From positions 1 through 64,000 of the forward strand of contig CAKZMM010000118.1 of the NCBI GenBank assembly GCA_937128505.1: 64,000 bases of DNA, in the 5' to 3' direction. Source of the stretch: an uncultured Thermogutta sp. GTDB taxonomy: Bacteria > Planctomycetota > Planctomycetia > Pirellulales > Thermoguttaceae. How positions within the stretch are numbered: position 1 is the first letter of the stretch; each line of letters begins with the position of its first letter. The notes under the pieces are model-generated. The model did no database searches and had not been told where the DNA came from. It saw only the letters and a program-made list of their open reading frames with translations. Positions 1-64,000 of the stretch are shown piece after piece. The position numbers and the translations under genes were made by a program.

Positions 1-1
1 G

Positions 2-1024
2 GTGCCGCAAGGGCGCGAGTGGGTACGGAGTCTCGATCCGCGGCAAGAGGGTTTGCTCCTGGAATCGGGCGAAGGCGTCGATGTGACGGCCTTCCTCCAG
101 GTCACCGGGCAGATCGTCTACTCGAAGATCCTGGAAGCCTATCGACATGAGCAATTCGTCATGTCGCGGTTGGTGGAGACGATTCCCACGCGGTTTGACG
201 GGGAGAAAATTCCCGGCGTTGGTCCACTGGCGGATCAAGCCACGGCGATCGAGCCCGGCATGCCGTATCCCCATGTGGGGTTTTCGGCCGATTACATTGA
301 AACGCCTTCGACGACCAAACATGGGCTGATTGTTCCCGTGACGCGAGAGGCCATCTTCTTCGATCGGACTTATTTGGTGCTGCGCCGGGCGGCAGAGGTC
401 GGCGAAGTTCTGGGGCTGAACAAGGAAAAACGGCTCCTTGATGTGCTGATCGGGGCGGTCAATCCCTATCGATGGAACGGCACCCGTTATCACACCTATT
501 ACGGTCCGACCGACGGGGGCTTGTGGGTCAACGCCTTGCCGGGCAATGAGCTCGTGGATTGGACCAATGTAGACCGGGCCGAGCAGCTATTCGCGGATTT
601 GTTGGATCCAGTCACGGGTGAGCCGGTTCTCGTGCAACCGAATACCGTCCTGGTGATGCCCGCGTACCGACACGCGGCAAGCCGGATCTTTTTCGCTCAG
701 GAACTTTCGTACACTGCACCGCAAAGTTCCAGCACCACAACCGGCGCCAATCCGCTGGCACGCTACCGGGTGGTTGAAAGCCGGCTGGCATACCGCCGAA
801 TCCTCGCCATGGGGGTGAGTGCTCAGGAGGCCAAAACGTGGTGGTTTATCGGCGATTTTCGCAAAGCGTTCGCGTACATGGAGAATTGGCCGATCACCGT
901 GACCCAGTCGCCGCCGGGAAGCGAGGCGGAGTTTACCCAGGACATTGTCGTGCGCTTCAAGGCGAGCGAGCGCGGGGCGGCAGCCGTGCTCAACCCGCGG
1001 TATATCGTGCGATGTACCGGCTGA
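2..1024 (+). CDS. Phage major capsid-like protein (5' partial)
   Basis: The frame is open to the left window edge, so the GTG at position 2 is probably internal and the protein is N-terminally truncated here. The 340 visible residues are soluble and mixed alpha/beta, with no membrane segment. Stretches such as FDGEKIPGVGPL and GLIVPVTREAIFFDRTYLVL, and the overall size, are what I associate with capsid-type proteins of planctomycete prophages. That match is from memory and no capsid fold can be verified here. It is the first gene of a same-strand run of small structural-type genes. An encapsulin-like shell protein is a less likely alternative. Confidence 0.5.
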   Translation: MPQGREWVRSLDPRQEGLLLESGEGVDVTAFLQVTGQIVYSKILEAYRHEQFVMSRLVETIPTRFDGEKIPGVGPLADQATAIEPGMPYPHVGFSADYIETPSTTKHGLIVPVTREAIFFDRTYLVLRRAAEVGEVLGLNKEKRLLDVLIGAVNPYRWNGTRYHTYYGPTDGGLWVNALPGNELVDWTNVDRAEQLFADLLDPVTGEPVLVQPNTVLVMPAYRHAASRIFFAQELSYTAPQSSSTTTGANPLARYRVVESRLAYRRILAMGVSAQEAKTWWFIGDFRKAFAYMENWPITVTQSPPGSEAEFTQDIVVRFKASERGAAAVLNPRYIVRCTG

Positions 1025-1354
1025 TCAAGCAGGTGAGCCTCGCCGCGGCGAAAGTGCACTGGTCTATGAGGGCTAAACGCGCAAAGAAGGGAGTTATGCG
1101 CTCTTATACTTCGTGATGCACGATAACCGGGGGCAACGCGCAAAAGGGGGCATGATTCTGCGGGATCCAGCTCGGTGCCTCCTGATAACGGGGCGCGATG
1201 CGTGCGGGGGAGGATGGGCTCATGCGGCTAGAAGAGGTGCAAATGCCCCCTTGTTGATCGCGGGAAGGTGTCTCCATGCGGCACGAGTCGGGATGGGTAA
1301 AGCGGGAATTGGCTTGCAGAAGCTTTTGAGAAACAAATTTCTGGGGAAGGGGCC
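1025..1354. other. Intergenic, no supported gene
   Basis: Overlapping frames here are open but show no convincing protein composition or ribosome binding site. A GGGGAAGGGG tract at the right end serves as the binding site for the next gene. Confidence 0.5.
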
Positions 1355-1852
1355 ATGTCCGAGGGAAACTGGTGGATCGAATTTCCTCCGCAAGCCGGGG
1401 AGCCACCGCCGAGCGAGGCGGCCGTGCCGGGGTGGCGGCTGGGGCGGCCGGTCCTTTGCTTTCCGGCCAACGCGGAGCGCAGGGTGCGTTTCAGCGGAGT
1501 GTTGCCGAGCGGTTGTGGGGGGCGAGGCCTCGTGGTGCGGGTGTGGGCGAGTTTTTCCGCCGATACCGATCCGGAGCATTTTGCGCGGCTCAAGCTTGCG
1601 TGGGAACGTTTGGCGGTGGGTGAGGATTCCCTGGATGAAGAGAGCTTTGGTCCGGCGAAAGCGATTGTGCTCCCGGTACCGGGAAATTCGGGAGGCTTGG
1701 TGGCCGGAACACTCGTGTTCGTTGCCGGCGATGAGATCGACGGTTTGCAAGCGGGCGAGCTATTTCGGCTGCAACTCGCCCTCGATCCACAACAAAGCGT
1801 TTTTACGGGGGATCTTGAACTGGTACGGCTTGTGATCAGCGAGGCGATCTGA
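1355..1852 (+). CDS. Hypothetical protein of the virion-like cluster, 165 aa
   Basis: The ATG follows a strong GGGGAAGGGG ribosome binding site by a few bases. The protein is acidic, soluble and beta-rich in appearance: alternating hydrophobics in RRVRFSGVLPSG and GLVVRVWASFSAD, then a central DEESFGPAKAIVLPVPG segment. It has no signal peptide or membrane segment. The stop codon is immediately followed by the ATG of the LamG-like gene, so the two are probably co-translated. I do not recognise the family. Position suggests a tail-fibre or base-structure accessory component, which is an inference from neighbours only. Confidence 0.55.
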   Translation: MSEGNWWIEFPPQAGEPPPSEAAVPGWRLGRPVLCFPANAERRVRFSGVLPSGCGGRGLVVRVWASFSADTDPEHFARLKLAWERLAVGEDSLDEESFGPAKAIVLPVPGNSGGLVAGTLVFVAGDEIDGLQAGELFRLQLALDPQQSVFTGDLELVRLVISEAI

Positions 1853-2632
1853 ATGGCACGGCACTTCGAGGCATCGCGCAACCAATACTGCGAGATCCAG
1901 AGCGAGTTGGGACTGGTGGGTCCGCCGTTTTGGGTAGCCGTGTGGTTTCGCCCGCTTGCTCATCAGCGGCAGGCCGTGTGGTTTCTAGGAAGCAGTCGGG
2001 CACAGGCGTTTTATCATGCATTGGCTATGGATGGTGAGGGCCGGGTGGCGGTCCGCAGTATCAGCCAGTGGGATGGCTTGGGGGAGGCGTGGAGCAGTGC
2101 AAGCTTAGCCCTCGGGGCTTGGCATCATTTGGTCGGGGTGTGGGAATCGGCCCACAAGCGGCATCTGCACGTGGCGGGGCAATCTTTCACAAATCTTCAG
2201 CTTGTTCGCGTGGGGTATGTGGATCGGATGAGCGTGGGGCGATTGGGCCGGGCAATTCCTTCGGATTATTTGACGGGCGAGGTGGCGGAGCTTGTCGTGG
2301 CCCGAGGGGTGCCCACGGCACAGCAGATCGCGGCCTTGCGCGGGGGTTGGCCGGCACCGTGCGTGGTGGCCCGAACGGCCTGGGTGGGTTATTGGGCATT
2401 AGCGGGTACGGACGAAGAGTACTACGGTCGCTGGAGATTGGAACCGCAAAATGATCCGCTTTGGCGCAATCATCCGCCGGTTTTGTACCGGATGGGCGCT
2501 CGAAGTTCTGCTCGGTCAAACGCGGTTGGAGAAACTCGTACGTTTCGGGTGGTAGCGGGAAAATCCTGTCTTTCGGGTGGCGTGGGGGTGGTGGCCTCGC
2601 CGGGGAGCATCGTCGGCATGGCCATCGGTTAA
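1853..2632 (+). CDS. LamG/concanavalin-A-like domain protein of the virion-like cluster
   Basis: The 259-residue product shows the LamG-like jelly-roll pattern: an N-terminal FEASRNQYCEIQS segment, WVAVWFRPL, then LALGAWHHLVGVWES and LTGEVAELVVARGVPTAQQI. These match the strands of laminin-G-type domains used by phages and secreted proteins to bind glycans. There is no signal peptide, which fits a virion protein better than a secreted enzyme. Its ATG directly follows the upstream stop. The last 40 residues are Gly/Val-rich and look less domain-like. The likely role is surface or receptor binding in a tail-fibre-like structure, inferred from fold and context. Confidence 0.65.
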   Translation: MARHFEASRNQYCEIQSELGLVGPPFWVAVWFRPLAHQRQAVWFLGSSRAQAFYHALAMDGEGRVAVRSISQWDGLGEAWSSASLALGAWHHLVGVWESAHKRHLHVAGQSFTNLQLVRVGYVDRMSVGRLGRAIPSDYLTGEVAELVVARGVPTAQQIAALRGGWPAPCVVARTAWVGYWALAGTDEEYYGRWRLEPQNDPLWRNHPPVLYRMGARSSARSNAVGETRTFRVVAGKSCLSGGVGVVASPGSIVGMAIG

Positions 2633-2654
2633 GCGATTCGGCAGGGAGCGAGCA

Positions 2655-3053
2655 GTGACCGAAGCACGCGACATCTACGGCACCGTCTTCAAGCACGGCA
2701 CGGCCGTGCTGCTTGCGCGGGTGGTGGACGAGACCGGTGAGCCCATTAGCCAACACGATATCGCCTTGGCCAATTATACGGTGTATTTGCTGGATGAATC
2801 GGATCCGGATCAGGCGCAACCGGTCGCGGGGCATCATGACCGATCGGTAGCGGTTGCCCAACTGATTTACAACAGTTTGCAGCGGGATTCTTTTTGGGAT
2901 CTCGATGAGCTTGGTTACAACTTTCGCCATGTGCTCGATGTTTCGGTGCAGCCGGCTTTTCCCAAGGCGGGGCGGAGTTACCGTGTGGTCTTCCGCCTCA
3001 TTCCCACCGGCGGGCAGGTGATTCTTGTGCGGTTCCGGCTATATGCGATTTAG
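2655..3053 (+). CDS. Hypothetical virion-cluster protein, 132 aa
   Basis: I chose the GTG at 2655 because GGGAG lies about 8 bases upstream and the residues before it, which overlap the preceding gene, look non-coding. The protein begins VTEARDIYGTVFKHGTAVLL and has a beta-rich body (LLARVVDETGEPIS, YTVYLLDES) ending RVVFRLIPTGGQVILVRFRLYAI. This resembles small immunoglobulin-like or tail-accessory proteins in shape only, and I do not recognise the family. After the TAG stop the same frame stays open for 61 more codons to TGA at 3237-3239, so stop readthrough is conceivable. Confidence 0.55.
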   Translation: MTEARDIYGTVFKHGTAVLLARVVDETGEPISQHDIALANYTVYLLDESDPDQAQPVAGHHDRSVAVAQLIYNSLQRDSFWDLDELGYNFRHVLDVSVQPAFPKAGRSYRVVFRLIPTGGQVILVRFRLYAI

Positions 3054-3329
3054 AAAGGCGGCTTTGCCGAGCCGATCAAACGGGGCTTTTTGCCCGGATT
3101 GTCGGCGACATTTCCGGGAAAGCAAGCCGCGGCATTTGCGCCGCCGGCATCAGGTGCGGGCAGCTTCATCCGGGATCTGACAGCATCGATCAACGGTAGC
3201 GGTGCAGAAGTTTTAAACCCCCGCTCAAAGCCTACTTGAAGCGAACGATTCATGAAAGCGGGCGAAAGCCCACGGGGGCGTGCGGATAGGGGCCGAGCTG
3301 TGCCAGCAACAACTTGAGGAGACAAGCAA

Positions 3330-3545
3330 ATGACCGGCGATGCCGAGCAATTGCGCCGTATTCGGAGTCAAGTCTTGCAGTTGATCGCCGAACTGACGGC
3401 GAACCCCAAGCCGAGTTACGAGTTGGATGGTCAGAGAGTTTCTTGGAGCGAGTACCTGGCACAACTTCGCAGTACGGTGGATTGGTGCGACCGCCAACTG
3501 GCGGCAACGGAGCCTTTCGAGCTGCATTCGCGGGGGGTGACCTGA
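3330..3545 (+). CDS. Small conserved-type hypothetical protein, 71 aa
   Basis: The ATG has a well-placed GAGGAG binding site about 9 bases upstream. The protein is charged and helical: it begins MTGDAEQLRRIRSQVLQLIA and contains SWSEYLAQLRSTVDWCDRQL. Size, helical content and position between a beta-rich protein and a connector-sized protein suit a small head-assembly or joining factor. The function is not recognised. Composition and codon use resemble its neighbours, so it is probably a real gene despite its length. Confidence 0.6.
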   Translation: MTGDAEQLRRIRSQVLQLIAELTANPKPSYELDGQRVSWSEYLAQLRSTVDWCDRQLAATEPFELHSRGVT

Positions 3546-3731
3546 TCGGTTGCCAGCCGAGCATTGTCTGCCGCACGAAAGCTCGCCGGCGGTAGGGGAC
3601 TGCCGAGCTGCCGGCGGGGCATGCAGGGGCGGTTGATTTTTGGACGAGTTTTTCCTCTGCGGCAGGACTCCGCCGCGATAACCGCGGCTACCGAGTACCC
3701 GCGGAGGTTCAGGAAAGTAGCAGGGGGCGTG

Positions 3732-4367
3732 ATGAGCGTCGATCAAGCAGCCGACATTTGGGTGATTTTGGATGGCCTCGAGAGGGTGGAAATCTGGCGG
3801 CCGGGAACCTCGGAGCCGCTGGGGGTGGTGGAAGCCCTCCGGGCGCAGTGCCGTCAGGCCGAAGGGGCTATTTCCGCGGGGGATTATTTGGCGGCAGATA
3901 TTTTGTGGTATGTACCGGCGCTTGATGCGGCGGAAATTCGCCCGGGGGATCAGGTCCACAGCGGCGATAATCGACGGTGGACGGTGCTGAAAGTGGAACC
4001 ATTGGCAAGAGGGCAAAGACTGCGACTGTGGTGCCGGGATTTGGTGGTGGCCTGGCGGCTGGATCGGTACGTCCATATCGAGGTAGGGCAACCGGTCAAG
4101 CAACCGGATGGAAGTACCACGATACGCTGGACCGTGTGGCGCAGCGGCGTTCGGGCCCGGGTTCAACCGTGGCAAACGGTCTTTGGGCGTTCGGCCGGGC
4201 GGAAATCGATTGAGCGGCGGTACGTCGTTTATCTGGACGAAGCACCGCCGATGGATCGACCGGTACGCCTGCGATCACCCCGCGGAAGAGTGCTCGAGGT
4301 TATCTCAGTACGTCATGCCGAGCGGATCGATAGCCTTCCCTGGGTGGAAGCCATTGAAAGCGATTGA
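3732..4367 (+). CDS. Hypothetical connector/neck-type protein of the virion-like cluster, 211 aa
   Basis: A longer frame begins at 3564, but its first 56 residues are Arg/Gly-rich and look non-coding. The ATG at 3732 has an AGGGGGCG binding site just upstream. The product starts MSVDQAADIWVILDGLERVE and has a beta-rich middle (ADILWYVPALDAAEIRPGD, WTVLKVEPLARGQRLRLWC), a pattern often seen in head-tail connector or tail-completion proteins. It is soluble with no signal peptide. The specific family is not recognised, and the role is inferred from size and order. Confidence 0.5.
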   Translation: MSVDQAADIWVILDGLERVEIWRPGTSEPLGVVEALRAQCRQAEGAISAGDYLAADILWYVPALDAAEIRPGDQVHSGDNRRWTVLKVEPLARGQRLRLWCRDLVVAWRLDRYVHIEVGQPVKQPDGSTTIRWTVWRSGVRARVQPWQTVFGRSAGRKSIERRYVVYLDEAPPMDRPVRLRSPRGRVLEVISVRHAERIDSLPWVEAIESD

Positions 4368-4593
4368 GTTCGCCGGCAAAGTTGCTCGTAGGGGCGCAGT
4401 TTTCCGCAGCGGGGGCTTCAGCCCAGAAGAAGGCTTCCGACCTCGGACCTGCGCGGCACCTTGGAACTGTTCGCAGGGGACTTGGGGCAAACTCGCGGCG
4501 AGGACCTCCGAGTGGCATCGCATCTTCACACGACGGGCTTTTAAGGTTACAGCGAGGCTTATTTGCCGGTTGAACCCGGGGGGACTTTTTCAG

Positions 4594-5004
4594 GTGACAG
4601 CGCTTCTTGAGGCTTTTCATACTCGGTGGAGCCAAGTGGCGGAATTGACCCGGCTCTTACCACCTGAACACCTGATCACGGGCGAGCCAGTTGCCCGTAT
4701 GTTACCTTGCGGGGTACTGGCTCCGCCGAAAGGGGTCATCCGGCTGCGCAGTAGCTCGGGCTACCTCGAGCAATGGGAGCTGACTTTGCACATTTGGCAT
4801 ACGCAGGCGGCGTGGCTTGAGGGGCTTTCGCAGCTTGTGCGGAAATCCTTTGAGAATTGGCGAACGAGCCTTGCCCCGGGGGTTGAGCTTCTGGGCTTTT
4901 GGCTTGTGCGTACGAGTGGCCGCGAAGTTCGGGTCGATTGCTGGCAGAAGACGCTGCACTTTACGGCGATTGTGTCCCACGTGGTCGCGGAGGTATCAAG
5001 GTGA
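4594..5004 (+). CDS. Putative tail-terminator-like protein, 136 aa
   Basis: The frame is open far upstream, but the GTG at 4594 has a GGGGGGA binding site at 4578-4583 and starts the first protein-like segment (VTALLEAFHTRWSQVAELTR). The protein then reads LLPPEHLITGEPVARMLPCG and RLRSSSGYLEQWELTLHIWH. An N-terminal helix followed by strands and a helix is the layout of tail-terminator/completion proteins such as the DUF3168 group, but sequence identity to that family is not certain. Its TGA overlaps the GTG of the next gene (GTGA), implying translational coupling. Confidence 0.5.
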   Translation: MTALLEAFHTRWSQVAELTRLLPPEHLITGEPVARMLPCGVLAPPKGVIRLRSSSGYLEQWELTLHIWHTQAAWLEGLSQLVRKSFENWRTSLAPGVELLGFWLVRTSGREVRVDCWQKTLHFTAIVSHVVAEVSR

Positions 5005-5693
5005 GTCTTTCTTTTCGCGGACAACTGTTGGTGCAATGCGGGTGGAGCTGGCGGGATCAAGCGGTCGAGGCAGCCATCGTCGATAGCCACCTGGCCCGAC
5101 ACCTGTGGACTTTGGATTCAGACCCCACCGGCGAGGGGGCGGATGCCGTTTGGTACCTGGAGTCCAAGCTTTTGGACGTGGGCGAGACCCTGCGTTTGGA
5201 GCTCGACTTGCTGGAGCGCCCCTGCTTCGGCTCGCTGATTTTCATCTCGTTTGAAAAGATCGCACTACTTTGGCTACTCCATCACGAGGCGGATGGGGCC
5301 GGCCAAATCCGCTTACGGCCGGCACCGATCGATGGCTGGTTAGGTCCATTTCATTCGCTGGGGGATAGTCTTGTCGTTCCATCGGGGGGGATGGTCGTGC
5401 TGGCGGCGGGGGCGGAGTCTTGGCCGGTGACTGTCGGGCAAAGCGCTCTTGAGCTTTCGGCGGAAGGGGGGCCTATCCGCTTCGATCTCCTCCTGCTGGG
5501 AACGATGAACTCCGCGGCCGGCAGCTCGTCGGAATCAAGCAGCTCCTCAAGCTCTGAATCCGCTAGTTCGGAAAGCTGTTCGGAGGAAAGCTTCTCCCGC
5601 TCCGAAAGTTCCTCGAGCTCCGAAAGTTCCTCCAGCTACGAAAATTCCTCCAGCTCCGAAAGCTCCTGGAGCAGTTCGAGCGAAGAATCGTGA
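5001..5693 (+). CDS. Tail-like protein with Ser/Glu-repeat C-terminus, 230 aa
   Basis: The gene starts at a GTG that overlaps the preceding stop. Residues 1 to about 172 form a beta-rich domain (SFRGQLLVQCGWSWRDQA, GETLRLELDLLERPCFG). The last 55 or so residues are almost entirely Ser with Glu every few positions (SSESSSSSSSESASSESC), written in DNA as an imperfect 18-nt repeat. Such SES tails are low-complexity and probably unstructured. The globular part could be a tail-tube or baseplate-type protein, from position only. The tail may be a linker, an adhesive surface or a phosphorylation-rich segment, and none of these is shown by sequence. Confidence 0.6.
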   Translation: MSLSFRGQLLVQCGWSWRDQAVEAAIVDSHLARHLWTLDSDPTGEGADAVWYLESKLLDVGETLRLELDLLERPCFGSLIFISFEKIALLWLLHHEADGAGQIRLRPAPIDGWLGPFHSLGDSLVVPSGGMVVLAAGAESWPVTVGQSALELSAEGGPIRFDLLLLGTMNSAAGSSSESSSSSSSESASSESCSEESFSRSESSSSSESSSSYENSSSSESSWSSSSEES

Positions 5694-5790
5694 GGATGAA
5701 AGGAATGAAAATGAAAGGAATAAGGATGAAGAAAAAAAGGATCAAAGGGATCGGGATGAAGGGGAAGGGGATAAGGATGAAAGGAATCAG
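5694..5790 (+). repeat. Purine-rich low-complexity tract, GGATGAA-type units
   Basis: About 97 bases between two virion-cluster genes are nearly pure A/G on the + strand, built from imperfect GGATGAAAGG and AAGGAAT units. It directly follows the SES-encoding repeat. It ends just before the ATG at 5797, so the GA-rich run may also supply the ribosome binding site there. Confidence 0.75.
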
Positions 5791-5796
5791 TGGGCG

Positions 5797-6642
5797 ATGA
5801 ACATAATTTTCCACGAACTGGCCGGCTCCCCAATCGAGGAGTATTTGCCCTCGGCTTTTCGGGCCCAAAGACGCTTCTTGGTGCCGTGGGAGGACCGAGA
5901 GAAATTTGCCCAAACCGTGTTGGGGCAAGTTCGGGAATTCGGCGCGATCCCCGCGGCGAGCTACCCGGGCAAGCCCGGGGTGGTTGCACGCCGGGTCCGC
6001 ATCCGCCCGTTGGAACCGGCTACATTGCGGCCGCAGATGCTACGAGATCCCACCGCCGGCTTGAACGACTACAGCGGCTCCTTCGCGGAGGTGAGCGTGG
6101 AATACGAGTGGCTGGCGGAGGACTTCCGCCCCGATATGCCGGTGCAAAGCCCGGGCAGCCCGCTGAGTTATCGGATCGATTGCTTCGAGGAGGTGATGGA
6201 GCTGGCGTCGGAAGGTTGGCGTTGGGATGGGCCTTCCGGACCCCAGTTGTCCGCGGGAGGGGTGTTACGGAAAACCGTCGCCGTCTCCGAGCATTGGATC
6301 ACCCTGCGAAAAGTATTGCGGCCACCGTGGTCGCTTATTTCCGAGCTTCAGGGCAAAGTGAATGCAGGGGAATTCCTCGGCTATTTGCCCGAGACCTTGC
6401 TTTTTGTCGGAGCAAGAGTCAGTAGGCTTTTTCCGGGCACATTGGATCAAGGACCGAGCGAATTCGTCTGGGAAATTCGTTACAAGTTCTTGGAGCGAGC
6501 CGTGAAGTGTCAAGGTCAAGTCTACGGTTGGAACCACGTCTATCGGGGTGATGCCGGCAGTTGGTCGAAGCCTTGGTCCGGGGGAGGTTTCCTCTATGAT
6601 TTGGCCGACTTTACCCCGCTTCTGAGTTTGGAGCAAGCTTAA
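5797..6642 (+). CDS. Hypothetical virion-cluster protein, 281 aa
   Basis: The ATG lies at the end of a purine-rich tract that can act as binding site. The product starts MNIIFHELAGSPIEEYLPSA and continues RAQRRFLVPWEDREKFAQTV, PGKPGVVARRVRIRPLEPAT and WITLRKVLRPPWSLISELQG. It is soluble, with no signal peptide or membrane segment. I do not recognise a named family. It is the last gene of the cluster, and a hairpin plus T-rich tract follows 65 bases after its stop, so it probably ends the transcript. A tail or baseplate role is likely only by position. Confidence 0.6.
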   Translation: MNIIFHELAGSPIEEYLPSAFRAQRRFLVPWEDREKFAQTVLGQVREFGAIPAASYPGKPGVVARRVRIRPLEPATLRPQMLRDPTAGLNDYSGSFAEVSVEYEWLAEDFRPDMPVQSPGSPLSYRIDCFEEVMELASEGWRWDGPSGPQLSAGGVLRKTVAVSEHWITLRKVLRPPWSLISELQGKVNAGEFLGYLPETLLFVGARVSRLFPGTLDQGPSEFVWEIRYKFLERAVKCQGQVYGWNHVYRGDAGSWSKPWSGGGFLYDLADFTPLLSLEQA

Positions 6643-6706
6643 GTGTTTACCCCTCGAAAGGGTGGGAAGGCCTTAGGAACACAAATCGTGTGCGGCTTCG
6701 AGGTCT

Positions 6707-6742
6707 TCCCCCTCGAGCAGAGGGGGACCCCCTTTTGTCTTT
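6707..6742 (+). terminator. Rho-independent-type terminator after the virion-like cluster
   Basis: An 8-bp perfect stem (TCCCCCTC at 6707-6714 with GAGGGGGA at 6720-6727) and a 5-base loop are followed by CCCCCTTTTGTCTTT. It lies 65 bases after the stop of the last cluster gene. Confidence 0.75.
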
Positions 6743-6798
6743 CGAAACCGATCGACCCTGATAAGTCCTGCTGATTAGCCGGGATTATCTTGCGAACC

Positions 6799-7851
6799 AT
6801 GGACGCGAGGTCTTTCGAGCCGATTTATGTCTTCGGTTATCCCGGCGAGCTCGGCGGGGCGGCCACGGAGCTGTGGCACACCCTGCGGCTTTGGCGTGAG
6901 GCGGGGTTGGGCGTGGTGTGTATTCCCACTTGGTCGGCCCCGGAAAGTTGGCGCAAGCGGGTCTCGGCCATCGGTTGCCGCACTTTGTCCCTGGAGCCGG
7001 GTGAGCTTGCCGAGTGCTCGGAGCTTCGGCAAAAAACGGTCGTTGCTTTCTGTAATCGCGTCTTTCTCCAGCAGGCGTCGGTCTTGCGGCGGCTCGGTTG
7101 CCGACTCGTGTGGGCGGGCTGCATGAACTGGCTTTTTCCCGCGGAATATGCCCACTATCGCCGCTATGGGGCGTTCGATGCATACGTGTTTCAAAGCAGG
7201 TATCAGCACAGGAAATTAGTGCGGCAATTGGCACGCTTCGGTGTTTCATTACGCAAGTGCCATCGAATTGCCGGGGCTTTTTTCGCCGACGAATACCCGT
7301 TTCAGTTTCGGCCTCACGGAAGAGGGGAAGTGCTGGTGCTGGGCCGGGTGAGCCGAGCGGATCCTGCCAAGTTTGCCCCCGATAGTTGGCAAGTTTACCC
7401 CACTTGCGGTGTGCCCCTTAAACTACGGATTCTGGGCTGGGGGCCGCAGGTGGAATCAAGGCTGGGTGCGCCGCCGGCTTGGGCCGAATGCCTTCCACCC
7501 CTGGGGGAGCCGGTTCCCGAGTTTCTCCGATCGCTTCATGTGTTGACCCCTCTAACGGGTGGGGCAATCGAGAATTGGCCTCGGGTAGGTCTTGAAGCCA
7601 TGGCCGGCGGCGTTCCCATCGTGGTGGAGAACCTGGGGGGTTGGTCGGAGATGATCCTGCCCGGAAAAACGGGCTACTTGGTGGAGAATCGGCGTCAATG
7701 GGCGGAGGCCGTCCGGAGGCTTGCCGCAGATGACGAACATCGGCACCAATTAGCCCAAGCGGCCCGAGAGTATCTCCAGGTTGAACTTGCCGACCCGGAG
7801 CGGATTTGGCCCCGATGGCAGCAGCTTTTTGAAGGCCTTTGGCGGAGGTAA
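6799..7851 (+). CDS. Glycosyltransferase, GT4-like (GT-B fold)
   Basis: The 350-residue product has a GT-B layout. The N-terminal half opens PIYVFGYPGELGGAATELWH, with the Gly-rich acceptor-side loop. The C-terminal half has GEVLVLGRVSRADPAKF, LRILGWGPQVESRL and the donor-site stretch WPRVGLEAMAGGVPIVVENLGG with the family E-x7-E-type positions (GLEAMA, NLGGWSEM), then GKTGYLVE. It would transfer a sugar from a nucleotide-sugar donor, with the acceptor unknown. The start is either TTG at 6790 or ATG at 6799, neither with a clear binding site. It follows the virion-cluster terminator by 70 bases, so it is transcribed separately or by read-through. A role in glycosylating virion or surface proteins is possible but unproven. 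Confidence 0.8.
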   Translation: MDARSFEPIYVFGYPGELGGAATELWHTLRLWREAGLGVVCIPTWSAPESWRKRVSAIGCRTLSLEPGELAECSELRQKTVVAFCNRVFLQQASVLRRLGCRLVWAGCMNWLFPAEYAHYRRYGAFDAYVFQSRYQHRKLVRQLARFGVSLRKCHRIAGAFFADEYPFQFRPHGRGEVLVLGRVSRADPAKFAPDSWQVYPTCGVPLKLRILGWGPQVESRLGAPPAWAECLPPLGEPVPEFLRSLHVLTPLTGGAIENWPRVGLEAMAGGVPIVVENLGGWSEMILPGKTGYLVENRRQWAEAVRRLAADDEHRHQLAQAAREYLQVELADPERIWPRWQQLFEGLWRR

Positions 7852-8189
7852 TTTGCGCGTGGGGATCCCGGTGTGCACGATGCAAAGGATTTGGTCATCC
7901 TTCCTAGTGGAGGCGGGGGTTTCGCGCGACTCGAAAGACCTCGCTGCAAAAAAGAACCCACCCTCAAAAGGACCCCACCGCCCAGCGGATGCTTGGCTAG
8001 TCGGCGATCCATCTCAGAAAGCTTTCGATCCGCCGGAAAAGGTTTTCTTTGCAATCGGCCAATCCGGCACAAACCCCCCGGGGATTTTGAGCTCTTTGAA
8101 TTTCAGTTGTCGGGATGCTCTCAGCCCTTCGGCGTTGGCTTGGGGGGAGCCGAGAATTTCAAGTTGCCCCAGTTAGGGGTGGCTTAAGA
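7852..8189. other. Intergenic between convergent genes
   Basis: The space separates the glycosyltransferase (+) from the RND pump (-). Open frames exist but lack binding sites and protein-like composition. A small CCCC-AGTTA-GGGG dyad near 8170 may help terminate the pump operon. Confidence 0.45.
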
Positions 8190-11660
<3,471 letters not shown>

Positions 11661-11679
11661 GCGCAGCGGTACTCCGAGT

Positions 11680-13518
11680 TCACAGGGGCCGATGCTCTTG
11701 GACCACACTCCCCGCGCTGGCGGCCACCGGGGTGATTACCACCAGCGAGCCGGGCTCCAAAACCCCCGGCCGCTCGATGACCACGACATACCGGGTTTCC
11801 CGCACGAGGATGCCGGAGTTTTCCTCCACCACTAGTCGCGGCAAAAGCAGCTCTTTCCACCCCCCTTGCTCGCGTTTTTGCACGATGCCATCGACAACCC
11901 GATATTGCACGCCGTCCAAAAGCTGGGGCTCGCCGTTTTCTAGCACAGAGACTTTCGCCGGTCCCAGCACGCGACTCTCCCCCCGATCATCCACAAAAAT
12001 CAATTGACCTTGAACGATTTGCAACCGTCGCCCATCGATCACTCGCTCGCCGAGGGGATCGCGGTAATAAAGCCGCCGAATCCGGAGGACCGAAGAAGGC
12101 TGTACCTCCACGCGGGTAATTTGACCGCGGCGTCCAGCCTGCTGAGCGTCTGCTTCGGGCGAAGCTTGCCGGGAAGCGTCTGTCGTGCCGGGGAATCCTT
12201 CCGGATCGGAACGCGGCGGATTGTCCCCGGCTGCAAGGGAGTTACTGCCCGGAGCCGATCTTGTCTTCCCCATCTGCGGATTCTGGCTGTCGGATGGGCC
12301 TTCCGGGATGGGATCGAAACGCCAAATCCAGTTGCCCGGCTGAATCGCTTGCTCCGGAATACGCAGCAAGCGGATCCCCGGCATAGTGTGCAAGCGCAAG
12401 TTGACATACATCCCCCGAACGAGGGCCGGCGGTTGCGAGGGCATTCGCCAAGCCTCTGGGGTATCCCCCCGGCGCACCACCCGCGGATTCTCCACCAGAA
12501 TTCGGCACGGTACCGTCCGCGTCGGTTCATCGAGCCCTAACCCCTCATAACGCCACAGCACGCCATCCCACAAAAACTCGGCTCCTTGGAACGGATAGAC
12601 CACCGTCACCGGCACCCGCGGCAAGGCGTACGCCCGGGCAAAGGGCTCGGAGCGATCGGATTGTTCCGGGGCAATGGGGAATTGGTTCGCGGAAGCCCAG
12701 ACCCAAGCCAATTGATCGGGCCGCAGGCTGCATCGGATCTCGGCCCGCGTCACATCCTCCAAAACCACCAAAGCGGTACCCACGCGCACGTAATCGCCGG
12801 CTTCGACCAGATCACGCGTGACCACCACGACACTATCGGCCGGGGAGCGTACCTCGGTTCGTGCCCGCTGTAGTTTGGCTTCATCGAGCTGAACCTCCGC
12901 CCGCTCTTTGCTGGTTTGGAGCCGCTCCTTTTTTGCTTGCAAGAGTCGCAATTGGTTTTTTAGGCCGGTAAGGGCATTCTCCGATTGCAGGAGCTGCCGG
13001 CGGGCTTGTTCGACTTCCGCATCGCTGATGACGCGATCGCGATGCAGTTGCTGCTGCCGGGCATAATCTCTCGATTGCAGTTGATAATCCTCTTCGGCCA
13101 GTCGCAGAAGTTGTTCGGTGTTGCCGATTTCCACATCCACCTCGGCCAGCGACTTGATGGCCTGAGCCAGTTCCTGCTCGAGGGTTTTCACTCGGATCTC
13201 ATAATCCTCAGGATCAATTTTCAGCAATACCGTCTCTGGGGGTACCAAATGTCCCGCCCGGCACCGCGCGTCTTTGAACACGATTTGCCCTTCCACCTGA
13301 GCCGCCAGTTGAATTTGGCGAAACACCACCACGACGCCGTCGGCCTCCAGATCCAAGCTACCCTGATGAGCTTTGGCTTCCGCCAACTCGACAAGCGGCA
13401 CCACCGTTGGGGGGACGACCCGGCCTTCGCTCTGCGGACGCAGGGCCAACACTAAAAACACGGCAATTCCCGTGGCCAAGATGACCAAGGGGGTTACGAC
13501 ACGCCAAATGGACGACAT
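11680..13518 (-). CDS. RND periplasmic adaptor (membrane-fusion protein, HlyD/AcrA family) with long C-terminal extension
   Basis: The protein begins MSSIWRVVTPLVILATGIAV, a single N-terminal anchor. The adaptor core follows: a biotinyl-lipoyl half (LAAQVEGQIVFKDARCRAGH), a long coiled-coil hairpin around residues 110-230 (SLAEVDVEIGNTEQLLRLAE, then the QLQSRDYARQQQLHRDRV return) and the closing lipoyl half (ARTEVRSPADSVVVVTRDLV). An unusual Ser/Gly/Pro-rich linker and about 150 further residues follow, ending in a possible beta domain (RRLQIVQGQLIFVDDRGESR), so at about 612 residues it is longer than usual. A TTG at 13587 is an alternative start. The ATG at 13518 is preferred because it opens directly on the membrane anchor. 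It bridges the RND permease to an outer-membrane channel. Confidence 0.88.
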   Translation of the reverse strand: MSSIWRVVTPLVILATGIAVFLVLALRPQSEGRVVPPTVVPLVELAEAKAHQGSLDLEADGVVVVFRQIQLAAQVEGQIVFKDARCRAGHLVPPETVLLKIDPEDYEIRVKTLEQELAQAIKSLAEVDVEIGNTEQLLRLAEEDYQLQSRDYARQQQLHRDRVISDAEVEQARRQLLQSENALTGLKNQLRLLQAKKERLQTSKERAEVQLDEAKLQRARTEVRSPADSVVVVTRDLVEAGDYVRVGTALVVLEDVTRAEIRCSLRPDQLAWVWASANQFPIAPEQSDRSEPFARAYALPRVPVTVVYPFQGAEFLWDGVLWRYEGLGLDEPTRTVPCRILVENPRVVRRGDTPEAWRMPSQPPALVRGMYVNLRLHTMPGIRLLRIPEQAIQPGNWIWRFDPIPEGPSDSQNPQMGKTRSAPGSNSLAAGDNPPRSDPEGFPGTTDASRQASPEADAQQAGRRGQITRVEVQPSSVLRIRRLYYRDPLGERVIDGRRLQIVQGQLIFVDDRGESRVLGPAKVSVLENGEPQLLDGVQYRVVDGIVQKREQGGWKELLLPRLVVEENSGILVRETRYVVVIERPGVLEPGSLVVITPVAASAGSVVQEHRPL

Positions 13519-13594
13519 TTCCGCTGCCTCTGGGGAAAGGATGCTTGGGGACAGTGGTGTGCCTTTTCCGTCACTTCCTCGTTTCAATGACTCG

Positions 13595-14371
13595 TCAAAT
13601 CCTTGTTTCGATGCCCGCCGCCTCGGCCGGCTCTTCTACCCCCCGTTTCGGTTCCGGCGAGATGTCCTGCGAAAGAACTTCAAAGCTCTCTTCGGCCGAC
13701 GGGGTTGCTCTCTCCGGAATTAAAGAATTCCCAACTCTGCCATCATCTCCTCGATCTCTTGCAGCGCGCATGGCCGCCAGAGAGACCGCCGTGATGTGTT
13801 CCACCAGGGCATCTATCTGGGTAATCCGTTTCGCTTGCTCGGGTGACAGAATGATCGGCAGAATATTTCTCGCCGTGCGATAGTACACGCATTGGCCGAT
13901 AATACTCAGTGCATATCGCAGGACGACCTCCTCCGGCAAATCGGCCGGAAGTAGCTCGCGAACAATCCCCTGCAAAACCCGCAAGCCGGAGCCGAGATGC
14001 TCGCGGATCATATTCCGGCAGAAGGGGGTCGGCTCCAGAAACTCACGCACGAGTAATCGCTCCTGCCAACCGGTGAGTTGGTGTTCGAGCATTCGCCGAA
14101 GCATGAGGGCGATGAAATCGCGGAGTTTCTTTTCCGGTGGAGTATCGTCGGCCCATTGCACGCCGGTCTCCTGAGAAAAACGCGTGGGATGGATGGCGGC
14201 CACCGTTTCGCGGTATAAGCGAGCTTTTCCCCCAAAGTGATAATTGACCGCTGCCACATTAACCTTTGCCCGGCGACAAATCTCCCGGATCGTGGCCCGG
14301 GTATAACCCTTCTGGGCGAAAACTGGCCCGGCGGCTGCGATCAGCTTAGCGCGTACGTCCTCGTCGCCCAT
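13595..14371 (-). CDS. TetR/AcrR-family regulator with CecR-like C-terminal domain
   Basis: Residues 1-50 hold the TetR helix-turn-helix (KLIAAAGPVFAQKGYTRATI, then REICRRAKVNVAAVNYHFGG). The ligand domain contains TGWQERLLVREFLEPTPFCR and REHLGSGLRVLQGIVRELLP, which match what I recall of the CecR/YbiH (DUF1956) C-terminal type. The tail after residue 205 is acidic and disordered. The ATG has an AAAGGAAA binding site. The stop lies 76 bases upstream of the adaptor gene, so it leads the pump operon and probably represses it by binding its own promoter. In Escherichia coli CecR controls an adaptor gene as well, which supports the context. Confidence 0.87.
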   Translation of the reverse strand: MGDEDVRAKLIAAAGPVFAQKGYTRATIREICRRAKVNVAAVNYHFGGKARLYRETVAAIHPTRFSQETGVQWADDTPPEKKLRDFIALMLRRMLEHQLTGWQERLLVREFLEPTPFCRNMIREHLGSGLRVLQGIVRELLPADLPEEVVLRYALSIIGQCVYYRTARNILPIILSPEQAKRITQIDALVEHITAVSLAAMRAARDRGDDGRVGNSLIPERATPSAEESFEVLSQDISPEPKRGVEEPAEAAGIETRI

Positions 14372-15900
14372 TTATTGCGTTTCCTTTAATCTTGTGATCT
14401 TGTGACTGTTTGATGGGGCTTTTCCGTGCTACTGGTTCCCCCCAAATTTTTGCTTGCCGCTTCTTCGGCTCAGGACCGCAACCCCGATCCTTCTTGGTCC
14501 CCGCCGAGCTTTGTCCCCACTTTCAAGCTTTGCCCCCACGTTGATCCCGAGGTCTTAGGCAAGCTAAGAAAGGCTTGGGCAAGCCAAAAAGGGATAGTCA
14601 AAGCTTCGTGCAAGCCAGAGAAACTCAACGCTTTGTGCAAGCCTAAGAAAATAAGTCTCGTAGGTTTGGTCTTGCGGAAGTGCTGAAGGATCAATCTTTC
14701 TTGACAAATGCTGCCTCCGTTTCTGCGTGATCCAGTTTTCGTAAAAGAGTTGATTCCATAAAAAAGAGTTGCAGTTCATTCCATAAAAAAGAGTTGATTC
14801 CATAAAAGAGTCAACAAAGTGCTGCCTCCTCTGTCCGCAAAAAATTTCTATGTTCCTGGGGATTTCTATTTCCCCCCGCAACTAGCGATCTACTTCCCCG
14901 AAAACTGCCGCTGGGTGGTTACCATGTTGTTTCGCCACAGGTTCCTCAAAACCGGACATGAATCAAACGAAAAAGACGCAGACACCCCCTGGATGGGCAA
15001 CCTTTTTTCGGAAGAACATCTCGGCGGTGCCGATGCCGCCCGCGCGTCGGCAAAGGCCTGACATTTTCCCGGCAGTATGCCTTACGACTTCGTCGATTTA
15101 AACACCTGCTTCAATCAATTGTATCAAACAGATGTTTGAATTACATAGCCATAATGCCCTATTTCGAAAAAATTTCGTAGCAGGGGGATATATCTGTTTG
15201 TGGAGAAACATTATTTGGAATGGGGTCGTTCACCGCGACTTGCTAAGCGACCTTTCTCGGCTGAGTTGCCGCAAGAGGGATTCCCCTCGAATTCCTCGCC
15301 TAAGGCGGTGGAGCCTCAATTTTTCTGAAGCTTTGGGAGCCGCAAGCTTTTGCAGCCTCAGCTCTCTGTCAGCTGTGCTTTTCCGAATGTTTTACCCCCT
15401 TTTGGTGGCTTCCGGCTTTGAACCCCCTTTGAACCCCAAATATCGACGGCGCGTCATCGCACTAAGCCACCTAAGGCATCAACTGCCGAAATGGTAGGGG
15501 CGGATGAAAGGCCGATAAAAAGCCGATAGAAAAGGGGGATGACCTCGGGAAAATCCCCGCCGGTATCCCTCCTGGTGGATCTCCTCCGGCAAGTCCAATA
15601 GGCGATCGGCACCGCACGAGAAGAGACGATCTCTCGCAAAATCTATATATCACGTTGTCGATGAATATTGTGTCTCAATTGCGGCTCGTGACATTTTTCG
15701 GGCTTTTCACTCCGATTTGCCGCTCTCCAATTCCTCTGAGCGATTTGCCCGCTTAAAGTTTTCCCCCCCATTCCGACGATATGGGTGGTAACGGAGATGG
15801 TGTGTTTATGGACTCGGAGGCCGTGAGTTTACCCCCGTTCGTAGGCGGCCCGCGGTGCGGTATGCCTTCAGTGAGACATAAGCGAGGAGGACTAGGGGGG
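14372..15900. other. Long intergenic region with short imperfect repeats
   Basis: This is 1.5 kb between divergent genes. Around 14570-14660 the string GCAAGCC/GCAAGCT recurs four times with variable spacing. At 14750-14815 AAAGAGTTGATTCCATAAA recurs three times, once with a 6-base insertion. The remainder shows no supported gene or RNA. The promoter of the TetR operon should lie near 14380-14450, but I cannot define its boxes. Confidence 0.5.
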
Positions 15901-16161
15901 ATGAGGCGACCAACTTGCCCAAATCGTTGGCTTGCGTGGAGTTTCCTGACCTTGACGGCAGGAGTGGTGGTGGGCTTATCGGGTTGTCAGGTGGAGATGG
16001 GTGGTCAGACCTTGCCGAGCCCCTACTATATGAAAGACGACGTGCAGTACTTCGCCCCTGGTCCAGAATTTAAGTTGGCTCGGGAGGCCGCTGCCCTTAA
16101 GGCCGCACGTGCTGAGGAAATCCCGGCACCCCCGCCTGCCGAGGGCCCACTGGCTCCGTAA
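15901..16161 (+). CDS. Small lipoprotein, 86 aa
   Basis: A longer frame starts at 15781, but the ATG at 15901 has an AGGAGG-like site upstream and begins a proper export signal: MRRPTCPNRWLAWSFLTLTA, then VVVGLSGC with a lipobox Cys near residue 29. The mature part is short: QVEMGGQTLPSPYYMKDDVQ, then a helical FKLAREAAALKAARAEE and a Pro-rich end. It should be lipid-anchored at a membrane facing the periplasm. The role is unknown. Two stems and a terminator hairpin follow at 16330. Confidence 0.75.
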   Translation: MRRPTCPNRWLAWSFLTLTAGVVVGLSGCQVEMGGQTLPSPYYMKDDVQYFAPGPEFKLAREAAALKAARAEEIPAPPPAEGPLAP

Positions 16162-16329
16162 AGTAAGAGTTTGTCGGTCAAGGGGGAAAAAGTCCCTCAA
16201 GGAAGAAACTCTCCGCAAAGGGAGACAGTCGGGGTTATCCCGTGCTTCGTGAATCCGCGATCACCTGCCGGGAGCCAAATCATAGATCCAGCGGACGATC
16301 ACCAAAAAGTAAGACGCCCCGCCGATTCC

Positions 16330-16380
16330 GAAAGAAGGCTGCGTTTGCCCCCGGTTGACGCAGCCTTCTTTCTTGATTTT
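16330..16380 (+). terminator. Strong hairpin terminator downstream of the small lipoprotein
   Basis: A perfect 15-bp stem pairs GAAAGAAGGCTGCGT (16330-16344) with its complement at 16358-16372 around a 13-base loop, followed by TTGATTTTT. It lies about 170 bases after the lipoprotein stop. The stem end is A/T-rich on both strands, so it could work in either direction. Confidence 0.7.
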
Positions 16381-16422
16381 TCCCTGATTTTCGGCCCACG
16401 TACCCACGAGGAGCGGCCCGAA

Positions 16423-16585
16423 CCGCAAATAGGTTGACCGCAAATAGGTTGTGGCCGAGGATGAACCGCGCCCTTGTCGGTTATGATCGGTTATGAGCTT
16501 TAGCCGGTGATACGTAGATTTAGCCGGCATGATGCCTAGATTTAGCCGTTGTGAGACGTAGCGATTTAGCCGGTTGATGCGTAGC
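16423..16585. repeat. Degenerate tandem repeats (15-nt pair and about 22-nt GATTTAGCCGG units)
   Basis: CCGCAAATAGGTTG occurs twice in tandem, GGTTATGA twice 10 bases apart, and TTTAGCCG at about 16499, 16519, 16541 and 16565. The spacing is less regular than in the other arrays. Confidence 0.6.
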
Positions 16586-16760
16586 CGGCAGCTCGGGGAG
16601 TTTTGCCGAAGAATCGCGCCGTATGGGATGCGCAAGCCGGATGCCGAGCTTCCTCCCCGGCCCGCCGCGCGTACAGAAAGACTCGTGCGGTTGGCCAGGC
16701 GAGCAAGCACGTGGCATCGAAACCTGAATTCATGGCCCTTATGTCACGGACCAATCGGCC

Positions 16761-17210
16761 ATGTTCGGATACCATTTGCCGCCGTGGGCAGAGCCCTGGA
16801 TCGCCGCGATTTTGTGCTGGATCGGGCTGGCGACCGTTGCCGGATTGGCCGCGCGGGCCATGGTGCCATCAAATCGGCCTGTGGGTCCCTGGGCCACGCT
16901 CTGCATCGGCATGGTAGGTTGCACGGTTGGTCCAGCCCTGGGGAAGTGGCTTTGGCCCGCGATGGTTCCCAGTCCCCTCAGTCCTGGCGGGATGGCTTGC
17001 GCGATCCTCACGGCAGCCGGGATCCTCGGATGGGTCCAAAGGTATTTTGCGGCGGACGAGCCGGATGCACCCAATCCCTCGCGGATGTCGGCAACTCAGG
17101 GACTGCCTCCTGCGCCCCAGTCCACCGAAAAGCACACAGTTCGGCAGAGACCGCGATCCGATCGACCCTCCTACCCACATCCGGAGAATTTATCGGTCCA
17201 TTTTCGGTAA
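16761..17210 (+). CDS. Small membrane protein, GlsB/YeaQ/YmgE-like N-terminal domain
   Basis: Three hydrophobic segments fill residues 10-95: WIAAILCWIGLATVAGLAAR, then VGPWATLCIGMVGCTVGPAL, then GGMACAILTAAGILGWVQRY. The spacing and the Gly-rich ARAMVPSNRPVG turn resemble the transglycosylase-associated (GlsB/YeaQ) family, which has about 85 residues. Here a charged, Pro-rich cytoplasmic tail of about 50 residues is added. No clear ribosome binding site precedes the ATG. The function of this family is poorly understood and stress-linked in other bacteria. No neighbour suggests an operon. Confidence 0.55.
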   Translation: MFGYHLPPWAEPWIAAILCWIGLATVAGLAARAMVPSNRPVGPWATLCIGMVGCTVGPALGKWLWPAMVPSPLSPGGMACAILTAAGILGWVQRYFAADEPDAPNPSRMSATQGLPPAPQSTEKHTVRQRPRSDRPSYPHPENLSVHFR

Positions 17211-17421
17211 CCGACCGCTGGCCATTTCGGCCGCCGGTTTACCGGGCTGATCCCCGTTGGTGGGGCCATCATCTCCGCGCGCTACACATGAGCAGTTTGG
17301 AGGCTGATTCCCCCGTGGTTGGGGCCATCGATTCCCCCTTGTTGCGCCATGATTTGACGTCCCAACCACAAAGATTCTTCTACCACCTAGCTTTTGTCTT
17401 TTAATGACTCGATAGGTGCCG

Positions 17422-18708
17422 CTAACGCTCGCCGGCATGTCTGTCCAGCAATGTCTCCCGCGAGAAAATCCGGCGAGCTAGCCACCGCCGCCACCGCACG
17501 AATTGGGCCCGAAATACCCACGGCGGATAATGCGTGTAGCGAACCGTCGTCACGATCGAGGTGGCCCAGGGGCGCTTGGGCTCTAAATACCCGGCTCCTA
17601 AATCGTACCACCGGTCTCCCCGGCGAAAGCTATCCTCGAACATCTTCCGATCGAGCAAGGCTCCGGGGCTGAATCGTGCCCAAGCCTCGTCATAGCCTTT
17701 TCTTAGCCCGGTGAGCCGACCCTTCCAATAGTAGTTATAGGCGAACGCAATGGGGCGGTTATCGAGAAGCAGTAGATTGATGTCCGCACACCCTAATCGG
17801 CAGGCTGCCGCGTGCGCATCGCGCTGGAAGCGTGCTATAGACGGATGACACAGCGTGCGGCCGGTGTTCGACCGCGCTTGCCAGCTTCGTTGGGCAACTT
17901 CCACGCACATGTCGTATAGGTCCCACTGGGGATCGGCTTCGCCGAAGTTTTCGCCGCAAGGGCGGTAACGGCGGTACTCGAGCTTGCCGCGCTCCGTCAG
18001 TCGCCGTTCCAGACGCGGTAGCTCTTTCCGCAAATGGCCAGGACGTTCCCGCCAATACTCCTCCCACGTGCCACTCAGATCTACCAGCGCGACTTGTTGC
18101 CAGGGATCTTCCCGCACCGGCAGCCCAGCCCAGGCGAGCGCTCGCGCCGTGCGGCTCGGGCCAGAGTGGTGATCAACCTCCGGCTGAGCGCACGGATGCG
18201 GCTGGATTTCGGAAGCCTCCTTGCCGGCCTCCTTCATAATCCCAAAAGGAAGCACGCAGGCGGATGGTTCCTTCACCGCACTGTCGCAAGGTAGTTCCGA
18301 AGTCGCACGAACCATCCAGCGCAGTTCCACTAGATGCCAGTCGCGCTTCTGACCTGCCACGTATTGAAATGCTGCAACCAGAGTGGCGGTCGAATCCGGC
18401 CCCACCGGTCCGTAAAAACTTCCCCAATTCTCTAACGGAAAGCCCAAGATCCGCATGGGCCCAGAAGGGGTTTGCTCTTTTCGCACCACCAGGGGAACGA
18501 TCCCCAAAACCTCTTCCCCCGAATGGACCACCAGAATTCGTAGCTGTTGACCGCCCGCAAAATATCGCCAGTAGATCTCCAGCCATTCGGGACTCATCAG
18601 GAAGCTTGCGAAGGGACAATCCCCCAGGAGCCGGTGCCAATCGTCCCGGTACTCATTCAAACCCTCGATCTGGCGGATTTCCCGAACCCACACCCCGGGA
18701 AATGCCAC
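17422..18708 (-). CDS. GNAT-type acetyltransferase, CelD/BcsL-like (BioF2-like domain)
   Basis: The N-terminal half has REIRQIEGLNEYRDDWHRLL and SFLMSPEWLEIYWRYFAG. The C-terminal half holds the GNAT-fold part, with HLRKELPRLERRLTERGKLE, ADINLLLLDNRPIAFAYNYY and GLRKGYDEAWARFSPGALLD. This two-domain layout matches the CelD/BcsL group linked to polysaccharide acetylation or to FemAB-like transfer. The frame extends to a TTG at 18855, but those 49 residues look non-coding. The GTG at 18708 with GGGGG upstream is my choice, with low certainty. It is soluble. It lies near the UDP-glucuronate genes on the same strand but 350 bases away from them, so a shared role in surface polysaccharide is only a suggestion. 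Confidence 0.75.
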   Translation of the reverse strand: MAFPGVWVREIRQIEGLNEYRDDWHRLLGDCPFASFLMSPEWLEIYWRYFAGGQQLRILVVHSGEEVLGIVPLVVRKEQTPSGPMRILGFPLENWGSFYGPVGPDSTATLVAAFQYVAGQKRDWHLVELRWMVRATSELPCDSAVKEPSACVLPFGIMKEAGKEASEIQPHPCAQPEVDHHSGPSRTARALAWAGLPVREDPWQQVALVDLSGTWEEYWRERPGHLRKELPRLERRLTERGKLEYRRYRPCGENFGEADPQWDLYDMCVEVAQRSWQARSNTGRTLCHPSIARFQRDAHAAACRLGCADINLLLLDNRPIAFAYNYYWKGRLTGLRKGYDEAWARFSPGALLDRKMFEDSFRRGDRWYDLGAGYLEPKRPWATSIVTTVRYTHYPPWVFRAQFVRWRRWLARRIFSRETLLDRHAGER

Positions 18709-19056
18709 AATCGGCAAACCCCCAGTTTGACGCCAGGACAAGTTGTGCAAGTTCGCGTTCTCCTCGCCGTGTGTGGGGTGTGTGCGAAATTCATCGATCT
18801 TGCTTCCCGCTCCCCCGCAACACCCCCGTGTTGCAAGAGCTTGAAACGCAGGCAACCTCCCCCCGCATCAAAACATTCGAGTTGAATTTTGGCCTCAGAA
18901 ACTTCAAGCTTCACGGGGGCCACTGCACCGATGATTGGTCCCGCGGGGATTTCCCCTGTCCCAGACTGCGCTTGTTTGCCGCGGGCTTACGTTCGCCGCG
19001 GGCTTACTTTCTGTTCCCTCGAAGCGAGGCAAGGGGGCCTTTGTCACGGGCTTGAG
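18709..19056. other. Intergenic, short direct repeat only
   Basis: GCCGCGGGCTTAC occurs twice in tandem near 18980-19010. Nothing else is supported. If the acetyltransferase start is the upstream TTG, it takes up part of this space. Confidence 0.45.
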
Positions 19057-20079
19057 TCAATCCTGATTGCCGAAGAGCACCTGAGGGCGAATGACCTCGC
19101 AACGGATTTTCGCCATCGCTTGTTGGAGTTTGCCGAAGGTTTCCGCATCAGGGCAAATCCCCACAATCGCGCCGCCTGAGCCGGCAAATTTTGCCGGCAC
19201 TCCGACCTCGCGCGCCACCTGAACCATTTGCCGATGCCGTTCGGCGATTCGGCAGATGGATTGCCGGAGGTCAAAATTGGCATTCATGAGCTCTCCCAAT
19301 CGAGCCACATTTTTTTCCAGCAGGGCCTGGCGGGCTTGAACGGTCAACTGCGCAAATTGCTCCATGGCGGCCAAGACCTTCGGGTCGCCCATTTGATAGC
19401 GCTGCCGGAGATCATTATGAATAACCTCGGTCGGTTCCCCGGCATCGGTGCTATAAGCCAGGTAAAGAGGCGGCAAAAGCTGCGGATCTAATGGTTCATA
19501 CACTCCGCACTCAAGGCCGCAAAGCCGCTCGATCCGGTCCCGCCCAAAATCCATGTATACTAAATTTTCGTACACTTGGATGACGCGGTCCTGCAAGCCG
19601 GCGGCAATCCCCAGCTCGTCGCGCTCCACCGATAGGGCAAGCGACGGTAAGACCCGCTGGGGAATCCGCACATCGAAAAATTCCATCAAGCACCGCAGGG
19701 TAGCAATGATGATAGCACTGGAACCGGCCAACCCCACTGCCCGGGGGATATTCGTCTGATATCGCACAGAAAAATTCTGTCCATGCAGGGCGAAACCTTG
19801 CGACGCGCAAAACTCCACGAACTTCTTGATCGTGGCTTTCACCAGGCGAATCCCGCCGTAATAGCCGTGCAATTTCACGTCGCGGATGAGCTCGTAAATC
19901 GAGTGGAATCGGCTGCGATCTTCATCGCTCCATAGGATTTCCAATTCGTCCCAGTCGTAGAGGCTCACCTCGGCCCAAAAGTTCCGCACGATCACGGAGA
20001 TGGTTTTGCCGTAATAGCCGTCGGAGGGATTACCCACCAAACCTGCTCGGGCAAATGCCTTTTTGCGGATGAGCCTCAT
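19057..20079 (-). CDS. Glucuronokinase (GHMP kinase family)
   Basis: It phosphorylates D-glucuronate at C1 using ATP. All GHMP motifs are present: motif 1 near residues 10-28 (ARAGLVGNPSDGYYGKTIS), the ATP loop PRAVGLAGSSAI at 112-123 and the C-terminal KFAGSGGAIVGIC. The residues ELGIAAGLQDRVIQVY (155-170) and HGYYGGIRLVKATIKKF closely follow what I recall of the plant glucuronokinase, more than galactokinase or mevalonate kinase. It is 340 residues with no signal peptide. It lies 384 bases downstream of a GalU-type gene on the same strand, which could convert the glucuronate-1-phosphate product to UDP-glucuronate. The shared function is an inference from context. Confidence 0.82.
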   Translation of the reverse strand: MRLIRKKAFARAGLVGNPSDGYYGKTISVIVRNFWAEVSLYDWDELEILWSDEDRSRFHSIYELIRDVKLHGYYGGIRLVKATIKKFVEFCASQGFALHGQNFSVRYQTNIPRAVGLAGSSAIIIATLRCLMEFFDVRIPQRVLPSLALSVERDELGIAAGLQDRVIQVYENLVYMDFGRDRIERLCGLECGVYEPLDPQLLPPLYLAYSTDAGEPTEVIHNDLRQRYQMGDPKVLAAMEQFAQLTVQARQALLEKNVARLGELMNANFDLRQSICRIAERHRQMVQVAREVGVPAKFAGSGGAIVGICPDAETFGKLQQAMAKIRCEVIRPQVLFGNQD

Positions 20080-20463
20080 CGATCACTCCCCTACCGCCGG
20101 GAAACTAGCGCAAATCGCCCGGTTTGCGGCTTTACCTTTAGCAGTTTCTTTTTCTTTCAGCAGCCGAATTGCTGAAAGCCAAAGTGGCGAAAACGAGACA
20201 CCCTGGTAACGCACTTTTCGATCGCAGAGCCCGCCGTAAGCCCTTCCAGCAATACCTCCGGATAGCTCAAGACCACGCAATTCAAGAAGGCTTCCGGCTG
20301 GCGTCGAATCATCGTTGTTCTTTTGAAGATGACGATCCGGATTGTGTTCTCAAACGCTCCTGGCGGCATCTTGCCGTGCAACTGGCGGTCGGCATCCCCG
20401 CACGCGAATCGGCAGACAATCAATACTCATGCAAATGAGGCGGTCAATCAATCCCTCCGCAAA
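20080..20463 (-). other. Structured spacer between galU-like and glucuronokinase genes
   Basis: No gene is supported. Two stem-loops lie in the transcribed spacer: CGCAAA/TTTGCG at 20109-20128 and a 9-bp perfect stem CTTTCAGCA/TGCTGAAAG at 20154-20178 with a 7-base loop. They lie 30-100 bases upstream of the glucuronokinase start and lack a following U-run, so they look like leader or processing structures rather than terminators. Confidence 0.5.
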
Positions 20464-21345
20464 TTAGCAACTTTTGATTCCCAGCCGCTGCCGCAGAGCA
20501 GCCCCGAATTGTGGATCGGCTACGGCGAACTCGACCACGGCCCGGAAGTAACTCTCGAAATGGCCAATATCGAAGCGCCTTTCGCCCGGCGGCAGACGGA
20601 TTCCGAGGACTTTTCTTCCGGCACGAATCAACCGCCGAATCGCATCGGTCAATTGAATTTCACCGTTCTTGCCCGGCGGCGTTTCCGCTAAAGCCTCGAA
20701 GATCACCGGGCTAAAGACGTACCGACCGGCCACGGCCAGGTTGCTTGGGGCCTGAGAAGGGTCGGGTTTTTCCACCAAATCATCGAGGATGAATACTTCG
20801 GCATCTTTGTCGCGCGGCAGGGCGATCCCGTATTCGGCGACATCTTCCGGCGCGACCTCCTCGAAGGCGATCACAGCCGCGGCTTCGCTCGCTTTGAACC
20901 GCTCCACCATGACCTCGACGATACGCGATCGTTCATTGAGTCCGAGGATCGAATCGCCCAGTGCCACCACAAAGCAGTCCCCGTCGACGAATGCCCGCGA
21001 ACACAACACGGCGTGGCCCAACCCAAGCTGCCGCCGCTGACGGACGTAAAAGTACTCCACGTCTTCCCGTTCGAAGGCTAACTCGGCCAAAAACTCCTCT
21101 TTGCCGGTTTCGCGGAGATGGTTGATCAACTCCACATCGATATCGAAGTGGTTTTCGATCGCCGTCTTTCCCGGCCCGGTAACAAAAAGAATCCGTTTGA
21201 TCCCACACCGGGCCAATTCTTCGACCACATACTGCACCACGGGCCGCCGCCCCACCGGGAGCATTTCTTTCGGTTGGCTTTTGGTCAGGGGCAAAAGCCG
21301 CGTTCCTCGACCTGCCACCGGGACTACTGCTAGATCAATGGCCAC
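20464..21345 (-). CDS. galU: UTP-sugar-1-phosphate uridylyltransferase (GalU type)
   Basis: The enzyme transfers UMP from UTP to a sugar-1-phosphate. The GTG at 21345 is preceded by AAAGGAGG at ideal spacing, so the 24 extra residues upstream are excluded, giving 293 residues. The nucleotide-binding signature AGRGTRLLPLTKSQPKEMLP is at the N-terminus. KRILFVTGPGKTAIENHFDI, GDCFVVALGDSIL and VEKPDPSQAPSNLAVAGRYV follow the GalU family, with a final RRFDIGHFESYFRAVVEFAV. The usual substrate is glucose-1-phosphate. The nearby glucuronokinase raises the possibility that it acts on glucuronate-1-phosphate, which sequence cannot decide. Confidence 0.9.
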   Translation of the reverse strand: MAIDLAVVPVAGRGTRLLPLTKSQPKEMLPVGRRPVVQYVVEELARCGIKRILFVTGPGKTAIENHFDIDVELINHLRETGKEEFLAELAFEREDVEYFYVRQRRQLGLGHAVLCSRAFVDGDCFVVALGDSILGLNERSRIVEVMVERFKASEAAAVIAFEEVAPEDVAEYGIALPRDKDAEVFILDDLVEKPDPSQAPSNLAVAGRYVFSPVIFEALAETPPGKNGEIQLTDAIRRLIRAGRKVLGIRLPPGERRFDIGHFESYFRAVVEFAVADPQFGAALRQRLGIKSC

Positions 21346-22822
21346 TCGTTCCTCCTTTCCTGCTGGAGAAACCTTCACACTTTCTTGCCGGAAGAACCCT
21401 TCAAGACTCTCTTTCACTTCGATCTACATTCCCCCGGATTGCCGCTTCATTCCGGGCCGTTTCTCCGCCTGCGGGAGCCTAAGGCGTTTTATCGGCTGGA
21501 CTCCGGGGGAATCTACCCCTCATGATTTGTAGTTTCCGGGGCAATTTACAAATCGCGATTTGTCCTGCGGGGTAGTCTACCGATCACAATTTGCATTCCC
21601 ACGTAACCTAACGAATCAGGATTTGTACTCCGGGGTTTGCACACCGGGGTTATCTAACAAGTTTTTTTCCGGTAAACGCCTCGGCAAGACCGATGCCGGC
21701 ACTTATCTCACGCCTCCTCGCGATTCAGGAGATCCACCGATAAGGTAATCGCACCCCGGCGGAACCCGTTGTTATCTGGGAGGACAGATCTGCAAAACTC
21801 ATTCCGCCGAAACATCCCGCAAAATTGATGCCACCTTCCCGGCCGGAATCGTAGCAACCGGGGGAATTCCGCCGCACCGTGGACCGCGCTACCGTCCTGC
21901 ATTAGCCAGCATTTGCGGCCGGTTTGCACTCGTATTCGCCGTGGAACTTATTATGACTACTGGTTTAGTAGCTTCTTAAGTGTTCTGGGGGGGCAGGGCG
22001 TCAAAGCCGTGCCGTGTGCCTTATTATGGAAACTAGGTTAGTAGCTTCTGGGCAGCTTCGCCGTAGCTTCTTGCTTTTCTTGGGGGAGGTTTCTCGGCTT
22101 TACAATCCCTCGGCCCTTAGAATCCGCCTGATTTTCCCTCCTACCTTTTGTTCCCCTTAATTCCTGCTTATTCCTGATGACCATATTCTTGATTCTTGGT
22201 CGCTATTTTTAATGGCTTAGTGGGTGCTTGCCCCCGCGTCGCGAACGATTTACTCGTCCGGATCGCTTTTCTTGGTGATCGCTCCTATTTGCTTTCTACC
22301 TTTTTACTGAGAACTTTGACAACTCCAAAGTGCGATTCTCGCGGTGAAGTATCGGGACCTGCTTCACACCGCAGCCTTTTTCGCCTCCAAAGCCGCCCCC
22401 AAAGGCGGTGGTTTTTCAGGCTCGCCGAGATTATGCTAAGGCACACGGAGATTATGTTCCCGGAGGAGTAAAATTAGCCGAGGCACCTTTGGCCCTCCCA
22501 GAAAAAAGCCATTTTTTCGCGGGAAATAGAATTTTCGGGGCGAAAGCCTTTTGCGGCGGCCTCTCCGCCCGAGCGGTTTCGACCCGACATTTGTCGCGAC
22601 TTTTTGGGAGGATCATTGAGACCGATCCTAAAAAGTTAGCACTTGACGGCGGATCAATGCGGCGAAGTGTTCGAGCGAGCACAAATTGGTTGCTTTCTTT
22701 CGAAGTTGAAGGCGGGGCTTTTGCCGCAGAATTTGCAAAGGGCCTGCAATCGTCGTTGCAAAAGGGGGGCAATCGTCGGATAGGGCGGCTTATCACCGAA
22801 GTGAGCAAGAAAGGGTTTTCCC
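21346..22822. other. Long intergenic region between divergent genes
   Basis: It holds the 32-nt repeat array (21502-21661). A hairpin CCGCC-CCCAAA-GGCGG with a T-run lies at 22392-22415. A near repeat of GGAGATTATG/CGAGATTATG lies at 22428-22455. A frame at 22408-22842 has no binding site and poor composition. No promoter boxes can be assigned with confidence. Confidence 0.5.
21502..21661. repeat. Degenerate tandem array, period exactly 32 nt, five units
   Basis: Units start at 21502, 21534, 21566, 21598 and 21630. Each of the first four carries GATTTGT or AATTTGC near its end, and most begin with CCGGGG or a variant, with TCTAAC-like bases in between. Substitutions are many, yet there are no insertions or deletions. 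It lies 157 bases upstream of the galU-like start. Confidence 0.8.
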
Positions 22823-23971
22823 ATGATTTCAGGATGGTATGAGCGTAAGAGCTTTCGTCGCGGTCATTGGAGGAAAGGGAGTTTCTTTGGGACCGGCACT
22901 TGGTTTGCCGGGTGGCTTGGGCTAGCGATTGCCGTTGGCGGGATTGGGCTCCTCGGCTCGCAGGGAGCTTGGTCGCAGCAGCAGCAGCAGGCCCAGCAGC
23001 AGACACAGCCGGCCCAGGCAGCACCACAGCTCCCGGATTACCCGCGGATCAACCTGTCCACTTGGTACGAAGTAGATCCCAATTGGCCGCAGCGACCGAC
23101 GGATATGCCGTGGGGAGCGTGCCCTGGGGTCGCCGTCGATAAGGAAGATCGAGTGTGGGTCTACACGCGAGCCGTGCCGCCGATTCAAGTTTACTCGGCC
23201 GACGGTGAATTTCTCTTCGCCTGGGGCCAGGAGGTCTTCGGGGCTTTGCTCGAGAACATGAGTGCCCATCAAATCAAGTTCGACTCGCAGGGGAATGTTT
23301 GGCTTTGTGATGTCGGCAACCACATCGTGCTCCAGCTCTCCCCGCGGGGAAAGATTCTGCGTATTCTGGGAACACCCGGCGAGCCCGGCTGCGATGCTAC
23401 CCATTTCAATATGCCGACCGACATGGCGATCTCGCCTAGTGGCGAGGTTTTCGTCGCCGATGGCTACGGGAATTCGCGTGTGGCACATTTTGATGCCAAC
23501 GGGCAATTGGTCCGCGAGTGGGGGAGCATGGGCGTCGAACCGGGCCAGTTCAGCTTGGTCCACGCGATTGTCATGGATTCCAAGGGGTGGCTTTACGTCG
23601 CGGACCGAAATAATGCGCGGGTTCAGGTCTTCGACCGTCAAGGCCGATTTCTGGCCGAGTGGCGCAATTTGATGGTTCCGTGGGGTTTTTGGATCAGCCC
23701 GGAGGATGAAATCTGGATATGCGGATGCTCGCCGATGCCCTGGCGGGAAACCGATGGCACGCTAAGCTGCCCGCCAAAAGATCAGATGTTTGCCCGGTTC
23801 GATAGGACGGGTCGGATGCTTCAGCTTTGGACCATCCCCAAGGGTATCGATGGTGAAGAAAAGCCGGGGGAACTGAATTGGGTACACGGGATCGCGCTGG
23901 ACTCAAAAGGCAATATCTACGCCGGCGATATTATCGGCAAACGGGTCCAGAAATTTGTCCGGCAGAATTAG
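22823..23971 (+). CDS. Secreted NHL-repeat beta-propeller protein
   Basis: Residues 25-52 form an export signal (WFAGWLGLAIAVGGIGLLGS) followed by a Gln-rich linker (SQQQQQAQQQTQPAQAAPQL). From about residue 85 NHL-type blades follow: GVAVDKEDRVWVYTRAVPPI, HQIKFDSQGNVWLCDVGNHI, DMAISPSGEVFVADGYGNSR, VMDSKGWLYVADRNNARVQV and GIALDSKGNIYAGDIIGKRV. The fold is a six-bladed propeller like that of peptidyl-alpha-hydroxyglycine lyase-type NHL proteins, but enzyme activity is not shown. It should act outside the cytoplasm. The 3' end, with its TAG, is nearly duplicated just after the stop (GCAGAATTAG occurs twice in tandem). Confidence 0.85.
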   Translation: MISGWYERKSFRRGHWRKGSFFGTGTWFAGWLGLAIAVGGIGLLGSQGAWSQQQQQAQQQTQPAQAAPQLPDYPRINLSTWYEVDPNWPQRPTDMPWGACPGVAVDKEDRVWVYTRAVPPIQVYSADGEFLFAWGQEVFGALLENMSAHQIKFDSQGNVWLCDVGNHIVLQLSPRGKILRILGTPGEPGCDATHFNMPTDMAISPSGEVFVADGYGNSRVAHFDANGQLVREWGSMGVEPGQFSLVHAIVMDSKGWLYVADRNNARVQVFDRQGRFLAEWRNLMVPWGFWISPEDEIWICGCSPMPWRETDGTLSCPPKDQMFARFDRTGRMLQLWTIPKGIDGEEKPGELNWVHGIALDSKGNIYAGDIIGKRVQKFVRQN

Positions 23972-24493
23972 GCAGAATTAGAAAGCCCTGGGAAATGCGA
24001 CCGGCAGAATGAGAACGCCCGGGTAAGCCCGGTCGGCAAAATGGAAACACTGCGGTATTAAGATATTGAAAAAGATAGTGAACCACTGCGATCTTGAGAT
24101 ATCGAAGCACGCTGATTAGATCGGCTCCACGAGGCACACGAATTTGCGGGGCAAGCGGCTCGCGGTATCGCCGCTAAAGCGCGAGCTTAATCCGGCAACC
24201 GTACCGGGGCTTTCGAACGAAGTTACGTGATACTTTAGACACTCTTTGTTAAGGCATGCTTTAGGCACTCTTTGATAAGGGGTTCTGTCGGGCCGAGATC
24301 TTACGAAACGAAGGACCAAGACCCTGCCGAATGAAGGTGTCCTGAGGGCCCCTTAGGGAGGCCCTCAGCTTACCGAACGAAGGGCCGAGCTCTGACCGCA
24401 TGAAGGGGCAAGAGCGTAGATGAAACCCTTCGGCGCACGCACGTTGGGAGCTCTCACCGCATGAAGGGGCAAGACCCTGCGGAATGAAGAGCG
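23972..24493. other. Intergenic between convergent genes, repeat-filled
   Basis: Just after the NHL gene, CCGGCAGAATGAG-like units derived from that gene's last codons recur. At about 24230-24280 TTAGGCACTCTTTG-like units appear, and 24308-24493 is a 23-nt array. No gene is supported. Confidence 0.6.
24308..24493. repeat. Degenerate tandem array, 23-nt period, abutting a stop codon
   Basis: The ATGAAGG-type anchor occurs at 24308, 24331, 24354 (diverged), 24377 and 24400, then, after an irregular stretch, at 24461 and 24484. CCGCATGAAGGGGCAAGA is present twice exactly. The array touches the stop of the ketoacyl-synthase-like gene at 24494-24496, so it would form that gene's 3' untranslated region. 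Confidence 0.75.
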
Positions 24494-25762
24494 TTAGTCT
24501 GCCGGACCGAGAATGATCGCGTGGGCCTGGCCCGTCCATGCGTGGTTTAGGCACAGGGCGGTCGGCTCGTGCAAGGGTGCCGGTTGACCGTGCACAACCT
24601 CGATGGGGCACTGAGGATCGGGGATCTCATAATTTAGCGTGATCGGGATTTCCCGATGCACAATCGCCAGCACACTGCCCACTAGTTCCACAGCACCCGT
24701 GCCGGCCGCCAAATTCCCGAAAAAGCTTTTAAGGGCCGTCACCGGTACGCTTCCCAGCTCGGCCCGAATGGCTTGCGCCTCGACAGCATCATCATGGAGC
24801 GTGCTGAGCCCGTGAGCATTGACATGACCGATCTGCTGGGGCGTTAGTCCGGCATCGGCCAAGGCGCGGCGGATCGCGGAGCGGATCGCTTCTCCGGTGA
24901 TGAGCGAATGGCGAGGTTTGGGCTCAAAGCTGGCGGCAAAGGAAATTAACCGGGCCAAAGGCCGCGCACCACGAGCCGCGGCATGTTCGCGGCGCTCGAG
25001 AACGATCGCCCCGGCCCCTTCGCCGAATACCTGACCTGCCCTTCGCGCGTCGAAAGGGCGACAAGCTTCGGCAGGGTCGCGAAATCGCTCACAGGGCTGG
25101 TAAATCGGTCGCCGCGACCAGACGATCGGATGGGTCCGACAGCCGGTGCCGCCGGCGATCATCGCGTCGGCTTGTCCGCGTTCGATGACGCGAACCGCCT
25201 CGGCGATCGCCGCAAGGCTCGAAACCTCGCCCAGCACAATCGAGTTATTCGGTCCCCGGGCATCGAGGGCAATCCCGATGTGGCACGCCGGCATATTCGG
25301 CAGATATTTGAGCATCCAAAGGGGGAACATCTCCCCCATAGCCTGGGTTCCCCACCGGCTAGAATCGAAGCTTCCGTTGGTCAGACACTGCCGATAGGCC
25401 GGGGCTAGCTCCTCCAGCTCGCAAGAGATCATGTCGGCCCCGAAGACCACCCCCAATCGCTCCGGATCGACTTGCCCGGGGGCAATCCCCGCTTGGCGGC
25501 AGGCCAACTCTGCGGCCACGAAGGCAAGCTGAATATCGCGGCTCATCACCTTGAGGGCTTTGCGGGGCCGGACGAATTGCGCGGCATCCAGATTGGTGAC
25601 CTCCCCCACGGCCGCCGGGGACATCGGGGCACCGTCGAGGATCTCCGCCCGACGGAGTCCGCTCCGTCCCCGTCGGAGGGATTCCCAGAATTGATCGCAT
25701 CCAACTCCGATGGGGCAAACCACCCCTAGTCCGGTGATGACTACGTCAGTTTTTATCGGCAT
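24494..25762 (-). CDS. Ketoacyl-synthase-fold protein lacking catalytic Cys (KS-like, probably not a condensing enzyme)
   Basis: The 422 residues follow the FabF thiolase fold: VVITGLGVVCPIGVGCDQFW at the start, FDARRAGQVFGEGAGAIVLE near 238-256, the first active-site His in NAHG (H317) and Lys345. The nucleophile position, normally in TACATS, reads VLGEVSS with Glu at 179. The second His (normally GH) is Asn350 in FFGN, and the GFGGTN gating loop reads AWTGQA. A standard Claisen condensation is therefore unlikely. It may be a decarboxylase-like, chain-length-factor-like or scaffold protein. No acyl carrier protein or partner KS is nearby. It is soluble and single-gene, and a repeat array follows its stop. 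Confidence 0.8.
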   Translation of the reverse strand: MPIKTDVVITGLGVVCPIGVGCDQFWESLRRGRSGLRRAEILDGAPMSPAAVGEVTNLDAAQFVRPRKALKVMSRDIQLAFVAAELACRQAGIAPGQVDPERLGVVFGADMISCELEELAPAYRQCLTNGSFDSSRWGTQAMGEMFPLWMLKYLPNMPACHIGIALDARGPNNSIVLGEVSSLAAIAEAVRVIERGQADAMIAGGTGCRTHPIVWSRRPIYQPCERFRDPAEACRPFDARRAGQVFGEGAGAIVLERREHAAARGARPLARLISFAASFEPKPRHSLITGEAIRSAIRRALADAGLTPQQIGHVNAHGLSTLHDDAVEAQAIRAELGSVPVTALKSFFGNLAAGTGAVELVGSVLAIVHREIPITLNYEIPDPQCPIEVVHGQPAPLHEPTALCLNHAWTGQAHAIILGPAD

Positions 25763-26944
25763 ACTGCGTCGAAAACCGCTTCAACCCCGCTTCATCAGCG
25801 ACCCGAATCGCGATCCACCAGCGAACCGGCAACTCCGTGGTATGACCGGCCTAATCCCGCGATCTGTCGCATAAGAAAAACTCACCCTATTGTTCGAGTT
25901 TTCACCCGGAACAAATTTTTTGCCCCGAATCAGAAACGCGTCTATTCGATTCATCCGAACTATTTTGCCCAGCTTCTTTCGCTTTGCCAGCCCACTAAAA
26001 AACCAATTCGACGATATTTGTATGTCTCCGCACCGAAAGGCGGCTGGCAGACGAAAGGGGGCGACAATTCAACGAACACGTGCGAAGGAAAGCTAAAGCA
26101 TTTCCCATGCTCACAATTGTTCAGATTTGGTGTTCACCGTTCCCCTTTCCGTCATGCCAAACGGATATTTCGTCAAGCCTAACGACTGAAACTTCACCGA
26201 TTGAAAGTTGATTCATGCATTACTTTATCGTCGAAATGAATTTTGGTTAACGGCGTCATACCGCACGAATCTTCGTTTTGTTATTTCCGGTTGCTTCCGC
26301 TACACGTATTCTAATGCCAAAGCATTAGTGTAAATGTGATTATTGTAAACATCTTCCTCTAGTAACGATTGGGCGTTTTTACCTGGGTGTGGGCCGCAAG
26401 CAGAAAAAATCCGCCGGTTTCGGCCGCAGCTAAGCGGCAGTATCGTCGCTTTCTCATCTCTTTGGGTCAACAAGAATTTCGTGGTCGCCGCCCAAAACCC
26501 GCGGTTTCCGTAGCAAATGCATGTCCCGGTAATGATTTGCGCCCCGCCGGGATCTTGCACGTTTAGCGGCGGCGCGCCACTAATGAAGAAGTAGCGGCGA
26601 CGCTAAATCCCGCGATGGGCAGCTTCGGATTTCCCTTAAATCGCCGGAGTCTTGTTAAAAAGCCGGCGCTTCGGGAGTCCAAGATCCAACGGGCGATCGG
26701 GGATCTGTTCGGAATCGCAAGGATTCGGAACGAAACAGGCAGCCCTAGCATTGATTCGGAAATGTTGATTAATTGCGTAGCGGCTGGGTTGAAGTCGCTC
26801 ATCGGAACGATGACGCTAGTATTGATTTGGAAATGTTGATGGACTGGGTCACTTCAACTACGGGTGGCACACTCGAGTTTGCGCCGCGGATCGCAGGGAT
26901 TCGTTTGAATTTCTCAAATCCGGCTTTACCGAAAGGGGGGGATC
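25763..26944. other. Long intergenic region between divergent genes
   Basis: A 7-bp perfect hairpin CTAATGC-CAAA-GCATTAG lies at 26311-26328. Two diverged copies of a segment with CTAGCATTGATTCGGAAATG start at 26745 and 26816, 71 bases apart. No gene is supported. Both flanking genes must be transcribed from this space. Confidence 0.5.
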
Positions 26945-27877
26945 ATGCAGACCTACACCGCGGCTTTGTCCACCATTGGAGCAATGGGGAGCGATCTCCG
27001 CGGGGAGTTTCCGCGGAATGGGAGGGCACAAAGCATTTCTTGGCCCAATCCGCAAAAACATCTTATCCTTGTGGGGGTAGTGGCCGCGCTAGTACTGGGA
27101 TGCGAAACCGGTTACGACCGGCGGCCCACCGCTACAGGCTCCGCGGGTTTAACGGCGGAAAATCAACGGGAAAGCGTTTCGCAAGAACCGGGTCAATCGG
27201 CCACCATGCAGGAGCCGGAGGCGACGCGGTTTCCAGGGGAGGTATCCGCGGGCCGGACGATAGCTTCCTCAAAGCCCTTAGGGAGCGGGGCGGCGGCTTT
27301 CGCCGAACAAACTTCCGATGCGACTGAACACGGCGAGATTTCCGCGGGGGTTTTTGGGTCGCCACCGGCGGGGGAGGGTGCGGCTCCCGGCGGCTCGGCA
27401 GCTGAGGGCTCCCAAAAAGCGAGTTCGGGATCGGCTCCCTACCCTGTGCGGCCTTGGCCCGGATTGAAAACGGAGTCTGCCGGGGCTGATGCATCTTCCG
27501 ATCGCAGTTTGCCCGCAGGTGGAAGACCGCGTCGGGGGGCTGAGCAAACGCCGCGTCCTGTCGGTCGGTCGGTTTCAGCGGGCTATCCGATTCAGCTTTC
27601 GACCGGCGTAGCACTCGCGCAAACGCTCCCCACAGGAACGGCCATGGGTTTTAGCGTCGACTACCGCTGGGTGGGAGGCCAACCGGCACCCGGGGCGACC
27701 TACTTTTGGGTGATTCGCGCCGCCTCCGGGCCCACCGTGCGGCAGCCGGTACAGCTCCAATCGCAGGGGACGCTCCAGGGGTTTGCCCTCGATTTACGAC
27801 CCGAGCATGGCCCCTTCGAATGTCACCTGGAGGATTATCGCGGTCAGGCATTATCGCCCAGCATTCCCTTGCGATAA
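26945..27877 (+). CDS. Lipoprotein with disordered linker and small C-terminal beta domain, 310 aa
   Basis: The ATG follows GAAAGGGGGGG. An unusually long basic leader precedes the hydrophobic HLILVGVVAALVLGC, with a lipobox Cys near residue 53. Residues 60-205 are Ser/Gly/Ala/Glu-rich and probably disordered. The last 105 or so residues look folded: YPIQLSTGVALAQTLPTGTA, MGFSVDYRWVGGQPAPGATY, GFALDLRPEHGPFECHLEDY. The function is unknown. The leader is long for a lipoprotein, so the true start could be further inside, but no later Met precedes the hydrophobic core with a binding site. Confidence 0.6.
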   Translation: MQTYTAALSTIGAMGSDLRGEFPRNGRAQSISWPNPQKHLILVGVVAALVLGCETGYDRRPTATGSAGLTAENQRESVSQEPGQSATMQEPEATRFPGEVSAGRTIASSKPLGSGAAAFAEQTSDATEHGEISAGVFGSPPAGEGAAPGGSAAEGSQKASSGSAPYPVRPWPGLKTESAGADASSDRSLPAGGRPRRGAEQTPRPVGRSVSAGYPIQLSTGVALAQTLPTGTAMGFSVDYRWVGGQPAPGATYFWVIRAASGPTVRQPVQLQSQGTLQGFALDLRPEHGPFECHLEDYRGQALSPSIPLR

Positions 27878-27986
27878 ACGGCAAGTACTTGCCGCGGCTG
27901 CCGGGGGAGTATTCTGCAAAATCCAACGGACGGTTGCCGGCCCCGTTTGGCTACGGGTCGATCCCACCGTTGTTCTCAAGAAAAGC

Positions 27987-28007
27987 GGTCTTTTTTTCAA
28001 AAAGACC
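27987..28007. terminator. Bidirectional hairpin terminator between convergent genes
   Basis: GGTCTTTTT (27987-27995) pairs perfectly with AAAAAGACC (27999-28007) around a 3-base loop. The A/T-rich stem base gives a U-run in both directions, which suits the convergent genes that end at 27877 and 28119. A separate 16-base palindrome CGGCAAGTACTTGCCG lies at 27879-27894. Confidence 0.65.
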
Positions 28008-28118
28008 ATCCCGGGCAGGGCTCCTCGCAACCATCAGAGCCGGTAGCGATGCGTTTTTTGGGACGTCCCTAACAAGCTTCGCCGGCTGAAACCCGATGCG
28101 TTTAAGCTCGGCCAAGCC

Positions 28119-30005
28119 TCAGGTTTGGTCTGACACACCGCCCGGTGCTTGGCTTACTTGTGAAGCCGCATCGACCCAGGCGCGCAACTGTTCGGCCTCG
28201 GCCTTGATGCGGTCGCGGAGCGTAGGCTTATCCAGGTCCTTCGTGTCGCACAAGGTCAGAAGAGCCTGCATTCGCTCGAAAAGTTTTTGCATCTTCTCTT
28301 TGCTCGGCCCGTCGGGGATGAGTACGGCCACACCATCCATCGGGCGATTGGAGGGCACCCACATGAATTCATCGACGCTAGTGAGGCCAAAAAACACGGC
28401 GTTGATGCTGCTTTTAAGCCGGCGCCGATTGCCCAGGGTGCGGTCCGGCTGCGTTTGCTTGGCTTGAGTTCGCACTCCAGGATATGGATATCCCGGCATG
28501 TCAGGAGGCCCCATGCCGGGCATGGTGTCGTCCGTGTAAGTCCCGGCATAACCGGAAGACTCATAGCCATATCCCTCCATGGCACCCGCGTAGGGGCTAT
28601 ACCCCGGATAACCGGGATAACCGGGATAACCGGGCCTAGTGCCGGGGCCCGGCGGGAGTTCGCCTTCCTGAATTTCGCGTTCCAGCTCGGCCATTTCCGC
28701 TTCGCAAGCATCCAAGGCAAATTGTCCCAATTGGGCCAGGATTCGATCAGGATCCATTCCCGTGATGCCTTGATAGTCGAGCATGCCCAGCGCCCGGGCC
28801 GCCGAGCGACGGACCAAAAGCGGCTCGTCTTTGGCGCCCACGATATCGATGAGGAGTTTGCCCACTTGCGCTTGATCCCCCGGGAGTCCCAGTAGTCCCA
28901 AGACTTCGATTGCCCGAGCCCTCAGCCATTGATGTCCGACCAAGGTGCGTCCGGAGGGCGGCAATTTGGTGGAGGCTAACTCGATTAATTCCGGCAGCAG
29001 CTCGCCGGTCACCATTTGCTGGTCGGCGATCCCCAGCACTGCATGGCGGATCAATCCGACCAAAGCGGCCACGGAAAGGGCGTCGGGAAAGTTTTCGGTC
29101 TTTAGAGTATCTACGAGGATGCGGGCTGCTTGGGGCAGTGGAGTCGGCGGTTCGCGGATATTGGTCGATTCCACGGCGTTCAAATCGGCGATGGCCAAGA
29201 GGGCATTCATTCGTGCTGCCGGATGGTAGGGGCCACCTTCGTCGTTAACAATCCGGGAGAATAGCCCCAGGACAATCTGCTGGAGCTGCCCGTGCACAGG
29301 TTTCCCTCGGGCGATGACGAATTCCAGACGCAGTTCCTTACGAAAATCGGGCAGTTTGGTAAAGTTCTCCGGCCAAGTCCATCGGGCCAACGCATACTGC
29401 TCGTAGTAATCGCGGAAGACTGCTTCACGATCCGCAGGAACGGTCCCCGCGTTCAGGTAGCCCATGATTTCCCGCAGCCGGATCGCTTGCCAATCCTTCT
29501 CGGTGCGGGACTGATCGCCGCGAAGTTCGACAAACTTGATTTGATCCAAGGAAGGAGTCGCCGCTCGGGGAGGCGGCTGTGGGGGACTGCCCGGCGGGGT
29601 GGCAGCACCACGAGCTGGTCCTGCCGGCGGAGCAGGTTGCGGCGGTTGAGCGCCCGGCGCTTCCGCTGGTTGCGGTGGTTCCCCCGGTTGTACGGGTTGC
29701 GCTGCGGCACTATCCGCCGGAGGAGCTGCTTCAGGCGCTGGCGGAGATGCGGCAGGGGGTGCGGCTTCGGCTTGCGGGTTAGTCGGCGCGGGGCTAGCCG
29801 CGGGAGGAGCTGCCGGCTGAGAGGCCGCAGGCGGCGCCGGCTGTTGTCCGAATCCCGACCGGGTTCCGCAGTCCGCACAGCAAAAGAGCAGGAATAACCC
29901 CGTCACAACAACAAAAGTCCCGGCGCGACGCCAGGCCGGACTTACCCTCTGAACCGCACGCCGCCCAAATTGGCTAACGGCTTTGACCGGTTTTTTGCAA
30001 GACAT
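28119..30005 (-). CDS. Exported Pro/Ala-rich protein with helical-repeat domain, 628 aa
   Basis: A hydrophobic segment near residues 28-45 (AGTFVVVTGLFLLFCCADCG) serves as signal or anchor. Residues 55-150 are Pro/Ala-rich (PAPPAASQPAAPPAASPAPT). A helical domain follows at about 155-440, with paired helices such as RMNALLAIADLNAVE, LSVAALVGLIRHAVL and RARAIEVLGLLGLPGDQAQV, then LLVRRSAARALGMLDYQG, which look HEAT-like. Next comes a Gly/Tyr/Pro region with a PGY triplet repeated, then a C-terminal helical domain. I know this layout as typical of planctomycete exported proteins of unknown role. The ATG at 30005 has no strong binding site. Confidence 0.65.
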   Translation of the reverse strand: MSCKKPVKAVSQFGRRAVQRVSPAWRRAGTFVVVTGLFLLFCCADCGTRSGFGQQPAPPAASQPAAPPAASPAPTNPQAEAAPPAASPPAPEAAPPADSAAAQPVQPGEPPQPAEAPGAQPPQPAPPAGPARGAATPPGSPPQPPPRAATPSLDQIKFVELRGDQSRTEKDWQAIRLREIMGYLNAGTVPADREAVFRDYYEQYALARWTWPENFTKLPDFRKELRLEFVIARGKPVHGQLQQIVLGLFSRIVNDEGGPYHPAARMNALLAIADLNAVESTNIREPPTPLPQAARILVDTLKTENFPDALSVAALVGLIRHAVLGIADQQMVTGELLPELIELASTKLPPSGRTLVGHQWLRARAIEVLGLLGLPGDQAQVGKLLIDIVGAKDEPLLVRRSAARALGMLDYQGITGMDPDRILAQLGQFALDACEAEMAELEREIQEGELPPGPGTRPGYPGYPGYPGYSPYAGAMEGYGYESSGYAGTYTDDTMPGMGPPDMPGYPYPGVRTQAKQTQPDRTLGNRRRLKSSINAVFFGLTSVDEFMWVPSNRPMDGVAVLIPDGPSKEKMQKLFERMQALLTLCDTKDLDKPTLRDRIKAEAEQLRAWVDAASQVSQAPGGVSDQT

Positions 30006-30635
30006 CGATCCGATCCCTTATCCGCGTGGTCATTTACACCCAAGACCCCGTGGTTTTCTCAATCAGGGTGGATAAAAAAATACCACCTTTCGGAAAGCAC
30101 CCCGTTTTCGCTAGCGGCGTGTTGCCGACGAATCTTTTTGAATTCTTTTTAACTGAATTATAGCCCCAAGACGGGTGACGCAGCCCTGTAAGAGAGCTGC
30201 GTTGCGTATCGCGTGCCCAATGCGCGCGAAAATATTTTTGAGCTCCATATCGAGACGATTCCACTTCTATTTTCCCATAATACCTAGCCTAACACGCTGA
30301 TTCCCTGTTTGTCAACGTACTAACTTTCGGAGTTAGTCCCGAGTAAAGCCTCCCCGGATTATTCCCGATTTAGTCCTCCCTGGGTCACCCCGATCGAGGT
30401 CGCACGGACCAGGTTGCTTGTTTGGCGGTATATGCGAGGCGTGATTTTCTGGAAGCGCTGGAACACGAAGTTTTTGCTAGCTGGTTTGTTGCACGTGAGC
30501 TTTATCGCCCTGATTTTCGCATTGTTATTTGCCGCTTCGCTGCGGTATTCGCCTTGGGGGTAGCACTCGGTGAGTTATTTTTTACCAGCGTTTTCGCTAT
30601 TTCCGTGGTTCGGGCTGCGCTATCTCCTGCGCTAA
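30006..30635. other. Intergenic, one dyad
   Basis: A 7-bp perfect dyad ACTAACT-TTCGG-AGTTAGT lies at 30319-30337. It is about 310 bases upstream of the exported-protein start and downstream of the RND pump. A + strand frame at 30422 shows no binding site and is not supported. Confidence 0.45.
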
Positions 30636-33600
30636 TCAAGCTGTTTTTGCCGAGTTGCTCTTTCTGGAGAATAGCAGGTAGTAGACAACCGGCACAACGA
30701 TCAACGTGAAAGCCGTGGAGGCGAAAATGCCAAAAATGATGGCCCACGCTAACCCGGAGAAGATCGGATCTAGGGTAATCACCCAGTTGCCCAGCAAGGT
30801 GGTACCGGAAGTAAGGAAAATGGGCCGCGTCCGCACCGCGACACTACGGATGATCGCCTCGTGAAGCGGGAATCCCTCCTCCACAGCATGTTGAATGAAG
30901 TCGATGAGCACGACCGAATTTCGCACGACAATCCCCGCCAAGCCGATCATACCGATCATCGCCGTCGCCGTGAAAAACACGGGATTCGGGTAGCCTTCGA
31001 TCGGACGATTCACCAGGAGATTGAGGAGCCAAAACCCGGGCATAATCCCGATCGCCGTTAGCGGAATAGCCAACATGATGACCAGCGGCAAAACGCGAGA
31101 CTGGGTTTCAAACATCAGGAGCACGAAAATCGCGAGCAATGCCACGCCAAAGGCAATTCCAAGGTCGCGGAAGACATCGAGCGTAATTTTCCATTCTCCT
31201 TCCCCGGCCCAATGCACCTCGAATCCCTTCGGCAATGCCCAGGGCACCCCCCCGCCCGGCTGAAACCATGTCCGGGCCTCAATCGGCCGCGGAGATGCCG
31301 GGGTGGAAGGAACGGGGCTTCCCGCGGGCAAACGATCCAACTCCATATCCATAACGGCATCCGCCGGTGGACGGCCGGCAACTTCGGCCATCACATAAAC
31401 CACCCGGCGGAGGTTCTTGTGGTAGATCGTCTGATCTTCTTCCTTTTGGGCGAACCTACCTAGTTCGCCGATTTGCACCAATTGGCCCTGTTGGCCGCGG
31501 ACGTAGATCTCTTCCAAATCTTCCGCGGCAGAGCGAATCAGCCGGGGCAACCGCAGCCACACCTCCAGCGGATGAACTTCATGCGGATCCTGTAACTGAG
31601 TTACCATCATGCCGTCGAGAGCCATTTGCAACGTCCGCCCGATATTTTCTTTGGATACGCCGGACAGTGCCGCCTTCGGCTGATCGGTCTCGAAGCCAAG
31701 CACGGTGCGTCGGGCCTCCACCGTGGTGTCGATATCCACGACAAGCGGCTCTTGAGCCATTCGGTCGGCTACGATCTTTGCGGCGTCGCACAGAGCCTCG
31801 TAGATGGCCTCGGGAGGGCCGTAGATTTCGGCGGTGATCGTCGAGAGCACCGGCGGTCCGGGCGGCACTTCGACCAACTTGACGTTGGCCCCGTACAGGG
31901 CGGCAATCTCGGTGATTCGGTTCCGAATCCGCAGCAAGATCTCGTGCGACTGATGTGCTCGGTAGGCTTTGTCGGCGAGGTTCACGCGGATTTCCGCCAC
32001 ATGCGAGCCTTCCCGCAGGTAGTAGTGACGGACCATGCCGTTAAAATCCATAGGCGATGCCAGGCCGACGTACAGTTGGTAGTCGCGCACTTCGGGGACT
32101 CGGGCCAGGTGCTGGGCCAGTTGCCGCGTGACGAAGTCGGTGTACTCCAGGGTGGTGCCCTCGGGCATATCGACTACGATCTGGAATTCGTTCTTGTTGT
32201 CGTACGGAAGCATCTTCAGCGGGATGACCCGTAAAGCCGGCAGGGCCATGGCTGCTACCAAAAGTGCCGCCACGCCGAGCAAAACCAACCACGACAGCAA
32301 ACGACTGCGGACAATCGGGCCGAGGATGGCCTGGGAAATCCGATAAATCGGTCGCTCTGTGAGTTCGAAGCGCGGCTCGTGCTCGCCTGCTTTTTTCAGG
32401 GTGATCATCGCCAGAAACGGCGTGATCATAAAGGCGACAAACGTCGAGACCACCACGGTCAGGGGCACATTCAGTGCCATGGGGGCCATGTAGGGGCCCA
32501 TCATCCCCGTGATAAACATCATGGGGACGAAGCAGACGATGATGGCCAAGGTGGACATAATCAGTGCAGGGCGAACTTCTTGCACCGCTCGGAGCACCGA
32601 TTCCCGCGGCGGCAAGATGCCCATCGCGAAGTATCGCGCGATATTCTCGACATCGGTGATCGGGTCATCGACCAATAGACCCAGTGCCAGAATCAAGGCA
32701 AAAAGCGTTACTCGGTTGATCGTGTAGCCGGCCAGGAAATTGATAAAAAGGGTAACCCCGTAACAAACCGGCACCGCTAGGGCAACGACTAAAGCGGCCC
32801 GCCAGCCGATCACTAAGCCGATCAACCCCACCACGGTGATCACGGCGATGGCCAGGCTTTCCACCAGCTCGTTGACCTTTTCGTTCGCCGTTTCGCCATA
32901 GTCGCGGGTAATTCGGTAGTGAACCCCGGCCGGCAGGATGCAATCCGGAGAATTGGGATCGGTAAGCTCCGCCATGCGGCGCTGAATGGCTTCCGCCACC
33001 CAAACCGCATTGGTTCCTTTCTTTTTCGCCACCGCAATGTGGACCGCAGGGAAAAGCTGGCCGATTTCCCCAGGCGGGGCGTGGGGCTTAGTTGCCGCTG
33101 CCTCCTGAGTTGCGGAGTCCTTTTCCGCAGGCGGCGGAAGCTCGCCGGGGTTTTCCGCGGCAACAACCGCCCCGGCACCGTGCGCCGACTGTTCGGCAAA
33201 AGCAAACCAGCGATCAATCCCCACCCACGCAGCTAAGCGCGCAAAAAAGCTCCCTCCTGATTGCTGATCACCTCGCGGTCGAAAGTGCTCTTTCGGCTTA
33301 AGCGGATGTTGCGCCGCGGGACCGAAAGCAATCCACGAGTAGCTTTCCACCTCCGCGGGGCCGTCCACGACATCGGCCACGTCTTTTAAGTAAACAGGAC
33401 GCCCTCCGGCAACCTGAATCACCAGGTTCTCCAATTCCCACTTATCTCGGACGAACGTCCCGGCTTCGACGATAAATTCCTGGTTCTGCTGGTCATAACG
33501 ACCGGCACGCACGTTAAGGTTGCTGGCCCGCAAAAGCTCCGCGACCTGAAGGGCGGAACTCTGTCGGGCGGCTAACTCCATCGGCTTGAGATAGACGAGG

Positions 33601-34184
33601 ATTTGCCGCGGGCGAGCGCCGATCACCTGCACCCGGTTCGTGTTGGGAATGCGTTGCAATTCGTTCTCGATTTGCTCGGCCAAACGCCGGAGCTCGTGAT
33701 CCCCATACAGATCGGGCCGATCGCTCCACAGCGTCACGTTGACGATCGGTACATCGTCGATCTCCACCGGCTTAACCACCCAACTGGTCACTGCCGGCGG
33801 AACCAGGTCGATATTCGAGTAGATCTTGTTGTATAACTTCGTTAGCGAATCCTCGCGGTCTTCGCCCACAAAGAATCGCACCGTCACCACGCAGCGGCCG
33901 GGCTGACTCATGCTGTAGACGTACTCCACCCCGTCGATCTGGAAAAGCAATTTTTCCAGACGCAGTGCCACCTGCTGCTCCACTTCTTGAGCCGTTAACC
34001 CCGGAGCATTGATCAGCACATCGGCCAAGGGCACGACGATTTGCGGTTCTTCCTCCCGCGGGGTTACCCACAGGGCGGCAATCCCCAGGGTCAAAGCAGT
34101 TATGGTCAAAAGTACGACGAGATCCGCCCGCAAAAACAGGGCAACAATGCGTGTCAGAAATGGTGTCCGTGCTGTGTCACTCAT
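30636..34184 (-). CDS. RND-family efflux permease with enlarged periplasmic loop, 1182 aa
   Basis: The protein has helix 1 (VVLLTITALTLGIAALWVTP), then the porter domain (INAPGLTAQEVEQQVALRLE). Helix 4 carries the proton-relay pair (ALGLLVDDPITDVENIARYF). In the second half IGLAGIVVRNSVVLIDFIQH takes the helix-10 position. An insertion of about 100 low-complexity residues (near 295-390, with GGSFFARLAAWVGIDRWFAF inside) precedes the second porter segment. The ATG has TTGGAG upstream. It is 310 bases downstream of an adaptor gene on the same strand and forms the inner-membrane part of that pump. It differs clearly from the pump at 8.2-11.7 kb, and the substrate is unknown. Confidence 0.9.
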   Translation of the reverse strand: MSDTARTPFLTRIVALFLRADLVVLLTITALTLGIAALWVTPREEEPQIVVPLADVLINAPGLTAQEVEQQVALRLEKLLFQIDGVEYVYSMSQPGRCVVTVRFFVGEDREDSLTKLYNKIYSNIDLVPPAVTSWVVKPVEIDDVPIVNVTLWSDRPDLYGDHELRRLAEQIENELQRIPNTNRVQVIGARPRQILVYLKPMELAARQSSALQVAELLRASNLNVRAGRYDQQNQEFIVEAGTFVRDKWELENLVIQVAGGRPVYLKDVADVVDGPAEVESYSWIAFGPAAQHPLKPKEHFRPRGDQQSGGSFFARLAAWVGIDRWFAFAEQSAHGAGAVVAAENPGELPPPAEKDSATQEAAATKPHAPPGEIGQLFPAVHIAVAKKKGTNAVWVAEAIQRRMAELTDPNSPDCILPAGVHYRITRDYGETANEKVNELVESLAIAVITVVGLIGLVIGWRAALVVALAVPVCYGVTLFINFLAGYTINRVTLFALILALGLLVDDPITDVENIARYFAMGILPPRESVLRAVQEVRPALIMSTLAIIVCFVPMMFITGMMGPYMAPMALNVPLTVVVSTFVAFMITPFLAMITLKKAGEHEPRFELTERPIYRISQAILGPIVRSRLLSWLVLLGVAALLVAAMALPALRVIPLKMLPYDNKNEFQIVVDMPEGTTLEYTDFVTRQLAQHLARVPEVRDYQLYVGLASPMDFNGMVRHYYLREGSHVAEIRVNLADKAYRAHQSHEILLRIRNRITEIAALYGANVKLVEVPPGPPVLSTITAEIYGPPEAIYEALCDAAKIVADRMAQEPLVVDIDTTVEARRTVLGFETDQPKAALSGVSKENIGRTLQMALDGMMVTQLQDPHEVHPLEVWLRLPRLIRSAAEDLEEIYVRGQQGQLVQIGELGRFAQKEEDQTIYHKNLRRVVYVMAEVAGRPPADAVMDMELDRLPAGSPVPSTPASPRPIEARTWFQPGGGVPWALPKGFEVHWAGEGEWKITLDVFRDLGIAFGVALLAIFVLLMFETQSRVLPLVIMLAIPLTAIGIMPGFWLLNLLVNRPIEGYPNPVFFTATAMIGMIGLAGIVVRNSVVLIDFIQHAVEEGFPLHEAIIRSVAVRTRPIFLTSGTTLLGNWVITLDPIFSGLAWAIIFGIFASTAFTLIVVPVVYYLLFSRKSNSAKTA

Positions 34185-34493
34185 GGTCGCTCCAAATCCG
34201 TTCGTTGGTTATCCCCACCCGGCATCATGAGCCTGCCATCCCTTTCAGCCGCCTCTTCACTCGGCTTTTGCCGAGCGGCGCCGACAGTTTAAGGGGCCGA
34301 CAGCATAAGCGGCCGACGGAATAAACCGCCCCACCATAAGCCGTATAGGTTTTCGATCGATTATTTGCTCTGCCTTGCCCACCAGCTTGCTTCGCGGCCA
34401 TACCGCACCAAGCGAGCCCGCTGCCTCCTGACTACCGTGCGTTATCGGGGGTTCCGCCACCGCCTTGAGGATTCGCAGGAAGAAAAGCAAACT
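34185..34493. other. Spacer within the second RND operon
   Basis: 309 bases separate the adaptor stop from the pump start on the same strand. AGCGGCCGAC-like strings recur near 34290-34320. No gene, and no hairpin strong enough for a terminator, was seen. Confidence 0.4.
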
Positions 34494-35726
34494 TCAACCT
34501 TGGGGCACCGCGATTTCCGGAGCCGCCCCCGTGGGCAGCGGCGAGCTATCACGCGGATTGCCGCCGGCATCCGGCGAAGCTTCCGGCCGGATAATCGGCA
34601 TCGCCGGCATGGGAGCTCGAGCCAGCTCTTTGGGCACAAGGACCAGTTCGCCGGGGCTCAGTCCGCTGAGCACCTCGACGAAATCCCCGTAGCCCCTCTG
34701 ACCGCTTTTGATGAATCGGCGTTCGACCTTGCCGGTTACCCGGTCCCACACCCGCACAAACTCCAATTGTCCAATCCGCTGGATGCCCCCGCTATGCAGG
34801 CACAAGTGGCGCCGACTACCTGCCGGGATGAACAATCGGCCGAACATTCCCTCGTAAAGTTCGTCGCTTGGCGGGAGTTTGACTTTGATCAAAAACGATC
34901 GCGTGGCTGCCTCGGCCTGGGGGACTTTTTCATCTACCACCCCGTCGAATTGGCGGTTCAGAGCATCGATGTGGACCACGAGGCGATCCCCCTCGCGAAT
35001 ATGGGCCGCAAGGTTTTCCATCACTGGGACCTCTAACCGCAGCGACTTTTGATCATATAAGCTCAGAAGCGGTGTGCCGGGCCGGGCCATATCCCCCTCC
35101 TCCGCCCAACGGTCGACGATTGTGCCGGATTTCGGTGCCCGAATGACCGTGTAGCTGAGCTGAACTTCCGCCTCGGCCCGTGCCTGCTCGGCCTTCGCCC
35201 GGTTGGCCTCCGCCGCCCGGAGTTTAGCTTCCAAACTGTTAAACTCTTGCGGCGAGATTGCCCCCGGGTTCGTTTGCCGCACCTTGGCGGCTCGGTCGTA
35301 GCGGTCTTGGGCCTCCGCCAGAGTTGCTTTAGCGGCCTCCACAGCGGCCTCGGCCTGTAGCAACTGGGCCTCGAACGCCTGCCGGTCCAATTCGATGAGC
35401 ACTTGTCCTTCTTCCACTACGTCCCCGGCGCGCACATGAATTCGCTGGATCGGGGCGAGAATTCGTGCCGAAATCTCCGTCCGGCTCGCCGCGCGGAGCG
35501 TGCCGATGGCTTCCTGAATATAGGGTTTTTCGCGCACCTGGACCTCATACGGCTCGAACTGGCTTAAGTCGATCGCCGGCCCAGAAGCCGCCAACACTTC
35601 GCGCGGGGCGATTTTTTCGGTGAATAACCCGGCAAACCAGGCAATCACTACGCCCAGCACCACAAGTCCTAGGATAGGGGGAACCACCTTGACTACGAGC
35701 GTTCGAATCCAACTACCCTGCCGCAT
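34494..35726 (-). CDS. RND periplasmic adaptor (membrane-fusion protein)
   Basis: The 410-residue product has one N-terminal anchor (VVPPILGLVVLGVVIAWFAG). A lipoyl-type half follows (ARILAPIQRIHVRAGDVVEE), then a coiled-coil hairpin around residues 120-195 (AAVEAAKATLAEAQDRYDRA), the returning lipoyl half (YTVIRAPKSGTIVDRWAEEG) and beta-barrel and proximal domains ending LSPGELVLVPKELA. It links the RND permease encoded downstream to an outer-membrane channel that is not in this window. The ATG is preceded by GGGAGAAGGAGG. The last 35 residues are Pro-rich and probably flexible. Confidence 0.88.
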   Translation of the reverse strand: MRQGSWIRTLVVKVVPPILGLVVLGVVIAWFAGLFTEKIAPREVLAASGPAIDLSQFEPYEVQVREKPYIQEAIGTLRAASRTEISARILAPIQRIHVRAGDVVEEGQVLIELDRQAFEAQLLQAEAAVEAAKATLAEAQDRYDRAAKVRQTNPGAISPQEFNSLEAKLRAAEANRAKAEQARAEAEVQLSYTVIRAPKSGTIVDRWAEEGDMARPGTPLLSLYDQKSLRLEVPVMENLAAHIREGDRLVVHIDALNRQFDGVVDEKVPQAEAATRSFLIKVKLPPSDELYEGMFGRLFIPAGSRRHLCLHSGGIQRIGQLEFVRVWDRVTGKVERRFIKSGQRGYGDFVEVLSGLSPGELVLVPKELARAPMPAMPIIRPEASPDAGGNPRDSSPLPTGAAPEIAVPQG

Positions 35727-36139
35727 CCTCCTTCTCCCGATATTTTGAACCTTGGTTAACCGAATTGTTTACGATCATTTCCCGCTTGGGTGGCTCGCGC
35801 GATCAATCAAAAGAGCGTTGCCACTAGTCGCAAGAGCGTTCCCACCACCGTGGCTAAAGCCCCCTGCCACCTCCAAAGCCATAACCACCTCCAAGCTGCA
35901 AAGCCATAACCCCGTCCCACCTCCAGAGCTATCACCCACTCCCGCCTCCGGAGTTAAAGCCCCCTCCTGCCTCTGAAGCTATAACCTACGATCATCGGGG
36001 GCCACTTGCTGGCTTACGCAAGCCACGTTGACCAGCTTGAGCAATTGCGACCTGCTCGCAGCGGCATGCTAGCTCAAGACTCGTTCGAAACATTTCCCGG
36101 CCTTGCACGTTGCGCAACGGCATACAGAAGGAGACAAGC
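35727..36139. other. Intergenic containing a 25-nt repeat array
   Basis: The space contains the array at 35807-35979. The remaining bases show no gene. The adaptor promoter should lie between the array and 35726. Confidence 0.5.
35807..35979. repeat. Degenerate tandem array, 24-25-nt period, seven units
   Basis: Five units of exactly 25 nt start at 35855, 35880, 35905, 35930 and 35955, and two of 24 nt precede them at 35807 and 35831. Most share CCACCTCCAAAGC-like ends and a TATAACCCC- or TAAAGCCCC-like start. Sequence identity between units is partial, while length is constant. Confidence 0.8.
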
Positions 36140-37291
36140 TCACGGCTCACCCGGGGCAACTTTCCCCAGCGAGCGAACCGTCTGGAAAATCATCCACCCC
36201 ACCACAACCGCCCCGAGAACAAAGGCCGCCAGAAACATTCCCAGTGGTCCTACCTGCAAAGCAACGGGCATTTGCCACGGCTGGAAGTGAGCACTTAGTT
36301 CCAAATTCTGTACCAGCTGTCGGCTGGCGGCGTTCAGGAGCAGAACGATGAATTGAGCCAATCCAATCGCACTGGCTTCCCACGGCCCCAACGGTTTACC
36401 CCGCAGCACCAGAGCCCCCAGCAGGGCCAAAACACCGATGGGGCTCAGCGCCGTCAGCACGGTGAGCACCACCCAACCGGAGTACCACATTCGCGTCTGC
36501 ACTTCCACCGACCAGCCGGCCAGCGAGTACCACAAGCCAAACGCCCCGAACACCGCTACGCCCACCAGATAAAGCAAAACCGCAAACCGGCCGACCCACA
36601 GCCGATAGGCCTCCGGCTCACCTCGGCCGAAAAGCCCCCCGTCGATCGCTAACCACGCCGCGGTGGTAGTGATCGCCAGTCCGAACATCATCAACCATCG
36701 CGACCAAAGCGTAGGATCCGAGGTATTCAGCGCTAAGCCCAGCGTGGCGCCGGCCACCTCCTGTTGTTGCCACAGGGAGGACCAAGCTCCGAGGTTTGTC
36801 ATCAGACTAAAGCCATTGGCAAACAAAAAGCCGATTACCACAAAAAAGATGCCGGATACAACGCCGGCTGCCATCCGCCAGCCGCTCACGGGCTCATCCG
36901 TTTGCCGTTGATCTGCCCCGTAAAGGTACACCCCGTAATACGCCGGTATCAGTAGCACAATAATCCCCAACCAAAACCAAGCCATGAGGATGGTTGCCGG
37001 GTAGAAAACCGCCGCATATCCCACCTGGACAAAAAGCAGTGGAACAATTCCCAAGTTCACCCCGTAGGCGACCATAAGCGGCATTTGCCGCATCAACCGC
37101 CAGGATGCTCGCCGGGCCAGAGGGTGCCCGCTGGCGGACATCCCCATCGCCAGCAGAATCCCCGCATACCATAAGCTCATGGGAAAGGCATGCAGCGCAA
37201 AGCCCAGCACCTTAAAAAACTCGATGAACCAAAATGGTGCCGGCAGTTGATTCGGATATTGCGTGTTCACCAAGCTCTGCGGATCCATCAT
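36140..37291 (-). CDS. Membrane subunit II of a cytochrome-bd-like complex
   Basis: The 383 residues contain about nine membrane helices, for example VLGFALHAFPMSLWYAGILL, GIVPLLFVQVGYAAVFYPAT, VSGIFFVVIGFLFANGFSLM and LLYLVGVAVFGAFGLWYSLA. The first half resembles the first subunit in shape, suggesting that the two subunits are related by duplication. Several His residues lie near helix ends (H34, H56). Its ATG overlaps the upstream stop by four bases (ATGA), so it is translated with the heme-c-bearing subunit. Both should form an inner-membrane electron-transfer complex. No CXXCH motif is present here. Confidence 0.7.
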   Translation of the reverse strand: MMDPQSLVNTQYPNQLPAPFWFIEFFKVLGFALHAFPMSLWYAGILLAMGMSASGHPLARRASWRLMRQMPLMVAYGVNLGIVPLLFVQVGYAAVFYPATILMAWFWLGIIVLLIPAYYGVYLYGADQRQTDEPVSGWRMAAGVVSGIFFVVIGFLFANGFSLMTNLGAWSSLWQQQEVAGATLGLALNTSDPTLWSRWLMMFGLAITTTAAWLAIDGGLFGRGEPEAYRLWVGRFAVLLYLVGVAVFGAFGLWYSLAGWSVEVQTRMWYSGWVVLTVLTALSPIGVLALLGALVLRGKPLGPWEASAIGLAQFIVLLLNAASRQLVQNLELSAHFQPWQMPVALQVGPLGMFLAAFVLGAVVVGWMIFQTVRSLGKVAPGEP

Positions 37292-38676
37292 GGTCTCTCC
37301 AATTGGGCCCGCGCCGGCAACATCCCCGCCGGCCGAGGCAAGGCGATGGTCTCAAGGTAGCTGGTCAAAATCTCGGCCTCTTCGGGTGTGCCGCACCAAG
37401 GCGGCATGAAGAAGTGCCCTTCGTCCAAATGTTCGACAAGGTGCTGAATCCTTTCCCGCGACCACCCCCGCAGAAGCGGCCCGACGGCAGAATAGCCCCG
37501 GGTCGTGGCGTGGCAATCATTGCAATGGTACTGGAAAAGGACTTCACCCAGCTTCACTTGATCCGACTGCGGCAACTCCAAAAGCTTCTTCTCATCGATG
37601 CTCCGCCCGTTCATCACCTGCGGATAGCGAGCCGCCACATACGCCCGGGTCCACACCCCGCCTTCCAAATAGCCGTTTTGGCGAAGCTCCGGTACCTGCT
37701 CCACAAAAATCTGGTTGCCGAATACTTTGTTGTACACGATGTATGGCTTGCGGACGGCCTCGCGGATGTATTCACCGGTGCTAAAGGCCGCAATTCCGAA
37801 AAGGAACAGGGCCCCTGCGAATCCCGGGGAAAGCCACCCCGGATTCCGGTATGGTCCCACATACAACAGGACGAACACTACCGCCGTCAGCACGAAAATG
37901 AGCATCATCAACACGGTGATTACGGCCGCGGAGCTCATCACCGCCCGGGCCGATTCCGGCAGCAGCGCAAACCACCCCAGGCCTCCTAGCGTGATCAGGA
38001 TGGCCCCCAGAAGCGCAGGCCTTGCCGAGCGATTCTCCACCAGATCCCGCAGTCTTCCTTGACCCTCGGTGACCGCCACATGCAGATATACGTAAAGTGA
38101 CGAAAGGAGCAGGGCCCCACCAGTCCGGGCTACCACCTGCGGCCAAAACTGCGGATTAAAGAAGCCCGACCAAAAACTCTGATCTTCCAACCAGCGACCC
38201 GGGTGCAGCATGAAAGCCGTAATACCGGTGATCAAAACCAGGCTCATCCAAGCGGCCCAAGCATAAATCCAACCCAATGTCTGGTGAAGCCGCACCGGCA
38301 GTTTTCCCCAAAAGCCGTAAAACAGAAACGCAGCCGTCAGCTCGATCACAAAAAAGACCCACTCCGTCGCCCAGCCGAATACAAAGGTCTGAATCAGGAG
38401 CGCGGTAGGCAGCGGGCTGGCCAAGCCGATTGTCCACCAGATCCCCACACCGGTGATCGCCCCGAAGACAACCGTCAAAAGAATGAAAAACCGCGCGTGT
38501 CGTTTCAGATAATCGAGGTATTCCTGATCTTTGGTCCGATAGGCGAAACTGGACTCCACCGCCAGGAAAAAGCCTCCCCCCACTGCATAATGCGCTACCA
38601 AAACATGAAGGATCGCCACTAGGGCGATGAGCATCGGCGAAGTCAGCTCAGGAACATACCACCACGGGAAATGCAT
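37288..38676 (-). CDS. Cytochrome-bd-like subunit I fused to a c-type cytochrome domain
   Basis: Residues 1-310 form eight or so membrane helices in CydA style: HVLVAHYAVGGGFFLAVESS with candidate heme-ligand His24 and His29, FVFGWATEWVFFVIELTAAF and a loop TGEYIREAVRKPYIVYNKVF that recalls the CydA GRQPW-type segment. Residues 373-450 add a cytochrome c domain with CNDCH at 385-389 and a candidate Met ligand in FFMPPWC (M424). Classical bd oxidases lack such a domain. It may pass electrons between quinol, heme c and oxygen, or work as a quinol-cytochrome c reductase. The direction is not decided by sequence. A 14-nt repeat array lies just upstream. Confidence 0.75.
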   Translation of the reverse strand: MHFPWWYVPELTSPMLIALVAILHVLVAHYAVGGGFFLAVESSFAYRTKDQEYLDYLKRHARFFILLTVVFGAITGVGIWWTIGLASPLPTALLIQTFVFGWATEWVFFVIELTAAFLFYGFWGKLPVRLHQTLGWIYAWAAWMSLVLITGITAFMLHPGRWLEDQSFWSGFFNPQFWPQVVARTGGALLLSSLYVYLHVAVTEGQGRLRDLVENRSARPALLGAILITLGGLGWFALLPESARAVMSSAAVITVLMMLIFVLTAVVFVLLYVGPYRNPGWLSPGFAGALFLFGIAAFSTGEYIREAVRKPYIVYNKVFGNQIFVEQVPELRQNGYLEGGVWTRAYVAARYPQVMNGRSIDEKKLLELPQSDQVKLGEVLFQYHCNDCHATTRGYSAVGPLLRGWSRERIQHLVEHLDEGHFFMPPWCGTPEEAEILTSYLETIALPRPAGMLPARAQLERP

Positions 38677-38715
38677 CGAAGTGGCCTCTTCGTGGCAAAC
38701 TGAACTGTGCGCTTC

Positions 38716-38799
38716 AAATCATGCACGAGAAATCATGCACGAAAGATCACAAATGAAAGATCATGTACGAAAAATCATATACGATCAAACCAATGAACG
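38716..38799. repeat. Degenerate tandem array, period exactly 14 nt, six units
   Basis: Units start at 38716, 38730, 38744, 38758, 38772 and 38786. The type unit is AAATCATGCACGAG. The first two differ by one base, and later ones diverge without insertions or deletions. It lies 40 bases upstream of the start of the bd-like operon, in its probable promoter or leader. Confidence 0.8.
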
Positions 38800-39289
38800 C
38801 GAGTGTTGGCTGAACTTCAGTATTGACTTGGCCCGGCAGATGGCATCCAAAATCGATCGTCAAACCGATTCCCCTCCGCGATGGATTCTGCCGCCACAGG
38901 GTCGGAAATCCCTTCGCGCAAGGCTACGTGATTTTCCGGCTCAGAAGATCGATCAAGCGACATGCACACGACGGCGGCATCCGACCGATTAATAGTTTCG
39001 GCTTCGAGGCCGAAAGGCCCGGTCACAAGCACAGTTGAAAGATGAACCTTATTCTACCAACGATGACCCTCGTTCTAACAGTTTACCGCGGGTTGTCAAT
39101 GATTTATCGGCGGAAATTCGAGCCTTGTGTCCCCCCTTCGGCCGCTCCCGCATCCCCAGACCAAGCTCGGCATTCCTACAAAAGGCTTCGGCATCCCAAC
39201 ACCGTGCTTAAACATCGCGCATTCGCACCCTAGGCTTAGCCGCCCCGGCATCCCCCCAGCAGCCCGAATATATGATCCGATATATGAAA

Positions 39290-39319
39290 CGAAAACCCAA
39301 GGTAAGCCTTGGGTTTTCG
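39290..39319 (-). terminator. Hairpin terminator, probably for the DUF2892 gene
   Basis: A 13-bp perfect stem CGAAAACCCAAGG (39290-39302) pairs with 39307-39319 around a 4-base loop. On the minus strand it is followed by T-rich sequence. It lies about 205 bases after the DUF2892 stop. Confidence 0.55.
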
Positions 39320-39524
39320 CAGCCTTAGGGGGCTGAAGGAGCCGCTTACATGGGGAGGGTTGCTTGCGATGGTCTATTGCAATCTTTTTGACTGGGAGTT
39401 GGCGGCGGCAGTTGCCCAGCCATGTCACTACCCAATCGGCACCTTTTAGTCTTTGAAATTCTACGTGAGTGTCTCCCCCCACAACGCCTGGCAAAATCGC
39501 GTGAAGCTTAAACCGAAGCTTCAA

Positions 39525-39767
39525 TCACCGGGCCGAGGCAGCTTTTGCCAGCATCCCTTCGTCGGCACTAGCCGCCTGACACCGCACGAAGCCCAGCTTC
39601 TCCAGGATCCACACCATGGGACACCAGTTGGTGAAGGCCGACTGCAAGAGGTTCAGTCCGACGAAAGCCGTCAGCAAAAGCCAGTACGGACTGATCCAGA
39701 CGGCCGCCGCCAAGCTCACCAGGACGACGATTCCGGCTACAAATCGCAAACCGCGTTCTACGGTCAT
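39525..39767 (-). CDS. DUF2892 (YgaP-type inner membrane) protein, 80 aa
   Basis: The start MTVERGLRFVAGIVVLVSLA and the two membrane segments joined by SPYWLLLTAFVGLNLLQSAF, then NWCPMVWILEKLGFVRC, match DUF2892. In YgaP this membrane part is fused to a rhodanese domain, and here it stands alone. Cys residues in NWCPM and VRC might bind metal or form disulfides. It is the last of three small same-strand genes (ZAS-type protein, Cys-containing anchored peptide, DUF2892), separated by 270-290-base gaps, so co-transcription is possible but not shown. Confidence 0.8.
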   Translation of the reverse strand: MTVERGLRFVAGIVVLVSLAAAVWISPYWLLLTAFVGLNLLQSAFTNWCPMVWILEKLGFVRCQAASADEGMLAKAASAR

Positions 39768-40058
39768 GCTTTTCCCTCCGTACAGGTCGTTTTCCTAAGA
39801 TTTGAACTTGCGGATTTCCTTCATTTACGTACGCTCTCTGGCTTGCGATATGAGTGAGACCTTGCGCCTCGGCGCTTAAGGTCTGCTTAGGCTCTCGAGG
39901 TTGACCCTCAACTTTCAGTCCGCTTGTATGATTGACCTTGTGTGATTGACTTTCGATTGACTTTCGATTGACTTTTTAGGCCCGATAATTTTCGGATCGG
40001 CTTGGTGAATTCGCAGGCCGCCGGCTACCGCCGCACGGGTGGCGGACAGCCTCCTCGT

Positions 40059-40352
40059 CTAATATCCCACCCGACAGCACGGAGGAAGTGAAGATTTGGA
40101 ACCTACAGGGGTGGGTTTTGTCTGGGGCAATTCGCCGGGTTTAGCGTCCGGGTTGGTTGGGGAAGGAGCTTGTCCGCCTGCTTGAGGCTCGCTCTGTGAG
40201 GCTGAGGTCCCCGGCCTGGCAGCCGCCGTGCGTTCGATCGAGCAGGCCCCACTCATGCAGGTGGGAATCCCCAGCCAAGGGAGTACCCAGCGATTCAGAG
40301 CAAACCATGCCAACAAAATGGCCGCAACGGTCAATCCTTCCTTCAATGTCAC
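40059..40352 (-). CDS. Small anchored protein with CMSGAC motif, 97 aa
   Basis: The GTG at 40352 has GGAGGAAAG about 8 bases upstream. One membrane segment (LTVAAILLAWFALNRWVLPW) is followed by LGIPTCMSGACSIERTAA, then a Pro/Gln/Ser-rich stretch and a PPCCRVGY end. The two Cys pairs suggest metal binding or disulfide chemistry on the outer face. The family is not recognised. The DUF2892 and ZAS-type neighbours also carry Cys. A dyad operator candidate lies 113 bases upstream. Confidence 0.6.
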   Translation of the reverse strand: MTLKEGLTVAAILLAWFALNRWVLPWLGIPTCMSGACSIERTAAARPGTSASQSEPQAGGQAPSPTNPDAKPGELPQTKPTPVGSKSSLPPCCRVGY

Positions 40353-40464
40353 GACTGCTTTCCTCCACTTTTTGCGGGGTGAAAACCCCGAGCTGAAACG
40401 TCAAAAAGATCCCTGAGGTGATGCGCTGAAATCTTGCTTGTGATGCCGGAACCTATTGTGACCA

Positions 40465-40487
40465 ATTGACAACCAAAATTTGTCAAT
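40465..40487. promoter_or_regulatory. Dyad, candidate operator
   Basis: ATTGACAA (40465-40472) and its exact complement TTGTCAAT (40480-40487) flank a 7-base spacer in an AT-rich region, 113 bases upstream of the CMSGAC-protein start. The symmetry and spacing are typical of a dimeric regulator site, but no regulator is identified. Confidence 0.45.
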
Positions 40488-40623
40488 ATTGCCATCAAAA
40501 ACTTAGAAGCTTACTGTTTTTCCAAAGATTATAATAAATGATAAGATTTAGGTTGGCGTGCTCTGTAGTTGTTTAATCTTTCCTGGAATTATCAAATCAC
40601 TGTTGTATACGTAAATTGCTTAA

Positions 40624-40878
40624 CTACTCTGCCTGGGCCGACTCAAACTTCGCCCGCCACCGACTCAAAAGTTGTGCTTTCAACCGGCGGTGAAACTCCG
40701 GCGGCATCTCGTACGGTTCACCCGCTTTATAAAGCCGGATTGTTCCCCGAATGTTATCCACGACGATTTGGCAGGGATTACATCCCTGAAGGTGCTCCTC
40801 AAAACCCTTGCAAAAACTAGGATCTAAGGTGCCGTCCACATACTCGTTCAGAGCCTTAAGCAATTCTTCGCAGTTCAT
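40624..40878 (-). CDS. Putative zinc-finger anti-sigma factor (ZAS/zf-HC2 type), 84 aa
   Basis: The protein begins MNCEELLKALNEYVDGTLDP and has H29-x3-C33-x2-C36 in EEHLQGCNPCQ, the ZAS zinc-binding motif, with Cys3 as the likely fourth ligand. The rest (IRLYKAGEPYEMPPEFHRRL) is a helical, charged tail with no membrane segment, so it is a short cytosolic form. Family members bind ECF sigma factors and release them on a signal such as redox change. No ECF sigma gene lies next to it, so its partner is unknown. It could also be a stand-alone zinc protein. Confidence 0.75.
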   Translation of the reverse strand: MNCEELLKALNEYVDGTLDPSFCKGFEEHLQGCNPCQIVVDNIRGTIRLYKAGEPYEMPPEFHRRLKAQLLSRWRAKFESAQAE

Positions 40879-41647
40879 AGCGGTTTCCTCGGCCGGGAGC
40901 TGTCTTGGGCCCTACTTTCATGGATGCGCAAGCGGGCCAATAGGTTACGAACTCAGTTGCAAAATTTTGCGAATTTTACCGGCGGACCGCAAACCCGCAC
41001 GGTGCCAACGCACGCTTGTCTTTTTCCGACGCGCACGACTTTCCTGCCTTATCACGGCATGATGCGGACGCAACCATGGATGACTCAAGCGCTTGGGACA
41101 TGCAAGGAAACAAGCCGGGGGGTATCCAAAGCTTCCGCTTAGACACAAGCTTAAGCTTCAAAACCAGACCTGAACACTTGCCGCAAAACCTCCGGGACAC
41201 CCTCGCTCCCCCCCTCTGACGAAATTGCCCAAATTGCCCATTCCTGTTGCTCATCCCTCGAAATCCGGGGATTCGTCGAAGACGATCGTCGGTCGCCGGA
41301 CGAAACCTTCGGGCTACACAAACCGTTGGAATCATCCTGTTTTGAATGAAGGCCAATCTCCGCCGTCGAAAGCGGCTATCCCGCTTCAAAAAAAACAGAT
41401 CATAATAAGTGGGAATTCGTTTCCTCGAACACTCAATAGGAACGTTCGCCAGAATGCTTCATGCGACTGTTCCCCAGGCTGCTTCCGCCAGCCCGGTAAT
41501 CACTCCGCTTGGTTGTAGGACGGCCGTCCCTCTGTGGGCTGTTCCAGGGAAAAGAGGGAAAAGACTGTCAGCGTATCGGCCAGCATGGAACGATGGAACA
41601 AGGAATGACTTTCATCCTACGTTTTTGAGCAGAGGGGTTTTCCGGCG
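40879..41647. other. Intergenic between divergent genes
   Basis: Scattered open frames lack binding sites and protein-like composition. No repeat array of the kind found elsewhere was seen. Promoters for both flanking genes must lie here, but I cannot place them. Confidence 0.45.
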
Positions 41648-42649
41648 ATGAAAGCCATGGTTTTGGAGGAAATATCACCCATTGAGAATTCGCCCCTTCG
41701 CCTTCTGGATTGGCCTGCGCCTGAGCCTGGCCCGGGCGAACTCTCGGTACGGGTGCGGGCCTGTGCCGTGTGCCGAACCGATCTGCATGTCATCGAGGGC
41801 GATTTGCCCGGCGAGACCCTCCCCATCATTCCCGGACATCAAGTGGTGGGCATCGTGGAGCGCATGGGTCCGGAATGCCGGGCGTTTCGCCCGGGGCAAC
41901 GGGTGGGGATCGCTTGGCTTCGGCAAACCTGCGGCGTTTGCCGGTTCTGCCTCGCCGGCCGAGAAAACCTTTGTAGCGGTGCCCGATTCACAGGCTATCA
42001 TGCCCACGGCGGTTACGCCCAATGGGCCGTGGTCCCCGAGCTTTTTGCTTACTTAATCCCCGATGTCTTCCACGACGAAGAGGCGGCTCCGCTGCTTTGT
42101 GCGGGAATTATCGGTTACCGCGCGCTAAAGCGGGCCAACGTGCCACCTGGGGGTAAACTCGCGTTATATGGATTCGGCTCTTCGGCCCATGTCGTCTTAC
42201 AACTGGCCCTGTATCGTGGTTACGAGGTCTTCGTGGTCAGCCGGGCAGAAAAACATCGGCAGTTGGCCCGCGACATGGGTGCCCATTGGGTAGGGGAAAA
42301 GCCCGCGGATTTGCCCACCAAAGTGGATAGTGCCATCATCTTCGCGCCGGCCGGCGAATTGGTACCGGCAGCTTTGGAGCTATTGGAGAAAGGCGGCACA
42401 CTAGCTGTGGCGGGCATTCATCTTTCGCCGATCCCCGAAATGGATTACACGCGGTGCCTGTTTTTCGAGCGTGACTTGCGATCGGTCACTTCGAACACGC
42501 GGGAAGATGGCCGTGCTCTTCTGGAAGAAGCAGCCCAGATTCCGATTCGCCCCAAGGTGACCGCTTATCCCTTGGCGGAGGCGAACCGCGCGCTACAAGA
42601 TCTGAAGGCCGACCGCTTGGCCGGCACCGGCGTGCTCCTTATCGAGTAG
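41648..42649 (+). CDS. Zinc-dependent alcohol dehydrogenase (MDR family)
   Basis: It oxidises alcohols or reduces aldehydes with NAD(P). Catalytic zinc ligands are visible as Cys42 (ACAVCRTDLH), His64 (IIPGHQVVG) and Cys151. The structural zinc lobe CGVCRFCLAGRENLC holds Cys95, 98, 101 and 109. The Rossmann domain has LALYGFGSSAHVVLQLALYR, with a loop diverged from GxGxxG. The length of 333 residues is that of AdhP/AdhA-type enzymes, with KVTAYPLAEANRALQDLKAD at the end. The substrate is not decided. It is a single gene with no obvious operon partner, and AGAGGGG lies upstream of the ATG. Confidence 0.87.
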   Translation: MKAMVLEEISPIENSPLRLLDWPAPEPGPGELSVRVRACAVCRTDLHVIEGDLPGETLPIIPGHQVVGIVERMGPECRAFRPGQRVGIAWLRQTCGVCRFCLAGRENLCSGARFTGYHAHGGYAQWAVVPELFAYLIPDVFHDEEAAPLLCAGIIGYRALKRANVPPGGKLALYGFGSSAHVVLQLALYRGYEVFVVSRAEKHRQLARDMGAHWVGEKPADLPTKVDSAIIFAPAGELVPAALELLEKGGTLAVAGIHLSPIPEMDYTRCLFFERDLRSVTSNTREDGRALLEEAAQIPIRPKVTAYPLAEANRALQDLKADRLAGTGVLLIE

Positions 42650-42752
42650 ATCGTAAAGTTTCTAAAACTCGGGGAAACCGCATCCACTCGGTGGGACCGC
42701 CGATGCAGCCCTCATCGAGTAGATCGCCGATGTTTTAAAAGTCGGCAACAGC

Positions 42753-43012
42753 GCCGAGACTGCCCAACGCAAGCAGAGACGTGCCGGTGGAGGCCGAGAC
42801 CTCCCGCCGCAGGGCGAACCTTCTCAGTAGCGGGCGAGACCTCTCGACGCCAAGCAAGACTACTTGGCACAAACCGAGACGTCTCAATGCAAGGCGAGAC
42901 ATCTCGATGCTGGCAGAGACTTCTCGGCTCGAGAATAAACCTTCTCGATGCGGGGCGAACCTTCTCGACGCCGGTCAAACCCTCTTGATGCTGACCGAGA
43001 ATTCTCGGTGCG
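42753..43012. repeat. Tandem array, period exactly 20 nt, 13 units, palindromic core
   Basis: Thirteen units start every 20 bases from 42753 with no insertion or deletion. The type unit resembles GGCGAGACCTCTCGACGCCA. Many units keep a CGAGA-NN-TCTCG-like inverted core, including ACCGAGAATTCTCGGT (42994-43009), a perfect 16-base palindrome, and GAGACGTCTC. The array stops four bases before the stop codon of the symporter gene on the minus strand, so it lies in that transcript's 3' region. The bases between 42650 and 42752 hold weaker copies or nothing. Confidence 0.9.
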
Positions 43013-43015
43013 GGA

Positions 43016-45394
43016 TTAAAAGAAGAAGTAATACACGGTCAAAACGCCGAGGATGACCAGCACGCCGAAAAAGGCGGCGCCACGGCTCGGCGTCAAATCC
43101 AGCGGAACGGTTGACTCCGGTTCGCGACTCGGACGCCATCCCATGGCCCAAAGTACAAAACCACCAAGGAAGAATATGCCCCCGATAACCACCGCAAAAA
43201 GCAGCGGCATCAGGTTCAGTTCCAGTGTCTGGAAGGTAAGCTCCAGGAGGCCCAATGGAATGGGTTCGCCGACCGAAACGGACACGCTTCCCGGCGGTTG
43301 AGCATGCCACAATACCGGCACCGTCACTTGGACACTTTGATCCCAAAGTTGTCGATACAACGTACCCACCGCGGTTGTGGGCTCCGTAACGGGCTTCAAG
43401 GCCAGCACACTGAACATGTACACGTGGATACCGATCAAGACCGAAAGCACAAGCATCCCGACGAAAACACGCAACAATCGGCCGATCGATAGCCGCACGC
43501 CTTCTTCAGACCCCAACACATATCGGGTTTGGGAGAACGGCAGTCGCAGCAACCATATTCCTACCAAGAAGTAAATGGCGGTGGGTACCAACGTTGTGAC
43601 AAAGGGAAGCCAAGTCGGCAGCTCCCCCAACTGACTCATGTGGTAAATCCGCGTCAGAACGTTCCAGCTGAAGGCGAACAGTGCTGGGGCCATCCAACAG
43701 CAACCGACAGCCACCGTCACGATGGGGATAAAATAGAAGCGGAGAAAGCCCCGTGGAGACTCTGGCTCCCCAAAAGTCGCACTTTCCCCGGATCGGCCCC
43801 CTTCCGGTGAAGCTTCCGTCGCCCCACTTAGGTCGATCGGTAATGCCGTCTCCTGGCGCATGGGAGTCAGCAGGCTGACGATCAACATGTACAGGCTCAA
43901 AACGCCGAAAGTGAAGGCCATGTGGTGCAAAAAGGCAGTCTCCGGCATGGCTAGCAAGCACCACATGTAGAAGGTCGGCCCCAGGAGCATGGCTCCCATT
44001 GCTGCCTGCGCGGGAGCCCGACGAAACACCAGTCCGAAGAAAAACACCGTCACGATTCCCGGCGTGATAAAGCCCCAAGTTTTCTGAATGTAGTCGAAGA
44101 CACCTTTTCCGCCGGCAATCCACCCAAGCTGCGGCGCCCATAGGCAAGCCACCACGACGAATAGGGCCGTAAGCAGTCGACCCAATCGCACCAAGGTACG
44201 CTCTGATGCCTGCTTTTTCCAATGTCGTTTGTACAAGTCGATGGTGGCGATTGTGGAGGCGGAATTGAGCATCGAGTCTAACGAACTCATTACCGCCCCA
44301 AATAACGCCGCCAACATCAGGCCGCGAAAACCTGGGCCAAGGATGGTGCGAATTAAATGGGGAAATGCCCGATCCTTGTCATCGATTTGCTGAGCATAAA
44401 GTTCGTACGCAATGATTCCCGGGAAAATGATGATGAACGGCATAAGAATCTTTAAGAAGGCAGCAAACACCAATCCCTTTTGCCCTTGGGCCACACTCCG
44501 GGCCCCAAGCGCCCGCTGCGTGATGAATTGGTTGAGCCCCCAATAGAAAAATTGCGGGATCCACAAACCCCCGATAAAAACGGCAATCCAGGGAACTTCT
44601 GGATGATTCCAAGGCTTGACCGCCGACAACTTATCCCCGGCTCTTTCGAAAAAGACGGTCATTCCCTGAAGCCAATTGCCGCCGCCTAGTTGGTCGGTCA
44701 GCGCAGCAAACCCCAAAACGGTAATGAAGATGCCGCCGAGGATAAGTGCAAGGCCGTTGATCAAATCCGCCCAGACGACTGCTTTCAACCCGCCCCAAAC
44801 TGTGTAAATCCCCGCCACGAGGCCGATCGCCCACACGCAAAGGATCAGCACCCACTTGGAGCCCAAAAGCCCGGGCAAATCGAGTTGGCTTGCCCAATTT
44901 GTGGATTCGAAAAAGCCGCGGATACTGTCGCCGAAGATCGTATCCAGGCCCACCGCCCCAGCATACAAAACGGCCGAAATGATGACGAACACATATGCCG
45001 CCATCATGTAAAAGGCCATGAGCCCTCGGGTACCCGCGCTATAACGGTATTCCAAAAACTGCGGAATGGTGAAGATGCCGCGCTGCAAGAATCTGGGCAG
45101 CAAAAAAAGCCCGACGATCACGATGGCGACGGCGGCCGTCCACTCGTAGCAGGCGATGGCCAAGCCCGTCTCGAAACCTGCCCCGGCCATCCCCACAAAA
45201 TGTTCCGTGGAGATATTCGAAGCAATCAACGAAATCCCGATCAAAAACCACGTTAAGCGTCGTCCCGCCAAAAAGTAGTCTTCGGAGGTCTTTTCGCGGC
45301 GGGACATGAAAAGCGCAAAGAGCACAACCACCACCACATAGCCGGCGAAAAGAATCAAATCCAGAGAAGTCAGCCCGAAAGGAATTTCGGTCAT
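43016..45394 (-). CDS. Sodium/solute symporter (SSS/SGLT family), 792 aa
   Basis: The protein couples sodium influx to uptake of a sugar or other solute. The ATG at 45394 (GGAG upstream) starts TEIPFGLTSLDLILFAGYVV, and the 92 residues before it in the frame look non-coding. The SSS hallmarks are EDYFLAGRRLTWFLIGISLI, SNISTEHFVGMAGAGFETGL, GLVAGIYTVWGGLKAVVWAD and LFGAVMSSLDSMLNSASTIA, the last containing the sodium-site Ser residues. The C-terminal 200 or so residues add more helices, as in sugar-type members. The substrate is not decided. The GH5-like hydrolase encoded upstream on the same strand suggests a sugar, but the 960-base gap argues against one operon. A 20-nt array follows the stop. 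Confidence 0.87.
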   Translation of the reverse strand: MTEIPFGLTSLDLILFAGYVVVVVLFALFMSRREKTSEDYFLAGRRLTWFLIGISLIASNISTEHFVGMAGAGFETGLAIACYEWTAAVAIVIVGLFLLPRFLQRGIFTIPQFLEYRYSAGTRGLMAFYMMAAYVFVIISAVLYAGAVGLDTIFGDSIRGFFESTNWASQLDLPGLLGSKWVLILCVWAIGLVAGIYTVWGGLKAVVWADLINGLALILGGIFITVLGFAALTDQLGGGNWLQGMTVFFERAGDKLSAVKPWNHPEVPWIAVFIGGLWIPQFFYWGLNQFITQRALGARSVAQGQKGLVFAAFLKILMPFIIIFPGIIAYELYAQQIDDKDRAFPHLIRTILGPGFRGLMLAALFGAVMSSLDSMLNSASTIATIDLYKRHWKKQASERTLVRLGRLLTALFVVVACLWAPQLGWIAGGKGVFDYIQKTWGFITPGIVTVFFFGLVFRRAPAQAAMGAMLLGPTFYMWCLLAMPETAFLHHMAFTFGVLSLYMLIVSLLTPMRQETALPIDLSGATEASPEGGRSGESATFGEPESPRGFLRFYFIPIVTVAVGCCWMAPALFAFSWNVLTRIYHMSQLGELPTWLPFVTTLVPTAIYFLVGIWLLRLPFSQTRYVLGSEEGVRLSIGRLLRVFVGMLVLSVLIGIHVYMFSVLALKPVTEPTTAVGTLYRQLWDQSVQVTVPVLWHAQPPGSVSVSVGEPIPLGLLELTFQTLELNLMPLLFAVVIGGIFFLGGFVLWAMGWRPSREPESTVPLDLTPSRGAAFFGVLVILGVLTVYYFFF

Positions 45395-46354
45395 CGGAGC
45401 TACTCCGCGGCAAAAGGATTCCCCTACACACCTTGGCCCAGCGCGTCGCAACTTTGCCCTTTGAATACCGCAGAAACTTCGCCTTGTCAAGGATGAAGCC
45501 GCAGCGAAAGCAATTTCAATGGGGATGCGGCCTCTTAAATCCGAGTTGATGATCGAAGCAGCGGCTCGAACACCAAGGCCTGTCGGCAAAAAATGTGTCT
45601 TTTTCCTCTTTTCTTTTTCGCGCCCGGATGAGCAACCGACTTTACCGGCACCATTTGCGACAAGGAACACATGCTTCGCGCCCGGGAGCCGCCGTAATCA
45701 AGTCGATCTGACGCAGCTCAGTTCGCCGACTAATGGAGCGCAAGATGTCCTTGACACTCCCCGGTAAGCGTGCCGATTGGACGCAGCGTGTCTCACCTGA
45801 CGCAAGGAACGCACCTCGAGATCTCAATTTCGGAGAGTCGATGTCAGATAAGCGAACTGCCTCGGCCTCCTCGCTCGAAAAACAGGTCAAACACCCCACA
45901 CTCGGGAATCAGAAATCAAGAACACGCATAATCATTCAGAAATCAGCTACAGGCATAATCATTCGGGAAAGCTATGAATTTCACTTTTCGGGGACCAATC
46001 CGGGACATAAGTCGTTCAAGTGGGGGCCCTAGCCGCTCTCTTTACCCTTGGATTCCCTTCTTTTAGCATACATGGCGACGTTTGAGAGGATAGCCGCTCT
46101 CTATACCCGGGGATTCCCTATGATGATGGGGATTTTCCGCAAATGTGTCCCCTCACGCACCGGCACAAAAGGCACCGCACAACAAGGATTAGCGCTCCTC
46201 GCGGATAGGGGGTATTTCCCCGGTTTTTCCTGAGAAAAAGACCGAATTTCCCGAAAAAAGACCGGAGGAGTAATCGGCATACATAAATCGGAGAACCAAT
46301 CCGCACACCAAAAAGGTGTCCTCCCGCGAGTGCCCGCCCCGCGAGAACTTGCAT
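45395..46354. other. Intergenic with short direct repeats
   Basis: CAGAAATCA...GCATAATCATT occurs twice, 27 bases apart, near 45908-45965. AGCCGCTCTCT...GGATTCCCT occurs twice, 61 bases apart, at 46031 and 46092. No gene is supported. Confidence 0.5.
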
Positions 46355-47839
46355 CTACCCCTTCCGGAGGAGCTTTAACGCCACATCGTTATCAAACGGC
46401 GGCGAAACCAATCGGCAATCCCCCGCAGAGTGCTCAATATTCTCGCTCCGAAGAGTGGCCCCGCTTACGGGATCCAACCATTCCACTTGATACTGACCTG
46501 CCGGAAGCCGCAGCCAAATCCCGACTTGCTGATCTTTTCGTAAATGCTCCTCAAGCTTCTTGGGTTTATTGGGTAGGGGGACGTGAAGGTAGATGGCGTA
46601 AGCCTTCCCGGGTTCGGCTAACACTCGGTAGGTCAACTTCCCCTCCACCTTGGCGATCGCTTCTTGGAATGGCTTCATACGGATAAAATCGAAGCTTTCG
46701 ATAAACCGTTTGAGGATTCCGAATTGACGACGCAACTCCGGGCTTCCTCCACCGGGCGACTTGTAATCGGTAAACGTGCCCCCCGGGTGGGAACACGTGA
46801 ACGAATAATCCAGGTGGCTGAAAAGTGCCCCACCGGCCAGAATAAAGTCCCACGCTTCTGTGCGGTAAAGAACGTCTTCTGGTCCGCGGAATCCCGTCTC
46901 GTTTTCCCCGATTACCTTGTTCAAATGTTGGTTCATGGCCACCGCGTCCGGCGGGACACAGTAGTGAAAATTGAAGATAGAAACCGCCGGGTGCGGATGT
47001 TCGACCCGGGCCGACCCGTTGGCGATATTCATGGAGATCAGATGCTTTTTCGGTAGATCCCGCTCTTTCTCGACGATGGTATCGACCATCCTATGCTGCC
47101 ACTCCATCGTTACCCCGCCGAAATACGGCTCATTACAAACCTCATAGTAGAAATTCTCGAAGGCGTTGATCTCTTCGACCAACCGCCGCACAAAAGCGGT
47201 TTGAACCTCGACCAACTTGGGGTGTTTGAGCGTGAGAACTTCGGTCCGCGGACAGTCCCCGATTCCGTTCACATTGTTGCGGATATTCATCGGCGAAAGC
47301 TCCCAGAGCCGATCGTCATAAAGCGGGCAGAATAGGTTCATTTCTACAATGACGTTGTGTTCCGCTGCGCAGCTCAGAAATTCTTTTAATCTTTCGAAGT
47401 ATTGCGGGTCGAATCGAGTCAGGTCGAATTTGTTGCCCCCGCCGGCATAACCGGGTTGATCGCTGCGGGCCCAAGGCGCCAAATAACGATGGGGCTTCGG
47501 GGCCAAGGTGTTATCGGTTATTCCGAAGGAGGTCGGATCTTCGCGATAAGTCCCCGAAAACGTTCGCGTATGGTTCAATCCATCGCGGGCTAAGGCCGGG
47601 AAGTATCGCCGAAAATCGAAATCTAAATTCAGAATCGCCCCGTAATGCTCCCCGGAGCCGATCAGCACGGCAGGCCGGCCCCGCCACAGAAAATATCGGG
47701 GGTTTTCCGGATGCAATTGCAGCGGTCCCTCGTGGCACCAACCCCCGCTGCTTACGCAAAACACCAAAGCCAATAGCCCCGCAAGAACCAATAAACGTCT
47801 CCGGACATGTACATGCGTGAGTTTTCGGATCCATAGCAT
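46355..47839 (-). CDS. Secreted glycoside hydrolase, clan GH-A (GH5-like)
   Basis: Residues 10-36 form a signal peptide (RRLLVLAGLLALVFCVSSGG). The (beta/alpha)8 barrel carries the acid/base in YYEVCNEPYFGG (Glu237 after Asn236) and a probable nucleophile in KVIGENETGF (Glu312 or 314). A C-terminal beta segment (WLRLPAGQYQVEWLDPVSGA) follows. The pair NEP and a later Glu is the clan GH-A signature. The subfamily and sugar are not decided, and no cellulose- or xylan-binding module is seen. It should be exported by Sec and act on plant- or algae-type glycans outside the cytoplasm. Confidence 0.78.
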   Translation of the reverse strand: MLWIRKLTHVHVRRRLLVLAGLLALVFCVSSGGWCHEGPLQLHPENPRYFLWRGRPAVLIGSGEHYGAILNLDFDFRRYFPALARDGLNHTRTFSGTYREDPTSFGITDNTLAPKPHRYLAPWARSDQPGYAGGGNKFDLTRFDPQYFERLKEFLSCAAEHNVIVEMNLFCPLYDDRLWELSPMNIRNNVNGIGDCPRTEVLTLKHPKLVEVQTAFVRRLVEEINAFENFYYEVCNEPYFGGVTMEWQHRMVDTIVEKERDLPKKHLISMNIANGSARVEHPHPAVSIFNFHYCVPPDAVAMNQHLNKVIGENETGFRGPEDVLYRTEAWDFILAGGALFSHLDYSFTCSHPGGTFTDYKSPGGGSPELRRQFGILKRFIESFDFIRMKPFQEAIAKVEGKLTYRVLAEPGKAYAIYLHVPLPNKPKKLEEHLRKDQQVGIWLRLPAGQYQVEWLDPVSGATLRSENIEHSAGDCRLVSPPFDNDVALKLLRKG

Positions 47840-48615
47840 GGAAAAATCCTCCGAATAACGATGGCAAGCATTTCTTCACTTCGGGACGCACTTGTGCTTG
47901 TCCAAGCCCCCACCGTAACGGCGGAGGGCTCTGGCATAGACCCAAACCGCTTTTTTGGGGCGCTTTTCCCATGGAAGAGTGTAACAAAATCGATCGCCCA
48001 ATCAACCATGAAAGCACGGTAATTTCAGCCATGAACGCACCGTTAGACTGTGGACAGTGTGCATGATCCAAGCGAGTGCGATGAGCACCATCAGGAGCAC
48101 CATCAGGGTGGAATGCGTACCCCATGAAGTCATGAGTGGCCACCGCGTGAAACCAGCACTTGGAACCGCATGAAGTGATGAACGGGATACGGCAAAAAAA
48201 TGACGCGCGGACATCGTATCGAATGATGAGCGGATCGCGCATGAAATCATGAATGGTTAGGGCGTGAAATGACGAATGACCACCGAACGACGTATTCAGC
48301 GGATGCCCCACGAAAATGGTGATTGAGTACACGATGAAGTGATGAAAGGGTGCCGCATGAAGTGTTGACACGGGGGTGAAGCCGGCAATTTCCTGGAAGC
48401 TGACCTGCCCAAAAGAGGGTCCTCCCGTGCCTAACCTTAGGCAAAATCGGGTATACTTTGCCGCAGGGAATCGCCCCGGCGGCATATTTACTTCGGTTTT
48501 GTTGGTCACGCCCACGGCGATTTGCCCCGGTAATCCGGCTCATTGCGGGGGAAATTGAGGGGCTCCGGGGCCGGGCAACTCCCCCCATATGTCGATACGG
48601 TGAGGCCCCAAGCTC
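47840..48615. other. Intergenic between divergent genes, mostly repeat array
   Basis: The array at 48008-48380 takes up half of it. The rest contains no supported gene. An in-frame 334-codon minus-strand frame here is a by-product of the repeat. Confidence 0.55.
48008..48380. repeat. Degenerate tandem array, 23-nt period, about 16 units
   Basis: Clear anchors (ATGAA, GTGAA or variants) are at 48008, 48031, 48124, 48147, 48170, 48241, 48264, 48310, 48334 and 48357. All but one of these are separated by 23 or multiples of 23 within one or two bases. The better units read CCGCATGAAGTGATGAACGG. The core CCGCATGAAG is shared with the 23-nt array at 24308-24493. Confidence 0.8.
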
Positions 48616-51441
48616 ATGGCGGCCGCAACACTCCTCGGGCTGGAGAGGTATCGCGTCACTCAGGGCCATGAAGCGGAAATGAGCGAGCTTATTTGGACAG
48701 CTCTTAAGGTAGCGGAACCTCGCGCGCGTGCTCGCCAGGCTCATTCATTTAGCTCTCTACCGCTTTTGCTGCTTTTTGTCGGAGCCTGCGCCGGGATCAT
48801 GCTGGAGCGGATGGTCTTCCTGGCTTTAGAGCTTTGGGTCATGGCGGCCTTGGCCTTTGGGACCATCTGGCTTTTGCTTTGGTGGGTCCGGCAGGTGCGT
48901 GTGGCTTCGGTAATGCTTCTATTATCGGTGGCCGCGGTTTTTGGTTTATGGCATCAGCTTTGTTGGCGGTGGTTTGCGGCGGAGGAATTGGGGTTTTTTG
49001 CCTCCCCGTTAAATCAACCTGTGTTTGTACAGGGGATTCTTTTGGAGAATCCGCGGCTTGCGCCGCCCCCGCCGGAAAGGCCGATGATCCTTCGCCCGGG
49101 CGTTCCGCGGACCGTGGTGGGTTTCCAAGCGGAGGCGATTCGCGATGGCGAAAACTGGCGCCGCGTGACCGGCTATGCGCGATTGATCGTAGATGGTCAG
49201 CTCCTCGGATTTCGCGGAGGAGATCGCGTCCGGATTGTCGGTTCGCTCGGCAGCCTTCAACCACCAAAAAACCCGGGTGAATTCGACTTCGCTGCGTACG
49301 CCCGGGGCGATCGTCGTTTATGTTCCATTCATTGCCCATGGCCCGAATGTGTCGTGAAACTTAGCGGGCCGAGCCCGTGGAATATCGGGGCATGGCTTCG
49401 AAGGGGCCGCGGCTATTGCCATCAGGTGTTGGAAAAACATTTGGACGATCCGCAGCGCGGCGTAGCCACGGCGTTGCTGTTAGGAATTCGGGAGACCATC
49501 GAGGGCGACTTGGAGGATGCCTTCATCCAGACGGGTACTCTTCATCTGCTGGCGATCTCAGGTTTACATGTGGGGCTGATGGCCGCCATCGTTTTTAGGC
49601 TTTGGGGCTGGTTATGGCGTCGGGAAAAACTTGCCGCGCTTTTTACCGGTTTGACGGTGCTGGGGTATGCGCTTTTGGTTGATGTGCGCCCTTCTGTCAT
49701 TCGGGCCGCGGCTTTGGTCATTCTCTACTGTTTGGCTATTTTCTTGGGCCGGAAAGCCCGGGGGTTCAACCTTCTGGGAGGGGCGGGGCTCTGCGTCCTT
49801 ATTGCCAATCCTGCCGATTTGTTCCGCACGGGGGCACAACTTTCCTTTCTCGCTGCTGCCACGATTCTCGGAGGCATACATTGGTGGCTACAGCTCCGGG
49901 GAATGCCGCCGGACGAAGAGCCACTTGAGTGGCCCGCTTCGTGGCGTCAGACATGGGATTGGCTACGCCGAGGGCTCATCAAACTTGGGGAGCTTGGCCT
50001 CCTTAGTCTTTGGGTGTTTGCACTGCTGACCCCTTACACGTGGAAAAATTTTAATCTGGTTTCTCCGATTGCCCCGGGGCTTACGGTGCTTCTTTGGCCG
50101 TTTCTTTTCGTGATTTTGATTTGCGGCTTTCTGCTTTTACTGACGGATTGGCTCCTCCCGCCGCTTGCGTGGATTTCCGCGCAGGTCCTCTCCGGCTGCT
50201 TATGGATCTTCTGCCAGATGGTTCAATACGGGCGCGAAATCCCGGGCAGCTTCTTCTGGATCCCGGGCCCGCCAGGCTGGTGGGTGAGCGGCTTTTACAT
50301 CATTTTGGCCGCCTTCGCTTTGAGTCGCTGGCTCCGGCGTCGATGGTGGATCGCAGGGGGGATTGTCCTTGCCTGGATGCTGGTGCTTTTCAGCACCGAA
50401 GTTTTGAAAAGTCGACCGGAACGATTGCGCTGCACCTTTTTTGCCGTGGGCCACGGGTGTGCCATCCTTTTGGAACTTCCCTCGGGCCGCTCGCTCCTTT
50501 ACGACGCCGGTTCGGCCGGTGATCCGCAGTTCATGACGCCCCGTTTGGCACAGGGAATTTGGGCACAAGGAGTGCGGCGGCTTGACGCGGTGATCATCTC
50601 CCATGCGGATGCCGATCACTACAATCTCTTGCCCGGGCTGCTGGAACGGTTTTCAGTGGGCAAACTCTACGTGAATCGGGCACTATTCACGCAGCTTACT
50701 CCGGCAGAGCATCGCGATTCCGACTCCGCAAAAAGGGGTGAGTCCCGTCAAGATCAGGTGGATCGGGCCCCGGAACCTCTGGTAGGTGGGCTAGCCGCGT
50801 CGGGTATCGAGGCATCGGACTATCCCGAAGAGGAGGTCGCCGCATCTCCGCCGGAACCGGGAGTGGCTGCCCTTGCGGAAATACTGCGGCGTTTTCGAGT
50901 CCACATCGAACCCCTTCATGCCGGCGATGAGGTTTTGCTGGGCGATCCCACTTGCAGGATCCGGGTGCTCAGCCCGCCTAAAGATTACGACACAAGAGCC
51001 GGAAGTTTAGCAAAACGGCGAGAGCGTATTCACGGGGATAATGCCGCCAGTCTCGTAGTGGCCGTGGAATATCGCGGACGCCGGGTACTCCTGACAGGGG
51101 ACCTTGATTCCCCGATGCTGGAGCAGCTTATGGCTTCTCCGCCCCTTCCTTGCGACGTCCTTCAGGCTCCGCATCATGGGAGTCTCGGGAGTAATCCTGA
51201 AGGGCTTATTGAGTGGTGCTCGCCGCGGCGGGTGGTTGTCAGCGGCGGGCCGCGGTGGTTTGCCCCGGGGGTTCTGGCGGCCTATCGTCGATCCGGGGCC
51301 GAGGTATATCACACCTTCCTTCATGGGGCTGTGATTTGGGAGCATCCCGGTCCTGAGTTTCCCGAGAGGCAAGAGCCGTCGGTTAAGTTTTTCATGGGAA
51401 AAAACGGTTTTTCCTGGGTGAGAAAAGCTGACGTGGAGTAA
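48616..51441 (+). CDS. comEC: ComEC/Rec2-type DNA-uptake channel protein
   Basis: The inner-membrane channel carries single-stranded DNA during natural transformation. An N-terminal membrane and soluble OB-type part (DUF4131; NPGEFDFAAYARGDRRLC) leads into the competence domain, whose hallmark is ALLLGIRETIEGDLEDAFIQ and TGTLHLLAISGLHVGLMAAI. Many helices follow (LAALFTGLTVLGYALLVDVR). The C-terminal metallo-beta-lactamase domain carries DAVIISHADADHYNLLPGLL (HxDxDH) and LQAPHHGSLGSN. The length of 941 residues suits the full form. The start could be ATG 48616 or ATG 48679. No other competence gene is in the window. Confidence 0.88.
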   Translation: MAAATLLGLERYRVTQGHEAEMSELIWTALKVAEPRARARQAHSFSSLPLLLLFVGACAGIMLERMVFLALELWVMAALAFGTIWLLLWWVRQVRVASVMLLLSVAAVFGLWHQLCWRWFAAEELGFFASPLNQPVFVQGILLENPRLAPPPPERPMILRPGVPRTVVGFQAEAIRDGENWRRVTGYARLIVDGQLLGFRGGDRVRIVGSLGSLQPPKNPGEFDFAAYARGDRRLCSIHCPWPECVVKLSGPSPWNIGAWLRRGRGYCHQVLEKHLDDPQRGVATALLLGIRETIEGDLEDAFIQTGTLHLLAISGLHVGLMAAIVFRLWGWLWRREKLAALFTGLTVLGYALLVDVRPSVIRAAALVILYCLAIFLGRKARGFNLLGGAGLCVLIANPADLFRTGAQLSFLAAATILGGIHWWLQLRGMPPDEEPLEWPASWRQTWDWLRRGLIKLGELGLLSLWVFALLTPYTWKNFNLVSPIAPGLTVLLWPFLFVILICGFLLLLTDWLLPPLAWISAQVLSGCLWIFCQMVQYGREIPGSFFWIPGPPGWWVSGFYIILAAFALSRWLRRRWWIAGGIVLAWMLVLFSTEVLKSRPERLRCTFFAVGHGCAILLELPSGRSLLYDAGSAGDPQFMTPRLAQGIWAQGVRRLDAVIISHADADHYNLLPGLLERFSVGKLYVNRALFTQLTPAEHRDSDSAKRGESRQDQVDRAPEPLVGGLAASGIEASDYPEEEVAASPPEPGVAALAEILRRFRVHIEPLHAGDEVLLGDPTCRIRVLSPPKDYDTRAGSLAKRRERIHGDNAASLVVAVEYRGRRVLLTGDLDSPMLEQLMASPPLPCDVLQAPHHGSLGSNPEGLIEWCSPRRVVVSGGPRWFAPGVLAAYRRSGAEVYHTFLHGAVIWEHPGPEFPERQEPSVKFFMGKNGFSWVRKADVE

Positions 51442-52346
51442 GTTCAAGTAAGCGATGAGCAAGGGCGCGAGGACCGTTGAACCCGCGATTGCCTCGATTA
51501 TTACTTTGATTATGGATGCACTATTGGTTGTGAAGCCTGTCCGTCGAAAAAAGGAGCTCGCAATTTGAGGGAGCCAGAGGAGTGTCAAAAGCTAACGTAA
51601 TCCAAGGGGTTTGGTCCCGGGTCCATTTAGCGTGCCAGGGGGGCCGCCATTTTATATCCATATTTGCCGTCGTTTATCCATCTTTCCCATCTTGGCGTGA
51701 GGAAAAACCAGAAATTCGCCATTAACGTGTCGAGAAAGCAGAAGGCAGGGGGCGTAGGGCAGAACCAGAAATCGGAAATTAACGCGACGAAAGTGTAAAA
51801 GGCAGGAATAAAGAGTAAAGGCACGAATAAAGACATGAATAAAGAACAGAAGGCGGAAACTAAGTTCTTCAACCCGGATTGGCGCGAAACGGTCACGTGG
51901 TTTAAAGGCAATTTTGCCAACAAAATGAGAGTCAAATGACATTTTGTGGCGGATGTAAAACTCTGCACTGCGATCTACGCGGGTCGATTGGCCAAAAGAA
52001 AGCTTAAGTTGCGCGGAGAGCTTTGGGCCCAGAATCTGAGGTAAGAGAGGCACCGCCTCATCCTCACTTCTTAATCCTAAGTAACTTTCTCCTCGGTAGT
52101 TACGGCCTGCTGACAGACTATGGATTTCCCCGAGGCTTTTCCGGCGGACTCTCGGGCGATTGGGGGGCCGGAATCGGTGCCCTTTTCAGCCTGCGAAGGG
52201 GCTGGTAAATTGGTCATCTTTAGATAAACGGTAGTTAACAAGGGAAGTGAGTGGCGTGGTAAAAAAGGGTTGCTCCGCCGGATGGCAGTCACCGTGCGAC
52301 GGCGGTACCGTAGGCCGGTTCAGTTTGCGGAGAATTGTGCGCGACG
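51442..52346. other. Intergenic upstream of rpsO, AT-rich with imperfect repeats
   Basis: ACCAGAAATNCG...ATTAACG recurs 56 bases apart (51708, 51764), and GAATAAAG recurs three times at 51806-51845. No gene is supported. The rpsO promoter should lie in the right third. Confidence 0.5.
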
Positions 52347-52616
52347 ATGACGTTGTCCAAGCAAAAGAAACAAGAGCTTATTGAGCAGTTCCGACGGTCA
52401 CAGACAGATACCGGTTCTGCCGAGGTACAAATTGCCCTGCTGACCTCGCGAATTAATCGCTTGAGCGAACATCTGCAACAGCATCGGAAAGATTTCGCCA
52501 GTCGGCGGGGATTGCTTTTGATGGTCAGCAAACGTCGGCGGTTGCTGGATTATCTGAAGCGGCATGAGCCGGAGCGCTATCTGCGGATTCTCGATCAGCT
52601 CATTCTCCGCAAGTAG
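52347..52616 (+). CDS. rpsO: 30S ribosomal protein S15
   Basis: The protein binds 16S rRNA and helps assemble the small-subunit platform. Its 89 residues are the normal length, with TLSKQKKQELIEQFRRSQTD, TGSAEVQIALLTSRINRLSE and HRKDFASRRGLLLMVSKRRR matching S15 throughout. I chose the ATG at 52347 (GGAG at 52329) rather than the in-frame ATG four codons earlier, because the S15 N-terminus fits it. It precedes pnp, the classic bacterial rpsO-pnp pair, so the two are probably transcribed together. Confidence 0.97.
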   Translation: MTLSKQKKQELIEQFRRSQTDTGSAEVQIALLTSRINRLSEHLQQHRKDFASRRGLLLMVSKRRRLLDYLKRHEPERYLRILDQLILRK

Positions 52617-52874
52617 TCTATTGCCGGCCGTTCGGTCATCAGTGCTACTGGCCCGAGACTGAGGGAGAAGGTGCTCCAGTCCTCGGCCGTGGAGCCAAAG
52701 GGGCGCACTGATAGGGAGGAGCCATGGTCAAACGGGCCACCGAGCGCACGCAAACCAGCGCTGCTTCGCAAGGTCGGAGCTGCGCGATTCTTTTGGCCGA
52801 ATCGAAACGGTATTGGCAGAACGGCGGCAATCGGCGGCGGCAACCCCGGGATTTCAGACAGTGGGGTAACGACA

Positions 52875-55022
52875 TTGAAGGTACGAGTTGAAAAGCAGAT
52901 CGGCGACGGCGTTCTTTGGTTGGAAACAGGAGAATTGGCTCGGCAAGCTGCCGGAAGTTGTCTGATCGGTTACCGTGACACGGTGGTACTAGCAGCCGTG
53001 ACTACAGCTCCGGCACGCCTCGGGGCGGACTTCTTAGCATTGACCTGCGATTATCGAGAAAGGGTGGCGGCGGCCGGCAAGTTCCCGGGCGGATTCATGA
53101 AGCGTGAGGGCCGCCCCACGGTGAAAGAGATTCTCACTTCTCGGCTTCTTGATCGCCCGATTCGGCCCCTTTTCCCCGATCATTTCCGCGATGAAGTCCA
53201 GGTTCAGGCCTTCGTGCTGGCCAGTGACCGACAGACCGACGGCGACGTCCTGGCGATGAACGCGGCGGCGGCTGCCTTGGGAGTGTCGCCGGTGCCCTTC
53301 CTCGGGCCCTTGGGATCGATTCGATTGGGCCTAATCGACGGAAAGTTCGTTCCGTTTCCTACGCATGATCAGTTGGAGCAAGAAAGCGAACTAGATCTGG
53401 TCGTGTCGGGGACGGCCGAGTCGGTGCTGATGATTGAAGGGTTTGCCCAAGAATTGCCCGAGGAAACCATCGTCCAAGCGGTGCTTGCTGCCCGAGAGTA
53501 TATACGCGAAATTTGTCGCCTTCAGAGCGAATTGATGGAGCGACTCGGAGTGGTGAAGGCGACTTTGCCGGAGCCACCTCCCAATGAATGGTTTGATCGG
53601 CTCAAAGAACGGTACTACGCACCTTTGAGGGAAGCGAAGCAAACCCCCGGGAAACAGGCTCGGGCCGAGGCGTGTACGGCGATTAAAGATCAGGCTTTGA
53701 CCGAGCTCTTCCCCACGGTAACCCCGGAGGCAATGCCCGAGTTGGAGCGGTTCCAAGAAGGGTGGTTGCAGCTTGAGCGTCGCGTGGTTCGGGACTTGAT
53801 TCTGGAGGGTCGCCGGCCGGACGGTCGTGGTGCCACTCAGCTTCGAGAAATCAGTTGTAAGGTCGATGTACTGCCTCGGGTGCATGGCTCGGCGCTATTT
53901 CAGCGGGGGGAAACCCAGGCCCTAATCACCGTCACCTTGGGCACCAGCCGAGACGAGCAGCGGGTAGACGGTTTGGTGGACGAATACAGTAAGAAATTCA
54001 TGCTCGATTACTATTTCCCCCCCTTCTGCGTGGGGGAATGTCGGTCGATTCGGGGCCCGGGGCGACGAGAGATCGGTCACGGGGCTTTGGCGGAGCGGAG
54101 CGTGCAGCCGGTGCTTCCTGACCCAGAGGAGTTTCCTTACACCATTCGGATCATCTCGGACATTTTGGAATCCAATGGCTCAAGCTCGATGGCTTCGGTT
54201 TGCGGGGCCACCTTGGGGCTGATGGCCGCGGGGGTTCCCATTCGCAATCCTGTTGCCGGCGTTTCGATCGGTCTGGTGAAGGAGCCGGATCGTTGGATCC
54301 TGCTGACCGACATCATTGGCGACGAGGATCATTTCGGCGATATGGACTTCAAGGTGGCCGGTACACAGCTCGGAATCACCGGGATTCAATTGGATCTGAA
54401 GATTCGCGGGATCGATGAGGCGATTTTACGCGGCACGTTGAGTCAGGCGCGAGAGGCTCGGCTGGAGATCCTGCGCAAAATGCTCCAGGCTATCCCGCGG
54501 CCTCGGCCTGAGGTTTCCAGCTTCGCTCCGCGGCTTGTGCGAACCAAGATCGATCCTGAAAAAATCGGTTTGCTCATTGGGCCGGGGGGCCGCACCGTGC
54601 GCGCCATCCAGGAGAGCACCGATACCTTAATCGAAATCGAGGATGATGGCACGGTGACGATCGCCGGACGAACCGTGGAAGCAGCCCAGGAAGCGCTTCG
54701 CCAGGTTCAGGCCCTGACGGCTACCGTGGAAGTTGGCAAGATTTACGAAGGACGCGTGACGAGCGTGAAGGATTTCGGGGCTTTCGTCGAGATTTTGCCC
54801 GGCCGGGACGGCCTTTGCCACATCAGCGAGTTGGCCGAGGGCTATGTGAGCAACGTTTCGGATATCTGCAAGGTCGGCGATGTGATCCAGGTAAAGGTCA
54901 TCGCCATCGACGACCAGGACCGGATCAAGCTGAGTCGGCGGGTCGCCCTGCGAGAATTAGCGGCGCAGAAAAAGCAGCAACAACCGCGGGAAGAGCGGGG
55001 GAAAAACTCAGGGCGGTCTTAA
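52875..55022 (+). CDS. pnp: Polyribonucleotide nucleotidyltransferase (PNPase)
   Basis: The 3'-5' phosphorolytic exoribonuclease is part of RNA turnover. The frame reaches back to 52671, but family N-termini match KVRVEKQIGDGVLWLETGEL, so the TTG at 52875, with GGGG eight bases upstream, is my choice (715 residues). The two RNase PH halves are visible (FLALTCDYRERVAAAGKFPG; RVHGSALFQRGETQALITVT), with RSIRGPGRREIGHGALAERS. A KH domain (GLLIGPGGRTVRAIQESTDT) and an S1 domain (GKIYEGRVTSVKDFGAFVEI) close the protein. The 258-base gap after rpsO may hold the processing hairpin, which I did not resolve. Confidence 0.95.
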   Translation: MKVRVEKQIGDGVLWLETGELARQAAGSCLIGYRDTVVLAAVTTAPARLGADFLALTCDYRERVAAAGKFPGGFMKREGRPTVKEILTSRLLDRPIRPLFPDHFRDEVQVQAFVLASDRQTDGDVLAMNAAAAALGVSPVPFLGPLGSIRLGLIDGKFVPFPTHDQLEQESELDLVVSGTAESVLMIEGFAQELPEETIVQAVLAAREYIREICRLQSELMERLGVVKATLPEPPPNEWFDRLKERYYAPLREAKQTPGKQARAEACTAIKDQALTELFPTVTPEAMPELERFQEGWLQLERRVVRDLILEGRRPDGRGATQLREISCKVDVLPRVHGSALFQRGETQALITVTLGTSRDEQRVDGLVDEYSKKFMLDYYFPPFCVGECRSIRGPGRREIGHGALAERSVQPVLPDPEEFPYTIRIISDILESNGSSSMASVCGATLGLMAAGVPIRNPVAGVSIGLVKEPDRWILLTDIIGDEDHFGDMDFKVAGTQLGITGIQLDLKIRGIDEAILRGTLSQAREARLEILRKMLQAIPRPRPEVSSFAPRLVRTKIDPEKIGLLIGPGGRTVRAIQESTDTLIEIEDDGTVTIAGRTVEAAQEALRQVQALTATVEVGKIYEGRVTSVKDFGAFVEILPGRDGLCHISELAEGYVSNVSDICKVGDVIQVKVIAIDDQDRIKLSRRVALRELAAQKKQQQPREERGKNSGRS

Positions 55023-55120
55023 AGTTCTGCGGATCGTCGGGCAAAGTCGGCTTGGCGTGAGTTGAGGGGGGCTAAGCGGCGGGCTGATGAGCTCGGCAGG
55101 CTTGGACGGGGAATGATCTG

Positions 55121-55906
55121 GTGAGCGACTTTCAAGAGCTTTCCGATCCACAGTCGATTAATCAGCGATTGGTCGATCAATACACCGAAATTGCGCGCTT
55201 GGCGGGGGCACTGGCTCACGAGATCAAAAACCCCTTGTCGACCATTCGCTTAAATATGGATCTGATGGCCGAGGAATTTGCCGAGAGCGAAAGCCCGCGG
55301 GAGCGGCGCGTTTTGGCCAAAGTTCGGGTAGTTCAGCGGGAGTGTCAACGGCTGCAAGAACTGCTGGATAATTTCCTCGATTTTGCAAAAGTCCGCCGTT
55401 ACAACTTCCAGCCGACGGACCTCAACCAAGGGGTGCGGCAAGTGCTGGAGCTTTTCAAACCCAAGGCACAGCAGGCAAAAATCGAGCTGGTCGATTATTT
55501 GGCGAGCGATTTGCCCACGGTGCTTTTGGATCGGGAGGCCTTCCATGCCGCCCTTTTAAATTTGATGCTCAATGCGGAGCAAGCGATGCCCGATGGTGGC
55601 CAGCTTGTGGTGCGCACTTATAGCACGGTCCAGGGTGTGGCCTTGGAGCTGATCGACACCGGCTGCGGCATGGACGAGGAGACGCTGGAGCACATATTCG
55701 AGGCGTTTTTCTCTACGAAGAAAGGTGGCTCTGGGCTCGGGTTGCCGACCGCCAAGAAAATCATTGAAGGACACGGGGGACGGATCACCGTTCGCAGCGA
55801 GCTGGGGCGCGGTACCCAGTTTACGATTCACTTGCCCATTCCCCGCCAACTGCCGGCAGAAAGCTCGTCGGTGGCTGCTTCCGCACCCTCCGCAAGTTCT
55901 CCGTGA
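55121..55906 (+). CDS. Cytosolic histidine kinase, NtrB-like
   Basis: The kinase has no membrane or sensor domain (261 residues), so it reads an internal or protein-borne signal. The H box is RLAGALAHEIKNPLSTIRLN with His33. The N box is LLNLMLNAEQAMPDGGQL, then G1 DTGCGMDEET and G2 GGSGLGLPTAKKII. The HEIKNPL form is common in NtrB-type partners of sigma-54 activators. The GTG start has GGGGA upstream. It lies 30 bases ahead of an NtrC-like regulator and almost certainly phosphorylates it. The last 25 residues are Ser/Ala-rich. Confidence 0.9.
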   Translation: MSDFQELSDPQSINQRLVDQYTEIARLAGALAHEIKNPLSTIRLNMDLMAEEFAESESPRERRVLAKVRVVQRECQRLQELLDNFLDFAKVRRYNFQPTDLNQGVRQVLELFKPKAQQAKIELVDYLASDLPTVLLDREAFHAALLNLMLNAEQAMPDGGQLVVRTYSTVQGVALELIDTGCGMDEETLEHIFEAFFSTKKGGSGLGLPTAKKIIEGHGGRITVRSELGRGTQFTIHLPIPRQLPAESSSVAASAPSASSP

Positions 55907-55935
55907 GGCATGGGGATTGATTTTGGACTTGGACC

Positions 55936-57429
55936 ATGGCTTTGCCGGATGCACCCAAGAGTGATCCCCGGAAAACCCCTCCGGTCAATGTGCTGGTGAT
56001 CGACAACGACGAGACTCATGCCGAAGCTGTGGCGGAGAGTTTGGAGCGGGCGGGTTTTTCGTGCCATGTGGCGACCTCCGGCCGTCAAGGCGCGCAGATG
56101 ATCGAGGAGGGCAACTACGAAGTGATCATCACCGATTTGGTGATGAGCGACTTGGACGGGTTGGAAATCCTCGCTCATGCCAAGCAGACTTTGCCCGATG
56201 CGGAGGTAATTCTGATCACCGGTCATGGGAGCATCCCCTCGGCCGTGGCGGCCATGCAGCAAGGGGCATTCAACTACTTGCTCAAACCGCTGGACATGGC
56301 CCAACTTCGCGCGGTTACCGAAAAGGCGGCGGAGAACGTGCGTCTGCGTCGGGCCAATGTGGAGCTTAACCGCCGTTTGGACGAGCGGTTTGGCTTCGAA
56401 GGGGTGATCGGCAATAGCCCCCAAATGCGGGATGTGATCGAACGTCTCAAGCGCATTGCTCCGACCAACGCCAGTGTGCTGATCTTAGGGGAGACGGGAA
56501 CCGGCAAAGAGCTGGTGGCCCAGGCCATCCATCAGAATAGTCCCCGTCGTAACAAGCCCTTTGTGGCCCTGAATTGTGCGGCCCTGAGCGAAAACATCTT
56601 GGAAAGCGAACTTTTCGGGCACGTCAAGGGGGCGTTTACCGATGCCACCAGTGACCGCGTCGGCAAATTCGAGTATGCCAACGGGGGCACCTTGTTTTTA
56701 GATGAAGTGGGCGACATGCCGCTGGTGACGCAAATCAAGCTGTTGCGGGTCCTTGAGAACGGCGAGATCATCCGGGTAGGTTCCAATGAACCGATCAAAG
56801 TTAATGTGCGGATCATTTCGGCCACCAATCAGGACCTCGAAAAGGCGATCGAAGCGGGCACCTTTCGCCGGGATCTGTATCACCGGCTGAAGGTAGTCAC
56901 GATTCGCCTGCCGAGTCTTCGCGAAAGGCGGAGCGATATCCTCATCCTCATGACCCATTTCATTAAGCAGCTGAGCAAACGGCACGGGAAGGAGATTCGC
57001 GGCGTTTCCCCGGCGGTGCGCCGGCGGCTGATGGCTTACGATTGGCCCGGAAATGTTCGCCAATTGCGAAATGTGATCGAAAGCATGCTGGTGGTAGACT
57101 ACGACGGCATTGTCGATGTGGATGACTTGCCCGAGGAATTGGCGGCGGTTGGTGAGGGGCAAGGAGAAGGGACGAGTGTGGCTGCCTCGGTTTCCGGATC
57201 GGGCGAGACCATCGGCGGTGCGGCCGGTGGATCGGTAAGCGGGATGGCAGGAGGAACCCCCGCAAACTCGTTCGAGGGTTTGGTGGGCAAGCCTCTCGAC
57301 GAAATCGAGCGAGTCTTCATCGCGGAAACCTTGAGGTTGACCGGCGGTAATCGGGAAGAGGCGGCTCGACTTTTGGGAATCGGCGAGCGGACGCTCTACC
57401 GGAAGATCAAAAAATATCAACTTTCGTGA
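55936..57429 (+). CDS. Sigma-54-dependent response regulator, NtrC-like
   Basis: The protein activates sigma-54 promoters when phosphorylated. The receiver domain (residues 18-125) has phosphoacceptor Asp67 ([12 protein letters not shown]), an acidic pair in VIDNDE and Lys117 (LLKPLD). The AAA+ domain has Walker A GETGTGKE (185-192) and Walker [14 protein letters not shown]. The sigma-54 contact loop reads GAFTDA (232-237) rather than GAFTGA, a known variant. The C-terminal Fis-type helix-turn-helix is [21 protein letters not shown] flexible Gly/Ser linker of about 50 residues precedes it. Target genes are not visible. It forms an operon with the kinase upstream. Confidence 0.92.
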
Positions 57430-57558
57430 TCGCACCCAGTGAAGGCTTTTCAGTGCCCGAAGGATGTTCCCGTCGCCGTCCGGTGTGGGAAGTACGCCCT
57501 CAGCTTCCGCAAAGACCTCAATCTTTGCCACGCCTTCGTGTTGCTGTCTCCTGAGCGA

Positions 57559-57725
57559 CAAGGTTGGTTGGTCAATCACAGGGGCGGATTTTCCCGTTTT
57601 ATCACGCTAGTAGCGGCGTTCCATGAAGCACAAGGTTGCTTCGCGAAGCACGGGGGGCAAGCAGGCTGCTTTTATACGAGCAACGGGGTTTGACGGAGTG
57701 CAAGGTTGGTTCATCAAGCACGAAG
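57559..57725. repeat. Degenerate repeats, about 24-nt units in 70-72-nt higher order
   Basis: CAAGGTTGG/CAAGGTTGC occurs at 57559, 57631 and 57701, 72 and 70 bases apart, and the intervening bases split into roughly 24-nt units. It lies 130 bases after the NtrC-like stop. The pattern is less certain than in the other arrays. Confidence 0.55.
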
Positions 57726-58770
57726 GGCCTCAGTGTACCGGTGTTCGAATCCGAATGATCCGTCTTTTGAAATAGGGTAGCGTGGACCGCTGGGGCGGAT
57801 CCAAACCCAGGGGCCTACCGCGGGGGTCGCCCAGGCGTCATGACGGCATCCGGGAAGGGTGGCCCAACCGCGGGGTTGAGCAGTTGTAAAGCTTGCCAGG
57901 CTACCGGGTGGGGGGCCGGACGGACCTCGAGCGCGGGTAAGCAAATCAGGGCAAGGGCGGCCCAAAAAGGGGGGCAGCGGCTGAAATGAGCTTGCGGTAA
58001 AAGCGCGGGAAAAGTAGGGGCGGGTGAAGTGGGCTTGCGCCTTTTGGGGCCAATGGATAAATCGGGCTGCGCCTTGTCGGAGGTTGCCTCCGGTGGGTAA
58101 CATTAGGCGATTTTACGCCCGGCGGGTTGGTCGACCCAGCAATCGGCCTACCCGGGGGAAGAAGGAAATTGAATAGAGAAAGAGAGAAAAAGAAAACGAC
58201 GGTGCAGGGAACGGGGCATTTTCGCAGAAACAAAGGTCCGGCTCACGCCCGGGGTGAAAAGCGGTGTTTGAATTCGTGCATTCACCGGTTGGGTAGGAGG
58301 GGGATGAGGGCATCGCGGAATACGGGGGGTTTGCGCGGCGAAGGTGGGTGGTTTTGGCCCGGGAGGAGGGTCCCCGGTAAGAGGTTTTTGGAAAACGCAA
58401 GCTTCGGGCAAAATTGAAGAAATTCCAGGCGAAACTGCACGAGATTTTGGAGGTGCGTCACTGACATGTTTTCGGACCCCGAGGGGTTTCGGAAGGAATC
58501 GAGGTATGTTTGGGATCGACGAGGTGCAATAAATCTGCCTTTTGTTGATTAACGCGGTTTTGATTAGCCGGCTTCTAATTAGCCTAAATATCCTAAATAT
58601 GATTGATTTGGCAGTTGATTAAGGCGACTTCACAGAGAGCCGTTTTAGTTTTTTCCTTTTAGTTTATTCGTTTGTGACAAGCCCCGTTGTTATTGACGGG
58701 GCCGCGTCTGCGTTACCTCGGGTGTTTTGGCCCCAAGGTGTGGGTAAAAGCCGGGTGGGAAGGCGGGTTT

Positions 58771-58940
58771 TTACTCAGTGATTTAACCGCATATTCTTAC
58801 GGATGTTCATCCTGGGTGAGATGACAAGATATTTTTACTGAGATGACAAGATATTTTTGCTCGGTGAGGTGACAGGATATTCTTACTCAGTGACATAACA
58901 GCATCTGTTTACTCGGCGAATTAGCGGGATTTTCTGGCGG
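58771..58940. repeat. Degenerate tandem array, mostly 26-nt period, upstream of carB
   Basis: TTACTCAGTGA-type anchors lie at 58771, 58797, 58835, 58857, 58883 and 58909, with one diverged unit after that. Spacing is 26 except for one 38 and one 22. GATGACAAGATATTTTT is present twice exactly. The array ends about 50 bases before the carB start, so it overlaps the likely promoter. Confidence 0.75.
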
Positions 58941-58992
58941 AATTGCAACGGTCTGAGCCATCGGACATCGGTCGTTTGGAGGAGGAAGTAAA

Positions 58993-61900
58993 TTGCCGCG
59001 GCGGAACGATCTGCAAAAGATTTTGATCATCGGATCTGGACCGATCATCATTGGGCAGGCCTGCGAGTTTGATTATTCGGGTACCCAGGCGTGTAAAGCG
59101 CTCCGGGAGGAGGGATATGAAGTCGTCCTGATCAATTCCAATCCGGCTACGATCATGACCGACCCGGAAATGGCGGATCGCACCTATATCGAGCCGCTTA
59201 CCTGGGAATTTGTGGCGAAGGTGATTGAGCGGGAGCGGCCGGATGCCTTGCTGCCGACCCTGGGTGGTCAAACGGGTCTCAATCTGGCGATGGACCTCTA
59301 TCGCCATGGGGTGTTGGACCGCTTCGGGGTAGAGATGATTGGGGCGAAGCCCGAAGCGATCGCAAAAGCCGAACAGCGAGATCTTTTCCAAAAAACGATG
59401 CGGGAGGTGGGGCTGGACGTGCCGCGGGGGGAAACGGTCAACTCGCTGGAGGAAGCTCGGCAAGTCATCGAGCATATTGGCCTGCCCTGCGTGGTGCGGC
59501 CGAGCTTTTGTCTGGGAGGCACCGGATCCTCGCTTGCCTTTAACCGCGAAGACTTCGAACAAAAGGTGAGTCGGGGGCTGGCCATGTCACCGATTCATCA
59601 GGTGCTGATCGAGGAATCGGTCTACGGATGGAAAGAAATCGAAATGGAGGTCATGCGCGATGCGGACGATAATGCGGTAATCGTTTGCTCGATCGAGAAC
59701 TTGGATCCGATGGGAATCCATACGGGGGACTCGATTACCGTCGCTCCGATCCAGACATTGACCAACAAAGAGTATCAGAAAATCCGCGATGGCTCGCTGA
59801 CGGTGATGCGGGCCATTGGGGTGGAGACGGGCGGCTCGAACATTCAGTTTGCGATCAACCCGCAAACCGGTCGGATCGTCGTCATTGAAATGAATCCGCG
59901 GGTAAGCCGCTCCAGTGCCCTGGCCTCCAAGGCCACGGGATTTCCCATCGCCAAAATTGCCGCGAAACTGGCGGTGGGTTATCGTCTTCCGGAATTGCGG
60001 AACGATATTACCCGGGAAACCACGGCCTGTTTTGAACCGACGATCGATTACGTCGTGGTGAAAGTGCCGCGGTTTGCGTTCGAAAAATTTCCGGAGGCCG
60101 ATCCGGTGCTTGGAACGCAAATGAAGAGTGTGGGCGAGACCATGGCCGTCGGTCGCACCTTCAAAGAGGCCTTGCAAAAAGCCCTCAGTGGTTTGGAGGT
60201 GGGACGCTTTGGCCTGGGCTGCGATGCGAAGGATGCTTGGGGAACTCCGGAGCAACCCACCTTGGAGGAAGTTCGCCGCCGGCTGGCAGAACCCGGTGAT
60301 CAACGCATTTGGTTTGTGCGCTACGCCTTCAAATACGGAATGTCGGTCGAGGAGATCCATGAACTGAGCTTCATCGATCCATGGTTTTTGGACGAGATGC
60401 GCCAAATAGTGGAACTGGAGGAAGAACTTCGCCGGGTGCCTCGTTTGGAAGATTGCAGTACGCCGCTGCTTCGCAAGGCGAAGCAATATGGCTTTTCCGA
60501 CCGACAATTGGCGACGATTTGGAATGTGCCGGAAATGGAAGTGCGTGCGGATCGCAAACGGCGCGGCGTGACCGCGGTATTCAAGGCGGTGGACACTTGT
60601 GCTGCGGAATTCGAGGCGTACACCCCGTACTACTACTCCTGCTATGAAGATGAAGATGAAGTACCGGACAAGATGCCGGGGGAGCGTCGGGTGGTCATCT
60701 TAGGGGGAGGACCGAACCGAATTGGGCAAGGAATCGAGTTCGATTACTGTTGCTGCCATGCGAGCTATGCGCTCCGGGAGTTGGGAATCCGCTCCGTAAT
60801 GGTGAACTCCAACCCAGAAACCGTCAGCACCGATTACGACACGAGTGACCTCCTTTTCTTCGAGCCGCTGACGGTGGAACACGTGCTCAACATTTGCGAT
60901 CGGGTTCAGCCAGAGGGGTTGATCGTGCAATTCGGCGGGCAAACGCCGCTGAATTTGGCCCGGGCCCTCCAGAGTGCCGGCGTGGCGATTGTGGGCACCA
61001 GTGTGGATACGATCGAGGATGCGGAGGATCGGGAACGATTCGTCTACGTCCTTCAACGACTGGGGCTGAAACAACCGCCCAATGCCATTGCCCGGACTTG
61101 GGAGGAAGCACGGGCTGCTGTGGGCCGGGTGGGCTTCCCCGTGCTGGTGCGGCCCAGTTACGTCTTGGGCGGCAGGGCGATGGAGATCTGCTACGATCAC
61201 AGTCAATTTGAAGCCTTTGTCCGCGACGCCTTCAAAGTCGCGGAGGGGCAACCGGTGCTGATCGATCGGTTCTTGGAGGAGGCTACGGAAGTCGACGTCG
61301 ATGCCTTGGCCGATGGCGAGCGGGTGATCGTAGGCGGCGTGATGGAGCACATCGAGGAGGCCGGGATTCACTCCGGCGATTCGGCTTGTGCCATCCCCCC
61401 ATTCAGTCTCCCGGAGGAAACGATCGAAGAGATCCGCCAAGCCACGCGCAAACTCGCATCTCACCTGCAAGTTCGCGGGTTGATGAACGTGCAATATGCC
61501 GTCAGGTGGGAGGATGGCAAGCCTTGCCTCTATGTGTTGGAAGTGAACCCGCGGGCCAGTCGGACCGTGCCGTTCGTATCCAAAGCCGTGGGGGTTCCTT
61601 TGGCCAAGATTGCTGCCAAGATCATGGTGGGGGTTTCGCTGGCCGAGCAGGGAATTTTAACCGATCCGCAACCGCAGCGGGTTTCGGTGAAGGAAGCGGT
61701 CTTTCCGTTCGTGAAATTCGCCGGGGTGGATGTCGTTTTGGGACCGGAGATGAAATCGACAGGCGAGGTCATGGGCGTGGACGAAACCTTCCCCTTGGCC
61801 TTCGCAAAAAGTCAGATTGCCGCCGGTACGGTGTTGCCCTTGGAGGGAACCGTATTCATCAGCGTGGCCGATCCGCATAAAGATCGGGTGATCGAGCTTG

Positions 61901-62283
61901 CTCGCCGCTTGGACCGGATGGGATACCAATTGGTAGCCACCCGGGGCACCGCGCAACGTTTGGCAGCGGCGGGGATTCGGATCACACCCTTGAAGAAAAT
62001 TCGAGAAGGCCACCCGAGTGTGTTGGACTATATTTATAATGGACAACTGCAATTGATTGTGAACACCCCCAGCGGCAAGGGAGCGCGAACAGACGAAGGA
62101 AAAATCCGGGCAGCCGCCGTCGCCCGGGGAATCGCCTGTGTGACTACGATTCAGGCGGCGGAGGCAGCCGTGGCAGCCATGGAAGCGATGCGCTCCACAC
62201 CCATGCGGGTGGAAACGGTGCAGGATCGGTTCCCTCACCTGTCGCGGCGTGCTGCGGCTGCCTCGGCCGAGGCATCTGCTTAG
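58993..62283 (+). CDS. carB: Carbamoyl-phosphate synthase large subunit
   Basis: The enzyme makes carbamoyl phosphate from glutamine-derived ammonia, bicarbonate and two ATP for pyrimidine and arginine synthesis. The two ATP-grasp halves are complete: [60 protein letters not shown], then [40 protein letters not shown] and [22 protein letters not shown]-terminal MGS-like domain ([20 protein letters not shown]) follows, as expected for the 1096-residue length. The TTG start has GGAGGAGG at good distance. carA is not in the window. Confidence 0.97.
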
Positions 62284-62639
62284 CTGGGCAAGCCGGCCGC
62301 GGTAGGCGGAGCTTCCTGAAAAGCTTCATTGCGGTTGAAGTTCGTTTGCGGTCCAAAACCTTATCAATATCGGAAAAAAGCAAGCTGAAAATCCCCTCCG
62401 CGAAAGGCCACGATTGGGGAGAACGTTCAAAGTTCGCTTCGCCTCCACCAGCGTTGTTTCGCCGGTTGCTCCCCACCAATTGCGGGAAATGGAAAGCTTC
62501 GTCAGGAATCTTGCGGAAGAAAAAGCTTTTCAGCGAGCCGACCGCGGAACCGGTCGAGCAGGGTGCTTTTTCTGATGGGTTTTCTACGTGGATGGCATCT
62601 GGGCAGGCGGGCGAGTGTTGGTACGGAACGCGACCTTCC
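62284..62639. other. Intergenic, nothing supported
   Basis: The sequence between carB and the last gene shows no supported frame, terminator-grade hairpin or repeat array. Confidence 0.4.
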
Positions 62640-64000
62640 ATGAGACCAAGCTGGCGGAACTTGCAAGCTGGAATCGCTCCCGGTCTACCCGCGGCGGTAA
62701 TTGGGGCGGTTTTCGCAGGAGGTTTCGCTTTTTGGGATCCGTGCGATCCACCGCTGAGTCAGGAGGCGGCATGTTGGGCCCTTGAGGCCGGCGCCGATTC
62801 GACCGGTGCGGGTCCCCCGCCGGAGATTCCCGGTGCGATCGTCGTTTCAAAAGGTACCGGAGGACCGCCGGCTACCGGGCAAGACAACCGGGCCTTGGAC
62901 CGGCAGTTTATCAGGGAGTTGCGTGCGCAACGTCTTTTCTGTTTAGCCGACCGGTTTTGCCGCCAGAAGTTGGCGCGATCCGATCTGGATCCCGTCGCGA
63001 GGATCGAACTGACGATTGAATGGTCCCTCGTTCTCGTGGAGCAAGCTCGGCATAGCGCGCCGCAAGAACGCCCGGAGTTGTGGAATCAAGCTCGGGCGAT
63101 TGTCGGCGAGTTGGCGGCGACGTCGGAAGGCTCTTCCCAGGCTTATCTCTTGCGATTTCAGGAGGGGAGGGTTTGGGCCGAGCAAGGCCGTTTGGCGGTG
63201 GAGGAAGCGGAGCTGGTGGGGGCAAACGCACTCGGGTGGGAGGAAGCACGAAGTGCACTTCGTCGGGCCAGGGAATGCTTCGCAGCGCTTGAGGCGGCCG
63301 TCGAAGAGGCCATTCGAAAGTACCGACCCGATGAAGCCGGGGGGATGAGTGCCGGAGGTTTAAAGCCACTTTCCCTTTTGCAATTGGCGGAGTTGAAAAA
63401 GGCGATCACTTACGAGCGGGCCCTGGCTGCTTCGAATCTTGCCCGTGCGTACCCTGCCGAAAGTCCCGATCGGGCGGCAGCCGCTGCCGAAGCGGTGGAG
63501 TTGTTCAAGTCGCTGGCAAGAATGGATAGCTCGGACCCGTTGGCGTGGCCGAGTCGACTGGCGGAACTGACTGGCTACCGCATGTTAGGGGATTACCAGC
63601 AGGCTCAGCGGCGATTGGAAGCCCTGGAGAAACTCGATCCTCCTGCTAAAATCGCACCGCATTTGGCGGCAGAACGTCTGAGATTGCTCGTTGTCCAGAA
63701 AGAGTGGGCACTGGCGACCGAACAATTATCGCTTCTTGCTAGTGACGAAGCCTCATGGTCGCCGGAATTGGCCGAGGCCGTACTGGAGTATTTCATGGCC
63801 GCCTGGGACCGGGCTTCGGCACAGGGGCAAAAAGATGAGGCCGCGGCACTCCAGCAAAAGCTTCGCGATCAAGTAGCCTTAATCCGGCAGAGGTACGGAG
63901 CGTACTGGGGACGCCGGGCTCAGATGATCTTGTCGCGGCGATTGGCCACGGTGGCGCAGGACGATTGGCAACTCCTAGCGCAAGCGGCCGAACATGCGTT
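62640..64000 (+). CDS. Exported helical-repeat (TPR-like) protein, 3' partial
   Basis: The frame is open from ATG 62640 through the right edge, with 453 codons visible. The start MRPSWRNLQAGIAPGLPAAV leads into a hydrophobic segment (VIGAVFAGGFAFWDPCDPPL) that can serve as a signal peptide. A Gly/Pro-rich linker follows, and then long amphipathic helix pairs such as RQFIRELRAQRLFCLADRFC, EARSALRRARECFAALEAAV, YERALAASNLARAYPAESPD and LTGYRMLGDYQQAQRRLEAL. The pattern is TPR-like, and the function is unknown. The binding site before the ATG is weak, so a different start is possible. Confidence 0.7.
   Translation, partial: MRPSWRNLQAGIAPGLPAAVIGAVFAGGFAFWDPCDPPLSQEAACWALEAGADSTGAGPPPEIPGAIVVSKGTGGPPATGQDNRALDRQFIRELRAQRLFCLADRFCRQKLARSDLDPVARIELTIEWSLVLVEQARHSAPQERPELWNQARAIVGELAATSEGSSQAYLLRFQEGRVWAEQGRLAVEEAELVGANALGWEEARSALRRARECFAALEAAVEEAIRKYRPDEAGGMSAGGLKPLSLLQLAELKKAITYERALAASNLARAYPAESPDRAAAAAEAVELFKSLARMDSSDPLAWPSRLAELTGYRMLGDYQQAQRRLEALEKLDPPAKIAPHLAAERLRLLVVQKEWALATEQLSLLASDEASWSPELAEAVLEYFMAAWDRASAQGQKDEAAALQQKLRDQVALIRQRYGAYWGRRAQMILSRRLATVAQDDWQLLAQAAEHA

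Follow-up and report, generated by a model that had tools for sequence, protein, structure and literature searches.

The window, the whole stretch of 64,000 nucleotides from an uncultured Thermogutta sp. that was analysed, contains on its minus strand an intact ORF, from the ATG start through the stop codon, that encodes a ketosynthase-fold protein. We use the name KSβ, coined in this analysis, for the planctomycete clade in which the protein falls, and KSα for the Cys-bearing partner. The features of the gene are listed below, with the corresponding residue positions assigned in E. coli FabF numbering.

24494..25762, minus strand: gene for a KSβ of subfamily A, a ketosynthase-fold protein of 422 aa and predicted non-catalytic subunit (ORF, Pfam, model and trees)
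25550..25564, minus strand: predicted carrier-docking patch R67-K68-(A-L)-K71, corresponding to FabF position 64, Lys65 and Arg68 (KSβ conservation and codons)
25226..25228, minus strand: codon GAG of Glu179, at the position of the catalytic Cys163 of FabF (alignment, codon checked)
24812..24814, minus strand: codon of His317, corresponding to FabF His303 and kept (alignment, codon checked)
24728..24730, minus strand: codon of Lys345, corresponding to FabF Lys335 and kept (alignment, codon checked)
24713..24715, minus strand: codon of Asn350, at the position of FabF His340 (alignment, codon checked)
24530..24541, minus strand: A-W-T-G (residues 408-411), replacing the GFGG gating loop (alignment, codons checked)

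PF00109 and PF02801 were the only Pfam families matching the protein. Its best NCBIfam matches were FabF models, all far below cut-off; the TIGR03150 score was 256.3 bits against a curated cut-off of 493.75. The predicted structure (pLDDT 89.4, pTM 0.91) superposed on FabF 1e5m with a TM of 0.88, and the top match in the fold comparison was FabF (Z 60.3), with 1tqy_B at Z 57.5 and 6kxf_A at Z 56.7, a comparison that cannot separate a ketosynthase (KS) from a chain-length factor (CLF).

An earlier note, made from the sequence alone, had claimed that the fold and one His are kept and that the catalytic Cys is replaced by Glu, the second His by Asn and the gating loop by another sequence. The results bore this out: both KS Pfam halves were present, the model was confident, and in the FabF alignment the catalytic Cys-His-His read E179, H317 and N350, with A-W-T-G at the gate. 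Realignment with FabF put no Cys at the active site. E179 fell at the Cys position in three separate alignments, among them the PDB alignments shown and that with E. coli FabF, and a realignment artefact was thus ruled out. A pseudogene was also ruled out, as the protein is full length and the mean column identity of a 25-row alignment is 64 %. The protein has an ordinary fold and a known substitution.

The neighbouring ORFs at 28119-30005 (minus strand, Pro/Ala-rich) and 26945-27877 (plus strand) gave no Pfam match. A tblastn search of the window with KSα, FabF, two dehydratases and two ACPs matched the KSβ gene alone. The claim that the gene stands alone, with no partner KS or carrier protein, was therefore correct for the window; it did not extend to the genome, which has a KS-ACP-dehydratase-reductase operon, or to other planctomycetes, which carry KSβ and KSα genes side by side.

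Active-site residues of the non-Cys relatives

The residue at position 179 was acidic in 87/94 aligned non-Cys relatives, with E in 65, D in 22, R in three, G in two, and Q and N in one each; this set includes one 266-aa fragment (L046) and excludes L139, which has Ala. Among the 43 rows formed by the window protein and the Pirellulales loci L038-L080, there were 29 E, 11 D, 2 R and 1 G. The first His (H317 of the window protein) was conserved in 64/94 relatives and otherwise replaced by N, D, F, S, Q, R, Y, G or A, the second His position (N350) was N in 69/94 and H in 15/94, and the position of Lys345 was K in 87/94. In the Cys-bearing rows (n = 33), both His and the Lys were present in all 32 that have residues there. 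Since Glu or Asp is retained while the first His varies and the second is mostly Asn, the acid has been kept in KSβ and the catalytic His residues have not. The acid is thus conserved in orthologues, as the earlier note had asked to be checked, and random residues at 179 were not seen.

Two KSβ, L140 (7284) and L152 (4422), carry Gln, as in actinobacterial CLFs, and Asn, respectively, at the Cys position and lie beside a Cys-KS. The fragment L046 (G015:C142:4359-5603) has an in-frame TAG, which reflects either decay or a sequencing error.

The earlier note had left the role of the Glu between a different chemistry and a structural function. A new Glu-based chemistry, in which the residue would serve as a base or nucleophile towards acyl chains on the carrier, would fit the retention of both the acid and Lys345; we consider it very unlikely, as the first His is free to vary, the second is mostly Asn, the gate is lost, seven KSβ have R, G, Q or N instead, and the operonic KSβ adjoin an intact Cys-KS. 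Retention of the acid next to a variable first His was counted in favour of a non-catalytic KSβ. The part of the claim that found no support is the different chemistry, and the variable first His, a poor fit with a Glu-based catalytic site, favours the structural role: Glu179 may be a structural or electrostatic residue that fills the dead site, perhaps paired with Lys345 in a putative salt bridge.

KSQ-type decarboxylation is understood to require both His residues. This makes a KSQ-like malonyl-ACP decarboxylase extremely unlikely in view of the frequent Asn at the second His position and the variable first one, even if a polar residue replaces the Cys and L140 has the Gln. In FabF, both His were indispensable, as stated in the accessible text of PMC2649909.

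KS genes of the genome and gene order in the phylum

KS-type genes number six in the genome, which also has a KS domain within a long frame. Three of the genes are acidic (the window gene, C82 and C143:534) and three Cys-bearing (the FabF gene C143:4857, the KSα gene on contig C63 and a divergent one on C84), so that three KSβ-type genes stand against one KSα of the C63 type. With TIGR03150 the C63 protein scored 513.8 bits, which exceeds the cut-off; its identity to the window protein is 35 %. Besides KSα, the C63 locus carries genes for a carrier protein of 130 aa, a FabG-type reductase and two dehydratases of the FabA-like kind; it has no KSβ. A scan of genome contigs gave four relatives, and no match reached 60 % in a plasmid search. 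With FabF-type matches counted, the window protein was matched in all 60 nearest genomes, its own included, and its profile in 384/392 genomes sampled across the phylum.

In a 97-row tree, built by a quick method, 63 non-Cys KS formed one clade (SH-aLRT 99), inside a wider clade (97) that also held four Cys-bearing KS and one Ala row, and the C63 KS of the same genome as the window grouped with the operonic Cys partners (21 rows, support 97). A careful 47-row tree gave 99/99 for KSβ, 95/95 for KSα and 83/96 for the Cys-bearing rows beside KSβ. The window protein grouped with the operonic KSβ and has the basic residues at FabF positions 65 and 68, and we therefore assign it to the planctomycete KSβ. 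The best tree placed this clade apart from the actinobacterial CLFs by 10.8 log units, a joint grouping not being rejected (AU p 0.164 and 0.146); a separate origin is no more than favoured.

KSβ lies directly before a Cys-KS on the same strand at 15 loci (L138, L140-L144, L146-L148, L152, L154-L157 and L172), with gaps of -4 to 103 nt in 13 pairs and 424 and 507 nt in two; since these loci were chosen by profile matches suggesting pairs or good scores, the number is not a frequency estimate. They come from other families of the phylum than the window's. A sixteenth pair, L145, is truncated at a contig end. The typical order is FabA-like, ACP, FabA-like, KSβ, KSα, as in L142, where serS and a comEC-like gene follow, and in L138 a KS, its KS-like partner (KSβ), a ketoreductase, two dehydratases and a carrier protein are encoded together. 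Genes at the loci were called with a home-made hexamer-scored caller, and starts may be misplaced.

Among 40 Pirellulales KSα loci, the series ACP-dehydratase-KSα was kept in 37, the second dehydratase in 35 and FabG beside the ACP in 22. KSβ adjoined KSα in none of the 40, its copies being dispersed. With a threshold of 65 % identity, KSα itself was present in 76/79 genomes, in two of them as cut copies, and was absent from G008, G036 and G047. In one genome of the same class, the coordinates of a KSβ-profile match and a KSα-like match of 55 % are 66 bp apart (G401:C170:49446-50669 and 50736-51983). Judging from G401 and L172, some adjacent KSβ-KSα pairs may persist in the window's class.

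The genes near Pirellulales KSβ copies included those for GNAT (16), desaturase (12), GTPase (8) and MMPL (5) proteins among 65 loci, two of which are duplicate stretches; none of these four lies beside the window gene in the neighbourhood checked. A sister group, subfamily C, also of acidic KS, is found behind fabF and 'Orf13' in 14/15 loci of the Pirellulales primary fab locus, the 15 having been picked since both genes shared one contig (subfamily C loci: L222, L223, L227, L229, L239, L240, L245, L249, L251, L252, L254, L256, L257 and L258, and L081 in the same genome as the window). A Pfam search with this genome's copy of 'Orf13' gave no match.

Carrier-docking residues, co-evolution and a probable split enzyme

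According to the accessible text of PMC7138838, FabF holds AcpP by Lys65, Arg68, Lys69, Arg127, Lys128, Arg206 and Thr270, and most of the contacts are made by the opposite, non-crosslinked monomer (Fig. 3 legend). On that arrangement, a carrier serving KSα could be docked by KSβ. We compared these positions in the three proteins. Position 65 was basic in 93/93 KSβ, 5/58 KSα (1/15 operonic, 4/43 Planctomycetia) and 40/40 FabF, and position 68 in 93/93 KSβ, 28/58 KSα (26/43 in Planctomycetia) and 39/40 FabF, the KSβ counts leaving out the fragment row that lacks a residue there, and related rows not being independent. Across six contact sites, the net charge averaged +4.1 in FabF, +2.25 in operonic and +1.29 in standalone KSβ, and -0.6 in operonic and -0.88 in Planctomycetia KSα. 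Thr270, the gate, the Cys, both His and the Lys were all kept in 58/58 KSα, and KSβ has lost Lys69 and mostly Arg127, Lys128 and Arg206. Because KSβ has the docking site and KSα is mostly without it, the two are probably one split enzyme. In three Streptomyces KS-CLF pairs, position 65 was basic in the non-Cys subunit only, and position 68 was inconsistent.

Three adjacent KS pairs, L149 (5986/4664), L150 (5986/4715) and L151 (6001/7294), have Cys in both subunits. In this two-Cys lineage, positions 64, 65 and 68 were basic in 4/4 β rows (L173 included) and 0/3 α rows, which suggests that the docking patch splits first and catalysis decays later. The three pairs possibly represent an early stage of the KS-CLF split.

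Co-evolution was examined by partial Mantel tests on pairwise protein distances. Subfamily A, to which the window protein belongs, correlated with KSα when FabF was controlled for (r 0.61, n 36, p 0.0005), and its correlation with FabF controlling for KSα was 0.065 (p 0.26). With SerS and SecA as controls, the partial r between A and KSα was 0.56 (p 0.0002, n 22), and that between A and FabF was not significant (0.06, p 0.33); the A-KSα signal thus exceeds what the relatedness of the organisms would give. With SerS alone the A-KSα value was 0.45 (n 30, leave-one-out 0.395 to 0.51) and with SecA alone 0.64 (n 24, leave-one-out 0.57 to 0.70); it was 0.48 and 0.64, respectively, after removal of five doubtful subfamily-A rows and two non-acidic ones, and the signal was robust to rank, subset and jackknife variants. 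With both controls, A also correlated with the ACP of the KSα operon (0.32, n 20, p 0.02); the two dehydratases gave non-significant values of 0.14 and -0.03, and the FAS ACP an unexplained -0.55, which means that the distances hold structure that is not understood. The mirror-tree signal between A and KSα is circumstantial. In many of the 34 Pirellulales genomes, a second SecA-like ATPase frame (~630-760 aa) was seen beside the ~1250-aa SecA, for example at G000:C17:12597-14081.

Pairing of the window protein with FabF of primary fatty-acid synthesis, and not with KSα, is highly improbable on these results. The place of subfamily C behind fabF, in loci preselected for one-contig linkage, and a correlation of C with FabF given KSα (r 0.39, p 0.02, n 13) speak for such a subunit, but FabF has its own docking lysine in 40/40, and subfamily A shows no co-evolution with it. 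The C-FabF correlation was dropped, as it failed with SerS and/or SecA as controls (r 0.157, n 11; -0.44, n 9; -0.76, n 7).

Among the 60 genomes, 50 had A-like matches together with KSα, two (G036 and G047) A-like matches only, seven KSα only and one neither, A-like being defined as a best match with E of 1e-104 or less, or as the partial 54 % matches of G004 and G013. Judged by presence, A and KSα do not form an obligate pair. Among the KSα-only genomes, G024 has a KSβ copy of subfamily C (L153), which might stand in for A.

The A-like matches without KSα, the several KSβ paralogues per genome, the separation of the KSβ gene from KSα at each of the 40 KSα loci and the kept docking lysines of KSβ would also agree with a homodimeric, non-catalytic carrier-binding or regulatory protein that has left the heterodimer with its gene and holds or sequesters acyl-ACP. 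We regard this as rather unlikely, since A co-evolves specifically with KSα and since the poor patch of Planctomycetia KSα, compared with that of FabF over the six sites, would be a burden on a free KSα homodimer.

What the sequences themselves show is the residues, the clade, the operons in other planctomycetes, docking sites that complement each other and the co-evolution. Taken together, these features point to the window protein as probably a CLF-like subunit that lacks catalysis and serves docking in a KSα-KSβ heterodimer, the genes of which have since separated. Several observations were counted against the heterodimer: the non-obligate presence, the FabF contact residues lost from KSβ, the basic position 68 in over half of Planctomycetia KSα, the seven non-acidic KSβ, the three KSβ-type genes for one KSα, the vanishing dehydratase correlations and the negative value with the FAS ACP.

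From the heterodimer, we infer the following docking geometry and mechanism. Within the same genome, the most likely partner would be the KSα of contig C63, which bears the Cys. KSβ would dock the acyl-carrier protein via R67-K68-K71, so that the arm could reach the Cys of KSα across the dimer; a further role of KSβ may be in shaping the distal end of the acyl pocket. After loss of the docking lysine from KSα, the active site of KSβ could have been poorly served, and its Cys-His-His could have decayed to Glu-(His)-Asn. Chain-length control by KSβ is suggested by analogy. The product is perhaps a reduced or unsaturated acyl chain, judging from the dehydratases and the reductase, and the desaturase and GNAT genes near some Pirellulales copies may point to lipid.

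It is conceivable, though doubtful, that heterodimers in Planctomycetia are combinatorial: one KSα, poor at docking alone, would be completed by any of several dispersed and separately controlled KSβ (three in the window's genome), the docking subunit setting chain length or substrate. Such a system would belong to core lipid metabolism and not to a natural-product cluster, and its CLF type would have an origin independent of the actinobacterial one.

For the preferred heterodimer, the implications are that a widespread Planctomycetia KSα (the one in 76/79 genomes) has a poor docking patch of its own, and that the signature of a docking lysine retained by one subunit and missing from its partner may reveal separated KS-CLF partners missed by neighbour-based mining. 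The puzzle of the acidic planctomycete 'FabF' paralogues, which dates from 2009, becomes a testable claim with a named partner and named residues.

Comparison with known systems

Rattray et al. (2009) described two FabF paralogues of Rhodopirellula baltica with Asp and Glu at Cys163 and proposed that their function differs (PMC2649909). One of them, NP_866153, has Glu, His, Lys and Asn (Table 2 of PMC2649909), the same set as the window protein, a likeness taken from the paper's table; the accessible text of that paper gives the paralogues no partner, operon or docking role. A 2023 catalogue has KS-CLF pairs from 14 phyla, Planctomycetes among them, and pairs over 2 kb apart were excluded from it, according to its accessible text (PMC10132072). 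The acidic substitution and planctomycete KS pairs are thus already known. In the open-access literature searched, no partner or function was found for acidic planctomycete KS proteins, and what is new, as far as we found, is the assignment of a partner, the separation of the genes and the evidence on docking.

With FabF (KASII), the window protein shares the fold, ~30 % identity and the basic residues at positions 65 and 68, but it is without the Cys, the second His and the GFGG gate. Membership in FabF/KASII was rejected, given the missing Cys-His-His and the score below the TIGR03150 cut-off. Membership in KSQ was rejected as well: residue 179 is Glu and not Gln, residue 350 is Asn and not His, and the protein is a separate 422-aa ORF and not part of a modular PKS loading module.

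Highly reducing type II PKS (aryl polyene ApeO-ApeC, ishigamide) share their gene set with L138. The same set is present in the window's genome except for KSβ, which sits apart. The window protein is full length, whereas ApeC is about half the size of a KS, as given in the accessible text of PMC8358021.

The CLFs of type II PKS (actinorhodin 1tqy_B, ishigamide 6kxf), to which the earlier note had pointed, proved to be the right comparison. They have the KS fold without the catalytic Cys, like the window protein, and the relatives of the window protein adjoin a Cys-KS, even though the window gene itself does not. In the three Streptomyces pairs, too, the basic residue at FabF position 65 is confined to the non-Cys subunit; at position 68 the actinorhodin-type pair departs from the pattern. 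Unlike CLFs, which have Gln at the Cys position, KSβ has Glu or Asp; its gene lies apart from that of the KS in Planctomycetia, and in the operonic relatives KSβ comes first.
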